Assembly (NCBI GenBank): GCA_005772955.1
Contig: SXID01000089.1
Span: 1-47,458 of the forward strand
DNA: 47,458 bases
Reading direction: 5' to 3'
From: Planctomycetia bacterium
GTDB lineage: Bacteria; Planctomycetota; Planctomycetia; Gemmatales; Gemmataceae
The position numbers and the translations under genes are program-made. Each line of letters opens with the position of its first letter. Positions within the stretch are counted from its first letter, which is position 1. This document shows positions 1-47,458 of the stretch, in pieces. The notes beneath the pieces are model-generated. The model was not told the origin of the DNA. It made no database searches and saw only the letters and a list, made by a program, of their open reading frames with translations.

Positions 1-451
1 CACGCGCGGCATAGTTGGCGTGCGGGGAACCGATCGAACCCGGCGCGGTCGAGAAGGCGAGGTTCGGGTCGTCGAGCGAAGTGACCTGCGGGTAGCGTGC
101 CGCGACTGCCGCCGCGGCGGCCCGCATCTGGTCGAGCGTCGGGTTCCGTTCGAGAACCACCCGGACCACGTCCTCGGCTCGCAGTGTGGTAATCCCATCG
201 AAAGGATGCGTTGCATGAAGTGGGGTATGTCCCGGCTGGAGTCCGGCGTCGAACTCCGCCACGCGGTGCGCCGCTTGAATGACGGTCGGGTGACGGGTCG
301 GCACCGGGGGCATGTCCAGTTGGCCCGGACCCGCGCCCTGGACCGGCGCGAAGATAGGGGGGCCGGGCGGACCAGCCCGCACCGCGCACCCGCACAAGGC
401 TATGCAGGTTGCCGTGGCGAGGGCCGCGATCCGGGTCATCGACGCGGTCAT
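1..451 (-). CDS. TolC-family outer membrane efflux lipoprotein, N-terminal part (runs off the window)
   Basis: Only the first ~150 codons are present and the frame stays open to base 1. The N-terminus has basic residues, a hydrophobic stretch and a lipobox-like LCGC, which suggests an outer membrane lipoprotein. After a Pro/Gly-rich linker it reads VVRVVLERNPTLDQMRAAAA, the opening helix typical of outer membrane factors of the TolC/CusC type, where a helical hairpin forms the efflux channel. I chose the ATG at 451 because GGAG lies 8 bases upstream; ATGs at 478 and 439 are in frame. The family exports metals or drugs together with an RND pump and a periplasmic adaptor, which would lie outside the window to the left. 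Family assignment is fairly secure; the substrate is unknown. Confidence 0.72.
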   Translation of the reverse strand, partial: MTASMTRIAALATATCIALCGCAVRAGPPGPPIFAPVQGAGPGQLDMPPVPTRHPTVIQAAHRVAEFDAGLQPGHTPLHATHPFDGITTLRAEDVVRVVLERNPTLDQMRAAAAAVAARYPQVTSLDDPNLAFSTAPGSIGSPHANYAAR

Positions 452-478
452 GGAGCCGACTCCGCGGAAGCGGGACAT

Positions 479-944
479 CGGTTTAATCGGCAGAACCAGA
501 AGTGTTCATCGAGGAAAACTGTGGAGGCGAGCAATGCGCGGAAAATCAGGTGGAGTGCGGTCCAGATTTGGAGCTGAAACGCCTCCGCGATTGTGGAAGC
601 CGGTCATCGGACCCGCGTTGGCCGCGGGCGTGCCGTTCAGCCTTCATCCTCCTCGCCCCACATCGGCACCCGTTGTCGCCGGTGCCGAGACAGCGGCCGC
701 CTTGTTGCTCCGCCCCGTCCTTGGATGTCCGGCCAAACGCGCAGAGGAGGACGCCGGCCCCCGCTGCTCCGGCTAAGAATGAACTCGCCCGTTCCGGTGA
801 GCAGGTTCCGCGACACACCGGCGAACGACCCCGCAACCGCCGCACAGGGGCCATTGGTCGGCAGACAACCCCTCACGCGGGCGAACAATGTCCCGGCGAA
901 CCATCAGTTGACTCGTGCTGAGGATGGAGTCAACGGACAGCCCT
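479..944. other. Gene-free stretch, no recognisable product
   Basis: All six frames contain long open stretches here because the DNA is very GC-rich. None of the translations shows a hydrophobic core, motif or family resemblance that I recognise. It holds the upstream region of the minus-strand TolC-type gene. A fast-evolving small gene cannot be excluded. Confidence 0.4.
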
Positions 945-2111
945 TCACGGCACTCTGCTCCTCGCTGGGACGGCCACGATTCCGCCGTACCGCTTCAACG
1001 CCGCGGGGTCGGGCACGAATCGGGCGACGATTCCGTGTTTGAGCGCGGAGAGCAGCAACTCCTCCAACAGGTTGCCCGACTCGCACGGCGCCTGACAGCA
1101 TGGGCAGTGGCCGGGCGCTGTGTCCAGCGCCTTGCTGATCGTCCACTGGCAGATCGTACATCGGGACACCGTTTCCCGCAGGTCGGGCCCGAAGACGAGG
1201 TAGCCGTGCCCGCTGGGCGCGATCCGTCCGTTCTGGACTGCCTCCAACACCGCCGTAGCGCCGCCAATCACGGCACCTTCTCGGAGCAACTCCCAGAAAT
1301 CGGGGGCGACCGTTTCTTCGTCCTCGGCGAACACTTCGGCGGCGAGCGACCGGACTCTCTCTTCCACCTGCGACTCACCCTCATACCAGGACTCAGGCAC
1401 CTCGCGGACGACCCGCTCCGCCAGGCGAGGCGGGAGCGCGGACCGGAGTTGTTCGAGGACCTCGTGTTCCCCCAGCAGGATCAGCGCGGCGTAGTGGCTC
1501 TCGTCCCAGATTTTCTCCAAAGCGCGCACCAGATCCTTGCGGTAGTGCAGGATGCGATCCTCGCGGTGACGGGCGATGGTGGCCTGCTCGTACCCGTACC
1601 GCTCGCCCGACGAGTGCTGGTGTTTCGGCACAACCTCGTCGAACTCGACCAGCAGTCGCGCCACGGCGGGAGTCGTCGCGTACACCCGGCTGCGGTGAGT
1701 GTCGGTGTGGACCGCCAGGTATTCCCGCCGCCGGTGGAGGGCGGACAGCAGCGGGACGAGGTAAGGAGAGCGGTCGAGGACGAGGTCGGGTTCGACCGGA
1801 ACGTCCAGCGCGACGGTGTGGAATAAACCCCGCCGCGTGGAGCTGAACGCCGCCGCCCAGCGGGCGCCGGTTTCCCGGAGCGCCGCGATGCCGTGGCGGA
1901 CCGCGGACAGGTTCTCGTCCAATTCTTGCCGGGCTTCGTCGTCCCCGGCGGCGGCCTTCTTCAGCGCGTCCGCTTTGTCCCGGAACGGCGCTTCCCAGTC
2001 GGCGCGGAACCCGTCAACGCCGCCGATCGCGGCGTAACAACTGAGAACCCAACCGGTGCCAGCGGATGGGTCGAGCAGCGGTTGCAGGTCGGTGAGCGTG
2101 CGTGCGGTCAT
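945..2111 (-). CDS. Bacterial archaeo-eukaryotic release factor-like protein (baeRF, probably family 10)
   Basis: 388 residues. The layout follows eRF1-like proteins: an N-terminal domain (about 1-125), a central domain (about 130-235) that begins YLAVHTDTHRSRVYA and contains GYEQ then RHRED near residues 174-185, where eRF1 relatives carry the hydrolytic glutamine loop (Q176), and a C-terminal L7Ae-like domain (about 250-388). The C-terminal domain holds a cysteine cluster: C318, C321, C336, C338, C339 and C343, a likely zinc ribbon. baeRF proteins are predicted to act at the ribosome in rescue or termination of stalled chains. The ATG at 2111 has GAGG five bases upstream; the frame stays open upstream without coding character. 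Neighbours are stress proteins, which fits a role under stress. The subfamily number is from memory and less sure than the superfamily. Confidence 0.72.
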   Translation of the reverse strand: MTARTLTDLQPLLDPSAGTGWVLSCYAAIGGVDGFRADWEAPFRDKADALKKAAAGDDEARQELDENLSAVRHGIAALRETGARWAAAFSSTRRGLFHTVALDVPVEPDLVLDRSPYLVPLLSALHRRREYLAVHTDTHRSRVYATTPAVARLLVEFDEVVPKHQHSSGERYGYEQATIARHREDRILHYRKDLVRALEKIWDESHYAALILLGEHEVLEQLRSALPPRLAERVVREVPESWYEGESQVEERVRSLAAEVFAEDEETVAPDFWELLREGAVIGGATAVLEAVQNGRIAPSGHGYLVFGPDLRETVSRCTICQWTISKALDTAPGHCPCCQAPCESGNLLEELLLSALKHGIVARFVPDPAALKRYGGIVAVPARSRVP

Positions 2112-2157
2112 CGCATCCTCGCAGTTCTGGTGGTGGGAACGGGTCTGGTGCGAGTGG

Positions 2158-2358
2158 TCACGCGGACCGGGAGGCGAGCGCACGGACCTTGGCCGTGAGC
2201 CGGCGGAGGACAGTCTCCTCATCCCGCAGTTGTTGGGGAGCGTCTGGCCGCCGGCACTCGCTGTGGACATCGGCCAGTTCCCATTCCAGGATGCCCAACA
2301 ACTCGGTGTGTTCTTCCTCGGTGAGGGTCAAGGTGTACTCGGCAGTCGTCGCGGCCAT
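2158..2358 (-). CDS. Small charged conserved protein, 66 aa
   Basis: The product starts MAATTAEYTLTLTEEEHTEL and continues as an amphipathic helix ending LRRLTAKVRALASRS. The composition, an acidic first half and a basic tail, resembles small planctomycete proteins often found next to stress genes, but I know no function. It lies 46 bases upstream of the release-factor-like gene on the same strand, so the two are probably co-transcribed. A GTG immediately upstream (2361) is an alternative start. There are no membrane segments or cysteine pairs. Confidence 0.6.
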   Translation of the reverse strand: MAATTAEYTLTLTEEEHTELLGILEWELADVHSECRRPDAPQQLRDEETVLRRLTAKVRALASRSA

Positions 2359-2424
2359 CACGATTCTCGGGGTTGGGGGTTTGGAGAAAACGGGCCGGTC
2401 ACCTGACCGGCCTCACCGCGTTTA

Positions 2425-2674
2425 TCAGGCGGTGGGCGTGACGGTGAGGATGCCATCCTCCACCGTCACCTCGACGTCCTTCGGGTCCACGCCCGGCACG
2501 TCGGCTTTCACCACGATCTCCTTGTCCGTCTCTTCGAGGTCCACTCGCGACGCCCGCACAAGGCTGTTCTTGGCCTCCGCTCCGAAAAACCGGTCGAACA
2601 CGTCATCCATCTCCTTGCGGAACGGGTCGAGGACTCCGAACGCGGGGCGCCAGGGGGGTGAGTGCGGCTGACAT
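2425..2674 (-). pseudogene. Broken Hsp20 / alpha-crystallin small heat-shock protein
   Basis: The family opening is clear: after ATG at 2674, preceded by AGGAG, the codons read MSAALTP and then should continue WRPAFGVLDPFRKEMDD. One extra base in the run of six G on the plus strand (2653-2658) throws the frame. The rest, from WRPAFGVLDPFRK to VEDGILTVTPTA, is in the shifted frame. Intact proteins are about 140-150 residues; here the protein stops where the first beta strands of the crystallin domain end, so the dimer-forming core is missing. The ending GILTVT also resembles the last strand of the domain, so an internal deletion between two similar motifs is possible (inference). The homopolymer shift could be a sequencing error, but the missing core cannot be explained that way. 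Confidence 0.68.
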
Positions 2675-2862
2675 GGTACTCTCCTCTTGTAGCCCAATGG
2701 GTGATGGCCCTGTTCGTGGGCTTGGACCGTGGCCGCGCCCGTGGGCCGGGTAGATTGGGGCGAAGCATCAACCGTGCCGCATGGGGGGAATTCTCGGTCT
2801 GCAGTAGTGGGGAACCGAGGGATGACGGAGGTTGAGCGGGCCGGTGTAAACTGGCGCCTGTG

Positions 2863-3135
2863 TCAGCCCGTGACCCGCGCCAGCCGGCGCCGAATCCGGT
2901 TCGCTCGTCTCACTCTGGCGGTGTAGGCGATTGCCACCAGGACGCGGAACACGGTGTTACCGTCCGTGTGCCAAGACTCGCTGCGTGTCACCTCCAGGCC
3001 GACCATGCGCCGGGTCGGGTTCAGAACGGACGCCACCGCCTGGCACACGGCGTCGCGCCAACTCTTCGCTGACACGCCGACCACCACGACGGTCTGAACC
3101 GTGGGCAATTCGCGGGTCTGGATGAAGACGATCAT
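2863..3135 (-). CDS. Dodecin-like flavin-binding protein with a basic tail
   Basis: 90 residues. The core VQTVVVVGVSAKSWRDAVCQ followed by A..VLNPTRRMVGLEVTRSES and TVFRVLVAIAYTAR matches the beta-alpha-beta-beta plan of dodecins, which form dodecameric hollow shells that store flavin or CoA. The usual Trp that stacks on the flavin, found just before the second strand, seems to be replaced (RRMVGLEV), so flavin binding is uncertain. Past the normal end there is an extra tail of about 18 residues rich in Arg (RVRRANRIRRRLARVTG). The ATG at 3135 has GAGG five bases upstream. It is on the same strand as Hsp20, the small protein and the release factor, about 190 bases ahead of Hsp20. Confidence 0.65.
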   Translation of the reverse strand: MIVFIQTRELPTVQTVVVVGVSAKSWRDAVCQAVASVLNPTRRMVGLEVTRSESWHTDGNTVFRVLVAIAYTARVRRANRIRRRLARVTG

Positions 3136-3441
3136 GGGAACCTCGTCGGTTCGGGATCCGCTATTTGGCCAGCAGGTGCTACACCCGGCATCGTCACAGC
3201 GGGAGCCAAATTCACCAACTTGCAAAGGACGTGCCGTGAAGGGGGTGCCGATTCCCGAGTTGTGGTGCGACCGCGAATCGCCCAACGGTTCGCGAATCGG
3301 TCGCATGTGGTGTGCCCACGCGAGTGTGCCGCATCCGCACAGTTGACTCTTCCCTGCCTAACTGCGAAACTGTCGTCTGATGATCTGTGGCCAACCTCCC
3401 TCCGCCGACCGGGCGGTGCCGCATCCGGTTCGGTGTACGCA
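3136..3441. promoter_or_regulatory. Divergent intergenic region with an operator-like repeat
   Basis: This stretch separates the dodecin-like gene (minus) from the kinase genes (plus) and should hold both promoters. It contains the 7-base inverted pair TGCGACC (3266-3272) and GGTCGCA (3299-3305), enclosing two direct copies of CGCGAATCG (3272-3280 and 3291-3299). Such symmetry is typical of a dimeric regulator's site, but I recognise no known operator. No convincing -35/-10 pair was seen. Confidence 0.35.
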
Positions 3442-4131
3442 ATGATGCTCATTCCACCCGACCGACTCGCAGAGATCCTGAACGTCGCCGAAGACGGGAT
3501 CGTCGTGGTCAACGCACGGCACGAGGTCGTCCTGTCCCAGCGCGGGGCCGCGAAGGTCTTCGGCTATGACCCGGCCGAGGTACTCAGCAGGCCGCTCGAC
3601 CTTCTTCTCCCCGAACGGTACCGACCACGCCCGGCAGGTGAACGAGTTCGCCACGGGACCGGCGACAATCTGTTGCTCACCGCCATCGTCCGCGACGCCG
3701 AGGACCGCAAGAAGTACGAGGATGCGTTGGTGTGGCTGAACCAGGATCTGGAGGAGCGGGTGAAGGTGCGGACGGCCGAGTTAGCGGAACGAAATCTGCA
3801 ACTAACGCAGAAGCCCGAAGAGAACGAGATGTTCGTGTACAGCATCTCGCACGACCTGCGATCCCCGCTGGTCAACCGGGAAGGGTTCAGCGAGGAGTTG
3901 GGGACCGCGGCTCAAGACCTCCGGGCGGTCTTCCAGGACGAGCGGATTCCGCCTGAGGTGCGCCGGCGGGTGTACGAACTGGTCGACGGCGACGTGCGCG
4001 TATCGATCGAGTTTGTGCGCACGACTGGGAATCGAGCTGCCGATCACGCGGAACCAACACAGTTCCTGGCGATCGTCAAACTTCCGGCCCCTCCCGTCGG
4101 GCCGTCGACCATGGGCGGGCAGCAACCATGA
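3442..4131 (+). CDS. Truncated PAS/HisKA sensor protein without an ATPase domain
   Basis: 229 residues from the ATG at 3442. A PAS-type start (RLAEILNVAEDGIVVVNARH to DLLLPERYR, residues 8-61) is followed by a shortened PAS end (AIVRDAEDRKKYED), a coiled segment, then a histidine-kinase dimerisation motif YSISHDLRSP with H137. The middle of the PAS domain looks deleted, since the usual 40-50 residues between LPERY and AIVRD are down to about 20. The catalytic HATPase domain is absent and the C-terminus (EPTQFLAIVKL...) is unlike a kinase. Its stop TGA overlaps the next gene's ATG (ATGA), which suggests translational coupling. It may be a decaying kinase or a phosphorelay partner of the downstream kinase. 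No strong ribosome-binding site was seen. Confidence 0.6.
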   Translation: MMLIPPDRLAEILNVAEDGIVVVNARHEVVLSQRGAAKVFGYDPAEVLSRPLDLLLPERYRPRPAGERVRHGTGDNLLLTAIVRDAEDRKKYEDALVWLNQDLEERVKVRTAELAERNLQLTQKPEENEMFVYSISHDLRSPLVNREGFSEELGTAAQDLRAVFQDERIPPEVRRRVYELVDGDVRVSIEFVRTTGNRAADHAEPTQFLAIVKLPAPPVGPSTMGGQQP

Positions 4132-5324
4132 CCGCGGCGCACCCCGAGACGATCCTGATTGTGGATGACGACGCGGGCGTCGCCCGGCTCCAGCAGCGGT
4201 GGCTCGAGATGGCCGGGTACACCGCGATCGTCGCCACGACCGGCGACGAGGCGCTCGCGTGCGTCCGCGCCGAGGGCATCGACCTCCTGCTCCTCGACTT
4301 CCGCCTGTCTGGGATCGAGGACGGGCTGGAGTTTTACGCCCGGCTGCAGGGCGAGGGACACACCCAGCCGGTCATCCTGGTAACTGGCTACGCCGACGAC
4401 GCGACCATCGTCCGGGCACTGCGGGCCGGCGTGCGGGACTACATCTTCAAGTCGGTCGAGTACCTCGACTACCTGCCAGAAGCGTGCAGGCGGGTTCTGG
4501 ACCAGGTGCGGGTGGAGCGAGAACGCGAGAAGGCGCAGGCCGACCTGAGAACCAGGACGGAGGAACTGCGGGCGACGACTCAACAGTTGTGGCAGGCGGC
4601 ACGGCTGGCCGGAGTCGGGGAACTGGCCGCAAGCATCGCCCACGAACTGAACAACCCACTCGCAACGGTCAGCCTCCGGATTGAGGGGGTGTTGGCGAAG
4701 ACACCGTCGGACGACCCCCGCTACAAGGCGTTGGAGATCGTGCAGCAGGAGGTGGAACGGATGGCCGGGTTGGTGTCCAACCTGCTCCAGTTCAGCCGCG
4801 CCGGCCGCGACCAGGTATCCACCGTGGACGTGTGTGAGGAGATCACCAAGACGATCGAGTTGACCGAGCACCACATGCGGGAGCGTCGGGTCCGGGTGGA
4901 GCTGACGTTCGTCCCCGGCGTGCCCACGCTCGTCGTCGACCGGCAACATCTCCGGCAGGTGTTCCTGAACCTGTTCACCAACGCCGCCGACGCCATGCCC
5001 GGCGGCGGGCGGTTGACCGTCTGGGTACAGCCCGCGCAACTGCCCGGCGGGGTGCCGGCGGTGGCGATTGAGGTGGCCGACACCGGGGCCGGCATCACGC
5101 CCGAGCAGATGATCCACCTCACCGAACCATTCTTCACCACCAAGGAAGAGGGTAAGGGCACTGGGCTGGGGCTGGCCATCTGCCGACGTATCGTGCATCA
5201 GCACCACGGCACGCTCGAGTTTGAGAGTACGGTTGGTGTGGGAACGACCGTCCGCGTCACCCTGCCCGTTCGCCCGGACCCCAACGTGACCGGTTTGCGT
5301 ATCGAACCACCGTCACCCCTGTGA
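4128..5324 (+). CDS. Hybrid response regulator / histidine kinase (REC-HisKA-HATPase)
   Basis: 398 residues. The receiver domain comes first (about 8-125): acidic pocket D13-D15, phospho-acceptor D57 in LLLLDF, T86 and K108. A coiled linker (about 128-160) leads to the HisKA motif IAHELNNPLATVSLRIEG with H172, then an HATPase domain with N box (NLFTNAADAM, N281 and N285), G1 DTGAG (318-322) and G2 GKGTGLGLA. There are no membrane segments, so it acts in the cytoplasm and its REC domain is probably phosphorylated by another kinase. All catalytic residues are intact, unlike the overlapping upstream gene. The output regulator is not evident nearby. Confidence 0.9.
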   Translation: MTAAHPETILIVDDDAGVARLQQRWLEMAGYTAIVATTGDEALACVRAEGIDLLLLDFRLSGIEDGLEFYARLQGEGHTQPVILVTGYADDATIVRALRAGVRDYIFKSVEYLDYLPEACRRVLDQVRVEREREKAQADLRTRTEELRATTQQLWQAARLAGVGELAASIAHELNNPLATVSLRIEGVLAKTPSDDPRYKALEIVQQEVERMAGLVSNLLQFSRAGRDQVSTVDVCEEITKTIELTEHHMRERRVRVELTFVPGVPTLVVDRQHLRQVFLNLFTNAADAMPGGGRLTVWVQPAQLPGGVPAVAIEVADTGAGITPEQMIHLTEPFFTTKEEGKGTGLGLAICRRIVHQHHGTLEFESTVGVGTTVRVTLPVRPDPNVTGLRIEPPSPL

Positions 5325-5388
5325 TCCCCGCCACGTCCACGCCCCTACCGCGTTCTTCCAGTTCCGACTGAACCATAACACGTCGGGG

Positions 5389-5880
5389 TCAGTCGTTCCA
5401 ATCGTTGGGCAGTCCCACGAGCGCAGGTTTCGGAGCGGGTGTCTGGGCGACCGGGAGGGACGCCTTCACGGTGACGACCGGGCACGGGGCTTTCCGCATG
5501 ACCCCCTCGGCCACGCTCCCCATCAGGAACCGCCCCAGCCCGCTGCGGCCGTGGGTGCCGAGCACAATCAGGTCGGCCTTTAGGGCGCTTGCCAGCAGGA
5601 CGATCTCGGGCGTTACGTCGCCCCGGAGCAACGTATGGGTTACCCGCACACCGGGGACGCTGGGATTCATCTGTTCCAATCGAGCCATCATCTGTTCGGT
5701 CTCAAAGGCAGGTGTTTCGAACACCACCCCTTCGCCCGCCGCGATGATTGGTGGCGGCGAGACGTGACAGACGATCAGTTCCGCGCTGTAATCCCGGGCG
5801 AGTGAGCAGGCGAGTTCAAATGCCGGGCGGGACGCGTCGGAGTAATCGGTCGGGTGGAGAATCTTGTGGATTGAGAACAC
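5389..5880 (-). CDS. Universal stress protein (UspA family), ATP-binding type
   Basis: 163 residues with a GTG start at 5880, supported by GGGAGG seven bases upstream. The N-terminal strand HKILHPTDYSDAS and the C-terminal motif GTHGRSGLGRFLMGS (G108, G111, G121) fit the G-2x-G-9x-G(S/T) ATP-binding signature of the UspA fold. Residues 141-163 form a short Pro/Ala-rich tail not needed for the fold. Such proteins are usually induced by starvation, oxygen limitation or other stress and act in the cytoplasm as dimers. It converges with the kinase gene; an imperfect hairpin at 5366-5394 overlapping its stop could be the terminator for both. Confidence 0.9.
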   Translation of the reverse strand: MFSIHKILHPTDYSDASRPAFELACSLARDYSAELIVCHVSPPPIIAAGEGVVFETPAFETEQMMARLEQMNPSVPGVRVTHTLLRGDVTPEIVLLASALKADLIVLGTHGRSGLGRFLMGSVAEGVMRKAPCPVVTVKASLPVAQTPAPKPALVGLPNDWND

Positions 5881-6194
5881 GGATCAACCTCCCAGAAAGA
5901 GTGGCATGCAGTTGGCCAGAGAGCAGATCTCAATTGCACATCTGGCAAACCGGGTGCCAATACTCGCGCTCGCGTGCGCGGCTTCGCGGGCAGAGCCCGC
6001 TGAGTTCGTTCCGCCGCTGACCTCTGAATCGTGTTAATCATCAAGATTCATTGGTTTGTCCGAAATGACCGCGTGAGCAACCCCAGAGTGGCCGTGTGCC
6101 AGATTGTATCACCCCGGTCTGGACCGCTGAGCGGAAGCGGCACACTGGAGATCCCGCCCTTGCGTTTTGGTGAGCGAAAGCACTGGCACGGTCG
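5881..6194. other. Intergenic region, nothing recognised
   Basis: This stretch lies between the UspA gene and the second, broken copy. It must include the UspA promoter, but I see no clear -35/-10 pair, operator or small gene. Confidence 0.35.
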
Positions 6195-6434
6195 TTGCTG
6201 CTTGCTCCTTCGCTGACTCGCATCCACGCCAACCAGCGGGAGACTCCCACGCTGGCGATTCGTATCGTCCTACACCCGACCGATTTCTTCGAGTCGTCGG
6301 CCGCTGCATTTCGGCTCGCTTGTTCACGCGCCCGGGATTACGGCGCGGACCTGATCGTTCTCCACACATTTCCCCCGCTGGTCACGCTCGAAGTCGTCAC
6401 CATCCGACGGCTGAATGGTGGACGGGAGACGTAG
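6195..6434 (+). pseudogene. Remnant of a second universal stress protein
   Basis: The stretch IRIVLHPTDFFESSAAAFRL followed by ACSRARDYGADLIVLHTFPP is the N-terminal third of a UspA protein and parallels the intact gene at 5389-5880 (HKILHPTDYSDAS, FELACSLARDYSAELIV). After that the frame loses similarity and stops. The ATP-binding GTHGR...GS motif is not seen in any frame up to the tRNA gene. The two copies lie head to head about 370 bases apart, suggesting duplication by inversion followed by decay. The next ~150 bases stay open and read DLVWDDLPANHAPVLLVVSS, which I could not place. Confidence 0.62.
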
Positions 6435-6699
6435 CGGTTGTGTCCTGTGGTGGCCGGCTCGATCTGGTTTGGGACGACCTGCCGGCCAATCACGCGCCGG
6501 TCCTCTTGGTCGTCAGCTCGGAGGATGGAATGGCTTCTGCTGGAACCGCGATGCATTGGGTCGACTCCTCTCCCTGAAGGACCTGGCTGTGGTCCCGGGA
6601 GCGAACGTCCTCGGCGCAGCACCGGGCGGTTGCGAGCAAGGGCGTTTGAGGATTGTGGAGGAAAATGAGGGTGTCGAAGACGACTCGCCTGGAACGAAC

Positions 6700-6723
6700 A
6701 AACCCCTGATTTCTCAGGGGTTT
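6700..6723 (-). terminator. Hairpin terminator downstream of tRNA-Ser
   Basis: A perfect 10-bp stem, AAACCCCTGA (6700-6709) with TCAGGGGTTT (6714-6723), closes a 4-base loop. It lies 34 bases past the 3' end of the minus-strand tRNA and is followed on that strand by GTTCGTTCC, a weak U-rich tail. Its position and shape fit an intrinsic terminator. Confidence 0.6.
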
Positions 6724-6757
6724 GAGAGCAAGCGAGGACTGCTGAAGACAGTTGAAG

Positions 6758-6846
6758 CGGAGAGGGCGGGATTCGAACCCGCGGTGGGGTTTTACCCCCA
6801 CGCCGCTTTAGCAAAGCGGTGCTTTCGACCACTCAGCCACCTCTCC
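6758..6846 (-). tRNA. tRNA-Ser (anticodon GCU)
   Basis: Read on the minus strand, the acceptor arms GGAGAGG (6846-6840) and CCTCTCC (6765-6759) pair. The anticodon stem CCGCT/AGCGG encloses loop TTGCTAA, giving anticodon GCU (plus positions 6810-6812), which reads AGC and AGU. A long variable arm (GTGGGG/CCCCAC) marks a class II serine tRNA, and the T arm contains GGTTCGAATCC. Length is 89 bases with discriminator G; the CCA end is not encoded. Confidence 0.96.
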
Positions 6847-7086
6847 GAGACGCTCGACCATCAAGCGCGCCTATGACACCCGGTAGTTGTAGAAACTACG
6901 GGCCGTCACATCCAAAAGCGATTCTACCGCGCACAGGTTGACTGGCAAGCCGGACAAGCCGCGTCCCGACTTCCGTCCTCCCGACACGGCCCTTATTTGC
7001 TTGGCTCGTGAAACACGAGTTGTTCACCTCAGACGGAAGTTGGGTCAAGTCGGGAGTTGCGAAAGCATGTCCGTGGGAATCCGGTG

Positions 7087-7833
7087 TCACCGCTCTGGCG
7101 GGGGCGGCCACCGGTTGTCGGCCGCGGCGCGGACCTCTTCGACCAACACGATCGACACCGCGTCGATTAGACCCGCGAGCGCGGCGCGGTCGGGGAACCT
7201 GCGTTCCGCTTCCCACTGGTACGGCGCGACCGGGCGTTGTCGGTGCTCCTCTGTTGCCACGAGGTTCGTGAGCCGGCGCAGCATCCCGGGACGCCGCCGG
7301 GGTCGCAGCGTGAGTGTGGCTGACAGTCGCCAGTCGGGACGCTCGTCGGTCGGTGCATCGATGGAAAACCTCAGCCCCGGCACATCGGTGACAGTCGCGC
7401 ATTCCAGTGGCCACGCGGTCAATGCGGGCACCGCCAGATCGTACCACTCCGCGAGCGGCACAATCAGTTCGGACAGCATTCCGCGCGTGAACACACCCGA
7501 TACGCGGCCGATGCGCACCGTCACGCGGTCGCCGGTGCTGTCCCACAACCAGTCCGTCCCAGTGAGCGGAACGCGGCCGACGCCGAGTTCGGAGAGCCAA
7601 CGGGCGGGACCCCCCCACGTTGCGACGCCCGCCATCGTGCTGATCGCGGCATAATAGTCGGGATCATCGATCAGCGGCTCGTCGCGGAACCGCGCGGCGG
7701 TCACACCCGCGCGAATGAACCCGGCGCGGTCGCCTTCGTCGTGTTCCTCAAGCCAGTCGGCGAAAACTAGGCGCGCGGTGTCGTCGGCTGGGTCGTTCAG
7801 CACGTTCGCGAACAGTGCGACGCGTTCGTCCAC
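7087..7833 (-). CDS. TIGR02996-domain protein of unknown function
   Basis: 248 residues from a GTG at 7833 that has GAGG seven bases upstream. The first ~45 residues, FANVLNDPADDTARLVFADW and LEEHDEGDRAGFIRAG, are the repeat-companion domain that planctomycetes, Gemmata above all, place at the start of many proteins, often before leucine-rich repeats. Here no LRR follows; instead there is a beta-rich region (WLWDSTGDRVTVRIG, CATVTDVPGLRFSI) and a helical C-terminus. It is the last gene of a minus-strand run, 35 bases behind the TIM-barrel gene. Function unknown. The frame is open upstream of 7833 but the extra N-terminus is Arg-rich and has no family character. Confidence 0.75.
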   Translation of the reverse strand: MDERVALFANVLNDPADDTARLVFADWLEEHDEGDRAGFIRAGVTAARFRDEPLIDDPDYYAAISTMAGVATWGGPARWLSELGVGRVPLTGTDWLWDSTGDRVTVRIGRVSGVFTRGMLSELIVPLAEWYDLAVPALTAWPLECATVTDVPGLRFSIDAPTDERPDWRLSATLTLRPRRRPGMLRRLTNLVATEEHRQRPVAPYQWEAERRFPDRAALAGLIDAVSIVLVEEVRAAADNRWPPPPER

Positions 7834-7868
7834 CGGACTACCTCGGTGCGTGTTCTCGACCGGGCCGG

Positions 7869-8672
7869 TTACGTGAACAACCGCTTCAAAGCGGTCATCC
7901 CCAGTTCGGTGACCTGGGTTGCTTTCAGCGACCACAATACCGGGTTCATCAGTTCCAGCGAAACGGCACCCGCGTACCCGATCTCCTTCAACTTCCGCAC
8001 GACCGCGTCGAGCCGGAAGTCGCCATCGCCGGGCATCACACGGTCGCTGTCGGTTATCAACTCGCGCGGCACGCCGGCCACATCGCACACTTGAACGTGG
8101 AACAGGTTACGTGTGGTCAGCCGGTCGAGGTCTTCGGGCTTGCTCGGTCCCTTGTAGTAGTGGAACACGTCGAGGCACACGCCCGCGTTCGGCTCACCGC
8201 ACTGTTCGACGAGCGAGAGAGTCGTGTCGAGACACGAGCAAAACGCTTCGGCGCGGAACTCCAGCGCGAGCCGCACTCCAAACCCGGCGGCCCACTGTGC
8301 CGCTTGCGTCAGCGACACAACCGCGCGCCCGAATGCCTGCGGATCGTGCGCCATCGGGTTGTCAGCGGCGAGCAAGAGCGTTGGGATGCCGAACTGCTGG
8401 CAGAGCGCGAGCCGTCGTTTGAAGTGGTCGAAGTGTACTTTGCGTTGTTCGCCTTGCGACAGTAGCAACCCGCCCTGATACGCGGCGGCGATAAGTGTGA
8501 TTCCGCGGTCTGCGAGTGCGAGCCGGGTGTCTTCCGGCGACACCGATTCGAGGTGTTGTTCAAGTTTCGTGAGCCACACTTCGATCGTGGTGCATCCGCC
8601 GGCCGGGTAATCCGCGACATCGTCCGCGAACGACCCGGCGAGCGTGGTGACCTGCGCGATGCACGGGATCAT
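7869..8672 (-). CDS. Sugar phosphate isomerase/epimerase-like TIM-barrel protein
   Basis: 267 residues, of usual family length. It is recognisable as the xylose-isomerase-like / AP endonuclease 2 fold: beta strands ending in acidic or His ligands appear in order as IEVWL, LIAAAY, TLLLAAD, LALEFR, VCLDVFHYY, LFHVQVCDV and AVSLEL. The Glu in LALEF, the Asp-His in LDVFHYY and the Glu in VSLEL are likely metal ligands. The family includes IolE/IolI-like enzymes acting on sugars and inositols; the substrate cannot be told. It starts 3 bases after the pseudokinase gene stops, so the two are translated from one message. Confidence 0.85.
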   Translation of the reverse strand: MIPCIAQVTTLAGSFADDVADYPAGGCTTIEVWLTKLEQHLESVSPEDTRLALADRGITLIAAAYQGGLLLSQGEQRKVHFDHFKRRLALCQQFGIPTLLLAADNPMAHDPQAFGRAVVSLTQAAQWAAGFGVRLALEFRAEAFCSCLDTTLSLVEQCGEPNAGVCLDVFHYYKGPSKPEDLDRLTTRNLFHVQVCDVAGVPRELITDSDRVMPGDGDFRLDAVVRKLKEIGYAGAVSLELMNPVLWSLKATQVTELGMTALKRLFT

Positions 8673-8675
8673 GTG

Positions 8676-10148
8676 TTAACTGGTCTTCCCGCGAGGCTGC
8701 TTCGGGTTCGGGGTCGGCTTGTCCGGCTTCGTGGGGGTGGCGGGAGTGGGATCGGAGGAATCGAAGTTGAGGTACCCGCCGAGCCACGCGGCGAGCATTC
8801 CCATCGCGGACAGGTGCAGACACAGCCCGATTGCAATCCACATCTTCGAGCGGCTCTTGTCCTTGTCGGACAATTGCCGGCGTCGCGGCTGCCTCATGTC
8901 CGCGGAAGACGCGGCCTGTGCGTCGGCGAAGGCGTTGGGGTTCACGCCCCACCCATCCGGTTCCGGGAGCGCGACGGGCACCGCGACGGGCACCGCGACC
9001 GCGTGGGCGACGACCGGGATGGTCGGAAACGTCGTCACGCTCGAAACCGCAGTGGCGAGCGGGACCGCCGACTGCGGCACCGCGGGGATCGCGCCTTGAC
9101 GGCAGAATGACGCCAGTGCATTTTCCACCTCGAATGCGGTCTGGGGTCGGTCCTCCGGGCGTGGCGCGAGCATTCGCATGATGAACGCGGCGAGTTCGCC
9201 GGATACGTCGGGCCGTATCGCAGCGAGCGAAACGGGTGCGCACGCACGGACCTTGTTCAGCAGTTCTTCAGGCGTGGCCGCGTCGTGTGGGGGCCGACCG
9301 GCGAGCAATTGGTAGAGCGATGCACCGAGTCCGTAGATGTCGCCGCGTGGGTCGTACATGTTCCCGTCCACGCGCTCGGGCGGGAGGTACGCCAGCACGT
9401 CGGCGCCGGGCGGGTCGGTCGCGGCTGACGCACGCACCGGGGTGAGGCCGGTCTCGGCCAGTCTCACGGTTGCGTTCGGCGCGGGCCGGCGTCTCATCGT
9501 GCCGTCGGCGGTGGCCTTGGTGGTGAGTGGGCCGACCAGAAGCAAACCGGGGCGCACTTCGCCATGCCAGCCGCCGCGTTCGTGGATCACACGCAGCGCC
9601 GAGGCGATCGCCCATCCGTACTCCGCCGCAAGGAACCCTGGCATCGCCCCGCCCACTTCCTTTAGTAGCGAGCCGAGGTCCGCGGAATCCACGGGCTGGT
9701 CGAGGACCGCGTAGGCGTGGCCCTGGTAAACGCCCACGTCGAGGAGAGGGATCAGGTTCGGGTGCGGAAATGTGCCGACCAGTCTCGCCCGGTTCAACAC
9801 GTTTGGCGCGGAGTCGGTGGGGTTGAATGCGTCTGCCTTGAATTTTCGGAGCACGACCGGGGTGCGGAGCGCCGGGTGCAGCGCGCGGTACGCGGTACCG
9901 CCGGGGCATGGCCCGATCTCGTCAATCACAGGGTAACTGCCGAAACTCAGATCCTGGCCGCGTCCCTCGCGGATCGCGTCTGCCTGGAAACGCGTGAGTA
10001 CGCCCTTTTCCAGAAGGTACGAACACAGTGCGGTAAGGTCGGACTGCGGGACATCCGGCTGGCGGATGAGTTGCTCCACCTGGTCGGGGAACAGCACGCG
10101 ATTCGCCTTCGCGTGATCGAGGAATCCGGCGATCGAGTCGGACGGCAT
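8676..10148 (-). CDS. Membrane-anchored Ser/Thr pseudokinase
   Basis: 490 residues from ATG 10148 (an ATG at 10202 is in frame, 12 bases after the upstream stop). Residues 1-65 resemble the helical domain common ahead of planctomycete kinases (FLDHAKANRVLFPDQVEQLI). The kinase fold spans about 69-350: a weak Gly loop (IGPCPGGTAY), the ATP-binding Lys in VVLRKF (K102), then HGEVRPGLLLVG (195-206) where active kinases have HRDLKPxN, and LAETGL (230-235) where DFG is expected. PPERV and GDIYGLGASLYQLLAG follow normally. Loss of the catalytic Asp and of the metal-binding Asp argues against phosphotransfer. After an Ala/Val/Pro-rich linker, one membrane helix lies at about 436-458 with a short Pro/Lys tail. 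It probably works as a membrane-bound scaffold or sensor. Confidence 0.8.
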   Translation of the reverse strand: MPSDSIAGFLDHAKANRVLFPDQVEQLIRQPDVPQSDLTALCSYLLEKGVLTRFQADAIREGRGQDLSFGSYPVIDEIGPCPGGTAYRALHPALRTPVVLRKFKADAFNPTDSAPNVLNRARLVGTFPHPNLIPLLDVGVYQGHAYAVLDQPVDSADLGSLLKEVGGAMPGFLAAEYGWAIASALRVIHERGGWHGEVRPGLLLVGPLTTKATADGTMRRRPAPNATVRLAETGLTPVRASAATDPPGADVLAYLPPERVDGNMYDPRGDIYGLGASLYQLLAGRPPHDAATPEELLNKVRACAPVSLAAIRPDVSGELAAFIMRMLAPRPEDRPQTAFEVENALASFCRQGAIPAVPQSAVPLATAVSSVTTFPTIPVVAHAVAVPVAVPVALPEPDGWGVNPNAFADAQAASSADMRQPRRRQLSDKDKSRSKMWIAIGLCLHLSAMGMLAAWLGGYLNFDSSDPTPATPTKPDKPTPNPKQPRGKTS

Positions 10149-10214
10149 CGGATGAGTCCCGGTAGAGTGGCTCGCGGGCAGTACGGTAGATTCTAGCGGC
10201 ATTGCCAGGGCGGG

Positions 10215-13200
10215 TCACCAGCGCGCGACCCACTCGGCCCAGGTCACCCGGCGGGCGAGCGGGTCGGTCCCTGGTTCCGGTGGGTCGCCGGCGCCCCGTG
10301 GGCGGCCGTCGAGGGTGGTCGTCGCAGCCATGTCGAGCAACCCGCGGAGCGCGAACATGAGGGTGGCACACTGCTCCTCGGTCAGTTTGTCCGTCCAGCC
10401 CGGTTGCGGGAAGTTCGCGTCAATTGCACCGCCAACGTTCTCGAACGCGAGCATGAATGGGTCGCGGCCCAGAGCGGGCGCGATGAGTTCCACCTCGACA
10501 CGTTGACAGCCGAACCGCACGGCGGCGACCTCGACGGCCACACCGCCCCAGTGCCGGCTTCCGGCCAACAACGGCAGCAGTTCGCGCTCGACGAAACGGT
10601 GAACACCCTCAGCCGCGTGATCCAGTGCGTGGTGCAGGCGAGTGGCCTTCGCGTGGTCGCCCTTGTCGAGTGCGTGCCTCACCTTGCCGTGCAGTTTTGG
10701 CACCGTGCCGGAGTGGAACCCCGGCCGCAACAGCCCACGCATTGACTCGCCGTGCGAGCCGAGCATCACGGGTTTGAGATCACGTGCCCGGTTCGCGCGG
10801 TACAGCCGCCAGTTTTCTTTCAACTCCCACGCGACGAACCCGAATATACCTGGGCACCCGTTGATGATGACTGTGGCGGGCACCCACCCGATCACCTCGG
10901 CCAGGGCCGGGAGCGTCGGCCACACGACCTTGTGGCCGACCGTGACCACCGGAAAGTGTTTCACCGGGTTCACCTGCGGTTCCAACAGCAGGTAGAACGC
11001 GAACCGCGTACAGTACGCGATCGGGAACCAGACCAGCCCAAGAACGGCCTTCATCGCGAACGACCCTTGCGAGTCGCCGCTGCGGAACCGCATCCACTCG
11101 TCCACTGCGTACAGCTGCCGTTCCACCCAGTTCGCCAATAGTTTGAACCAGTCGATGATCGTGGCGAACAGACCGGGCAGGAGATTCACGTGCACCAGTC
11201 GCCACCCGTCGGACAGCGCCTCCGCGATGCGATCTTGAAACGACCAGCCGTATGACGTGTTGTAGACAATCGCGAGAAAGGCGAACCAGGCCGATCCCCA
11301 CCACAGGAGCCAGAGCGCGGGGGCGCCAAGGATGAAGAAAATCCCGACCACAATCAGGGTCAGGAGCATGGGGCTGAAGAAGTGGCGGTGGAAGAATCGC
11401 GTGATGCCGCTGAACCGGATCGCACGCAGCGATCGCGATCGCCAGACCGCGTACGGCACGTCCCACAGTATCCCGCGAACCACCCACCACACGAACGCGA
11501 GCGCCGCAAAGACCGTCCGCCGGATCGGCGGCACATGAAACATCAGGAGGAGGAAGACGCCCAGTCCAAGGACCGATGGCCACGTTATCAGGTCTGGGCC
11601 GTGGTGCGGAGCCTCGTAGAACTCGAGCGTTTTCTCGTCGAACTCCCAGTGCGTCAGCTTCTTGTCAGACGCGGACGATGTGAACACATGGGTGACGATG
11701 TCGGCGCGCGCTTTGACGCTCTGGAGGATGACCTCCCCCGTCTCCGGGTCGTGTGCCTCCTGCTCGAAGAATTCGAGTTCGTCCTCGTCGAAATCCCACT
11801 CCCACACCACTCGCGTCTGCAATTCTCCGCCCGACCGGACATACGTCCGCGGCTTCGGGACGAAAGAGTTGCTCACCAACCCGGCTACCTTCTCGCCAAT
11901 GTGCCGGAGTTCCTCCGCGAAGACCAGCGAGAACACCGCGCCACCGAATGGGAGTAGGAGGTAGAGTGTGAGCAATCGACCCCATGGGGTGCCAAAAAAG
12001 AGCGAACTGAGCCGATGGATCACCCGCAGGTACACCTCTCCGCGACGGTACACACCGTCCAGTGCGTAGGAGAGATTCCGGTCCGCACGCAACAGCCCAT
12101 CACCCGTGAAGAATTCGCCGACACCTGCCAGATCGGGCAACTTGAGCAGGTTCCGCGCGATCGCGTCGCGCAGGTTGTCGAGGCGCAAGAACCCGCGATC
12201 ACACACACGGTCGAGCAGTTCCGCTGTAAGTTTGTCGCGTGCGACTTCTTCCACACGGTTCGCGGGTACCAGCCCAGCGTCGGTCAGGGCACCAACGATA
12301 ATCGGCGTGAACGTGTGCCGAATGCCGTGTTCACGCCGGTGTCGCTCGTGGTGCATGAGTCGGTCGAGGCGCAGCTGTTCTTGCTCACCGAGACCGGCGC
12401 GGAGCAACTGCTTGTGCGCCTTGTGAAACGCCATCAACACCATCACCGGGCGCGCGTGCGGCAGGTGCCGCCGGACTGGGCGCCGGCCGAGAGTGCGAAT
12501 GGCTTCCGGCAGATCGACCGCGTACACCTCACGCGCCAGGTCCGCCGTAATCCGTTGAAGTTCGTAGAGGCAGCGCGCGGCGCGTGGCCAGATACCTGCC
12601 GCCGCGAGCGGGAGCAATGGGGCAAGCGCCTGCCGCCACTCCTGTCGCGTTTCGTGGTCCCAGTCCAACACCACACCGAGTCGGTCCACCAACTGCCCCA
12701 ACGCGGCGAGCGCGCCGGTCACGGTCTGTTCTCGCTCCTCGCCGTTGGCAGCTTCGGCTGCCTGTGTCCGCAGAATCGCGGTCCGGACCAGATTGCCTTT
12801 CTGTTCAGCGTCGATTGCTTTCTGGAGCCGCCGATTCATCTCGCCAGCGGGCGGTTGCTCACCGGGCGCTGCGGCGTCGGTCGGACGCGGAGCTGTCCAC
12901 AGTTCGTCCGCGGGCGGGTCGCGTTCCAGGTCCGCGGCCCCCTTCGGCCGCGACGAACTCACGAGTTCGGTGAGCGCGAGACCGTGCGCGATCAGGTCGC
13001 GAACCGCGTGGCCGTGGGACAGGGCGGGGAAGAACTCTTCCGCCGCGTGCGGGGTGAAGTGGTCGAGGTCGAGGTACACCGCTGCGAAGACGCGATACCG
13101 GTCCACATCGCTCGCGTCCGGAGACGCGAGATGTTCGTTCTCCAGAATGTAGCGGATCTCGCGTGCGGCACTCGGCCCAAAAGCGTGCAGGCGTTCCGAG

Positions 13201-13613
13201 CACGTCTCTGGTTTGAGTGTGCCAGACGCGAGTTGTTGGTCGATCGCGTTCATCACGGCGGCGCGGAACAGTACCCGCCAGTAGGTTCGCAACTGCTCGG
13301 CTCGCGGCTTATACTCGATAAGCCGGTCATTCGGGTCGGTCACGAGCAGCAGGAGTGGCTCTGCTCCCTCCATGACCGTGCGGGTCAGGACGTTCGCGGC
13401 GACGAGATCGGCGCGGCTGAACCAGAACGGCAGGTCTGCGTGTGCCGGCAGTGTGTGCCCGCGATCGGTCAGGAAGTGGAGCACCTGTCGTAGGTGCCGT
13501 TCGGGCACCAGGCGCAGAGCCGGTTCGACGGCGCGGAGTGTCGGTTCGAGGCTCGAATCGTGGGACAATGCCGGCTCCGGGCGAGTTGATCGAAAGCAAC
13601 TACTCACGATCAT
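10215..13613 (-). CDS. Large multi-pass membrane protein of unknown function, 1132 aa
   Basis: I recognise no family. The first ~540 residues are soluble and helical, rich in Arg and Glu (EPALRLVPERHLRQVLHFLT). Membrane segments follow at about 545-565, 678-695, 700-717, 747-790 (two), 852-876 and 905-929. A soluble insert at 570-675 contains the acidic repeats WEWDFDEDELEFFEQE and HWEFDEKTLEFYE, two similar 14-16 residue units. The C-terminal ~200 residues are soluble. It is first in a run with the pseudokinase gene, whose start lies 12-66 bases after this stop, so a functional link is likely. The ATG at 13613 lacks a clear ribosome-binding site; the upstream open stretch looks non-coding. 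Confidence 0.75.
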   Translation of the reverse strand: MIVSSCFRSTRPEPALSHDSSLEPTLRAVEPALRLVPERHLRQVLHFLTDRGHTLPAHADLPFWFSRADLVAANVLTRTVMEGAEPLLLLVTDPNDRLIEYKPRAEQLRTYWRVLFRAAVMNAIDQQLASGTLKPETCSERLHAFGPSAAREIRYILENEHLASPDASDVDRYRVFAAVYLDLDHFTPHAAEEFFPALSHGHAVRDLIAHGLALTELVSSSRPKGAADLERDPPADELWTAPRPTDAAAPGEQPPAGEMNRRLQKAIDAEQKGNLVRTAILRTQAAEAANGEEREQTVTGALAALGQLVDRLGVVLDWDHETRQEWRQALAPLLPLAAAGIWPRAARCLYELQRITADLAREVYAVDLPEAIRTLGRRPVRRHLPHARPVMVLMAFHKAHKQLLRAGLGEQEQLRLDRLMHHERHRREHGIRHTFTPIIVGALTDAGLVPANRVEEVARDKLTAELLDRVCDRGFLRLDNLRDAIARNLLKLPDLAGVGEFFTGDGLLRADRNLSYALDGVYRRGEVYLRVIHRLSSLFFGTPWGRLLTLYLLLPFGGAVFSLVFAEELRHIGEKVAGLVSNSFVPKPRTYVRSGGELQTRVVWEWDFDEDELEFFEQEAHDPETGEVILQSVKARADIVTHVFTSSASDKKLTHWEFDEKTLEFYEAPHHGPDLITWPSVLGLGVFLLLMFHVPPIRRTVFAALAFVWWVVRGILWDVPYAVWRSRSLRAIRFSGITRFFHRHFFSPMLLTLIVVGIFFILGAPALWLLWWGSAWFAFLAIVYNTSYGWSFQDRIAEALSDGWRLVHVNLLPGLFATIIDWFKLLANWVERQLYAVDEWMRFRSGDSQGSFAMKAVLGLVWFPIAYCTRFAFYLLLEPQVNPVKHFPVVTVGHKVVWPTLPALAEVIGWVPATVIINGCPGIFGFVAWELKENWRLYRANRARDLKPVMLGSHGESMRGLLRPGFHSGTVPKLHGKVRHALDKGDHAKATRLHHALDHAAEGVHRFVERELLPLLAGSRHWGGVAVEVAAVRFGCQRVEVELIAPALGRDPFMLAFENVGGAIDANFPQPGWTDKLTEEQCATLMFALRGLLDMAATTTLDGRPRGAGDPPEPGTDPLARRVTWAEWVARW

Positions 13614-13782
13614 CCGGGAACGGGGGCGCCGGTCAAGCCTCTGTGACCGAAGTTTGGTCGTGCGGTGCGCGGAGGGCACCTCTCCCTGAACGCAACGGTC
13701 CAGTTCCACGCGCGGCACGCAAGTAGCGTATGATTGAATTTGGCGGGTGCGTCGCGCACCGCTGTACCCGGAGCCGCTCACC

Positions 13783-14838
13783 ATGCCCGACATCCCGAAG
13801 TTGACACACCCGTGGTTCGTGGCCGCGTGGCCGGGGATGGGCCACGTTGCGCTGAACGCGGGCGTCTATCTCCTCTCCAAACTCGGCATGACCGCCGTGG
13901 CCGAGTTCGAGGGCGGCGAACTGTTCGACGTGACGCAGGTCGTGGTGAAGGGCGGTGTAATCCAGCCGGCACGCCGACCGCGGAACCGGTTCTTCGTGTG
14001 GACCGACCCGCGGAAGCGGAACGACCTCGTCGTCTTCCTCGGTGAGGCGCAGCCGCCCGTGGGCAAATTCCCGTTCTGCCGGCAGGTGATCGACTACGCG
14101 CGCGAACTGGGCGTGGAGCGGGTCATCACGTTCGCGGCGATGGCAACGGACATGCGGCCCGAACACCCGTCGCGGGTGTTCGGCGCGGCCACCGACGAGG
14201 ACGGTGTCGCAGAACTCCGCCGGCTCGACGTGACGATTCTCGAAGAGGGGAACATCGGCGGGCTGAATGGCGTGCTGCTCGGTGCTGCCGCCGCAAGCGG
14301 GCTGCGTGGGACGTGCTTCCTCGGCGAGATGCCGCAGGTGTTCGCGCAGGTTCCGTTCCCGAAAGCGTCGCTCGCGATCCTCGAAGCGTTCACCCTCCTC
14401 ACGGGCGTGAACCTTGATATGGACGAACTCGCGGAGCAAGCCCACGCCGTCGAGGAACAACTGGGCGATCTGCTCTCGCGCGTCGAAGACCAGTACGGTG
14501 AGCAAACCGAACATGGCGATGAAGACGACGAAGACGAGGAAGACGAGGAAGACGAGGACGAAGACGAGGAAGACGATGAAGACGACGACACTAATTTCGC
14601 GGGGAACGAGATCGCGGTCGAGCCTGAAAACGCTCCTGAGCATGAGGGGATCGGGTACCAGTACGTCGGTCCGGACGAATCGGTCCCGCCGTCGTCGGTG
14701 CAGCGGATCGAGGAACTGTTCGGTCGCGCCGCGTCTGACCGCACCAAAGCGTTCGAGTTGAAACGCGAACTCGACCGACTGGGGCTGTTCAAGCGGTACG
14801 AGGACCGGTTCCTCGACTTGTTCAAACAACCTGAGTAG
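13783..14838 (+). CDS. PAC2 family protein (proteasome assembly chaperone 2-like)
   Basis: 351 residues from ATG 13783 with GGAG eight bases upstream. Residues 1-225 match the PAC2 fold: HPWFVAAWPGMGHVALNAGV, then strands ending AVAEFEG, FFVWTD and LVVFLGEAQPP, then VERVITFAAMATDM and the loop GNIGGLNGVLLGAA near residue 165. Bacterial PAC2 proteins are purine-nucleoside-phosphorylase-like in fold, and their role outside proteasome systems is unclear. Residues 246-269 are 24 consecutive Asp/Glu, followed by a helical C-terminus. It is divergent from the large membrane protein gene and precedes a secreted CBM9-like protein on the same strand. Confidence 0.82.
   Translation: MPDIPKLTHPWFVAAWPGMGHVALNAGVYLLSKLGMTAVAEFEGGELFDVTQVVVKGGVIQPARRPRNRFFVWTDPRKRNDLVVFLGEAQPPVGKFPFCRQVIDYARELGVERVITFAAMATDMRPEHPSRVFGAATDEDGVAELRRLDVTILEEGNIGGLNGVLLGAAAASGLRGTCFLGEMPQVFAQVPFPKASLAILEAFTLLTGVNLDMDELAEQAHAVEEQLGDLLSRVEDQYGEQTEHGDEDDEDEEDEEDEDEDEEDDEDDDTNFAGNEIAVEPENAPEHEGIGYQYVGPDESVPPSSVQRIEELFGRAASDRTKAFELKRELDRLGLFKRYEDRFLDLFKQPE
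14518..14589 (+). repeat. Acidic codon repeat inside the PAC2 gene
   Basis: GAA/GAG/GAC/GAT codons encode 24 Asp/Glu in a row. The DNA is an imperfect tandem array of GAAGAC and GAC-GAG units, so the length can be expected to vary between strains. Confidence 0.85.
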
Positions 14839-14888
14839 TGCGTCGCCCTCTGGGTCGGGCGCTGAACAGGAACCTCGCTGGGACACCC

Positions 14889-15962
14889 ATGAAGATTTGC
14901 GCCACCTCATGTTTCGTCGCACTAGTTCTCGGGTTTGTTGCGATCGGTGCGGCGCCGACAGACGCGGAGATGCTTGCGCCGTTCCCGCACCCGAAGGGCT
15001 ACGTCTGTTACCGCGCGACCGCACCGGTCACGATCGACGGCGACCTCAAGGACGCCGCGTGGGAGGCGGCCCCGTGGACCGATGCGTTCGTGGACATTGA
15101 GGGCGACAAACGACCCAAGCCGCGGTTTCGCACGCGGGTGAAGATGCTATGGGACGACGAGGCACTGTACATCGCGGTGGAGATGGAAGAGCCACACGTC
15201 TGGGCGACTCTCAAGGATCACGACACGGTCATCTTTTACGACAACGACTTTGAAGTTTTCCTCGACCCAGACGGCGACAACCACCTCTACGGCGAACTCG
15301 AACTGAACGCGCTCAACACGACCTGGGATCTGCTTCTGACGAAGCCGTACAAGAACGGCGGTAAAGCCGTGAATGCGTGGGAGATCACCGGGCTGAAGAC
15401 CGCGGTGAAGGTACAGGGCACGCTCAACGACGCGCGCGACAAGGACACCGGCTGGACGCTCGAAATCAAGTGGCCGTGGAAGGGGCTGGCGGAACTCAGC
15501 ACTCTCAAGGTGCCGCCGAAGGATGGCGAGCAGTGGCGCATCAACTTCTCACGCGTGGAGTGGGACACCGACATCGTGGACGGCAAGTACCAGAAGGTGA
15601 AAGGGAAGGCCGAACACAACTGGGTGTGGTCGCCGCAGGGCGTGATCGACATGCACCGCCCGGAGCGTTGGGGCTACTTGCAGTTCAGCACGGCGAAGCC
15701 TGGTGAAGCGAACTTCAAGCCGGATGCGGACTGGGACATCCGCGATACGCTGCACCGCGCGTACTATGCGCAGCACGCGTACAACAAAAAAAACGGCAAG
15801 TTCACGACCGCGGTGAAAGACCTCGGGTTAGAGAAACCGCCGCCGAACATGCAACTCCAAACGACGCGACGCGGCTTTGAAGCGACATGGTTGAATCGCG
15901 ACGTGAACCCGCCGAAGCCGCTCTACGTGGTCACGCAAGACGGGCACTTCCGCAAAGAGTGA
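14889..15962 (+). CDS. Secreted CBM9-like (carbohydrate-binding family 9) protein
   Basis: 357 residues from ATG 14889. A signal peptide is visible (MKICATSCFVALVLGFVAIG, cleavage likely near APTDA). The mature part opens with the family motif TIDGDLKDAAWEAAPWTDAF (about residues 52-71) and continues with RVKMLWDDEALYIAVEME, FEVFLDPDGDNHLYGELELN, WTLEIKWPW and WRINFSRVEWD, the strands of a DOMON/CBM9-like sandwich. Such domains bind sugars or heme in the periplasm. The C-terminus (DTLHRAYYAQHAYNKKNGKF) looks like a separate helical segment. It runs 50 bases after the PAC2 gene and ends 10 bases before the convergent HEAT-repeat gene. Confidence 0.82.
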   Translation: MKICATSCFVALVLGFVAIGAAPTDAEMLAPFPHPKGYVCYRATAPVTIDGDLKDAAWEAAPWTDAFVDIEGDKRPKPRFRTRVKMLWDDEALYIAVEMEEPHVWATLKDHDTVIFYDNDFEVFLDPDGDNHLYGELELNALNTTWDLLLTKPYKNGGKAVNAWEITGLKTAVKVQGTLNDARDKDTGWTLEIKWPWKGLAELSTLKVPPKDGEQWRINFSRVEWDTDIVDGKYQKVKGKAEHNWVWSPQGVIDMHRPERWGYLQFSTAKPGEANFKPDADWDIRDTLHRAYYAQHAYNKKNGKFTTAVKDLGLEKPPPNMQLQTTRRGFEATWLNRDVNPPKPLYVVTQDGHFRKE

Positions 15963-15972
15963 CACTGCGGTG

Positions 15973-16548
15973 TCATCCGCCTTTTTCCAGATCGGCTGCC
16001 CCTGTAATCTCGGGTGGAGCGCCTGGTAATGTTTCCGCTGTTGGCGTGGCGACGCGGATCGCGCTGAGGATTTCGTCGACGCGAAGGCGTGTCCACGGGT
16101 CGGGATCGGTGCGGGCCGCTTCGAGTGCCGCGATCGCGGCGCTGCCATAATCGATCAGCGCGCGAATCGACGCGGCCCGAACTTCGACCGCGCCGAACTT
16201 CAGTGTGAGTAGCAGTGGTCGAATCGCGTCGGGGGCTTTCAACTCGCCGAGGCGTTCGGCCGCGTACACCGCGATCTTCGGGTCCGCGTGGTCGAGCGCC
16301 TTGAGCAGCGCGTTGACTGCTGCGGCACCCTGTTTGCGGAGCGCCTCGCGGGCCGCGTCACGGACGGTGTCGACCGCGTCCTTGAGCAATCCTAAAAGTT
16401 GTTCGCTCGCCCACGGTTCGGGCACGGCGGCGAGTGCTTTCGCGGCGCGGACCCGTTGTTCCGGTTCGGGGTCGCTTGCCTGCTCCGCGATTGCGCGCGG
16501 CGAATCCGGCTTGTCCACACCGAGCCAGCACGCGAGCCATTTCAGCAC
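15973..16548 (-). CDS. HEAT-repeat protein
   Basis: 191 residues from a GTG at 16548, with AGGTG upstream. Repeated helical pairs are visible: EQRVRAAKALAAVPEP, VDTVRDAAREALRKQGAAAV, HADPKIAVYAAERLGEL and AVEVRAASIRALIDYGSAAI, each with the RxAAxxAL signature of HEAT/PBS-lyase repeats. These act as protein-binding solenoids. Downstream of its convergent neighbour there is no room for a separate terminator. The partner is unknown. Confidence 0.85.
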   Translation of the reverse strand: MLKWLACWLGVDKPDSPRAIAEQASDPEPEQRVRAAKALAAVPEPWASEQLLGLLKDAVDTVRDAAREALRKQGAAAVNALLKALDHADPKIAVYAAERLGELKAPDAIRPLLLTLKFGAVEVRAASIRALIDYGSAAIAALEAARTDPDPWTRLRVDEILSAIRVATPTAETLPGAPPEITGAADLEKGG

Positions 16549-16568
16549 GGGTCACCTGCTTCTTCGTG

Positions 16569-16791
16569 GTGCAGGCCGAAGGCCCAATGACACGTACTTT
16601 GGTGTTTGCCCTGTATTGGTCTTCGCCCTGAAGGGGCGGGATATCTTAGCCCAGGGCAACGCCCTGGGTACGAGGCCGTTTGATCTCCAGGCTTAAGGCC
16701 TGGGACAGGTGGCGTGCCGCACTTCAGGGTGCAAAGACTACCCGTGCGAACCCAGGGCTAAGATATCCCGCCCCTTCAGGGCGAAGACCAA
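16569..16791. repeat. Composite palindromic (REP-like) element
   Basis: Two perfect 37-base inverted arms (16616-16652 and 16755-16791) enclose about 100 bases. Inside and beside them are smaller palindromes: GGCCGAAGGCC near 16573, CCCAGGGC-AAC-GCCCTGGG at 16650-16668, CCAGGC/GCCTGG at 16688-16703 and GCACTTCAGGGTGC near 16724. No coding frame crosses it. The form recalls repetitive extragenic palindromes mobilised by REP-associated (RAYT) transposases, though none is in the window. Confidence 0.82.
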
Positions 16792-16843
16792 TTCACAAAG
16801 TAAGTACCGTTGGGCCGAATGGTCTGCACCGCAAGAAAGTCAC

Positions 16844-17701
16844 TTACAACCCCTTTCCCGGCGTGACGGTGAGCTTCACTTCCTTGCCGTCGCGCTTCAC
16901 GACGAGCGTTACCGCTTTCCCCGGCTTCACGAGTGATGCCGCCAGGAACGTATCGCTCACGGTGTCCGTCCAGCGGCCGTCGACGGTGAGCAGGCGGTCG
17001 CCCTTCTTCAGCCCGCCGAGCGCTGCGGGACTCTTCGCCAACACATTGTCCACGGTCACGCCGGGGTTTTCGTCGTCCGCCTTCCGCGATAATACGTCGA
17101 ACCCCCACAGCGCCGCGGGTGCGAGTACCGTTGGCTCCGCCTTCTTGCCGGACGCGCCCATGAGCTTCTCCATCATGCCGGCCATCGCGTCGCCTGGGAC
17201 ATAGCCGTTAGGCGTGAGCGTCATCTCTTTCTTCTCGTAGTCGATAGTCATCTTGTAGCGTGCGAAGAACGGGAACCCGATGATCCCCTCGATCGGCCCG
17301 ACCACTTCCGCGATCGCGGAGACGGTGGGGTGATCCATGACCATCGTCGGCATTCCTTCGAGCTTCAAGGCGCCGATTTCCAGCTTCTTGATGGTCTTCG
17401 GGGCCGGTGCGGCCCCGAATAGCGGGGCGGGTTTGTCGTCCTTCGCGAGTAGACCGGCCTCTTTCGCGACTTTGTTGTTCACGAGGTTCGTCGGCGCGCC
17501 GGTGTCGAAGATCAGGCGGTATGGCCCCTTGTCGTTGATCTTCACCTGAATGGCCATGTGGCGCGACTTGAGTAACTCGAACGGAATCACGACCGGCTTC
17601 TCGTCCGGCTTTAGCGGCTCTTTGTCCAGCGGTGCGCCGAAAGCGTTCTGCGAGAAGGTGAGCAGAGCGGCGAACACGGAAAGTGCGAGTGCGCGGTTCA
17701 T
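16844..17701 (-). CDS. Secreted aspartyl protease-like protein with PDZ domain (downstream copy)
   Basis: 285 residues from ATG 17701, two bases after the upstream paralogue's stop. Signal peptide: MNRALALSVFAALLTFSQNA. A retropepsin-like domain carries the catalytic motif YRLIFDTGAPTNLV (D66-T-G), followed by IGALKLEG and GIIGFPFFARYKMTIDYEKK, the second half of that fold. A PDZ domain fills about 190-285 (GVTVDNVLAKSPAALGGLKKGDRL). A single DTG is expected for these dimeric enzymes. Likely a periplasmic protease or peptide-binding protein; the substrate is unknown. Confidence 0.84.
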   Translation of the reverse strand: MNRALALSVFAALLTFSQNAFGAPLDKEPLKPDEKPVVIPFELLKSRHMAIQVKINDKGPYRLIFDTGAPTNLVNNKVAKEAGLLAKDDKPAPLFGAAPAPKTIKKLEIGALKLEGMPTMVMDHPTVSAIAEVVGPIEGIIGFPFFARYKMTIDYEKKEMTLTPNGYVPGDAMAGMMEKLMGASGKKAEPTVLAPAALWGFDVLSRKADDENPGVTVDNVLAKSPAALGGLKKGDRLLTVDGRWTDTVSDTFLAASLVKPGKAVTLVVKRDGKEVKLTVTPGKGL

Positions 17702-17703
17702 GG

Positions 17704-18576
17704 TTACAGCCCCTTTCCGAGTTCGACGACAACTTCTTCTTCCTTGCCGCCGCGAGTGACGTAGAACCGCCACTTGGTGCCGACCCCGGCCTTTGCGAGC
17801 GCCTTGGTTAGATCTTTGCCGGAGTCGATGCTGTCCGTCTTGATGCTGGTGATGTGGTCACCGACCTTCAGTCCGGCCTTCTCTGCTGGACTGCCCGCGA
17901 GTACCGCCTTGATGAACACCTTGCCGTCTTTCTCGTCGTACTCGATACCGGTGAAACCGCGGGGAGTGGTTTCAAAGTTCGGCTTGATGCCGAGCAACGC
18001 GGTGAGCATCTTCACCATCGGTCCCATCGATTGGATGCCCTCGCCGCCTTTGCCGCCGAGCGGAATCAGCGGTGGCGGGTCGAATGCGATCGCCTCGAAC
18101 ACGAGTTTGTCGCTGGTCAGGTCGTAGTCGATGCGGTACTTGGCGAGCACGTTATAGCCGATGACGCCGTGTAGCTCGACGCCCGCGAGCCCCATCCCGT
18201 TCATGCCGTCAAGTTGCACGAGGTCTTCGATCCGCCCGCGCGCATTCTCGACTTTCAGCCCGCCTTCAAGCTCGAAGGTGTCGAAGTTCACCCAGCCTTT
18301 ATCGCCCTCTTTGGCCTTCGCCTTCTCGGCGACTTTCTTCGTGATGAACACGGCAGGCGCGCCGGTGTCCACTATCAGGTTGAACGGCCCTTTCCCGTTG
18401 ATCTTGGTGCGCACCATGAGGTGCTTCGTGTCGGTGAGGCGATACGGCACTTCGACCTTCGCGGCCTTTGCCGCTTTGGGCTCTGGTGCGGCTTTCCGCT
18501 TCTCGTCGGCGCGCGTTGCGAGCAGGGGCAACAGCCCCAAACACGCCGCGAGCGCGAGCGCATTGCGCCATCGCAT
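17704..18576 (-). CDS. Secreted aspartyl protease-like protein with PDZ domain (upstream copy)
   Basis: 290 residues. A signal peptide (ALALAACLGLLPLLATRADE) is followed by a Lys/Ala-rich linker and a retropepsin-like domain with FNLIVDTGAPAVFITKK (D70-T-G) and HGVIGYNVLAKYRIDYDLTS. A C-terminal PDZ (about 205-290) contains VFIKAVLAGSPAEKAGLKVG and ends EVVVELGKGL, very like the neighbour's LTVTPGKGL. Both copies share domain order and ending, so they arose by tandem duplication and then diverged widely. Both keep the catalytic DTG. Confidence 0.84.
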   Translation of the reverse strand: MRWRNALALAACLGLLPLLATRADEKRKAAPEPKAAKAAKVEVPYRLTDTKHLMVRTKINGKGPFNLIVDTGAPAVFITKKVAEKAKAKEGDKGWVNFDTFELEGGLKVENARGRIEDLVQLDGMNGMGLAGVELHGVIGYNVLAKYRIDYDLTSDKLVFEAIAFDPPPLIPLGGKGGEGIQSMGPMVKMLTALLGIKPNFETTPRGFTGIEYDEKDGKVFIKAVLAGSPAEKAGLKVGDHITSIKTDSIDSGKDLTKALAKAGVGTKWRFYVTRGGKEEEVVVELGKGL

Positions 18577-18650
18577 GTGGTGACTCCATTGAGAGGGAAC
18601 TGTGAGGGATTGTAGCAGAATGAGGAGGGAAATGATGTTGTCTCAACCTG

Positions 18651-18704
18651 CGTAGCCGCGACGCGCAGCGGAGCGTTCACGCTCCGCTGCGCGTCGCGGC
18701 TACG
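18651..18704. repeat. Perfect 25-bp stem hairpin
   Basis: Arms 18651-18675 and 18680-18704 are exact reverse complements around loop TTCA. It begins 8 bases past the stop of the minus-strand redox gene, so it may terminate that transcript. No U-run follows, and the arms (CGTAGCCGCGACGCGCAGCG...) look like a dispersed palindromic repeat. Confidence 0.85.
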
Positions 18705-18711
18705 CGAAGGC

Positions 18712-20643
18712 TCACTTCTCCTTCTTCGGCTCGGTGCGAAGCATGCGCGGGCGCTCCGCGCCCGCCGGCGTCGCGCCCATGAACCCGAACAGCATCTCGT
18801 TCGTCGTCTCTTCGCCGAACGCCACGTCTTTCGGCGGGTTGTTGGGGTTGTTCGGGTTCTTGGCGGAGTTGTCGAACACCGCTTCGATGTCGAACCGCGT
18901 ACCGGCCTTCGCGAACAGCGGTTTCGTAAACCAGTACGATTCCTGCCAGTTGTAATCCCAGTCCTTGATCTGCACCAGGACGATTGGGTTACCGTTGGGC
19001 GGGGTCATGGTGATCTTCACGCTCTTGCCTACCAGGTGCATGTGCGGCATGACGCTGTGAATGTTCGCGTCAGCAGTGAGCCACGCGGACCCCTTCAGGG
19101 GGTGATCCGCCTTGTTCGCGGGGATGGCTGCGAAGATCGACATCCCGCCGACCGTGAGTGTGGTCCACGGCTTCTCGACCGGCTTCTTCGCGAAGTGCAA
19201 GCCGATCTTTGTACGGTCCTTCTCTGGTTTCCCGGTGCGGTGGTAGTGGACCTGTAGCACGATCGCGGCTTCCTTTGGCAGCAGGATGCCGGAGTTCTCG
19301 GGGAGCTTCGTGCCGAGTTGCCCTGGTGCCCACCCGCCGACGAAGCCGATCGGCGGCACATCTGGACGCGGCGCGTCGGCTTGATTGGGGAGGAAGCCGA
19401 TCCCCATTGCCACCGAGTAGCCCGGTCCGCGATCGGGTTCGTCCGCGAGCTTCTTCCGCTCCTTCTCGGCTGTTTCGAGCTTGCGCGCCTTGCCGGTCGT
19501 GTCGAAGTAGTTGAGCGTGTGGTGAACGACGGTCGCGTTGCCCGGCTTCACCTCGTAGGCGACGACGTACTTGTCCTCCTTCAGTCCGGTTGGCAGCACG
19601 AAGCAGCGGAACGTGTCTTTGCCCTTGGCGCCGACGTGGAAGTCGTCCGTCATTTCGACGACGAGATCGGGTTCGCCGAGGTGCCAGCCGTCCGGGAACT
19701 TCGCGGCCGGGGGCGAGTCCTTCACTTCGCCTTCTGGGCAGCCGGATTTCTCCCACGCCGCGAGCGTATCGAGTTCGCGAATGGTGAGTCGGCGGGCGTT
19801 CTTGAATTCGACCCCCGCGACCGGCTTCCACGGCGGCATGTCCTTCGTCTGCGTGTAATGCACGATGTCTGCCGACCACGCGACCGCTTGCTTGTACGTC
19901 AGCAGCGAGAACGGCCCGACGTCGCCGGGTCGGTGGCAACTCTGGCAGTGCTTCTGAAGGATCGGGAGAACGTCGCGGTGATACGTCACGTTCTCGGAAG
20001 TCACCTTCCGCTCCTTCGGGTCGATGTGACACCCGATAGCGCGCGTCGCGGGTGTCGGAACGTCCTTGCCCGCGGTGAGTGCGTCGAGCGCGTCCTTGAG
20101 GTCACGCTCAGTTACCTGTGGGTTCTTCTTCATCCGGCCGTAATACTGGTTGTCGATGCGCCCGCGATACCGCAGCACCTGGTTGTGATCGAGGACGAAC
20201 GCTTCCGGCGTGACGATGGCCTTGAACGCTTCGGACGCGACATGGTTGCTGTCGGAGATCACGGGGAAGGGGAGTTTGAACTCCTTTAGTTTCACCGCGA
20301 TCTGGAGTGCGGTATCGTCGGTGGGCACGAGCGCGAGGAAGCCAAATCCCTTCGCGGCGTACGCTTTGTGAAGCTCCGTGAGCGTCGCCGCGTAACTGTT
20401 CGAGACCGGGCAATCGAACGACAGGAACACGACGACCGTTCCCTTCGTGCCTGCGAAGTCGCTCAGCGTGGGCGTCTTCCCCTCAGTCGCGGGGAGTTTG
20501 ATGTTGTCGATAGTCTTGTTGAGTTTATCCGTGCTGACTTGCGGGTCCGCGGCGGAAGCGGGCACCGAGCCGTTGAACCCGACCAGAACGCCCGCGAGCG
20601 CGAGAACCGCGACCGCGAACCCGACATGAGCCGTCCGAGACAT
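18712..20643 (-). CDS. Redoxin - cytochrome c - copper monooxygenase-like fusion protein
   Basis: 643 residues with GGGAGG seven bases before the ATG. After a signal peptide (to about 32) comes a thioredoxin-fold redoxin domain (45-195) with the single-cysteine site FDCPVSN (C78). A cytochrome c segment follows (about 218-305) with CQSCH (C233, C236, H237) and a candidate distal Met in TKDMPPW (M269). The C-terminal half resembles copper type II, ascorbate-dependent monooxygenases: HHTLNYF (H374-375), VHYH (H466, H468), HSVMPHMHLVGK (H529, H534, H536) and NEMLFGFM (M617) supply likely copper ligands. It should be periplasmic and move electrons from heme to copper. Planctomycetes carry similar fusions, with substrates unknown. 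The C-terminus ends in a basic tail. Confidence 0.85.
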   Translation of the reverse strand: MSRTAHVGFAVAVLALAGVLVGFNGSVPASAADPQVSTDKLNKTIDNIKLPATEGKTPTLSDFAGTKGTVVVFLSFDCPVSNSYAATLTELHKAYAAKGFGFLALVPTDDTALQIAVKLKEFKLPFPVISDSNHVASEAFKAIVTPEAFVLDHNQVLRYRGRIDNQYYGRMKKNPQVTERDLKDALDALTAGKDVPTPATRAIGCHIDPKERKVTSENVTYHRDVLPILQKHCQSCHRPGDVGPFSLLTYKQAVAWSADIVHYTQTKDMPPWKPVAGVEFKNARRLTIRELDTLAAWEKSGCPEGEVKDSPPAAKFPDGWHLGEPDLVVEMTDDFHVGAKGKDTFRCFVLPTGLKEDKYVVAYEVKPGNATVVHHTLNYFDTTGKARKLETAEKERKKLADEPDRGPGYSVAMGIGFLPNQADAPRPDVPPIGFVGGWAPGQLGTKLPENSGILLPKEAAIVLQVHYHRTGKPEKDRTKIGLHFAKKPVEKPWTTLTVGGMSIFAAIPANKADHPLKGSAWLTADANIHSVMPHMHLVGKSVKITMTPPNGNPIVLVQIKDWDYNWQESYWFTKPLFAKAGTRFDIEAVFDNSAKNPNNPNNPPKDVAFGEETTNEMLFGFMGATPAGAERPRMLRTEPKKEK

Positions 20644-20768
20644 CCGCGAACCTCCCTGGACTGCGGCGACATGATGAGGCGACGCTGCCGCACAGATAGT
20701 ATACGTGAGAAGGGGAGACAGGGTTTCGCACTTGCGGAACTCTCGCGCGAACGGCGTTCCGGCCCCGG

Positions 20769-21197
20769 TTACTTCCGCGGCTTACCGGGCTTCAGTTCGA
20801 CCGTAATTTGCACGTCGTTAGGCCCCGCCTTCACCTCGACCGTTAACTCAGACGTTGACGCATTGGCGTACTTGTCCAGCACGGGGAGCGGGTCCGGTCT
20901 TTCCGACTGGCCCCTCCAGCGTGGGTTCAAGGACACCTTGTTCGTGCCGACCGGGGCACCGTCTCCCGGCTTGTTGGTGGTCAGTTCAAAGCGGCCCTCG
21001 GCGTCAACCTCACCGACCGCACCGACCGACTTCCCGTCGGCACCAGTTGCCTCAAACACAACTGTGCATCCCACTAACTCATTCGCAGGTTTGCCGTCTG
21101 GGTAGACCAACTGCCCGCGAACCGGAGCCAACCCGCTGCCCCCACACCCAGCCGACAGCATCGTGACCGCCGCTACCAACCACAACGCCCGCACCAT
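20769..21197 (-). CDS. Lipoprotein with carboxypeptidase regulatory-like (transthyretin-like) domain
   Basis: 142 residues with GGAG six bases before the ATG. The lipobox LSAGC (C18) ends a short signal peptide. The mature protein is a small beta sandwich: LAPVRGQLVYPDGKPAN, CTVVFEATGADGKSVGAVGE, VDAEGRFELTTNKPGDGAPV, TNKVSLNPRWRG and DVQITVELKPG. Planctomycetes encode many such lipoproteins, usually beside a DUF1559 protein, as here, where the two genes are divergent. A role at the cell surface together with the pilin-like protein is likely but unproven. Confidence 0.82.
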   Translation of the reverse strand: MVRALWLVAAVTMLSAGCGGSGLAPVRGQLVYPDGKPANELVGCTVVFEATGADGKSVGAVGEVDAEGRFELTTNKPGDGAPVGTNKVSLNPRWRGQSERPDPLPVLDKYANASTSELTVEVKAGPNDVQITVELKPGKPRK

Positions 21198-21319
21198 GAA
21201 TCGCTCCGAAAGAGGGAAGAACGCATCGACAATCGTTGTCTCCGTGATTACAGTTTATTAGTTCGTCCGGTGTGCGTTCTCGCTCATTCATCGCCTTTTC
21301 TTTTCCGGGAGTACGGTTC
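21198..21319. promoter_or_regulatory. Divergent promoter region
   Basis: The 122 bases between the lipoprotein and DUF1559 genes are relatively AT-rich for this genome (TTACAGTTTATTAG near 21248) and contain the small dyad GACAATCGTTGTC (21228-21240). Both genes probably start transcription here. No defined operator is known to me. Confidence 0.3.
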
Positions 21320-22228
21320 ATGTTCACACGCTCTTCCCAGCGTGGGTTTACGCTCATTGAGTTGTTGGTGGTGATCGCAATCATAGCCATTCTCATCGGT
21401 CTCCTGCTGCCTGCCGTGCAGAAGGTGCGCGAAGCCGCTGCCCGGATGCAGTGCGCCAACAACCTCAAACAGATGGGACTTGCGTTCCACGGTCACCACG
21501 ACTCCGTCGGCAATCTTCCGACAACGCGACACGACAACCGGTTTACGTGGATGGTCGAAATCTTGCCTTACGTGGAGCAGGACGGCATGTTCAAGCAGTG
21601 GAACATGGGCGCTGCGTTCAACTCGCAGAACGCGGTCGCGCGCGAAACGGCGGTGAAGACCTACTTCTGCCCCGGCCGCCGTAGCGTGTCCGCAAGCAAC
21701 GTCAGCATCGACACGATGGACAATACCACGACCGCGGCGAACGGGGCCGTGGGAGACTATGCGGTGTGCAGTGGCAATCCCGCTACGGGGGCGAGCGGCG
21801 ACTACTGGCAGGTGGACCCGGCCAACCCGATCGCCAACAACGGGGCGTTCTGGATGGCGAACAACTTCCCGTTATCGGGCGTGATTCGGAAGGGCGCGAC
21901 GTTCACGGAGATCGTGGACGGACTGAGCAACACCGTGTTCGCGGGCGAGAAACACGTGCCAATCGGCCGGTTCAATGACCCCGCCGTGGGCGACGGGCCG
22001 GCGTACAACGGCGACAAGGGGTATTCGTTCCGGGCGCTGGGCGGTACGTCGCTGATCGTCCGCGTCTCGACTGCGACGACTCGCGGCTTCGGCGGCCCGC
22101 ACGCCGGCGTGTGCAACTTTGTTCTGGGCGACGGCAGTGTCCGCAGTTTGCGGAATAGTCTGGACGGCGCTGTATTGGGCCTCCTGGCCGCACGTGCCGA
22201 TGGTCTGGTGAACTTGAACTACGACTGA
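21320..22228 (+). CDS. DUF1559 prepilin-like protein (type II secretion / type IV pilin N-terminus)
   Basis: 302 residues. I chose ATG 21320, preceded by GGGAG, because it puts the prepilin peptidase site in place: [20 protein letters not shown], with cleavage after Gly and Phe and Glu at +1 and +5. The hydrophobic helix then reads [20 protein letters not shown] with [17 protein letters not shown], the hallmark of DUF1559 proteins. The C-terminus [20 protein letters not shown] is the family's second marker. Planctomycetes encode dozens to hundreds of these; they are probably surface pseudopilins. The divergent lipoprotein is the usual companion. Confidence 0.95.
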
Positions 22229-22295
22229 CCCGCGGCCGAGAGAGCCGGGTTTCGCGTTCGGGAGTTCTCGCGCTGGAGTGTTGACAGGAGATCTG

Positions 22296-22694
22296 TCACC
22301 ACTCGCGCCATTCCTCAGTGATGTCGTGGTCGGAGGCCAGCCCCGCGCGCTTCGCGGCAGCGAGGATGATCGCGCAGAGTTGTTCTCGCTGGTCGGTTTC
22401 GAGGAGCCCGCCGTCACACTGGTCGTTTAATTTGTTGAGCTTGATCACAGCGGTTTTCACGGCTTTCAGGATCGATTCGCTCTTCTTCTCCGCAACGCTC
22501 TCCAGTGAAGCAAGAAGTTCATCAACGATCTTCGCGCACCGGTTGATGTCCGCTTGGATGTAACCGGGGTCGAAGTCAGGGTCGAAATCGGGATCAGCCT
22601 CGTCAGTTGCGCCGCCATAGTTCATGTAACTCACAAGGCCAGCGATGAAACTGGCACGGAGTTGGTTGAGTTCACGTTTGGTGGGACGGGCCAT
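22296..22694 (-). CDS. Hypothetical helical protein with Asp-rich loop
   Basis: 132 residues. ATG 22694 has GAGG seven bases upstream and starts MARPTKRELNQLRASFIAGL. Residues 31-48 hold three DPDFDP-type repeats (ADPDFDPDFDPGYIQ), then long helices (IDELLASLESVAEKKSES, VIKLNKLNDQC) and a C-terminus EEWREW. The length, helical content and acidic loop resemble bacterial immunity or regulatory proteins, but I recognise no family. It converges with the DUF1559 gene and lies 73 bases past the membrane-protein gene. Confidence 0.6.
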   Translation of the reverse strand: MARPTKRELNQLRASFIAGLVSYMNYGGATDEADPDFDPDFDPGYIQADINRCAKIVDELLASLESVAEKKSESILKAVKTAVIKLNKLNDQCDGGLLETDQREQLCAIILAAAKRAGLASDHDITEEWREW

Positions 22695-22767
22695 CACTGA
22701 TCCTCTGAATGAGCCTTCAACCGCAACTGAACCCAGAACAGCCGGATACGAAGAATCGAACGGGCGA

Positions 22768-23238
22768 TCACGCACTCAGCCACGGCACCGCGCGGCACGC
22801 TTGACCAAGCGCGAAGCCGGTGCCGGCCAGCACCACCATCCCGATTGCGAGCAGTTGCCCCTGCTTCCGGTACTTCGCGAACTCTACTGGTGCCGCCAGG
22901 CAACGCCACGGCCAGTGGACCCACGACACGTAGGTGAACAGCATACACGCCGCGAGCCACACTGCCGCTTTCGCGGCCATCAGCGCGAGCCACACGACGT
23001 TCGACCCGTCCCACTTCAGGCCAAGAAGCGCGAAGCCAGATAGCCCACAGATGAGCAACCCCGCGAGCACGAAGTACCGCATGTTGTGCGCGAGGTGCGT
23101 CGAGAAGTGTTCGTAGTCGGACCGCTTCTCGAAGAACGTGAACGCCTTCGCGTCAACTACTAGCGTCCGATAGAAGATCGCGCCGAACCACGCCGCGCCC
23201 GACAGCCCGTGGACCCAGAACAGCAGTTGTTCGACCAT
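22768..23238 (-). CDS. Four-helix integral membrane protein (CopD-like)
   Basis: 156 residues with four hydrophobic helices at about 5-28, 53-74, 81-109 and 128-148. The first starts LLFWVHGLSGAAWFGAIFYR and the second follows HFSTHLAHNMRYFVLAG, with conserved-looking His residues at helix ends (H10, H45, H51, H108). Such an arrangement is seen in CopD/DUF2269-like and cytochrome-like membrane proteins that bind metal or heme, but the assignment is tentative. The ATG at 23238 is the only sensible start. Confidence 0.62.
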   Translation of the reverse strand: MVEQLLFWVHGLSGAAWFGAIFYRTLVVDAKAFTFFEKRSDYEHFSTHLAHNMRYFVLAGLLICGLSGFALLGLKWDGSNVVWLALMAAKAAVWLAACMLFTYVSWVHWPWRCLAAPVEFAKYRKQGQLLAIGMVVLAGTGFALGQACRAVPWLSA

Positions 23239-23399
23239 TGTCCACTTCCGGTATTTTCGTGGTGGATTCGCTCTTTACGAACATAACCGCAATGTGGGCC
23301 GCGAAACCAACTACCTTCAGTTACCTCCGCTTCTCGTCACCTCCCCAAGCCACCGGCAGACCGCTGTGGGCGTAGCGAAGAAGGTTAACGGAGGGCCTG

Positions 23400-23853
23400 A
23401 GCGATGCATCGATCCGGGCGGGATCACTCCGAACCACCCGCCAACTCGCATTGGATCGGTCCGCTACCAACCCGGCGAGATTCTGGTGACCGGCGGGCAC
23501 GTGCTGAAGGGTATCTGAACGGGGTAGGCGATGAGGAGACGAAGTTCCGCGTTGGCGGCGAGGTGTGGCACCGGACCGGTGACGCCGGGTACCTCGACGC
23601 TCGCGGCCGAGACGGCAGTCTACCGCGACGAGCGTGTCAAACGCGCTGCTGTCGTGGCGCATTCGGGTCGGCGTTTGCTTGTTCTGGAGTCGTACGACCT
23701 GGCTCAACCGGGGGATGTCGAGGCGATCCGGCGATCGGTCGCGTGGGCGTACATCGACGAGGTGCGGGTGTGGCCGCGCGTGCCGGTAGACAATCGGCAC
23801 AACGCGAAGATCGACTACACGGCCCTGCGATGGCAGCTCGAATCCGGCGCCTG
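23400..23853 (+). pseudogene. C-terminal remnant of an AMP-forming acyl-CoA ligase
   Basis: Three pieces in two frames add up to the end of an AMP-binding enzyme. Piece 1: YQPGEILVTGGHVLKG, then a stop. Piece 2, after a one-base loss near 23510: GYLNGVGDEETKFRVGGEVW, HRTGDAGYLDARGR. Piece 3, in the first frame again after a gap: ETAVYRDERVKRAAVVAHSG to VPVDNRHNAKIDYTALRW. About 18 residues between ARGR and ETAV and the whole N-terminal ~400 residues are missing. HRTGDAGY is the family's A8 motif, where the C-terminal lid hinges. The gene is clearly dead. Confidence 0.75.
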
Positions 23854-23871
23854 ATTCAGCGCGGCACGGTA

Positions 23872-25191
23872 TCAACTGGTTTTGTGGACGGACTTCTGAC
23901 CCAGCACGTGAGAAGTGGCGCGGGCCATCTCGACTGCCTTCGTGGTGATGTAGTAGCGGGCGAGCACGTTCGGGCGCTCCCACGAAGGAATCGCGCGAGG
24001 CGTGTGAAAGTACCGGATGAACTCATCCATGACGGCCGCGAAGTGATCCTCGTGAGTCGCGCGCCAGCCATCGGGGATCATCACTTGTGCCTCGGTGCCG
24101 AGGTCCGACACCGACATCCCGGCGAAGTCGCGTTGCAGCGCGTCACACCGGTCGCGGAGACGCTCCACCATCTCCGCGTGGTCCGCCAGGTCGGTCGCGG
24201 CAACAAATAACTCCGGCTGCGTGCCCGGTTGCTGCCGAACCGTCACAGTCGCTTTCGTCCCGCGCGCAATGCTGTCATGCGTGTCGCCTCCCACGGCCGA
24301 CTCGTACTCCCACGTGGTTTCGAGCCTCACGTGAACCCCGCGTAGCGTGTACGTCGCGCTGTTGTTCCCGGCGTAGTACAGGTTCCCCTCCGCGAGATAC
24401 GGACGCAGTTCTGGCGGGAACGCGCCCAGACCGGTTACCGCGCCGAACTGCTCCTGCGTGAGTAACAGCGGTGAGCGGTCGGCCGCGAGCATCTGGATCT
24501 GCGTCGCGTAGTCGATGGCCTGGTCCGGCGCTATCAGCCACATCGAGAGGTCCGCGAGGTGCGTGCCCACGTCGGCCATTGCTTCGCCTGAAATCTCCGG
24601 GTCGAACCACCACCACGGCCGCACGAGCGGTTGCCCATTCACGGTCTTCTTCAGGAAGTGGACGCTCCGCACCCACAGGGCCGGGTGAGCCGGCGTGCCG
24701 ACCTGCCAGTCACCGAAGAGGTCCGCGTCGCGGGTGAGTTCGCGCTGGAGCCAGTTCGTGACCTCGAACCGCTCGGTGAGCACGTCCCAGACGAGCGCGT
24801 CACGCAACTCGGCTTCACGGAACAGCGCCTCCAGTTTTGGGAAGTCGCGGTGATCAATGATCCACGGCTTGTCCGCGACCACGTGCAAGCAGTTGGAGAC
24901 GGCGAGTTGCATCAGGTCGATCTTGGGGCGGTTGCGCCCGCTGAGGACGACCGTGTTTCCGGGTTGCTCGCGCGCGAACCGTTCGAGGTAGTCGGCACCG
25001 GCCCGGAGATCCACCTCCCACGAGGTCGGGTTGTCGTGCCGGTTGTTGAACGACGCGATCCGCGTGAGGTGGTTAAGAGTGTCGCCGTTAAGCGGCGCGT
25101 ACACGTACGTGCGGTGGTGGACCCCGTGCAGCGCGCGTTTCTGCACGAGCGCGGCGTGGAAGTGACCGGGAGCGAGCGTCATCAATCGCAT
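23872..25191 (-). CDS. Gfo/Idh/MocA family oxidoreductase
   Basis: 439 residues from ATG 25191 (a second Met is three codons in). The opening MRLMTLAPGHFHAALVQKRA with YVYAPL is a variant of the family's Rossmann strand, common in planctomycetes. NCLHVVADKPWIID corresponds to the EKP motif, with Asp-Lys-Pro. A C-terminal beta-sheet domain includes MADVGTHLADLSMWL, the GxHxxD motif lined by catalytic residues, and a long strand region to VEMARATSHVL. These NAD(P)-dependent enzymes oxidise sugars; the substrate is unknown. It is divergent from the CobW-type gene, 133 bases apart. Confidence 0.84.
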   Translation of the reverse strand: MRLMTLAPGHFHAALVQKRALHGVHHRTYVYAPLNGDTLNHLTRIASFNNRHDNPTSWEVDLRAGADYLERFAREQPGNTVVLSGRNRPKIDLMQLAVSNCLHVVADKPWIIDHRDFPKLEALFREAELRDALVWDVLTERFEVTNWLQRELTRDADLFGDWQVGTPAHPALWVRSVHFLKKTVNGQPLVRPWWWFDPEISGEAMADVGTHLADLSMWLIAPDQAIDYATQIQMLAADRSPLLLTQEQFGAVTGLGAFPPELRPYLAEGNLYYAGNNSATYTLRGVHVRLETTWEYESAVGGDTHDSIARGTKATVTVRQQPGTQPELFVAATDLADHAEMVERLRDRCDALQRDFAGMSVSDLGTEAQVMIPDGWRATHEDHFAAVMDEFIRYFHTPRAIPSWERPNVLARYYITTKAVEMARATSHVLGQKSVHKTS

Positions 25192-25324
25192 CAACCGAAA
25201 CACAGCCAACTCCGCAGGCGAAGACAGGGTGGGACCAACGGAGCCAGGACGCAAGTTGCGAGCCGTCTGGCCGAACCGTAAAGATAACCCTGAACCTCAA
25301 CGATATTTCGCAGTGAGACGCAAC

Positions 25325-26431
25325 ATGTCTGTGCGCTTTGTAATGGTTGGCGGGTTTCTGGGCGCTGGAAAAACCACCACGCTAGGTCGGCTCGCGCGCT
25401 TGTACCAATCACAGGGAAAGCGGGTTGGCGTCGTGACGAACGACCAGGCGCAAGACCTCGTTGATACGAACACGTTCCGCGGGCAGGGGATCGCGGTCGA
25501 GGAGGTTCCCGGCGCCTGCTTCTGCTGCCGGTTCGACGACCTTGTGAGCCGGGTCGGGGCGCTCGAAACGTCCGAGCGTCCGGACGTGATCCTTGCCGAA
25601 CCGGTTGGCAGTTGCACCGACCTTGTCGCAACGGTCATTCAACCGCTCAAGGATCTTTACGCCGGCCGCTTTGAAGTCGCGCCGTACGCGGTGCTGTTCA
25701 AGCCGAGCCACGGAATTCGCATCTTACGAAAGCAGACCGCTGGCGGGTTCAGTCCGAAGGCCGCGTACATCTTCAAGAAGCAACTCGAAGAGGCCGATGC
25801 GATCGTGATAAACCGGATCGACGAACTCGACCCGCCAGGTATCGAAGAACTTTCGCGGCTCGTGAGCGAGCAGTTCCCCAACACCCCAACGCTGCGCGTC
25901 AGCGCAACTACCGGTGTGGGTTTCGACGCGTTTGCGGAGTTGCTCGACCAGAAAGGCGCGTTCGGCAGAAAGATCCTCGACATCGACTACGACACGTACG
26001 CGGAAGGCGAGGCCGAACTTGGCTGGCTGAACGCGACCACCCGGCTCACTTCGGACAAGCCGTTCGACCTTGATTCGCTTCTCACGGTTATTCTCGGTGA
26101 GTTGGCATCTGTGTGCCGCTCGCTCGGCGGCGAGGTGGCGCACCTGAAGCTCATCGGGATGGACGACGCGAGCGCGTTCGCGGTGGGCAACGTGGTGAGC
26201 AGCGACACGGCGCCCAAGCTCTCGCTGCCGAGCGGGCTGCACCCGCTCGCGGCCGACCTGATCGTGAACGCGCGCGTCGCGATCGACCCGACCGTGCTGG
26301 AAGCGGAAGTGAAGCGCGTGGTCGTGGCGGAGTGCGCGAAGGCCGGCGTGATCGCGGAGTTCCGCACGAGCCAGAGCCTTCGACCGGGGCGGCCGGTTCC
26401 GACGCACCGCTATCCGGCCGCGAAGAATTAG
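25325..26431 (+). CDS. CobW/HypB/UreG-type GTPase metallochaperone (G3E family)
   Basis: 368 residues from ATG 25325. P-loop GGFLGAGKTT (9-18), Asn-Asp after strand 2 (VVTNDQAQ), the cysteine triad CFCC (C65, C67, C68) in a metal-binding loop, Walker B-like ILAEPVGSC and NKxD-like INRIDEL. C-terminal residues beyond about 250 form the usual smaller domain. COG0523-type GTPases insert metal ions or cofactors into target proteins, powered by GTP. It lies convergent with the [2Fe-2S] ferredoxin gene; the shared hairpin region between them may terminate both. Metal identity cannot be read from the sequence. Confidence 0.88.
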   Translation: MSVRFVMVGGFLGAGKTTTLGRLARLYQSQGKRVGVVTNDQAQDLVDTNTFRGQGIAVEEVPGACFCCRFDDLVSRVGALETSERPDVILAEPVGSCTDLVATVIQPLKDLYAGRFEVAPYAVLFKPSHGIRILRKQTAGGFSPKAAYIFKKQLEEADAIVINRIDELDPPGIEELSRLVSEQFPNTPTLRVSATTGVGFDAFAELLDQKGAFGRKILDIDYDTYAEGEAELGWLNATTRLTSDKPFDLDSLLTVILGELASVCRSLGGEVAHLKLIGMDDASAFAVGNVVSSDTAPKLSLPSGLHPLAADLIVNARVAIDPTVLEAEVKRVVVAECAKAGVIAEFRTSQSLRPGRPVPTHRYPAAKN

Positions 26432-26436
26432 CACGC

Positions 26437-26547
26437 TTTCAGGAAATGTGTAGTGTCTTGGCAACGAGCCGCGACCGCAAGGGCGCGGTTGAGGTCTGCC
26501 ACTCCCTTGCGGTCGCGGCTCGTTCCTTCGCGCCGTATTTCCTGAAA
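26437..26547. repeat. Nested inverted repeat between convergent genes
   Basis: The outer arms TTTCAGGAAAT (26437-26447) and ATTTCCTGAAA (26537-26547) and the inner 20-base arms (26464-26483 and 26504-26523) are perfect reverse complements. The inner arm ACGAGCCGCGACCGCAAGGG looks like a dispersed repeat of GC-rich planctomycete genomes. It begins 5 bases after the GTPase stop and ends 5 bases before the ferredoxin stop, so it fills the whole gap. Confidence 0.85.
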
Positions 26548-26552
26548 ACGCT

Positions 26553-26936
26553 CTAGCTTCTCGGCAGCGGGTTGCGGGCGAAGATCCATTCTTCGATTGG
26601 TTTGCCGTCGATGAGGTGTTCTTGCACGAACCGCGGGATGCGGTCGGCGGTCATCCCCGCGTACCACGTCCCTTCGGGGTACACGACGAGGATCGGCCCT
26701 CCGGTGCAGATCCGCATACACCCGACCTTCGTGCGGTAGCACGCGGTTGGGCCGGCCGCGAGCGATAATTCGCGGTCCTTCAGCTCGCCCTTGAGCTTGT
26801 CCCACGCGGCCTGGGCGCTCTCTTTGCCGATCGCGGCGCAGCAGGAATCACCGACACACAGGAACACGTGCCGGTGGAAGTGGCCGATCAGCAGCTTATC
26901 GGCAATCGCAGACATCTTCTCGTTCGTCTCAGCCAT
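26553..26936 (-). CDS. Thioredoxin-like [2Fe-2S] ferredoxin
   Basis: 127 residues. The cluster ligands are visible: C27 and C32/C33 in FLCVGDSCC, then C66, C73 and C77 in ACYRTKVGCMRICTGGPILV. The pattern C-x4-C near the N-terminus with CMRIC later is typical of the thioredoxin-like [2Fe-2S] (Shethna-type) ferredoxins, as is VVYPEGTWYAGM. These small cytoplasmic proteins carry one electron. A terminal helix VQEHLIDGKPIEEWIF completes the fold. It sits 30 bases upstream of nothing on its own strand except the hairpin, and convergent with CobW. C33 and C66 are extra cysteines. Confidence 0.9.
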   Translation of the reverse strand: MAETNEKMSAIADKLLIGHFHRHVFLCVGDSCCAAIGKESAQAAWDKLKGELKDRELSLAAGPTACYRTKVGCMRICTGGPILVVYPEGTWYAGMTADRIPRFVQEHLIDGKPIEEWIFARNPLPRS

Positions 26937-26966
26937 CGTGAAACCTCGTTGGTCCTTCTCGGACCG

Positions 26967-29900
26967 TCACTCTACGCCGGTTTTCGCTCGTACCATTCTG
27001 ACGCGCCTGGCGATCTCGGCGAAGAGCAAGACGCTCGCCGTAGCGCCCGCGATCACCAGCCAGTCGATTGCGCTCAGCGGTTCGACGGTGAAGACCTTAC
27101 CGCCGAGCGTGACGATGAGCACCTGCCCGATCACCGTGAGTGAAGCGATCCCCAGGAAGTGCGGGTTCTCGAATAGCCGGTGCAATCCGGATTCCTCCGG
27201 CGCGAGCGAGCGGCAGTTGATTTGATTCCACACCTGGAAGAACACGTACACCGTGAAGAATAGCGTCACCTGCCGCGTCGTGAGTTGCGGGAATTCACCA
27301 GACCGCGGACCGGTCCCCGCGAACCACCCGGCGTGTTGCATTCCAATCAACATTGCGATCATCACACACACAAAGAACGCAGCCGTGATGAAGATGTTGC
27401 CAAGCATTGCGGGCGTGAGGATGTTCTCGTCGCGTTGCTTGGGCGGGCGGCGCATGAGGTTCGCGCGTGGCGGTTCGCTGCACAGCGCGATAGCCGCGAA
27501 TGTGTCCATGATGACGTTGATCCAGAGCAACTGCAGTACCGTGAACGGCGGCTTCAGACCGAGAAACGGCCCGATGAACGCGATGAGCAGCGCGGATACG
27601 TTGATGGTCAGTTGGAACTGAATGAACCGCTGAATGTTCTCGTAGAGCGCGCGGCCCCAGTGGACGCCGCGAACGATCGTGCTGAACGCATCGTCGAGCA
27701 GAACGATCTTGCTCGCTTCCTTTGCGACCTCCGTGCCCGAGAGGCCCATCGCGAGGCCAACATCGGCTTTCTTGAGCGCGGGCGCGTCGTTCGTGCCGTC
27801 GCCGGTCATCGCGACGACGTGGTTCTGCGCTTGCAGCAATTCCACGAGGCGGAACTTGTCACCGGGGAGCGCGCGTGCGAGTACGTGCAGTCGCGGGAGC
27901 AACGCGGTCAACTCGGCGTCGCTTAGTTGCGCGAACTCGGCGTGCGTCATCGCGATCGCGTTTGGTTCGTCGAGCAGACCTAGATCGCGGCCAATCGCGC
28001 GGGCCGTTTCGATCGTGTCGCCGGTGATCATCTTCACTTCGATGCCCGCGGCGCGGCACTGACACACAGCCTCCTTCACGTCGTCGCGGAGCGGGTCGCG
28101 GATGCCCACCCAGCCGTCGAAGATCAGCCCGTTCTCGATCTCCGTGCGCCGAGCGTGGATCGCGTCTGCCTCGTGCGGGAAATCTGGCGGCGGTTCCGCG
28201 TGCGCGAACGCGAGCGTCCGCATCGCGTCGCCGGCCGCGGTGGAGATGTGCGCCTGAATCTCGGCTCGCACTTCGGGCGTGAGATTGTCCGTTGTGCCGT
28301 CAGGCGCGAGGTATTTGTCGCACTGCGAGAGGAGAACTTCTGGCGCGCCTTTGACGAGCGTGACCGCGCGGCCGTTGATATTGACCACACTGGTCATCCG
28401 CTTGCGATCGGATGAGAAGTGAACCTGGTACAAGACCGGGAACTGCTCGCGCATGTGGAGGTGTTCGAGTCCGTCGTCGGCGCGGATCCAGGCGCCTGCC
28501 GCGAGCCAGTGCAACAACGATCCTTCGGTGCTGTTGCCGATTGTGATCGTCTTGCCGTTCTTCAATTCGAGGTTGGCGGTGGAGTTGACGGCCGCGTTCA
28601 CGATCAACCAGTGCAGCGGAGAGTTGTGGGCCGGCCAGTCACCGACGCCCGATGAGGTGAGAAGCGACGTCTCTTCAAACGACTTGTCGAACACGACTGT
28701 GCACAGCCCGACGCGCGCCACCGTCATCTTGTTCTGCGTGAGCGTGCCGGTCTTGTCGGAGCAGATCACGGTGGCGGAGCCGATCGTCTCGCATGCGACG
28801 AGTTGCCGCACGAGCGAGTTCGCTTTGCTCATCTTTCGCCACGCAATCGCGAGCGACACGGTCACGCTCATCGGGAGCCCTTCCGGGACCGCTACCACGA
28901 TCACAATGATCATGTAGACGAAGTACGAGAGCAACGCCCGCACGCTCGCGAGCAGCACCTTGCCCGAATCTTCGCCTTCCGAGGGGAACCGCACTTCGCC
29001 CACCAACAGTCCGCGAACGAACAGCGCCGCGAAGATCGCGACAGCCGCGACGTACCCAATCGTGCTGATCCGGCGAGCGAGGACTCCGAGTTTCTCCTGC
29101 AGCGGTGTGGACGACTTCGAGATGGCGAGTTTCTGTTGGACTCGCTCGTGCTGAGGGTCACTTCCGATCGCTGGTTCGCCTGACAAGCGGTGGGCGATCT
29201 GGCCGAGCATCGTGTCGTCGCCCACGTTGGTGACGATCATCTGGCCGATACCGTCGCGGATTTGCGTTGCGCGGAACACGCCCCCGGGATCGTCCGGACC
29301 GTCGGAGGTGTCATCGGGGCCGCTCGCGGTCTTCTTCACCGGTTCGCTCTCGCCGGTCATCAGCGATTGATCGACGTGCAGTTCGTTCGCGCGCACGATC
29401 CGGCCATCGGCGGGAATCTCGTCGCCCATCTGGAGCGATACGAGATCGCCGACGACGGTGTCTTCGAGCGCGACAGTGCGAACGGCGCCGCTGCGCTGGA
29501 CCTTGACGAGGATCGCGTCTTTCGTCGCGTTGAGTTTCTCGAACTCATGGTCGCTGCGGTACTCGCTGAAGAACGCCACTCCGGTCGCGAGGAACACCGC
29601 GACCATCACCGCCAGTCCCTCATATGACGGGTGGCCGGCGGCGACGGTCGCGCCGACCAGCAACCCCGCGAGGACGAACATGACGGACGGAATCCACACG
29701 CCGAGGCGCGCGCGTGCGAGCACCGCAAGTACCGCGACTACCGCACCGAGGCCTGACCCGCCTGCGGTCGGTGACACATCGAACAGGTCCACCACGATCT
29801 TGAGTAGAGATGCGGCGAGCAGAATCTTGATGATGGGGTCGTCGAACTTTTCGAGGAACTTCCACCAGACCGGTTCGCGGGGGAGAGGTGTAAGCCGGTT

Positions 29901-29999
29901 CGGGCCGAATTTCGCCCGACTCTCGTCAACCTGTTCGTTGGTCAGCCCGGTTTCGGCGGCATGTGGAAACAGTTCGGACACGGCGCGGAGTGATCGCAT
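26967..29999 (-). CDS. P-type calcium-transporting ATPase, PMCA-type
   Basis: 1010 residues. Motifs in order: actuator loop MTGESEPVKK (T215-S218), the ion-site helix VAVPEGLPMSV (P372-P376), phosphorylation site DKTGTLTQNKMTV (D415), KGAPEVLL in the nucleotide-binding domain, and TGDGTNDAPALKKADVGLAMG. Ten membrane helices are expected, with the last six in the C-terminal third (LLIAFIGPFLGLKPPF, NVIMDTFAAIALCSEPP). PMCA-like enzymes move Ca2+ out of the cytoplasm using ATP. Odd: between the first and second helices there is extra hydrophobic sequence (about 83-121) absent from textbook members. It begins 107 bases after frr on the same strand. Confidence 0.93.
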   Translation of the reverse strand: MRSLRAVSELFPHAAETGLTNEQVDESRAKFGPNRLTPLPREPVWWKFLEKFDDPIIKILLAASLLKIVVDLFDVSPTAGGSGLGAVVAVLAVLARARLGVWIPSVMFVLAGLLVGATVAAGHPSYEGLAVMVAVFLATGVAFFSEYRSDHEFEKLNATKDAILVKVQRSGAVRTVALEDTVVGDLVSLQMGDEIPADGRIVRANELHVDQSLMTGESEPVKKTASGPDDTSDGPDDPGGVFRATQIRDGIGQMIVTNVGDDTMLGQIAHRLSGEPAIGSDPQHERVQQKLAISKSSTPLQEKLGVLARRISTIGYVAAVAIFAALFVRGLLVGEVRFPSEGEDSGKVLLASVRALLSYFVYMIIVIVVAVPEGLPMSVTVSLAIAWRKMSKANSLVRQLVACETIGSATVICSDKTGTLTQNKMTVARVGLCTVVFDKSFEETSLLTSSGVGDWPAHNSPLHWLIVNAAVNSTANLELKNGKTITIGNSTEGSLLHWLAAGAWIRADDGLEHLHMREQFPVLYQVHFSSDRKRMTSVVNINGRAVTLVKGAPEVLLSQCDKYLAPDGTTDNLTPEVRAEIQAHISTAAGDAMRTLAFAHAEPPPDFPHEADAIHARRTEIENGLIFDGWVGIRDPLRDDVKEAVCQCRAAGIEVKMITGDTIETARAIGRDLGLLDEPNAIAMTHAEFAQLSDAELTALLPRLHVLARALPGDKFRLVELLQAQNHVVAMTGDGTNDAPALKKADVGLAMGLSGTEVAKEASKIVLLDDAFSTIVRGVHWGRALYENIQRFIQFQLTINVSALLIAFIGPFLGLKPPFTVLQLLWINVIMDTFAAIALCSEPPRANLMRRPPKQRDENILTPAMLGNIFITAAFFVCVMIAMLIGMQHAGWFAGTGPRSGEFPQLTTRQVTLFFTVYVFFQVWNQINCRSLAPEESGLHRLFENPHFLGIASLTVIGQVLIVTLGGKVFTVEPLSAIDWLVIAGATASVLLFAEIARRVRMVRAKTGVE

Positions 30000-30106
30000 G
30001 TCGCCATTCTACGGACGCGGTGAACCTGCGGGTTGCACGCTAACCCGCGACAGTCCTCTCCTGTCCTCTGCACTTCACTCCGTCTTCTGACTGCTGTCTC
30101 CTGACG

Positions 30107-30667
30107 CTACTGTTCCATCACTTCTTTCTCTTTCGTGGCGCTAAGCGTGTCAATCTTGCCTTCGTAGCTCTTGAGCAGGTCTTGCATCTTCACCTTGCCC
30201 TTGTCGCGTTCGTCCTCGGTCATCGTTTTGGCCTTCTCCGCGTCGTCGAAGTGTTTGTTCCCGTCGCGGCGGATGTTGCGGCACGAGACCTTCGCGGCCT
30301 CGGCGGACTTCTTGAGTTGCGCGACGATCTTCTTCCGCTGGTCGCCGCTCATCGCGGGCATCGAGAGGCGGATCAACTTGCCGTCATTGTTGGGCGCGAG
30401 GCCGAGGTCGCTGGCGCGGATAGCCTTTTCGATCTCTTTGAGACTGTCGGCCGCGTAGGGCTTGATGACGATGGTCGCGGCGTCCGGGCACGTGACGCTG
30501 GCCACGTCGCGGATGGGCGACAGGGTGCCGTAGTTGTCCACGCGGAGCGAGTCGAGCATTTGAGGCGACGCCCGCCCGGTTCGCAAGCCTCGGAGTTCGT
30601 TGCGGAACACGTCCAGCGCCTTCTCCATCCGGTCTTCGGAGTCCTTCAGAATCTGTGGGGCATTCAT
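30107..30667 (-). CDS. frr: Ribosome recycling factor
   Basis: 186 residues, the normal length. The signature helix EDRMEKALDVFRNELRGLRTGRASPQML opens the protein, and VDNYGTLSPIRDVASVTCPD, IEKAIRASDLGLAPNNDGKL, RLSMPAMSGDQRKKIV and the final long helix DERDKGKVKMQDLLKSYEGK all fit the family. With EF-G it splits the post-termination ribosome so that it can be reused; it is normally essential. It follows pyrH on the same strand, as in most bacteria, here after about 100 bases rather than closely packed. Confidence 0.97.
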   Translation of the reverse strand: MNAPQILKDSEDRMEKALDVFRNELRGLRTGRASPQMLDSLRVDNYGTLSPIRDVASVTCPDAATIVIKPYAADSLKEIEKAIRASDLGLAPNNDGKLIRLSMPAMSGDQRKKIVAQLKKSAEAAKVSCRNIRRDGNKHFDDAEKAKTMTEDERDKGKVKMQDLLKSYEGKIDTLSATKEKEVMEQ

Positions 30668-30678
30668 GGCACACCAGG

Positions 30679-30699
30679 GTTCAGTGTTCAGTGTTCAGT
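30679..30699. repeat. Heptamer tandem repeat GTTCAGT x3
   Basis: Three perfect copies of GTTCAGT lie in the pyrH-frr gap, 12 bases upstream of frr's start on its strand. Period-7 short repeats of the CAGT type occur elsewhere in the window, notably inside carB. Confidence 0.75.
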
Positions 30700-30768
30700 C
30701 AGACACGATGGAATTATTGTCGCAGGTGGTGGGCAATCCGGGAAGATGGGCGAAGTCGCGTTCGCCGA

Positions 30769-31506
30769 CTACCCGCTGACAATCGTCCCGATCGGCAGGC
30801 CGGCGACGGCCTTCTCGATCGCGCCGTCCTGCTTGTAGTTGAACACGAGGATGGGCAGTTTCGCGAGCCGGCACATCTCGAACGCGCCGATGTCCATCAC
30901 GCCCAACTGCTTCTGGATCACTTGATCGAAGGTGAGTTTCTCGAACTTCTCCGCATACTGGTTCTTAACCGGGTCGGCGTTGTAGACTCCGTCCACTTTC
31001 GTGGCCTTCAGCAGAACGTCGGCCTGGAGTTCAGTTCCGCGGAGCGCGGCGGCGGTGTCTGTGGTGACGAACGGGTTGCCGGTGCCGCCCGCGAGGATCA
31101 CGATGCGGCCTTTCTCCAGGTGCCTGATCGCCCGGCGCCGGATGTAAGGTTCCGCGACCGTCTCCATGCGCACCGCGCTTTGCAATCGCGTTTCCACGCC
31201 CATCGCTTCGAGCGTGTCCTGCAGCGCAAGTCCGTTCATGACGGTTGCGAGCATTCCCATGTAGTCGGCGGTCGCGGGTTTGATGCGCTCGTCGCCGGCG
31301 GAGAACTGCGCGCCGCGCAACAGGTTCCCGCCGCCGATCACGACCGCGAGTTGTACCCCACGGGCGGCGACCCGCGCGAGTTGCACCGCGATGGCTTTCG
31401 TCTCGTCGAGGCTGATGCCGAGTTTGCGGTCTTGGAACCCGAGCGCCTCGCCGCTGAGTTTCAGCAGGACGCGCTTGTACTTGGGCCGGTCGGAAGTGTC
31501 GGGCAT
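30769..31506 (-). CDS. pyrH: UMP kinase
   Basis: 245 residues from ATG 31506, chosen because it lines up with the family's start (MPDTSDRPKYKRVLLKLSGE). Amino-acid-kinase motifs: KRVLLKLSGEALG, QLAVVIGGGNLLRG, ATADYMGMLATVMNGLALQD, GRIVILAGGTGNPFVTTDTA and KATKVDGVYNADPVKN. Bacterial UMP kinase makes UDP from UMP and ATP, is allosterically controlled by GTP and UTP, and works as a hexamer. It is followed by frr, the usual order. tsf, which normally precedes it, is not here. Confidence 0.96.
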   Translation of the reverse strand: MPDTSDRPKYKRVLLKLSGEALGFQDRKLGISLDETKAIAVQLARVAARGVQLAVVIGGGNLLRGAQFSAGDERIKPATADYMGMLATVMNGLALQDTLEAMGVETRLQSAVRMETVAEPYIRRRAIRHLEKGRIVILAGGTGNPFVTTDTAAALRGTELQADVLLKATKVDGVYNADPVKNQYAEKFEKLTFDQVIQKQLGVMDIGAFEMCRLAKLPILVFNYKQDGAIEKAVAGLPIGTIVSG

Positions 31507-31604
31507 GATTGTGCGGTCAGCGTGTGCGGGGACGCGGGGCGACATGCGCGCGCGTAGGCGATTCGCTTCTGGACAGACTACGAACCGCCTTTGCGTGCGG
31601 CAGG

Positions 31605-32342
31605 CTAACCGAGGCTTATACCAGCACCGAAACCTGCGCCGGTTCCGATCGCGAGCCGGAACAACCCCAGAACCAACCCCACGAGGATGATCCCCGCGAT
31701 AATCCGCAACAGCATGAGTTGTTCGGTGAGGAGGAACCCGAGGCAACCGACCGAGACCAGCATGAAGCCGAACATCACGCCATAGCCCTCGTACAACCGC
31801 GACCGCTTGTTCCCGATTTCGGTGCCGCGTTTGTCCTCGTCCGCTTCTTTCTTTGGGATGATGTATTCGTCCTCGATCTTCTTCTTGTCGTCGTCGTATT
31901 TTTTCTGGTCGTCGCCGGTGAGTTCCGAGCGGTCCTTCTTCCCTTTTGGTAGCAACTTGCGGAGGCGCACTTCTTCTTCCAGGGCGAGTTTCTTTTCGTA
32001 CTCGATCGCACGCTGGTTAGAGGCCGCGGCGAGAACCTGCAAGAACGTGAAGAACAGCACGAGGAACACACCGGTGCCGAACAGCAGACCGGGCACGCCG
32101 CCGATCGCTCTCAGCGGGTTGAAGCCGGGACCGAAGGGACGCCGTTTCTTGACAACGGGTTCCTCGGTTTCGTCCGCTGCCGATCGTGAGGGGGCCAGTG
32201 CCGGTTCGGTTCCGTCGTCCACCACCAACCCGGCCTCTGTGACCGTGAGTGCGGCGCTACATTTCTTGCACTTCAGCCGCCGCCCGATGTCCTTCGCGGC
32301 CACATTGTAAAGCGCCCCACACGTGGGACAGTTGCTGTTCAC
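31605..32342 (-). CDS. Zinc-ribbon, multi-pass membrane protein of unknown function
   Basis: 245 residues from a GTG at 32342 with AGGA upstream. C5-x2-C8 and C25-x2-C28 (NCPTCG ... LKCKKC) form a small zinc ribbon of the MJ0042 kind. A cytoplasmic linker leads to one membrane helix (VPGLLFGTGVFLVLFFTFLQ, about 83-107), a charged coiled region (KKLALEEEVRLRKLLPKG, KKYDDDKKKIEDEYI) and a helical hairpin near the C-terminus (GYGVMFGFMLVSVGCLGFLL and RIIAGIILVGLVLGLFRLAI). No function is known. It lies about 100 bases ahead of pyrH on the same strand. Such zinc ribbons plus membrane regions are frequent in planctomycetes. Confidence 0.75.
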   Translation of the reverse strand: MNSNCPTCGALYNVAAKDIGRRLKCKKCSAALTVTEAGLVVDDGTEPALAPSRSAADETEEPVVKKRRPFGPGFNPLRAIGGVPGLLFGTGVFLVLFFTFLQVLAAASNQRAIEYEKKLALEEEVRLRKLLPKGKKDRSELTGDDQKKYDDDKKKIEDEYIIPKKEADEDKRGTEIGNKRSRLYEGYGVMFGFMLVSVGCLGFLLTEQLMLLRIIAGIILVGLVLGLFRLAIGTGAGFGAGISLG

Positions 32343-32564
32343 AGGTAGTTCCTGGTAAAGAAGTTATATCAATTTGGCAACGGCTTCGAGCCATGGAGAC
32401 ACATGAAGAACCCCTGCTCGACTTGAGGAGCGTTGTACCTTCCTTCAATTCGGCCGCGATTCGGCACCGCGGAGATGGTCGCCCGCAACGAGCAAAGGTG
32501 TTTGGAAACTCTACGCACCCCGCGAGAGGGTTGCAAGCGATTCGCGAACGTACGCGTGTAACTT

Positions 32565-33893
32565 TCAGTCGCCGTTAGTCAGGTGCCGGGGGTGGGCGAT
32601 GCGGCGCTTGAGCAGGGCGGCCTCGGCGACGCCGTCGAGTACGCCGGGCAACACGTCCGAGACGGCCACGGGCGCGTCGCCGGCGGTCGCGGATTGCACG
32701 TTCCCGGTCACGTCGATGTGAACCGCGCGTTCACCCCGCACCGCGGCCATCACGCCCATGCCGACGCGCGTCAGCCGGTTGCCGGACAAGTCCAGGTGCC
32801 GTACGTGGGCGAACACCCGATCGAAGGCTTTGCGAGCCGCGGTCGCACCCGCGTCTGTGATTTGGTTGCGCGCCAGGCGCAGCGACTTCAACCGGCCGAG
32901 GTGGGGTGAGTCGAGCAGCGCCGCGAGACCCGAATCGCCCAGGTAGTTGTGTGAGAGGTCGAGTGTGGTACAAGCGGCGAGCGCGGGAGACAACGCGAGA
33001 ACGGCCGCGCCCGCGTGCCCGATGGTGTTCGCCCGCAGCACCAGTTCCGGTTCTGTTTTCGTCGCGCGAGAAAACAACGCGGAACGCGAGAAGGCAGCAA
33101 TCCCGGCGTCACCGATACGGTTCCCGCTCACGCGAAGCACGCGGACACGTGTGAACGACTTGCTCGCGACCACCGCCGTCAGCCCGGCGTCGCCGACGTC
33201 GTTGCCGGAGAGGTCCAGAGTGGTCAACCCCGCGAAGAACGGCGATCCCGCGAGGCTCATGATTCCCGCGTCGCCGATCAGGTCGTTGTCGTTGATCGCG
33301 AGCGCCGTGAGGCTCGCGAAGTTGCTGCTGCGGGCCAGGATGTGCACGCCCGCGTCGTCGAGTTCGTTGAACCCGAGGTCGAGCGATTCGAGGTTCTTGA
33401 GGTGCGGCGACCGAACGAGCGGTTCCAACCCGCGGTTTCCCAGAGAGCAGTTGCACAGGTCGAGTTCGTGGACGCGCGCGAGCAGTGGCGACGCAGCCAC
33501 CTTCACCATCACGGGGGCCGCGTCGCGGAGGCTCAGACGGCGAATGTGGAGGCGCGAGAAGAGTTCATCGCCACGTTCGAGGAACGTGTTGGCATCGACA
33601 GATACGGAATCGGGAACGCCGCGGCGGAAATCGACCGTCTCGACCAACCCCGCGAGGTGCGCGGTCCACGCGTTGCGGTTGGTAGCGAGCAATTCGACCT
33701 GTCGGTCGCTGAGTGCGGGCCGGCGCGGGTCGTCTTCGCCGAGGCGCGCGAGCGCGAGTTGAACGCGGATCAGTTCCGCACGATCCGGTGCGCCGGAGTC
33801 GTCGAGGAAATCGGCGTACACCAGTCGCGGTCGGTCGTCCGCGTACCGGTCGAACACCGCGTCGAGGAACGGTTGCTCGTCCGTGAAGTACAT
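32565..33893 (-). CDS. TIGR02996 / leucine-rich-repeat protein (downstream copy)
   Basis: 442 residues from ATG 33893. A GTG at 33953 is in frame and overlaps the upstream stop (GTGA), so the start could lie 20 codons earlier. The N-terminus FLDAVFDRYADDRPRLVYAD and FLDDSGAPDRAELIRVQLAL is the repeat-companion domain. It is followed by at least eight leucine-rich repeats of ribonuclease-inhibitor type (LESLDLGFNELDDAGVHILA, LTTLDLSGNDVGDAGLTAVV, TLDLSHNYLGDSGLAALLDS), which usually form a binding surface. There is no signal peptide or membrane helix, so it is probably cytoplasmic. The partner is unknown. Confidence 0.82.
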   Translation of the reverse strand: MYFTDEQPFLDAVFDRYADDRPRLVYADFLDDSGAPDRAELIRVQLALARLGEDDPRRPALSDRQVELLATNRNAWTAHLAGLVETVDFRRGVPDSVSVDANTFLERGDELFSRLHIRRLSLRDAAPVMVKVAASPLLARVHELDLCNCSLGNRGLEPLVRSPHLKNLESLDLGFNELDDAGVHILARSSNFASLTALAINDNDLIGDAGIMSLAGSPFFAGLTTLDLSGNDVGDAGLTAVVASKSFTRVRVLRVSGNRIGDAGIAAFSRSALFSRATKTEPELVLRANTIGHAGAAVLALSPALAACTTLDLSHNYLGDSGLAALLDSPHLGRLKSLRLARNQITDAGATAARKAFDRVFAHVRHLDLSGNRLTRVGMGVMAAVRGERAVHIDVTGNVQSATAGDAPVAVSDVLPGVLDGVAEAALLKRRIAHPRHLTNGD

Positions 33894-33949
33894 GACGGCA
33901 TCGTAACTCGTGAACGTCGGCGATGCGAGCGCGAAGAACCGTGACGCAG

Positions 33950-35656
33950 TCACTCACTCAACCGGCGGCCGAGGCGCTCGTGCAGCGCGGTTCGCACTGC
34001 GGAGTTGCCGTTGTACATCCCTCGGATGTCCAGTTCCGTTTGCGGCGACAGGTATTCGGATTCCGCCAGCGGTGACAGGTCGTCCACGTCGATCTCGTCG
34101 TTCATGCTCAGGTCGAGAACCTGGAACCGCGCGAGCCGCGGCGAGGACGCGAGTACATCCAGTACGTTCCGGCGCAGTTGGCACTGCGCGAGCCGAAGAC
34201 CAGAGAGACGCCAGTGCGGGGAGTTCAGCACCGCATCTACGCCATCGGCGGTGATGCGTGTGCCACTCACGGACAGCACGCGGAGGTTCGCGAGGTCGGG
34301 GCACTCCGCGAGCGACTTCAGCCCGGCATCCGTGATCGACTCGTGCTGTTCGGCTCCTTCCTGGTGGTACACGCTGTTGCCGTTGAGGTGCAGAGTGTGG
34401 AGTTTTTTGAATCGGCCGCTGCGAGCCAGCGCGCGGAGCGCCTCATCCGTCAGGTAGTTGGACGACAGGTCGAGGTAGGTGAGCGATCCGGCCCACTGCG
34501 ATTCACAGAGTTGTGCCACGCCGCCATCGCGCAGCCAGTTCTGCCCAACATCGAGAATGCCAAGTGCCGGCGAACCGGTCGCGGTGAAGAGCGGTTCGAG
34601 CGAGATTTCCGGCACCGAACCGTGTTGCGTCCGCAGCGATTCGGCCTGTGCCCAGAACCGTGAGCGGGCCAGCGCGTGGAGGTTCGCCATCGCGCTACCA
34701 CAGCCGTTCATCTGGAGCTGCCGAAGTTCGGAAAGCGAACCGCAGCCGAGGAGATTGTCGAGCGAGATACCGCCGAGCGGCGTGCCCGAGATGTCGAGTT
34801 CGCGGAGCTTGCACTTCGCGGCACGGAACGCCACCCAGCCGTCTGGCGCGATCTGGTTGTAGCGGAGATCGAGTGCCTTGAGTCGCTCGCAGCACGGCGC
34901 GGCGAGCAGGCCACCCAGGTCGTCCGCAGTGATCTGTGCGCCGGCCGCGGTCAACTCTTCGAGGCTGTTCTTGGTCCCGAGGGCGCGAACGAGTTCCCAC
35001 ACGTCGAGCCGGCCCTCGTCGTAATACTGTGCCGGTGCGCCGCAGCGGAGAACCTTCAGTTGGTCGCGGAACGGAGCGTAGCCCAACAACTCTGGCAGGT
35101 CGCCCAAGCCCGGCCTTGCGGTGAGGTCGAGTTCGCGAAGTTTCGTGAAGTTCGAGCGGCAGAGGAATTGACCGAGTTCGCCGATCGTCGTGTACCAGCC
35201 CGCGAGGTCGATCGCTTCGAGGCGGGCGAACCACCCCTTCCGACCCGCTTCGCGCAGATCTTCGATCATGTCCATCTGACCGCCTTGCACGCTCCACCGA
35301 CGGACCGGGTGTGCGGCGCACAGGTCGGAACCGGGGCCGAGCATGAAATACGGGTTGGCCGCGATCTCGTTCACGAACCCACGCTCGAATTCCCACTCCG
35401 TAAGCCCCTCCATGTCGTCGGGCGGGACACCGAGCCACGCGCATTCGTGTTCCGCGAGCAGGTCGTGTTCGCGGTCTTCGAGCGCGGCGCGTTGGGGATC
35501 GCCTTCGGGAATGCGCGCCCGTTCGACTTGCACGCGGATGAATTCCGCGCGTGCTGAGTCGCCCTCTTCGTCGAGGTAATCGGCGTAGACGAGGCGCGGT
35601 GTGTCCTCGTCGGGCATTTCACGGATCGCACGGAGCAGGGCGGCTTCGGTGGACAT
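33950..35656 (-). CDS. TIGR02996 / leucine-rich-repeat protein (upstream copy)
   Basis: 568 residues. It opens with a strong repeat-companion motif, LRAIREMPDEDTPRLVYADY with LDEEGDSARAEFIRVQ. Leucine-rich repeats follow from about 160 to 540 (LREL..LTARPGLGDLPELL, LKALDLRYNQIAPDGWVAFR, LTYLDLSSNYLTDEALRALA, LHTLHLNGNSVYH, LRVLSVSGTRITADGVDAVL). Repeats are less regular than in the next gene. The TGA stop lies within the other gene's possible GTGA start, suggesting coupled translation. Both are presumably paralogues from local duplication. Confidence 0.83.
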   Translation of the reverse strand: MSTEAALLRAIREMPDEDTPRLVYADYLDEEGDSARAEFIRVQVERARIPEGDPQRAALEDREHDLLAEHECAWLGVPPDDMEGLTEWEFERGFVNEIAANPYFMLGPGSDLCAAHPVRRWSVQGGQMDMIEDLREAGRKGWFARLEAIDLAGWYTTIGELGQFLCRSNFTKLRELDLTARPGLGDLPELLGYAPFRDQLKVLRCGAPAQYYDEGRLDVWELVRALGTKNSLEELTAAGAQITADDLGGLLAAPCCERLKALDLRYNQIAPDGWVAFRAAKCKLRELDISGTPLGGISLDNLLGCGSLSELRQLQMNGCGSAMANLHALARSRFWAQAESLRTQHGSVPEISLEPLFTATGSPALGILDVGQNWLRDGGVAQLCESQWAGSLTYLDLSSNYLTDEALRALARSGRFKKLHTLHLNGNSVYHQEGAEQHESITDAGLKSLAECPDLANLRVLSVSGTRITADGVDAVLNSPHWRLSGLRLAQCQLRRNVLDVLASSPRLARFQVLDLSMNDEIDVDDLSPLAESEYLSPQTELDIRGMYNGNSAVRTALHERLGRRLSE

Positions 35657-35701
35657 GCCTGGATGATAACAAACGCCCGCCGGGGAGCGAGGTGAGAAGA
35701 G

Positions 35702-36088
35702 CTATAGGAGTCCGGGTTCTTTCGGATCGATCGCGAGCGACCCGGTGAAACTCTTGAGCACTTCTACGACGAGTAAGTAGTGGTCGAAGTGCTCCATGAA
35801 GGGATCGGGCACGTCGGTCCAGATCTCGACGCGGCGGTCGGACGCGACCAACGCCTCGGCCTCGGCCGGTTCCACGCCCGCGAGGTGCTCGACCAGCCCT
35901 TCCGTTTCCAGTTGGATGTGCGCCCCCGCGACCAGCGCCAGCGCGATCCACCACTCACCCTTGCTGACGGTGATCTGATCCGCTTCGCGTGTGACGCCGA
36001 AGCTGGGGAACTTCGCGGTGAGCCGGGTGAGTGCCTCGTCAACGCTGAAGTCGGAATCGGGTCGGAGCAGGCCGAACGCGCGGTACAT
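35702..36088 (-). CDS. Hypothetical protein, 128 aa
   Basis: The product MYRAFGLLRPDSDFSVDEAL to VVEVLKSFTGSLAIDPKEPG looks like a real alpha-beta protein: strands ITVSKGEWWIALALVAGAHI and RVEIWTDVPDP, and helices VDEALTRLTAKFP and EEAEALV-like. I know no family for it. No signal peptide or membrane segment. It lies upstream of the LRR gene on the same strand, separated by 45 bases, and may share its transcript. Confidence 0.65.
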   Translation of the reverse strand: MYRAFGLLRPDSDFSVDEALTRLTAKFPSFGVTREADQITVSKGEWWIALALVAGAHIQLETEGLVEHLAGVEPAEAEALVASDRRVEIWTDVPDPFMEHFDHYLLVVEVLKSFTGSLAIDPKEPGLL

Positions 36089-36146
36089 GGTACACCCCCG
36101 TTGAGGAATCGGAGAGGAGCCTCCTGTATCCTACACTGGCGTTCGT

Positions 36147-36498
36147 CAGGCACGCACGATCTTCTCGCAACCCGCGGTGACGGGTTTGGTCGCGTTCCGG
36201 GTGTCGATAACGAACTGGCTGTGCCTCACAAGAAACCGGTAGTCGTAAACCGCGTGATCCGTGCCGATGAGCACGCAGTCCTGTGCGAGAGGTATTCCGC
36301 CGTGAGCGGCGCGCTCGTCATTGGTTCGAGGTGCGGCCAGTACCGCACTCGCGGCAGCGACGGTAAGTGCGCGTCGTTGTAACTGACACTCGCACCCTTC
36401 TTCAGCAGCAGGTCGAGCAACGCGAAACTCGGCGACTCGCGCGGGTCGTCAATGTCCTACTTGTACGCCACGCCGAGAATCGCGACCTTGCTCCCGCG
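36147..36498 (-). pseudogene. C-terminal remnant of a nucleotide-sugar dehydrogenase (UDP-glucose/UDP-GlcNAc type)
   Basis: Read on the minus strand, GSKVAILGVAYK is followed by an in-frame TAG (36459-36457), then DIDDPRESPSFALLDLLLKK, GASVSYNDAHLPSLPRVRYW and PLTAEYL. Near 36287 one base is lost and the frame changes to AQDCVLIGTDHAVYDYRFLV, VIDTRNATKPVTAGCEKIVR and stop. These match the UDP-binding C-terminal domain of the dehydrogenases that make sugar acids for polysaccharides. The stop, the frameshift and the absence of the N-terminal NAD domain prove decay. Repeats begin directly at its broken end. Confidence 0.78.
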
Positions 36499-36695
36499 GG
36501 ACGATTGCAAAGTCGTAGGCATCAGCGGACCAAGAGGTTGACCGCCTTGTCGATGTCCCAGTTGAGGGCATCAGGACGATTGCGAAGTAGTAGGCACACT
36601 CCGTGTGCCGTTCTTGGGTCTGTTGAAATCGTGGCGATTTGCTCGCTCGCAGCGACGGCACACGGAGTGTGCCTACTTCTTTGCAATCGTCCTGA
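36499..36695. repeat. Direct and inverted repeats around GGCACA-TGTGCC hairpins
   Basis: The unit GGACGATTGC(A/G)AAGT(C/A)GTAGGCA occurs twice in direct order (from 36499 and from 36573) and once inverted (about 36656-36694). The second and third units carry hairpin arms GGCACA and TGTGCC around CTCCG/CGGAG. The segment between the first two (36529-36568) reads LNWDIDKAVNLLVR on the minus strand and stops, possibly another gene fragment. The region then holds the upstream part of the cytochrome gene; no clear promoter was seen between 36696 and 36804. Confidence 0.8.
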
Positions 36696-36804
36696 GATTT
36701 CGCACGGAACGGTTGAACGCCCGCCCTACCGACTGCTACACTACTTATTCCTGCCCGACTTCGACCTCCGGCCTGCTTCAGTCCCTCCCGCGAGGTTCGC
36801 TTCC

Positions 36805-38241
36805 ATGCGGATTCGTTACGCGCTCGTTTCGCTCGCCGCTGTTGCACTCCCGGTCGCGGCTCGCGCCGAAGAACCGGCGAAGGTGAGTTACTACAAGGAC
36901 GTGCGGCCGATCTTCGCCCAGAACTGTAACGGCTGCCACCAGCCCGCGAAGCCGCTCGGCGGCTACGTGATGATCACCCACGCCGACCTGCTCAAGCCCG
37001 GCGAGCGCGGGAAGCCCGGCGTCGTCGCGGGGAAGCCTGCGATGAGTCACCTCATCGAGCAGATCAAGGTTCACGACAACGGCAAAGCCGAGATGCCGAA
37101 GAACCGCGACCCGCTCAATGTGATCCAGATCAAACTTATCACCGACTGGATCGCGCAAGGCGCGACCGACGACACCCCCGCGAGCGCGAAGGCGGTTGTG
37201 GTGGACGCGGCGAACCCGCCGAAGTACTCCGCTCCGCCGGTCGTGACCGCGCTCGCCTTTAACGGCGATGGCTCGCGTCTCGCGGTCACGGGCTATCACG
37301 AAATTCTGCTCTACGACACCGGTGAGTTCCAGCTTCAGTCGCGGCTCATCGGCATCTCGGAGCGTGTGCAGTCGATCGCGTACTCACCTGACGGGAAGAA
37401 ACTCGCTGCCGTCGGCGGCGCGCCGGGCCGCTTCGGTGAGGTTCAAGTCTGGAGTCCCGAAGGAGAGAAGCTGCTGGTATCCGCGCCAATCACGTTCGAC
37501 ACGCTCTACGGCGTTAGCTGGTCGCCGGACAATAAGTCGCTCGCGTTCGGTTGTTCGGACAACACCGTGCGCGCGGTGGACGCGATCAACGGGAAACAGA
37601 TTCTTCAGATGGGCACGCACTCGGACTGGGTGCTAGGCACTGTGTTTTCGCAAGACGGATTGCACCTCGTTTCCGTCGGCCGCGACATGAGCATGAAACT
37701 CACCGAGGTCGGCACGCAACGGTTCGTGGACAACGTGACCAGCATCACACCCGGCGCGCTCAAGGGCGGGCTGATGGCGGTAGACCGCCGACCACAGAAA
37801 GAAAAGAAGATGCAGAAGATCCCGGCCGACACACCGGGTGCGAAGCCGAACGTGTACGACGAGGTCATCATCGCCGGGTCCGACGGCAAGCCGCGGCTCT
37901 ATAAGATGCACCGCGAAGTGAAGCGTGAGATCGGCGACGACTCGAACCGCGTTCGCGAGTACGAGGCAATGACGGGCCGCATTTCGGCGGCGGCGTTTAA
38001 CACCGAGGGCACCAAGTTCGCCGCGGTCAGCAGCCTCGACGGAAAGGGCGAAGTCCGCGTGTACGACGCGACCAGCGGCGCGAAGGTAGTGTGCGAGAAG
38101 GTGACTGGCCCAGCGTACGCGGTCGCGTGGCATCCGAAGGGCAACATGATCGCTTCCGCCGGCTTCGACGGAACCGTGTGGCTGCACGACCCCGCCACCG
38201 GCAAGTTGCTGCACAGCTTTGTTGTGCTACCGAAGAAGTGA
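36805..38241 (+). CDS. Secreted cytochrome c domain / WD40-repeat protein
   Basis: 478 residues from ATG 36805. A signal peptide (MRIRYALVSLAAVALPVAAR) leads to a planctomycete cytochrome c domain with VRPIFAQNCNGCHQPAKPLG (heme site C41-N-G-C44-H45). From about 155 on there are WD40-type repeats: VTALAFNGDGSRLAVTGYHE, VQSIAYSPDGKKLAAVGGAP, LYGVSWSPDNKSLAFGCSDN and YAVAWHPKGNMIASAGFDGT. It is probably periplasmic. Its usual partner, a DUF1549/DUF1553 protein, follows 70 bases later on the same strand. Its upstream region lies in the repeat-bearing remnant locus. Confidence 0.88.
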   Translation: MRIRYALVSLAAVALPVAARAEEPAKVSYYKDVRPIFAQNCNGCHQPAKPLGGYVMITHADLLKPGERGKPGVVAGKPAMSHLIEQIKVHDNGKAEMPKNRDPLNVIQIKLITDWIAQGATDDTPASAKAVVVDAANPPKYSAPPVVTALAFNGDGSRLAVTGYHEILLYDTGEFQLQSRLIGISERVQSIAYSPDGKKLAAVGGAPGRFGEVQVWSPEGEKLLVSAPITFDTLYGVSWSPDNKSLAFGCSDNTVRAVDAINGKQILQMGTHSDWVLGTVFSQDGLHLVSVGRDMSMKLTEVGTQRFVDNVTSITPGALKGGLMAVDRRPQKEKKMQKIPADTPGAKPNVYDEVIIAGSDGKPRLYKMHREVKREIGDDSNRVREYEAMTGRISAAAFNTEGTKFAAVSSLDGKGEVRVYDATSGAKVVCEKVTGPAYAVAWHPKGNMIASAGFDGTVWLHDPATGKLLHSFVVLPKK

Positions 38242-38251
38242 TCCCGTTCTT

Positions 38252-38280
38252 CGCCCTCTCTCCCGCAAGGGGAGAGGGCG
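38252..38280. terminator. Hairpin between cytochrome and DUF1549 genes
   Basis: Arms CGCCCTCTC (38252-38260) and GAGAGGGCG (38272-38280) pair perfectly, with CCC/GGG inside the loop. It sits 10 bases after the cytochrome gene's stop. With no U-run, it may weaken rather than end transcription, or stabilise the message. It resembles a dispersed repeat. Confidence 0.5.
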
Positions 38281-38311
38281 AATACAACACACGCAACGCG
38301 AGACCTGTTCC

Positions 38312-41300
38312 ATGAAACTCTTCCGATACGTCGCCGCTGCTCTGCTGGTCGCGGTCGCGCTGCCGGCCTTCGCGCAAGAAAAGCTCCCTGATGGAGCGAA
38401 GGTCACGAAACTCGACGTTCACCCCCTGAAGGTCGAACTCAGCGGGCCGTTCGCGTACTCGCAACTGCTCGTCATCGCGACGCTCGACAATGGCGAGACC
38501 GTCGACGCGACGCGCATCGCGAAGATCACCACGCCGAAGACCGCCACCGTGAACGCGGTCGGGCTGGTGCGGCCGACCGCCGACGGAGTGGGGGAGATCG
38601 CGGTGTCCCTCGCGGGGCTTACCGCGAACATCCCGTTCGCCGCGAAGGACCTCGCCAAAGATACCCCGGTCAGTTTCGTGACCGACGTGCAACCGGTACT
38701 CGGCAAGCTCGGGTGCAACGCGGGCACCTGCCACGGGGCGCAGGCCGGCAAGAACGGCTTCAAGCTCTCGCTCCGCGGCTACGACGCGCTGTACGACTTC
38801 CGCGCGCTCACCGACGACCTCGAAGGCCGCCGGTTCAACCGGGCCGCGCCAGAGAAGAGCCTCATGTTACTCAAACCGGCCGGCGCGGTGCCGCACCACG
38901 GCGGCGTGACGATGACCGCCGCCGACCCAAACTACGAACTGGTCCGCCGGTGGATCGCGCAGGGCGTCAAACTCGACCTCGACGCGGTGCGCGTCAAGTC
39001 GCTCGAAATCTTCCCCAAGAACCCGTCGATCGGGCGCATCGGGCAGAAGGTGCAGTTCGCCGCGATCGCCACTTACACGGATGGCCGGCGGCGCGATGTG
39101 ACTGCCGAAACGTTCATCGACAGCAGCAACACCGAAGGCGCGACCATCGACAAGGCCGGGTTGGCCACGACGCTGCGCCGCGGCGAAACGACGATGCTCG
39201 CGCGCTACGAAGGCGCCTACGCCGCCAGCACCATTATCATCATGGGCGACCGCACCGGGTTCGCGTGGGAACCGCGACCGGTTCACAACTACATCGACGA
39301 CCTCGTTGACGCGAAGTTGAAGAAGGTGAAGGTTCAGGCGAGCGAACTGTCCGACGATGCCGCGTTCCTGCGCCGCGTCTACCTCGACCTCACAGGTTTG
39401 CCGCCGACTTCGGACCAGGTGCGTGCGTTCATCGAAGATAAACGCGAGAACCGTGCAAAGCGTGAAGCCGTGATCGACTCACTCGTGGGCGGCGATTCGT
39501 TCATCGAACACTGGTCGAACAAGTGGGCCGACATGCTTATGGTGAACCGCAAGTTCCTCGGGGATGTGGGTGCCACCGCGTTCCGCAAGTGGATCCGCGA
39601 CGCGGTCGCGGAGAACCGGCCCTATGACAAGTTCGCGTACCAGATCATCACCGCGGCCGGGTCGAACGTCGAAAGCCCGCCAGCATCGTACTACAAGACG
39701 CTCCGCACCCCCGACGCAGTGATGGAGAACACCACGCAGTTGTTCCTCGCGGTGCGGTTCAACTGCAACAAGTGCCACGACCACCCGTTCGAGAAGTGGA
39801 CGCAGGACCAATACTTCAGCCTCGCGGCGTACTTCGCGCAGGTCGGCCGCACGGAAGACCCGAAGTTCCGCGGGCAGAAGCTCGGCGGCACGGCGGTCGA
39901 GGGCGCGAAGCCGCTCGTCGAGGTTATCACTGACCTGAAGGCCGGCGAGATCAAGCACGACCGCACCGGCACTGACGCGACGGCGAGCTTCCCGTACCCG
40001 GTGGCCGCGGACCAGCTCGCCGGCGAGACACGCCGCGTCGCGGTCGCGAAGTGGATCACTTCGCCCCAGAACCAGTACTTCGCGAAGAGCTATGTGAACC
40101 GCGTGTGGAGCTACCTGCTCGGCATCGGCATCATCGAGCCGGTGGACGACATCCGCGCCGGCAACCCGGCCACGAACCCAGAGTTGCTGGACAAGTTGAC
40201 CGAGGATTTCGTGAAGAGCGGGTTCGACACGCAGAAGCTCATCAAGACCATCTGCAAGAGCCGCACGTATCAACTCTCGCTCGCGACGAACAAGTGGAAC
40301 AAGGACGACGAAATCAACTACGCGCACGCACTCGCGCGGCGGCTCCCGGCGGAAGTGTTGTTCGACAGTATCCACCGCGTGACTGGTTCGCAAACACGGC
40401 TCCCCGGTCTGCCCGCCGGTGCGCGTGCCGCGCAGTTGCTCGACAGCAACGTCGATCTGCCCGGTGGGTTCCTCGACCTGTTCAACAAGCCGGTGCGTGA
40501 AAGCTCCTGCGAGTGCGAGCGCGGCACTGGGCTGAACCTCGGGCCAATCCTGGCAATGGTGAACGGCCCGATCGTCGCGGACGCGATCAAGGATCCGAAC
40601 AACCGGCTCAACAAGTTCATCCAGAGCGAGAAAGACGACGGGAAGGCCGCCGACGAAATCTATCTCGCGGTGCTGAATCGCTTGCCGAACGCGAAGGAGC
40701 GCGCCGCGGCCATCGCCGCGATCCGCGCCGCTGCTGCTGATCACGCCGCACTGATGGCGGAGTTCAAGCCCAAGGTCGATGCGTTTGACAAGTACAACGC
40801 GACTCTCGACGCCAAACAGAAGGTGTGGGAGGATGGCCTCAAGGGACAGAAGCCGACCGCGTGGACCGTGCTCGACGTGCGCCGCGCGCAAGGGCAGACG
40901 CCCGATACCGTGCTGAAGGTAAACAAGGATGGATCGGTTCTCGCCACGGGGCGGGCACCGGAAACGGAGATCTACACCGTGTCCGGCCTGATCGAAACGG
41001 ACAAGCCGATCACCGCGATCCGGCTCGAAGCACTGTCCGATCCGACGCTGCCGCTGCAAGGGCCGGGCCGTGCAGACAACGCTAACTTCGTACTGAACGA
41101 GTTCCGGCTCACCTACAAGGCGCTCGACAAACCGGACGCGAACCCCGCTGCGATCAAGCTCACCGCGATCGACCAGATCTTCGCGCAGCAAGGGTTCCCG
41201 GCCGCGAACGCGGTGGACGCGAACCCGGCTACCGGGTGGGCCACGTCTCCGCGGTTCGGGGTGGATAACGCGGCGCTGTTCAAGTTCGAGAAGCCGGTGA

Positions 41301-41638
41301 GCGGCCCAGCCGGCGTGTACTTCACCGCGGTACTCGACCACCGCTTCGGGACCAAGCACAGTATCGGGAAGTTCCGCCTCTCCGTGACGACGGACGCGGC
41401 ACCGAAGTTGGGTGGCTCGCTGACGCCGGGCCAGATCGTGCTTCTCGACACGCCGGCCGACAAGCGAACGCAGGCGCAGAAGGACACGCTGCGTCAGATG
41501 TATCTGGCCCAGGACAAGGAGTACGTTCGGCTCGCGGCCGAAGCCGCGAACGCGCCGCCCTCCGACGCACGCGTTCTCGGCGCGCAAGACCTCGTTTGGG
41601 CGCTCATCAACAACCCGGCGTTCCTGTTCAACCACTAG
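38312..41638 (+). CDS. Secreted DUF1549/DUF1553 protein with heme-binding motifs
   Basis: 1108 residues from ATG 38312. Signal peptide MKLFRYVAAALLVAVALPAF. An immunoglobulin-like start is followed by GKLGCNAGTCHGAQAGKNGF (C135, C140, H141), a modified heme site with four residues between the cysteines, common in this family. DUF1549 starts near YIDDLVDAKLKKVKV, LDLTGLPPTSDQVRAF; it contains VRFNCNKCHDHPFEKWTQDQ, a normal CxxCH. DUF1553 follows (YVNRVWSYLLGIGIIEPVDD, ICKSRTYQLS). The region after about 780 is a beta sandwich (WTVLDVRRAQ, NFVLNEFRLTY). These proteins are abundant in planctomycetes and are thought to act in polymer degradation or electron transfer outside the cytoplasm. Confidence 0.92.
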   Translation: MKLFRYVAAALLVAVALPAFAQEKLPDGAKVTKLDVHPLKVELSGPFAYSQLLVIATLDNGETVDATRIAKITTPKTATVNAVGLVRPTADGVGEIAVSLAGLTANIPFAAKDLAKDTPVSFVTDVQPVLGKLGCNAGTCHGAQAGKNGFKLSLRGYDALYDFRALTDDLEGRRFNRAAPEKSLMLLKPAGAVPHHGGVTMTAADPNYELVRRWIAQGVKLDLDAVRVKSLEIFPKNPSIGRIGQKVQFAAIATYTDGRRRDVTAETFIDSSNTEGATIDKAGLATTLRRGETTMLARYEGAYAASTIIIMGDRTGFAWEPRPVHNYIDDLVDAKLKKVKVQASELSDDAAFLRRVYLDLTGLPPTSDQVRAFIEDKRENRAKREAVIDSLVGGDSFIEHWSNKWADMLMVNRKFLGDVGATAFRKWIRDAVAENRPYDKFAYQIITAAGSNVESPPASYYKTLRTPDAVMENTTQLFLAVRFNCNKCHDHPFEKWTQDQYFSLAAYFAQVGRTEDPKFRGQKLGGTAVEGAKPLVEVITDLKAGEIKHDRTGTDATASFPYPVAADQLAGETRRVAVAKWITSPQNQYFAKSYVNRVWSYLLGIGIIEPVDDIRAGNPATNPELLDKLTEDFVKSGFDTQKLIKTICKSRTYQLSLATNKWNKDDEINYAHALARRLPAEVLFDSIHRVTGSQTRLPGLPAGARAAQLLDSNVDLPGGFLDLFNKPVRESSCECERGTGLNLGPILAMVNGPIVADAIKDPNNRLNKFIQSEKDDGKAADEIYLAVLNRLPNAKERAAAIAAIRAAAADHAALMAEFKPKVDAFDKYNATLDAKQKVWEDGLKGQKPTAWTVLDVRRAQGQTPDTVLKVNKDGSVLATGRAPETEIYTVSGLIETDKPITAIRLEALSDPTLPLQGPGRADNANFVLNEFRLTYKALDKPDANPAAIKLTAIDQIFAQQGFPAANAVDANPATGWATSPRFGVDNAALFKFEKPVSGPAGVYFTAVLDHRFGTKHSIGKFRLSVTTDAAPKLGGSLTPGQIVLLDTPADKRTQAQKDTLRQMYLAQDKEYVRLAAEAANAPPSDARVLGAQDLVWALINNPAFLFNH

Positions 41639-41650
41639 GAGCGAAGAAGA

Positions 41651-41762
41651 CCTCTCCCCCAACCCCTCCCCTAAAAAGGGAGGGGAGCAAAGCAGCCTTC
41701 GAGTATCGCTCCCCACTATCTCTTGTTTGAAGCCCCTCCCTTCTTAGGGGAGGGGTTGGGGA
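41651..41762. repeat. Pyrimidine/purine inverted repeat upstream of the PilT-like gene
   Basis: The left arm CCCCAACCCCTCCCCT (about 41657-41672) is inverted at AGGGGAGGGGTTGGGG (41746-41761). A smaller pair, AAAGGGAGGGGAG (41676-41686) and CCCCTCCCTTCTTA (41734-41746), lies within. The right arm borders the ATG of the next gene at 41772. Confidence 0.78.
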
Positions 41763-41771
41763 GGGGTTCTG

Positions 41772-42842
41772 ATGATCGCCGAGAAACTGCGTCAGTGGCT
41801 CGAATGGGCGGTGCAGGCCGGTGCTTCCGATCTGCACGTGGTCGTCGGGCACCCGCCGGTGATTCGCGTTCACGGCGACCTCACCGAACTGCCGGAAGCA
41901 CCGCTCGCCGAGGACGAAGTCGAAACGCTACTCCTCTCCGCGTGTCCCGAAGACGCGCTTCAACGCCTCCAGTCACAGAAGAACGCGGACTTCTCCTTCG
42001 AGTGCCCGGTCACGGGGAAGGCGGCTCGCTTCCGCGCGACGCTGTTCCTCGCAGGCGGCGACACGGGTGGGTGCTTCCGCGTCATCCCGGACGCGATCCC
42101 CGATCTCGCGTGGGCCGGGTTTCCGTCTGATCTCGCGACGAAGTTGGTCGCGCTGCGCGACGGGTTGGTGATCGTGACCGGCGCGACCGGCTCCGGCAAA
42201 TCGACGACGCTCGCGATGGTCGTGAACCGGCTCAACAAGGCCGGTGGTTACCGCATCATCACGGTGGAAGAACCCGTTGAATATCAGTTCCCGCGCGAAC
42301 CGAACTCCGTCGTCACGCAGCGCGAGGTTGGCGGCGACGTGCTTTCGTTTGCCGATGGACTGAAGTACGGTTTGAGGCAAGACCCCGACGTGATTCTGGT
42401 TGGTGAGATTCGCGACCGCGAGACGGCACAGATGGCGCTCAGTGCGGCGGAGACGGGTCACCTCGTCTTCAGCACACTTCACACACGCGACGCGAAAGGC
42501 GCGATCACGCGGTTCCCGGACCTGTTCCCGCCGGACGCGCAGTCCGCGGTGCGCTCGCAACTCGCGATGAGCCTGCGTGCGATCGTGAGTCAGCGGCTCC
42601 TGCCCAGCATCCAGAAGACGCAAAAGCGGCATCTGGCGCTGGAGGTGATGTGGAACACGCACCCGATCGCGAACGCGATTCGCACCGGGAAGGTTGAGAG
42701 TATCGACAACTACATCCTGACCGGTCGCGACGAGGGAATGTACACGTGCGACGAGTCGGTGCGGTTGCTGTTGCGTGCGGGGAAGATCACGCGCACCGTC
42801 GCGGAGCAGAACGTCCGCGACGTGAAGTTCTTGAACCATTGA
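41772..42842 (+). CDS. PilT-type retraction ATPase
   Basis: 356 residues, normal for PilT/PilU. ASDLHVVVGHPPVIRVHGDL (N-terminal signature), Walker A GATGSGKSTT (137-146), Asp box ITVEEPVEYQF, Walker B DVILVGEIRDRETA and His box GHLVFSTLHT are all intact. The family's hexamers retract type IV pili by ATP hydrolysis at the inner membrane. No pilM-Q or pilB gene adjoins; it is a single gene between the DUF1549 gene and the Tat gene. Its ribosome-binding site GAGGGG (41761-41766) lies within the repeat's right arm. Confidence 0.9.
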   Translation: MIAEKLRQWLEWAVQAGASDLHVVVGHPPVIRVHGDLTELPEAPLAEDEVETLLLSACPEDALQRLQSQKNADFSFECPVTGKAARFRATLFLAGGDTGGCFRVIPDAIPDLAWAGFPSDLATKLVALRDGLVIVTGATGSGKSTTLAMVVNRLNKAGGYRIITVEEPVEYQFPREPNSVVTQREVGGDVLSFADGLKYGLRQDPDVILVGEIRDRETAQMALSAAETGHLVFSTLHTRDAKGAITRFPDLFPPDAQSAVRSQLAMSLRAIVSQRLLPSIQKTQKRHLALEVMWNTHPIANAIRTGKVESIDNYILTGRDEGMYTCDESVRLLLRAGKITRTVAEQNVRDVKFLNH

Positions 42843-42850
42843 GTTCCAAA

Positions 42851-42879
42851 GTAGTAGGCACATGCCGTGTGCCTACTAC
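42851..42879. terminator. Hairpin between convergent genes, GTAGTAGGCACA type
   Basis: A perfect 12-bp stem (42851-42862 with 42868-42879) closes loop TGCCG. It sits 8 bases after the PilT-type stop and 10 bases before the stop of the opposing gene, so it can act as a terminator in both directions. The stem matches the GTAGGCACA core of the repeats at 36573-36695. Confidence 0.65.
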
Positions 42880-42889
42880 GTTAACCACT

Positions 42890-44455
42890 TCACCCCTTCA
42901 GCAACTCGCAGGCTTCCTTGTGAGCCGGGGCTGCGTAGCCGTAAGCGCTCGCGGTCACGCGGGCCAGCGCGATCAGTTGCCGCCACTTGAACGCACTCCG
43001 CGCACGCGCGAATTCGTCGGTCGCAGTGGCGTAGTACTTCTCCGCGTGCAGCGCGCCGTCTTCGCTGATCGCGAACCCGCGGAACAGCCCGAAGACGTCC
43101 TTCGCGGTGGTAGGCTTCTCCGCACCTATGCGGGCGGTGATCGCGGCGGCCTGCACCTGATCCTTGGCACGTATCGCGGTGTCGAGTTCCTTCAGGAGTG
43201 AATCAGCCGGCAGTCCCTTAACCTTCTCGCTATGCTCGGTGCGGGGGTACGGATCCCACTTCGTGAACTCGGTGCGCTGGGTGCGGTCGCGACCGACCTG
43301 ATAGCCCGCGAGAATCAGACTCGTGACCTGCGTGCGGCGGTCGCCGACGCTCGCGAGGTTCCGCCACGCGTGGATCGTGTCGCAGGAGTGGACGCCAATC
43401 GAATCGCCGTGGATGCTCCCCTCCGGCTTGCCCGCGGACACCCACGACTTCGGTCGTCCCTCGTCGCGCAGGATCAATTGGTTCGCGGCCAGCGAGAGCG
43501 CTTCCCCGATTGCGTCGGCGCTGAAGCCTTCGGCGAGCGCGGCGGCCACCGCATCAGAGGACTGTGCCGCGTCGGACTTGAAGATCGTCTCGGCGAATTG
43601 GAGCACCCACTTGTCGTCGGCCGACTTCACGCCGGGTTTTGTGCCGACCAGTTTGTACTGGTCGAGCAGTTTGGGGAGTTGCTCGCGGATCGCGGCGTTG
43701 TATTTCGCCTGATTCGCGTTTGCCTCGACCTTCACGCAGTAGTGGACCGACTGACGGAGCATTGTGGCCGCGCGTTCGGTGCCGACGAATCGCGTCAGAT
43801 CCCACGCTCGCGACACCAGCACGACGCGGTGAACCTCGGTTGCGTCGTCTACTTCCACCATCAGTTCGTTGAGCGCGTCTTCCGCCTTGCCGCTCGCGCA
43901 GATCGCGGCGAAGGTCGCTTCGGCCGCGTTCAGGTCCGCTTTTCGGGCCGCGTCGCGGAGTTGCTCGCCGCTGCCGCGATCCGTCGCCAACTTGCTCGGC
44001 TTCACCGGCTTCAGCGTCTCTTTCGCCGGGCCGAAATCCTTCAACCGCGCTGAATTGCGGTGCAGTACCTTCAACACCGCGAGCGGCTTCTTCGCAGTGT
44101 CCTTCTCTTCCTGTGACATCTGGTACGCCGGGGCGAGCGCCATCAGCGTGTGGAAGCCGATGTAGTCTTCGCCGCCGAACGCGCGTGCGTTGGTGAGTGC
44201 CGCCGCCGCGACGAGTTGCTTTAGTTCGGTGCCGCTCTTGAGTTTCGCAACGACTGCCGCGACGAGTTTGTCCGGCGGCGTCTCTTGAAGGAAGTTCACG
44301 AGCGGGTCGAGGTCGCCGAACGTGAGCCTGGTGGGTTCGTCGGCCGCGAACGCGGTGCCGAACCCCAGGTCACTGGCGAACGCGGTGCCGACGCTCGCGG
44401 CGATCATGCCCTTACCGATGTCCGCGAACAGTTCGCGACGATTCCGATTCAACAT
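42890..44455 (-). CDS. Tat-exported helical protein of unknown function
   Basis: 521 residues from ATG 44455, with GGGAG six bases upstream. The N-terminus MLNRNRRELFADIGKGMIAA is a twin-arginine signal (NRRELF), with hydrophobic helix and AFA-type cleavage site near residue 36. The rest is almost all helical without membrane segments: LDPLVNFLQETPPDKLVAAV, LKQLVAAAALTNARAFGGED, AYGYAAPAHKEACELLKG. It carries many Lys/Ala repeats but no recognised domain. Conserved-looking His residues (GFHTLM, GVHSCDTIHAW) may bind metal, which would fit Tat export with a cofactor. The function is unknown. Confidence 0.72.
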   Translation of the reverse strand: MLNRNRRELFADIGKGMIAASVGTAFASDLGFGTAFAADEPTRLTFGDLDPLVNFLQETPPDKLVAAVVAKLKSGTELKQLVAAAALTNARAFGGEDYIGFHTLMALAPAYQMSQEEKDTAKKPLAVLKVLHRNSARLKDFGPAKETLKPVKPSKLATDRGSGEQLRDAARKADLNAAEATFAAICASGKAEDALNELMVEVDDATEVHRVVLVSRAWDLTRFVGTERAATMLRQSVHYCVKVEANANQAKYNAAIREQLPKLLDQYKLVGTKPGVKSADDKWVLQFAETIFKSDAAQSSDAVAAALAEGFSADAIGEALSLAANQLILRDEGRPKSWVSAGKPEGSIHGDSIGVHSCDTIHAWRNLASVGDRRTQVTSLILAGYQVGRDRTQRTEFTKWDPYPRTEHSEKVKGLPADSLLKELDTAIRAKDQVQAAAITARIGAEKPTTAKDVFGLFRGFAISEDGALHAEKYYATATDEFARARSAFKWRQLIALARVTASAYGYAAPAHKEACELLKG

Positions 44456-44569
44456 GAGAGGCTCCCGGGGAGGTAGGGCGCGGTGGTGAACCGCGTCCGG
44501 GAGGAAGGAAAGTAGCAACTGTGTTTGAGGATACCGCGCGCGGGCGTGTGGAGGAAGTAGAATCAGCCG

Positions 44570-45193
44570 TCAGCCCGTGCGGCCCTTCCCGGCGATGATG
44601 CGTGATTCTGTCAGCACCAGGTCCATGAATACGTCGTGCGCCGCGACCGGGATTGCTTCAAAGAGCTGGCAGTCGAACGCGATCGCAACGAGCGGTGCGT
44701 CCTTGCGAGCTTGCGCGAGTAACCGGTCGTAATAGCCCTTGCCCTGACCCATCCGCCCTCCGTGCGAGTCGAACGCAGTTCCCGGTACCATCACCAGGTC
44801 GAGTTCGTCCGGCAGAACCTTCTTTTGCGGCAGGCCGCGGAGTTCCACTTTCGGCTCGAGAATCTTGTACGCGCCCTCTACCAATTCGCTGATGTCTTCG
44901 AGCAGGAACAATTCGAGGCAGTTCGTCTCGACGACGCACCACGGAACGACCACACGCTTGCCGTGCGTGAGCGCCTCCGGCAGCGTGTGCCGGGTACGCA
45001 CCTCGCTCCCGGCGTCGACGTACCACATCACCGTTTTCGCGGCTTCGTATGCCGGCAGTGAGGTGAACTTCCGGCAGATGTCGATGCTCAGCGCGTCCTT
45101 GTTCTTCTGGGCCACGCGGTTTTTGCGGGCCAGTTCCCGGAGGAACGTCTTCATTGTCTTTGCGTCGGTCGGTTGGGTGCTGTCGTTAGACAT
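44570..45193 (-). CDS. 5-formyltetrahydrofolate cyclo-ligase
   Basis: 207 residues from ATG 45193. Family motifs: LRELARKNRVAQKNKDALSI (N-terminal helix), VMWYVDAGSEVRTRHTLPEA, VVVPWC, then DLVMVPGTAFDSHGGRMGQG-KGYYDRLLA, the phosphate and nucleotide-binding end. The enzyme uses ATP to turn 5-formyl-THF into 5,10-methenyl-THF, clearing an inhibitory folate. It is single-copy in most bacteria. It lies on the minus strand, isolated, with no operon partner beyond the Tat gene about 110 bases downstream. The ATG at 45259 in the longer frame lacks family character. Confidence 0.92.
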   Translation of the reverse strand: MSNDSTQPTDAKTMKTFLRELARKNRVAQKNKDALSIDICRKFTSLPAYEAAKTVMWYVDAGSEVRTRHTLPEALTHGKRVVVPWCVVETNCLELFLLEDISELVEGAYKILEPKVELRGLPQKKVLPDELDLVMVPGTAFDSHGGRMGQGKGYYDRLLAQARKDAPLVAIAFDCQLFEAIPVAAHDVFMDLVLTESRIIAGKGRTG

Positions 45194-45308
45194 GAGGGCT
45201 CCGTTCGGGTTGCTCGCAGTGTACCGCTGGAAACGGCTACCGACATCGGGAGTGGACACGTGTTGAGTTAAAATAAAACAGCAACCAACCAGTTCAAGGA
45301 GTCAAATC

Positions 45309-45665
45309 GTGGTCAAGCAGAACCAACCCCAACAGCGCGCGACGTTCGCGATTGTCACCGTCGTTCTGCCCGGACCGGACCGGAAGCGGCAGCCTGCCCC
45401 ATACCTGTTTCATGTTACGTATCGGAACCCAAAACCGAACGAACCGGGTTGCGTGATGACGTGGAACGTGACCGGTGGGCGAGAGGAGTACCAAATCGCG
45501 GCCGAACGCACCGAAGACGCCCACCTGTACTGGCACTGTACGTGCCCGGACGCGGTGTACCACGGCGAGAACCACCACGCACACCGCTGCAAGCACGTCC
45601 AGGGGCTACATGCGATGCTGGAAACGATTGGCAACCCGGTGCGGAGGCAGCCTGCGGCTGCCTAG
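45309..45665 (+). CDS. Small SWIM-type zinc-finger protein
   Basis: 118 residues from a GTG at 45309, with AAGGAG seven bases upstream. The C-terminal half holds C77-x-C79-x14-C94-x-H96 (WHCTCPDAVYHGEN ... HRCKHVQG), the CxC...CxH pattern of SWIM domains, which bind zinc and contact nucleic acid or protein. The N-terminal half (FAIVTVVLPGPDRKRQPAPY, VMTWNVTGGREEYQI) forms a small beta sheet. Small SWIM proteins of this kind have no established role. It converges with carB across a hairpin. Confidence 0.78.
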   Translation: MVKQNQPQQRATFAIVTVVLPGPDRKRQPAPYLFHVTYRNPKPNEPGCVMTWNVTGGREEYQIAAERTEDAHLYWHCTCPDAVYHGENHHAHRCKHVQGLHAMLETIGNPVRRQPAAA

Positions 45666-45679
45666 TGTGAGTGTGAGTG

Positions 45680-45742
45680 AAAGAGAAAACAGTGAAGAGA
45701 AAGCCAGAACCCCTTCGGCTTTCTCTTCACTGTTTTCTCTTT
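45680..45742. terminator. 26-bp hairpin terminator between convergent genes
   Basis: Arms 45680-45705 and 45717-45742 are perfect complements, with an 11-base loop. It is A-rich on the left arm and T-rich on the right. The arms extend outward with GTGTGAGTG (from 45665) and CACTCACAC. It starts about 15 bases after the SWIM gene's stop and ends 10 bases before carB's, fit for terminating both. Confidence 0.75.
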
Positions 45743-45751
45743 CTGCCACAC

Positions 45752-47458
45752 TCACACTTTTCGAGCCGGGAACCGGTCCTGCAGCGCGGTCACGGTCAGT
45801 TCCTGTTGTTTGAGCGCACGGCACGCTTCTACGGCGGCTTGCGCCGCGGAGATTGTGGTAATCGCTGTCACACGACTGGCGACCGCTTCGGCCCGAATCT
45901 TCGACTCATCGGTCGAGCTTCCGCGACCGGTTGGCGTGTTGACGATCAGTTGCACTTTCCCATTCTTCATGTGGTCGAGCAGGTTCGGCCGTCCCTCCGC
46001 GATTTTCGGCACATCTTCGACGGGAACGCCGCGGTCGCGCATGTACTGGGCCGTGCCGCGGGTCGCGATCACCTTGAAGCCTAACTCCGCGAACCCTCGG
46101 GCAATCGGCACCACAGCTTCCTTGTCGCGGTGGGCGACCGAGATGAACACCGTGCCCGAGAGTGGCAGCGGGGAACTGGCTGCGAGCTGCGCCTTCGCGA
46201 ACGCCATCGGCATGCTGTCGTCGATACCCATGACCTCGCCGGTGGACTTCATCTCTGGGCCGAGGATGATGTCCACGCCAGGGAATTTGTTGAACGGGAA
46301 CACACTCTCCTTGATCGAGTAGTGTTGCGGGATCACCTCATCCTTCACACCCAACTCGTCGAGTGTCTTGCCGACCATCACGAGCGCCGCGAGCCTGGCG
46401 AGGGGCACCCCCGTGGCCTTCGACACGAACGGAATTGTGCGGCTCGCGCGGGGGTTCGCTTCGAGGATGTAGACCTTCGGCGGGTCGGTCGCGATCCCGT
46501 CGGCGCGGATGCCCGATACCGCGAACTGGATGTTCATCAAGCCCTTCACGTTTAGCGCCGCAGCCAACTTCCGTGCCTGAACCTTGATCACCGTGATGAC
46601 CTCAGCGGGCAGGCTGTGCGGCGGGATCACGCATGCGGAGTCGCCGGAGTGGATGCCGGCCTCTTCGATGTGCTGCATCACGCCGCCGATCACGGTGCGG
46701 ATGCCGTCGCTCAAGCAATCGACATCGACCTCGGTTGCGTTCTCGAGAAACTGGTCGATCAGAACCGGTCGGTCCTTCGACAGGTCCGGTTCGACGCGGC
46801 GGATGTAGGCGCTGAGTTCGTCCTCGTTGTAGACGATCTTCATGTCGCGTCCGCCGAGCACGAAACTCGGGCGCACGAGGATCGGGAAGCCGATTCGCCG
46901 GGCGACGCGGAGCGCCTGCGATTCGTCCACCGCGGTACCGTTCGAGGGCTGGAGCAGCCCGATTTCGGTGACGAGTTTCGCGAAACGCTCACGGTTCTCC
47001 GCGATGTCGATGCTGTCCACGCTGGTGCCGATGATCGGCACGCCGGCCATTTCGAGCGGCGTCGCGAGGTTCAGCGGCGTTTGCCCGCCGAACTGCACGA
47101 TCACGCCTTTCGGCTTCATCCGGTCGTTGATGTTCAGCACATCTTCGGGCGTCAGCGGCTCGAAGAACAGATGGTCCGACGTGTCGTAATCGGTGCTGAC
47201 GGTCTCCGGGTTCGAGTTCACCATGATGACTTCGTAGCCGTTGTCGCGGAGTGCGAACGCGGCCTGTACGCAGCAGTAATCGAACTCGATCCCTTGCCCG
47301 ATGCGGTTCGGTCCACCGCCGAGGATCATGATCCGCTGCTTGCCGCTCTCGGCTCGGACTTCGTCCTCGCCAGCCGGCAGTGGGCAGTGGGCAGTTGGCC
47401 GGGAAACACGGGCGTGACAGCCCACAGCCCACTGACCACGGCCCACCACTCCCCCGTG
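45752..47458 (-). CDS. carB: Carbamoyl-phosphate synthase large subunit, C-terminal half (start lies beyond the window)
   Basis: About 569 codons of a protein of normally 1070. The second ATP-grasp domain is plain: IMILGGGPNRIGQGIEFDYC, NSNPETVSTDYDTSDHLFFE, GVIVQFGGQTPLNLA, RPSFVLGGRDMKIVY and ILEANPRASRTIPFVSKATG. The last ~130 residues are the allosteric MGS-like domain (TVFISVAHRDKEAVVPIARG, VQLIVNTPTGRGSSTDESKI). The enzyme makes carbamoyl phosphate for arginine and pyrimidines, and the C-half phosphorylates carbamate. The first ~27 visible codons are alien: heptamer-repeat DNA read in frame before EDEVRAES. No internal start fits; the frame is open to the edge. Confidence 0.95.
   Translation of the reverse strand, partial: HGGVVGRGQWAVGCHARVSRPTAHCPLPAGEDEVRAESGKQRIMILGGGPNRIGQGIEFDYCCVQAAFALRDNGYEVIMVNSNPETVSTDYDTSDHLFFEPLTPEDVLNINDRMKPKGVIVQFGGQTPLNLATPLEMAGVPIIGTSVDSIDIAENRERFAKLVTEIGLLQPSNGTAVDESQALRVARRIGFPILVRPSFVLGGRDMKIVYNEDELSAYIRRVEPDLSKDRPVLIDQFLENATEVDVDCLSDGIRTVIGGVMQHIEEAGIHSGDSACVIPPHSLPAEVITVIKVQARKLAAALNVKGLMNIQFAVSGIRADGIATDPPKVYILEANPRASRTIPFVSKATGVPLARLAALVMVGKTLDELGVKDEVIPQHYSIKESVFPFNKFPGVDIILGPEMKSTGEVMGIDDSMPMAFAKAQLAASSPLPLSGTVFISVAHRDKEAVVPIARGFAELGFKVIATRGTAQYMRDRGVPVEDVPKIAEGRPNLLDHMKNGKVQLIVNTPTGRGSSTDESKIRAEAVASRVTAITTISAAQAAVEACRALKQQELTVTALQDRFPARKV
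47376..47449. repeat. Heptamer-repeat segment inside the carB reading frame
   Basis: Plus-strand heptamers CAGTGGG, CAGTGGG, CAGTTGG (47378-47398) face CAGCCCA, CAGCCCA, CTGACCA (47418-47438), so the arms are period-7 and partly inverted (TGGGCTG on the other strand). The translation there (GRGQWAVGCHARVSRPTAHC) has no counterpart in the family. The segment may extend beyond the edge. Confidence 0.8.

Follow-up and report, generated by a model that had tools for sequence, protein, structure and literature searches.

How did heptamer-repeat DNA come to be read as part of CarB in a bacterium of the Gemmataceae? The question is raised by the end of contig SXID01000089.1 (Planctomycetia bacterium, GCA_005772955.1), all 47,458 nucleotides of which were analysed and are referred to here as the window. 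The C-terminal half of carB, identified with NCBIfam and Pfam models, occupies positions 45752-47458 of the minus strand, with its stop codon at 45752-45754 and its other end open at the contig end. It contains the second pre-ATP-grasp domain, the ATP-grasp domain and the MGS domain (Pfam CPSase_L_D1, CPSase_L_D2 and MGS) and matches NCBIfam NF003671 over positions 543-1053 with 726.9 bits, which is above the CarB family cut-off of 599. The closest named locus, from a 'Gemmataceae bacterium', is 93% identical. The second half begins with EDEVRAESGKQRIMIL (47321-47368, minus strand), a conserved block that is common to relatives and aligns with E. coli CarB from approximately residue 549.

Directly before EDEVRAESGKQRIMILGGGPNRIGQG, the frame encodes a repeat-derived peptide of 30 residues, HGGVVGRGQWAVGCHARVSRPTAHCPLPAG (47369-47458, minus strand). 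The underlying DNA is an imperfect inverted repeat of GTGGGCA / TGCCCAC heptamers. One arm consists of CAGTGGG heptamers (47376-47399, within a period-7 array spanning 47368-47399), the other of CAGCCCA/CCCACTG heptamers (47420-47443, within an array spanning 47417-47446). Over 24 nt the two arms are 83% complementary, and the period-7 and inverted-repeat scores of the linker were matched by none of 200 dinucleotide shuffles. An Rfam scan of the window at the gathering threshold gave no match at the hairpin and recovered tRNA and Acido-Lenti-1 only. The minus-strand frame is free of stops from 45752 up to 47458, which confirms a first-pass annotation of this DNA in its claim that repeat DNA is read in frame before the second CarB half. 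That annotation put the insert at 27 residues or more; 30 can be read, and this lower bound is set by the contig end. In an AlphaFold2 model with a mean pLDDT of 80, linker residues 1-10, 11-20 and 21-30 score 26, 22 and 33, and residues 1-31 all lie below 50 and are without secondary structure. Few alignment rows reach the linker, so low confidence is partly expected there and the support for disorder is weak. We infer that the peptide may be a disordered, near-neutral spacer.

The window ends exactly where its contig does (C59, 47458 bp, in an assembly of 278 contigs), and this end falls in the linker, so that neither the left edge of the linker nor the whole carB gene can be read. The N-terminal half was not found in the 278 contigs using the C-terminal half as query and the family model, a family search that was positive in 14 out of 14 control genomes. 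The upstream neighbour gene of carB in the relative G001 also had no match in the assembly, but this query came without a positive control and is uninformative. Since the genes upstream of carB differ between G001 and another relative, G012, the gap to the N-terminal half could not be bridged. The alignment with the near-finished genome G016 extends almost to the contig end, stopping a few bases short of it, which weakly suggests that the contig may stop close to YSTYE. A separate intact carB, which had been named as one observation that would speak against an insertion, was searched for in the assembly and none was found.

Comparison with relatives shows that the joint between the two CarB halves is longer throughout the family than outside the order. 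E. coli CarB reads YSTYEEECEAN at approximately 544-554, and the distance from YSTY to GGGPNRIG is 17-19 aa in all nine relatives outside the order. In 70 Gemmataceae relatives it is 22-89 aa, and the linker exceeds 19 aa in all 76 genomes of the order from which it was extracted (70 from the family and six from the sister family). The first-pass annotation gave the usual joint as approximately YSTYEEE, and indeed a YSTYE(E)EDE joint is found in 9/9 relatives outside the order and in 50/67 named outgroup loci, which are practically insert-free. Two of the remaining 17 outgroup loci, L121 (Phycisphaerae) and L151 (Planctomycetaceae), reach the period-7 threshold; of these two, the comparison with shuffles covered L151. 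In an alignment of 46 CarB proteins longer than 900 aa, length varies most at the linker, where up to 55 extra residues are seen compared to 19 at the next sites. Elsewhere in the protein, six genomes (L053, L055, L056, L159, L160 and L164) have a common loop insert in the N-terminal half, ending in FLSACFEP, near residue 343-347 of G012 CarB.

We then asked how often family linkers contain repeats. CarB matches were found in 85 family genomes and 71 linkers entered the main test, two of which (G005 and G108) are shorter than 24 nt and were counted as negative untested; the linkers of G018, G043, G051, G080, G082, G085, G098, G100, G101 and G103 were left out. Either period 7 or an inverted repeat was detected in 21 of the 71 linkers but in only 6 of 544 control windows of the same length, taken beside 68 of the linkers (Fisher P = 2e-16). 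For period 7 alone the counts are 12/71 and 0/544 (Fisher P = 2e-12). The thresholds were set after the first linker results, and the linker count is thus not blind; 50 of the 71 linkers are negative for repeats at these thresholds. A later test took in four linkers missed by the pattern, of which G061 and G064 were positive and G023 and G054 negative, giving 23/75. These results agree with the earlier view that an insert is tolerated in the interdomain linker.

The linker content turns over, even between sisters. The 21 inserts fall into 15 sequence clusters (BLAST E 0.01, single linkage), few of them share sequence, and at least 12 changes of state are required on a quick CarB tree with 24 open forks. 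In G070 and G071 the carB flanks are 95.6 and 98.5% identical and the linkers are unrelated, one being a CACAGAT-type hairpin (below threshold) and the other a GCGGAAT heptamer hairpin. The linkers of G001, G004 and G084 have period 7 without strong inverted arms, those of G003, G014 and G049 contain non-heptameric hairpins, and that of G016 resembles a decayed copy and fails the test (lag-7 P 0.075). The carB gene of G022 (L066) even contains three in-frame elements, one in the linker and one each in a loop of the N-terminal and of the C-terminal half; the two loop inserts, hairpin or heptamer, lie at frame positions of approximately 1064-1133 and 2767-2799. Three further observations concern single linkers or loci. 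Tandem copies in the G059 linker (L198) give SPYPSANAAG repeats, and its sister G060 has a short related sequence. By eye, hairpin cores with different arms in the G001, G015 and G109 linkers seem to share GAGAACAC. Finally, the stop-to-stop carB frame of G014 (L054) has, close to its beginning (positions 164-247), an inverted repeat of very high score (40), which is probably upstream of the carB start.

Is the linker unit confined to carB? In 289,726 bases of the host genome, comprising 20 stretches plus the window, of which the window and the C19 stretch were picked for known arrays, there are 20 lag-7 arrays, compared to 0-1 for lags 4, 5, 8, 10, 11 and 13. Seven inverted pairs account for fourteen of these 20 arrays, and the RNA folding energies of the seven stretches range from -49 to -92 kcal/mol. 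By our grouping the GTGGGCA unit is present at about 18 loci. As a reversed control pattern gave 31 matches against 52 real ones, some weak loci may be due to chance or to another unit. At 15 of these loci the unit lies outside recognisable genes, as judged from ORF limits and GC3, one case (C242, L317) being uncertain; some arrays that touch gene starts and were counted here may be N-terminal extensions. One heptamer arm, at L228:6673-6710, supplies the N-terminal residues (TIHPSSLTPHPSP) of a frame predicted to encode a transporter and is possibly such an extension.

At the other three loci the unit is read in frame within a gene, namely carB, trmB and a Ser/Thr kinase gene. The trmB copy (C19:37936-38027, PF02390) is flanked by the N-terminal RKPRRLS..LAPW and by LFGNANPVEIEVG, both of which are present in relatives. 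The kinase copy (C118, approximately 23260-23344; PF00069, Pfam 93-367) lies between HRDLKPANIL and SDFGL. TrmB linkers are also variable in the genus: 17 loci were collected, four of them without a parse, and among the 13 parsed ones clear repeats are seen in the host and in G014, a marginal one in G001, and none in ten. The account in the first-pass annotation is thus incomplete: the linker is a hot spot across the family, with different hairpins, and besides carB two further genes of the host carry the GTGGGCA unit in frame.

That such DNA can be read at all follows from its period. Because 7 and 3 have no common factor, all three frames of a heptamer array encode one and the same cyclic heptapeptide, here (VGSGQWA)n and (HCPLPTA)n. 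Owing to the inverted symmetry the orientation makes no difference either, so a stop-free unit can be translated at any landing site, and only stops within the unit and the net length matter. A fraction of 0.504 of all heptamers is stop-free on both strands, so the absence of stops from the repeat, which the first-pass annotation reported correctly, is weak evidence. Of six frames, the three in-gene hairpins have 5, 5 and 3 open, compared to 4, 1, 1, 0 and 1 for five other hairpins, although the numbers are small. The same annotation implied selection for an in-frame length. This stands to the extent that net frameshifts are lost, and no further: the bounded hairpins measure 71, 92 and 85 nt, none of which is a multiple of 3. 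Ohno is said to have worked on repeats of base oligomers.

The unit is dispersed in relatives as well. Sixteen genomes were examined, and it is frequent in the host, G001, G014 and the near-finished G016, the last of which has 107 matches compared to 0 for the control, and gave no match in G007, G019, G069, G022 and G105. Forward and reverse counts are nearly equal in the four richest genomes (14/20, 27/20, 57/50 and 26/33; reversed-pattern controls 6/4, 0/0, 0/0 and 0/2). Other linkers carry other families: the carB insert of G105 has 117 overlapping matches in its own genome, 49 in G109 and two each in G071 and the host, and none in the finished genome G104 of the same genus, the linker of which is plain.

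In our judgement the stretch in the window is probably one copy of a dispersed, non-autonomous family of inverted-heptamer hairpins, tolerated in a disordered CarB linker that has been refilled repeatedly. The in-frame reading, the dispersed copies, the two other genes and the hot spot with its turnover are observed; copy number and site turnover suggest that the copies move, rather than that arrays are converted by one another or slip. An element would consist of arms of about 3-5 heptamers, inverted around a short core. Its copies would settle mostly outside recognisable genes, and an occasional one landing in a gene would persist only where the protein can accommodate an unstructured loop and the net length leaves the frame intact. 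In Gemmataceae, the junction of the CarB halves would be such a tolerant place, filled and refilled by unrelated hairpins. A search for a mobilising enzyme found none: a lag-7 array is present at one of eight Y1-transposase loci (23,210 bases), approximately as array density predicts, and RAYT as the mobiliser is thus unsupported. More tentatively, and with considerable doubt on our part, inverted heptamer arrays could be a separate class of mobile palindromes of Planctomycetota, readable in any frame and orientation, with the CarB linker as a standing trap in which unrelated members have been caught many times (15 clusters among 21 inserts), at a rate fast enough for linkers to differ even where the carB flanks of two species have 96-98% identity.

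Alternatively, the linker DNA itself might have grown into heptamers in each lineage by local slippage, without any movement between loci. PMC4679880 reports the view that heptamers may promote slippage of the polymerase, and the G001, G004 and G084 linkers, lacking strong inverted arms, would fit. We nevertheless consider slippage unlikely, in view of the inverted arms, the many copies of the linker unit elsewhere in the same genome and the non-heptameric hairpins at the linker site of G003, G014 and G049. Somewhat less probable still is that the insert was selected for a function in CarB, such as the spacing of the halves or control by a hairpin at the RNA level. The long linker in every genome of the order does imply that some spacer is old, but neither its sequence nor its length (22-89 aa) is kept between sisters, the linker is predicted to be disordered, albeit from a shallow alignment, and like inserts occur in unrelated proteins.

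An artefact of assembly, at this contig end or in draft genomes generally, has to be weighed too, since the window stops with its contig, the N-terminal half is missing and, among the genomes tested, all 15 that consist of at most 60 contigs are negative (P 0.0025). Like the window, the G061 (L186) and G064 (L172) contigs break off within the linker repeat, and the G023 contig stops in a linker that is plain; the CarB joint seems to break assemblies. Part of the link with contig number is thus due to repeats that break assemblies, and more of it may come from clade or isolate bias. Against an artefact, arms that are only 83% complementary are not a fold-back copy, the trmB and kinase copies are internal to their contigs, several relatives (G014, G022, G049, G071 and G081) have the hairpin within a contig of 90-250 kb, flanked to left and right by the gene in frame, and of the 36 host contig ends examined only that of the window has an array, all of which makes an artefact very improbable. 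Finally, carB could truly be split, with the C-terminal half a separate gene starting near 47449 (GTG), as the failure to find an N-terminal half might suggest. But no such half was found at all, although the pathway needs one, and both halves lie in one frame in 35 of 38 relatives' loci, the other three being cut by contig ends, so that we give a split gene hardly any credence.

Dispersed inverted-heptamer hairpins invite comparison with several known systems. In cyanobacterial STRR, heptamers are over-represented in intergenic DNA, and the host shares these traits, with a period-7 excess (20 arrays compared to 0-1 at other lags) that is mostly intergenic. Rickettsia palindromic elements (RPE) are described in PMC10969869, which cites Ogata 2000 and 2002, and in PMC3767692 as dispersed in-frame palindromes of metabolic genes that fall in solvent-exposed areas, with different groups sometimes near one another in orthologues. 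By description, the present elements are alike in being dispersed palindromes in frame in conserved genes (carB, trmB and the Ser/Thr kinase gene; three genic out of about 18 loci). They differ in their Gemmataceae hosts and in arms that are tandem heptamers of a changing unit, with a peptide independent of frame and orientation. The TAACTGA heptamer repeats of Beggiatoaceae and cyanobacteria are mostly intergenic with some in ORFs, where a repeating peptide was noted (PMC4679880). In contrast to the present arrays they are direct rather than inverted, have a single fixed unit that contains stops on one strand and, where they fall in ORFs, are mostly close to the ends of the protein. In Xanthomonas and Nostoc, G-rich heptamers are over-represented in intergenic DNA, with inverted arrangements mentioned, and under-represented in coding regions (PMC4692102), whereas here heptamers are captured in conserved enzymes. 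REP, GTAG and CGTC palindromes have been reported from Planctomycetes, some of them inside genes; their units measure 20-40 bp and come with tetranucleotide tags and with RAYT transposases (PMC3733652). We saw no tie to Y1 transposases, and the likeness is one of description.

In-frame palindromes, REPs in genes and heptamer arrays in ORFs are thus already known (PMC10969869, PMC3767692, PMC3733652, PMC4679880). Among the matches listed, open-access titles and the beginnings of abstracts do not mention CarB or planctomycete proteins as hosts of heptamer hairpins. For the spread of short palindromic and heptamer repeats in bacteria, largely an open question, a conserved single-copy gene with a tolerant joint offers a record of repeat arrivals: close relatives have plain or filled linkers, and the arrivals can be mapped onto a tree. 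The CarB linker may act as a natural trap that records this spread. It also provides a case, outside Rickettsia, of repeat DNA turning into new protein sequence in conserved enzymes.

Three other features of the window were recorded. An Acido-Lenti-1 RNA (Rfam RF01687) lies at 16624-16668 on the minus strand. A heptamer array of TTCAGTG (3.6 copies, 30675-30699) is located inside a stop-to-stop frame of 353 codons and may be upstream of the real gene start. Downstream of carB, between convergent genes, a long near-perfect hairpin (AAAGAGAAAACAGTGAAGAGAAAGCC...) occupies 45680-45743 and is perhaps a bidirectional terminator or another repeat.
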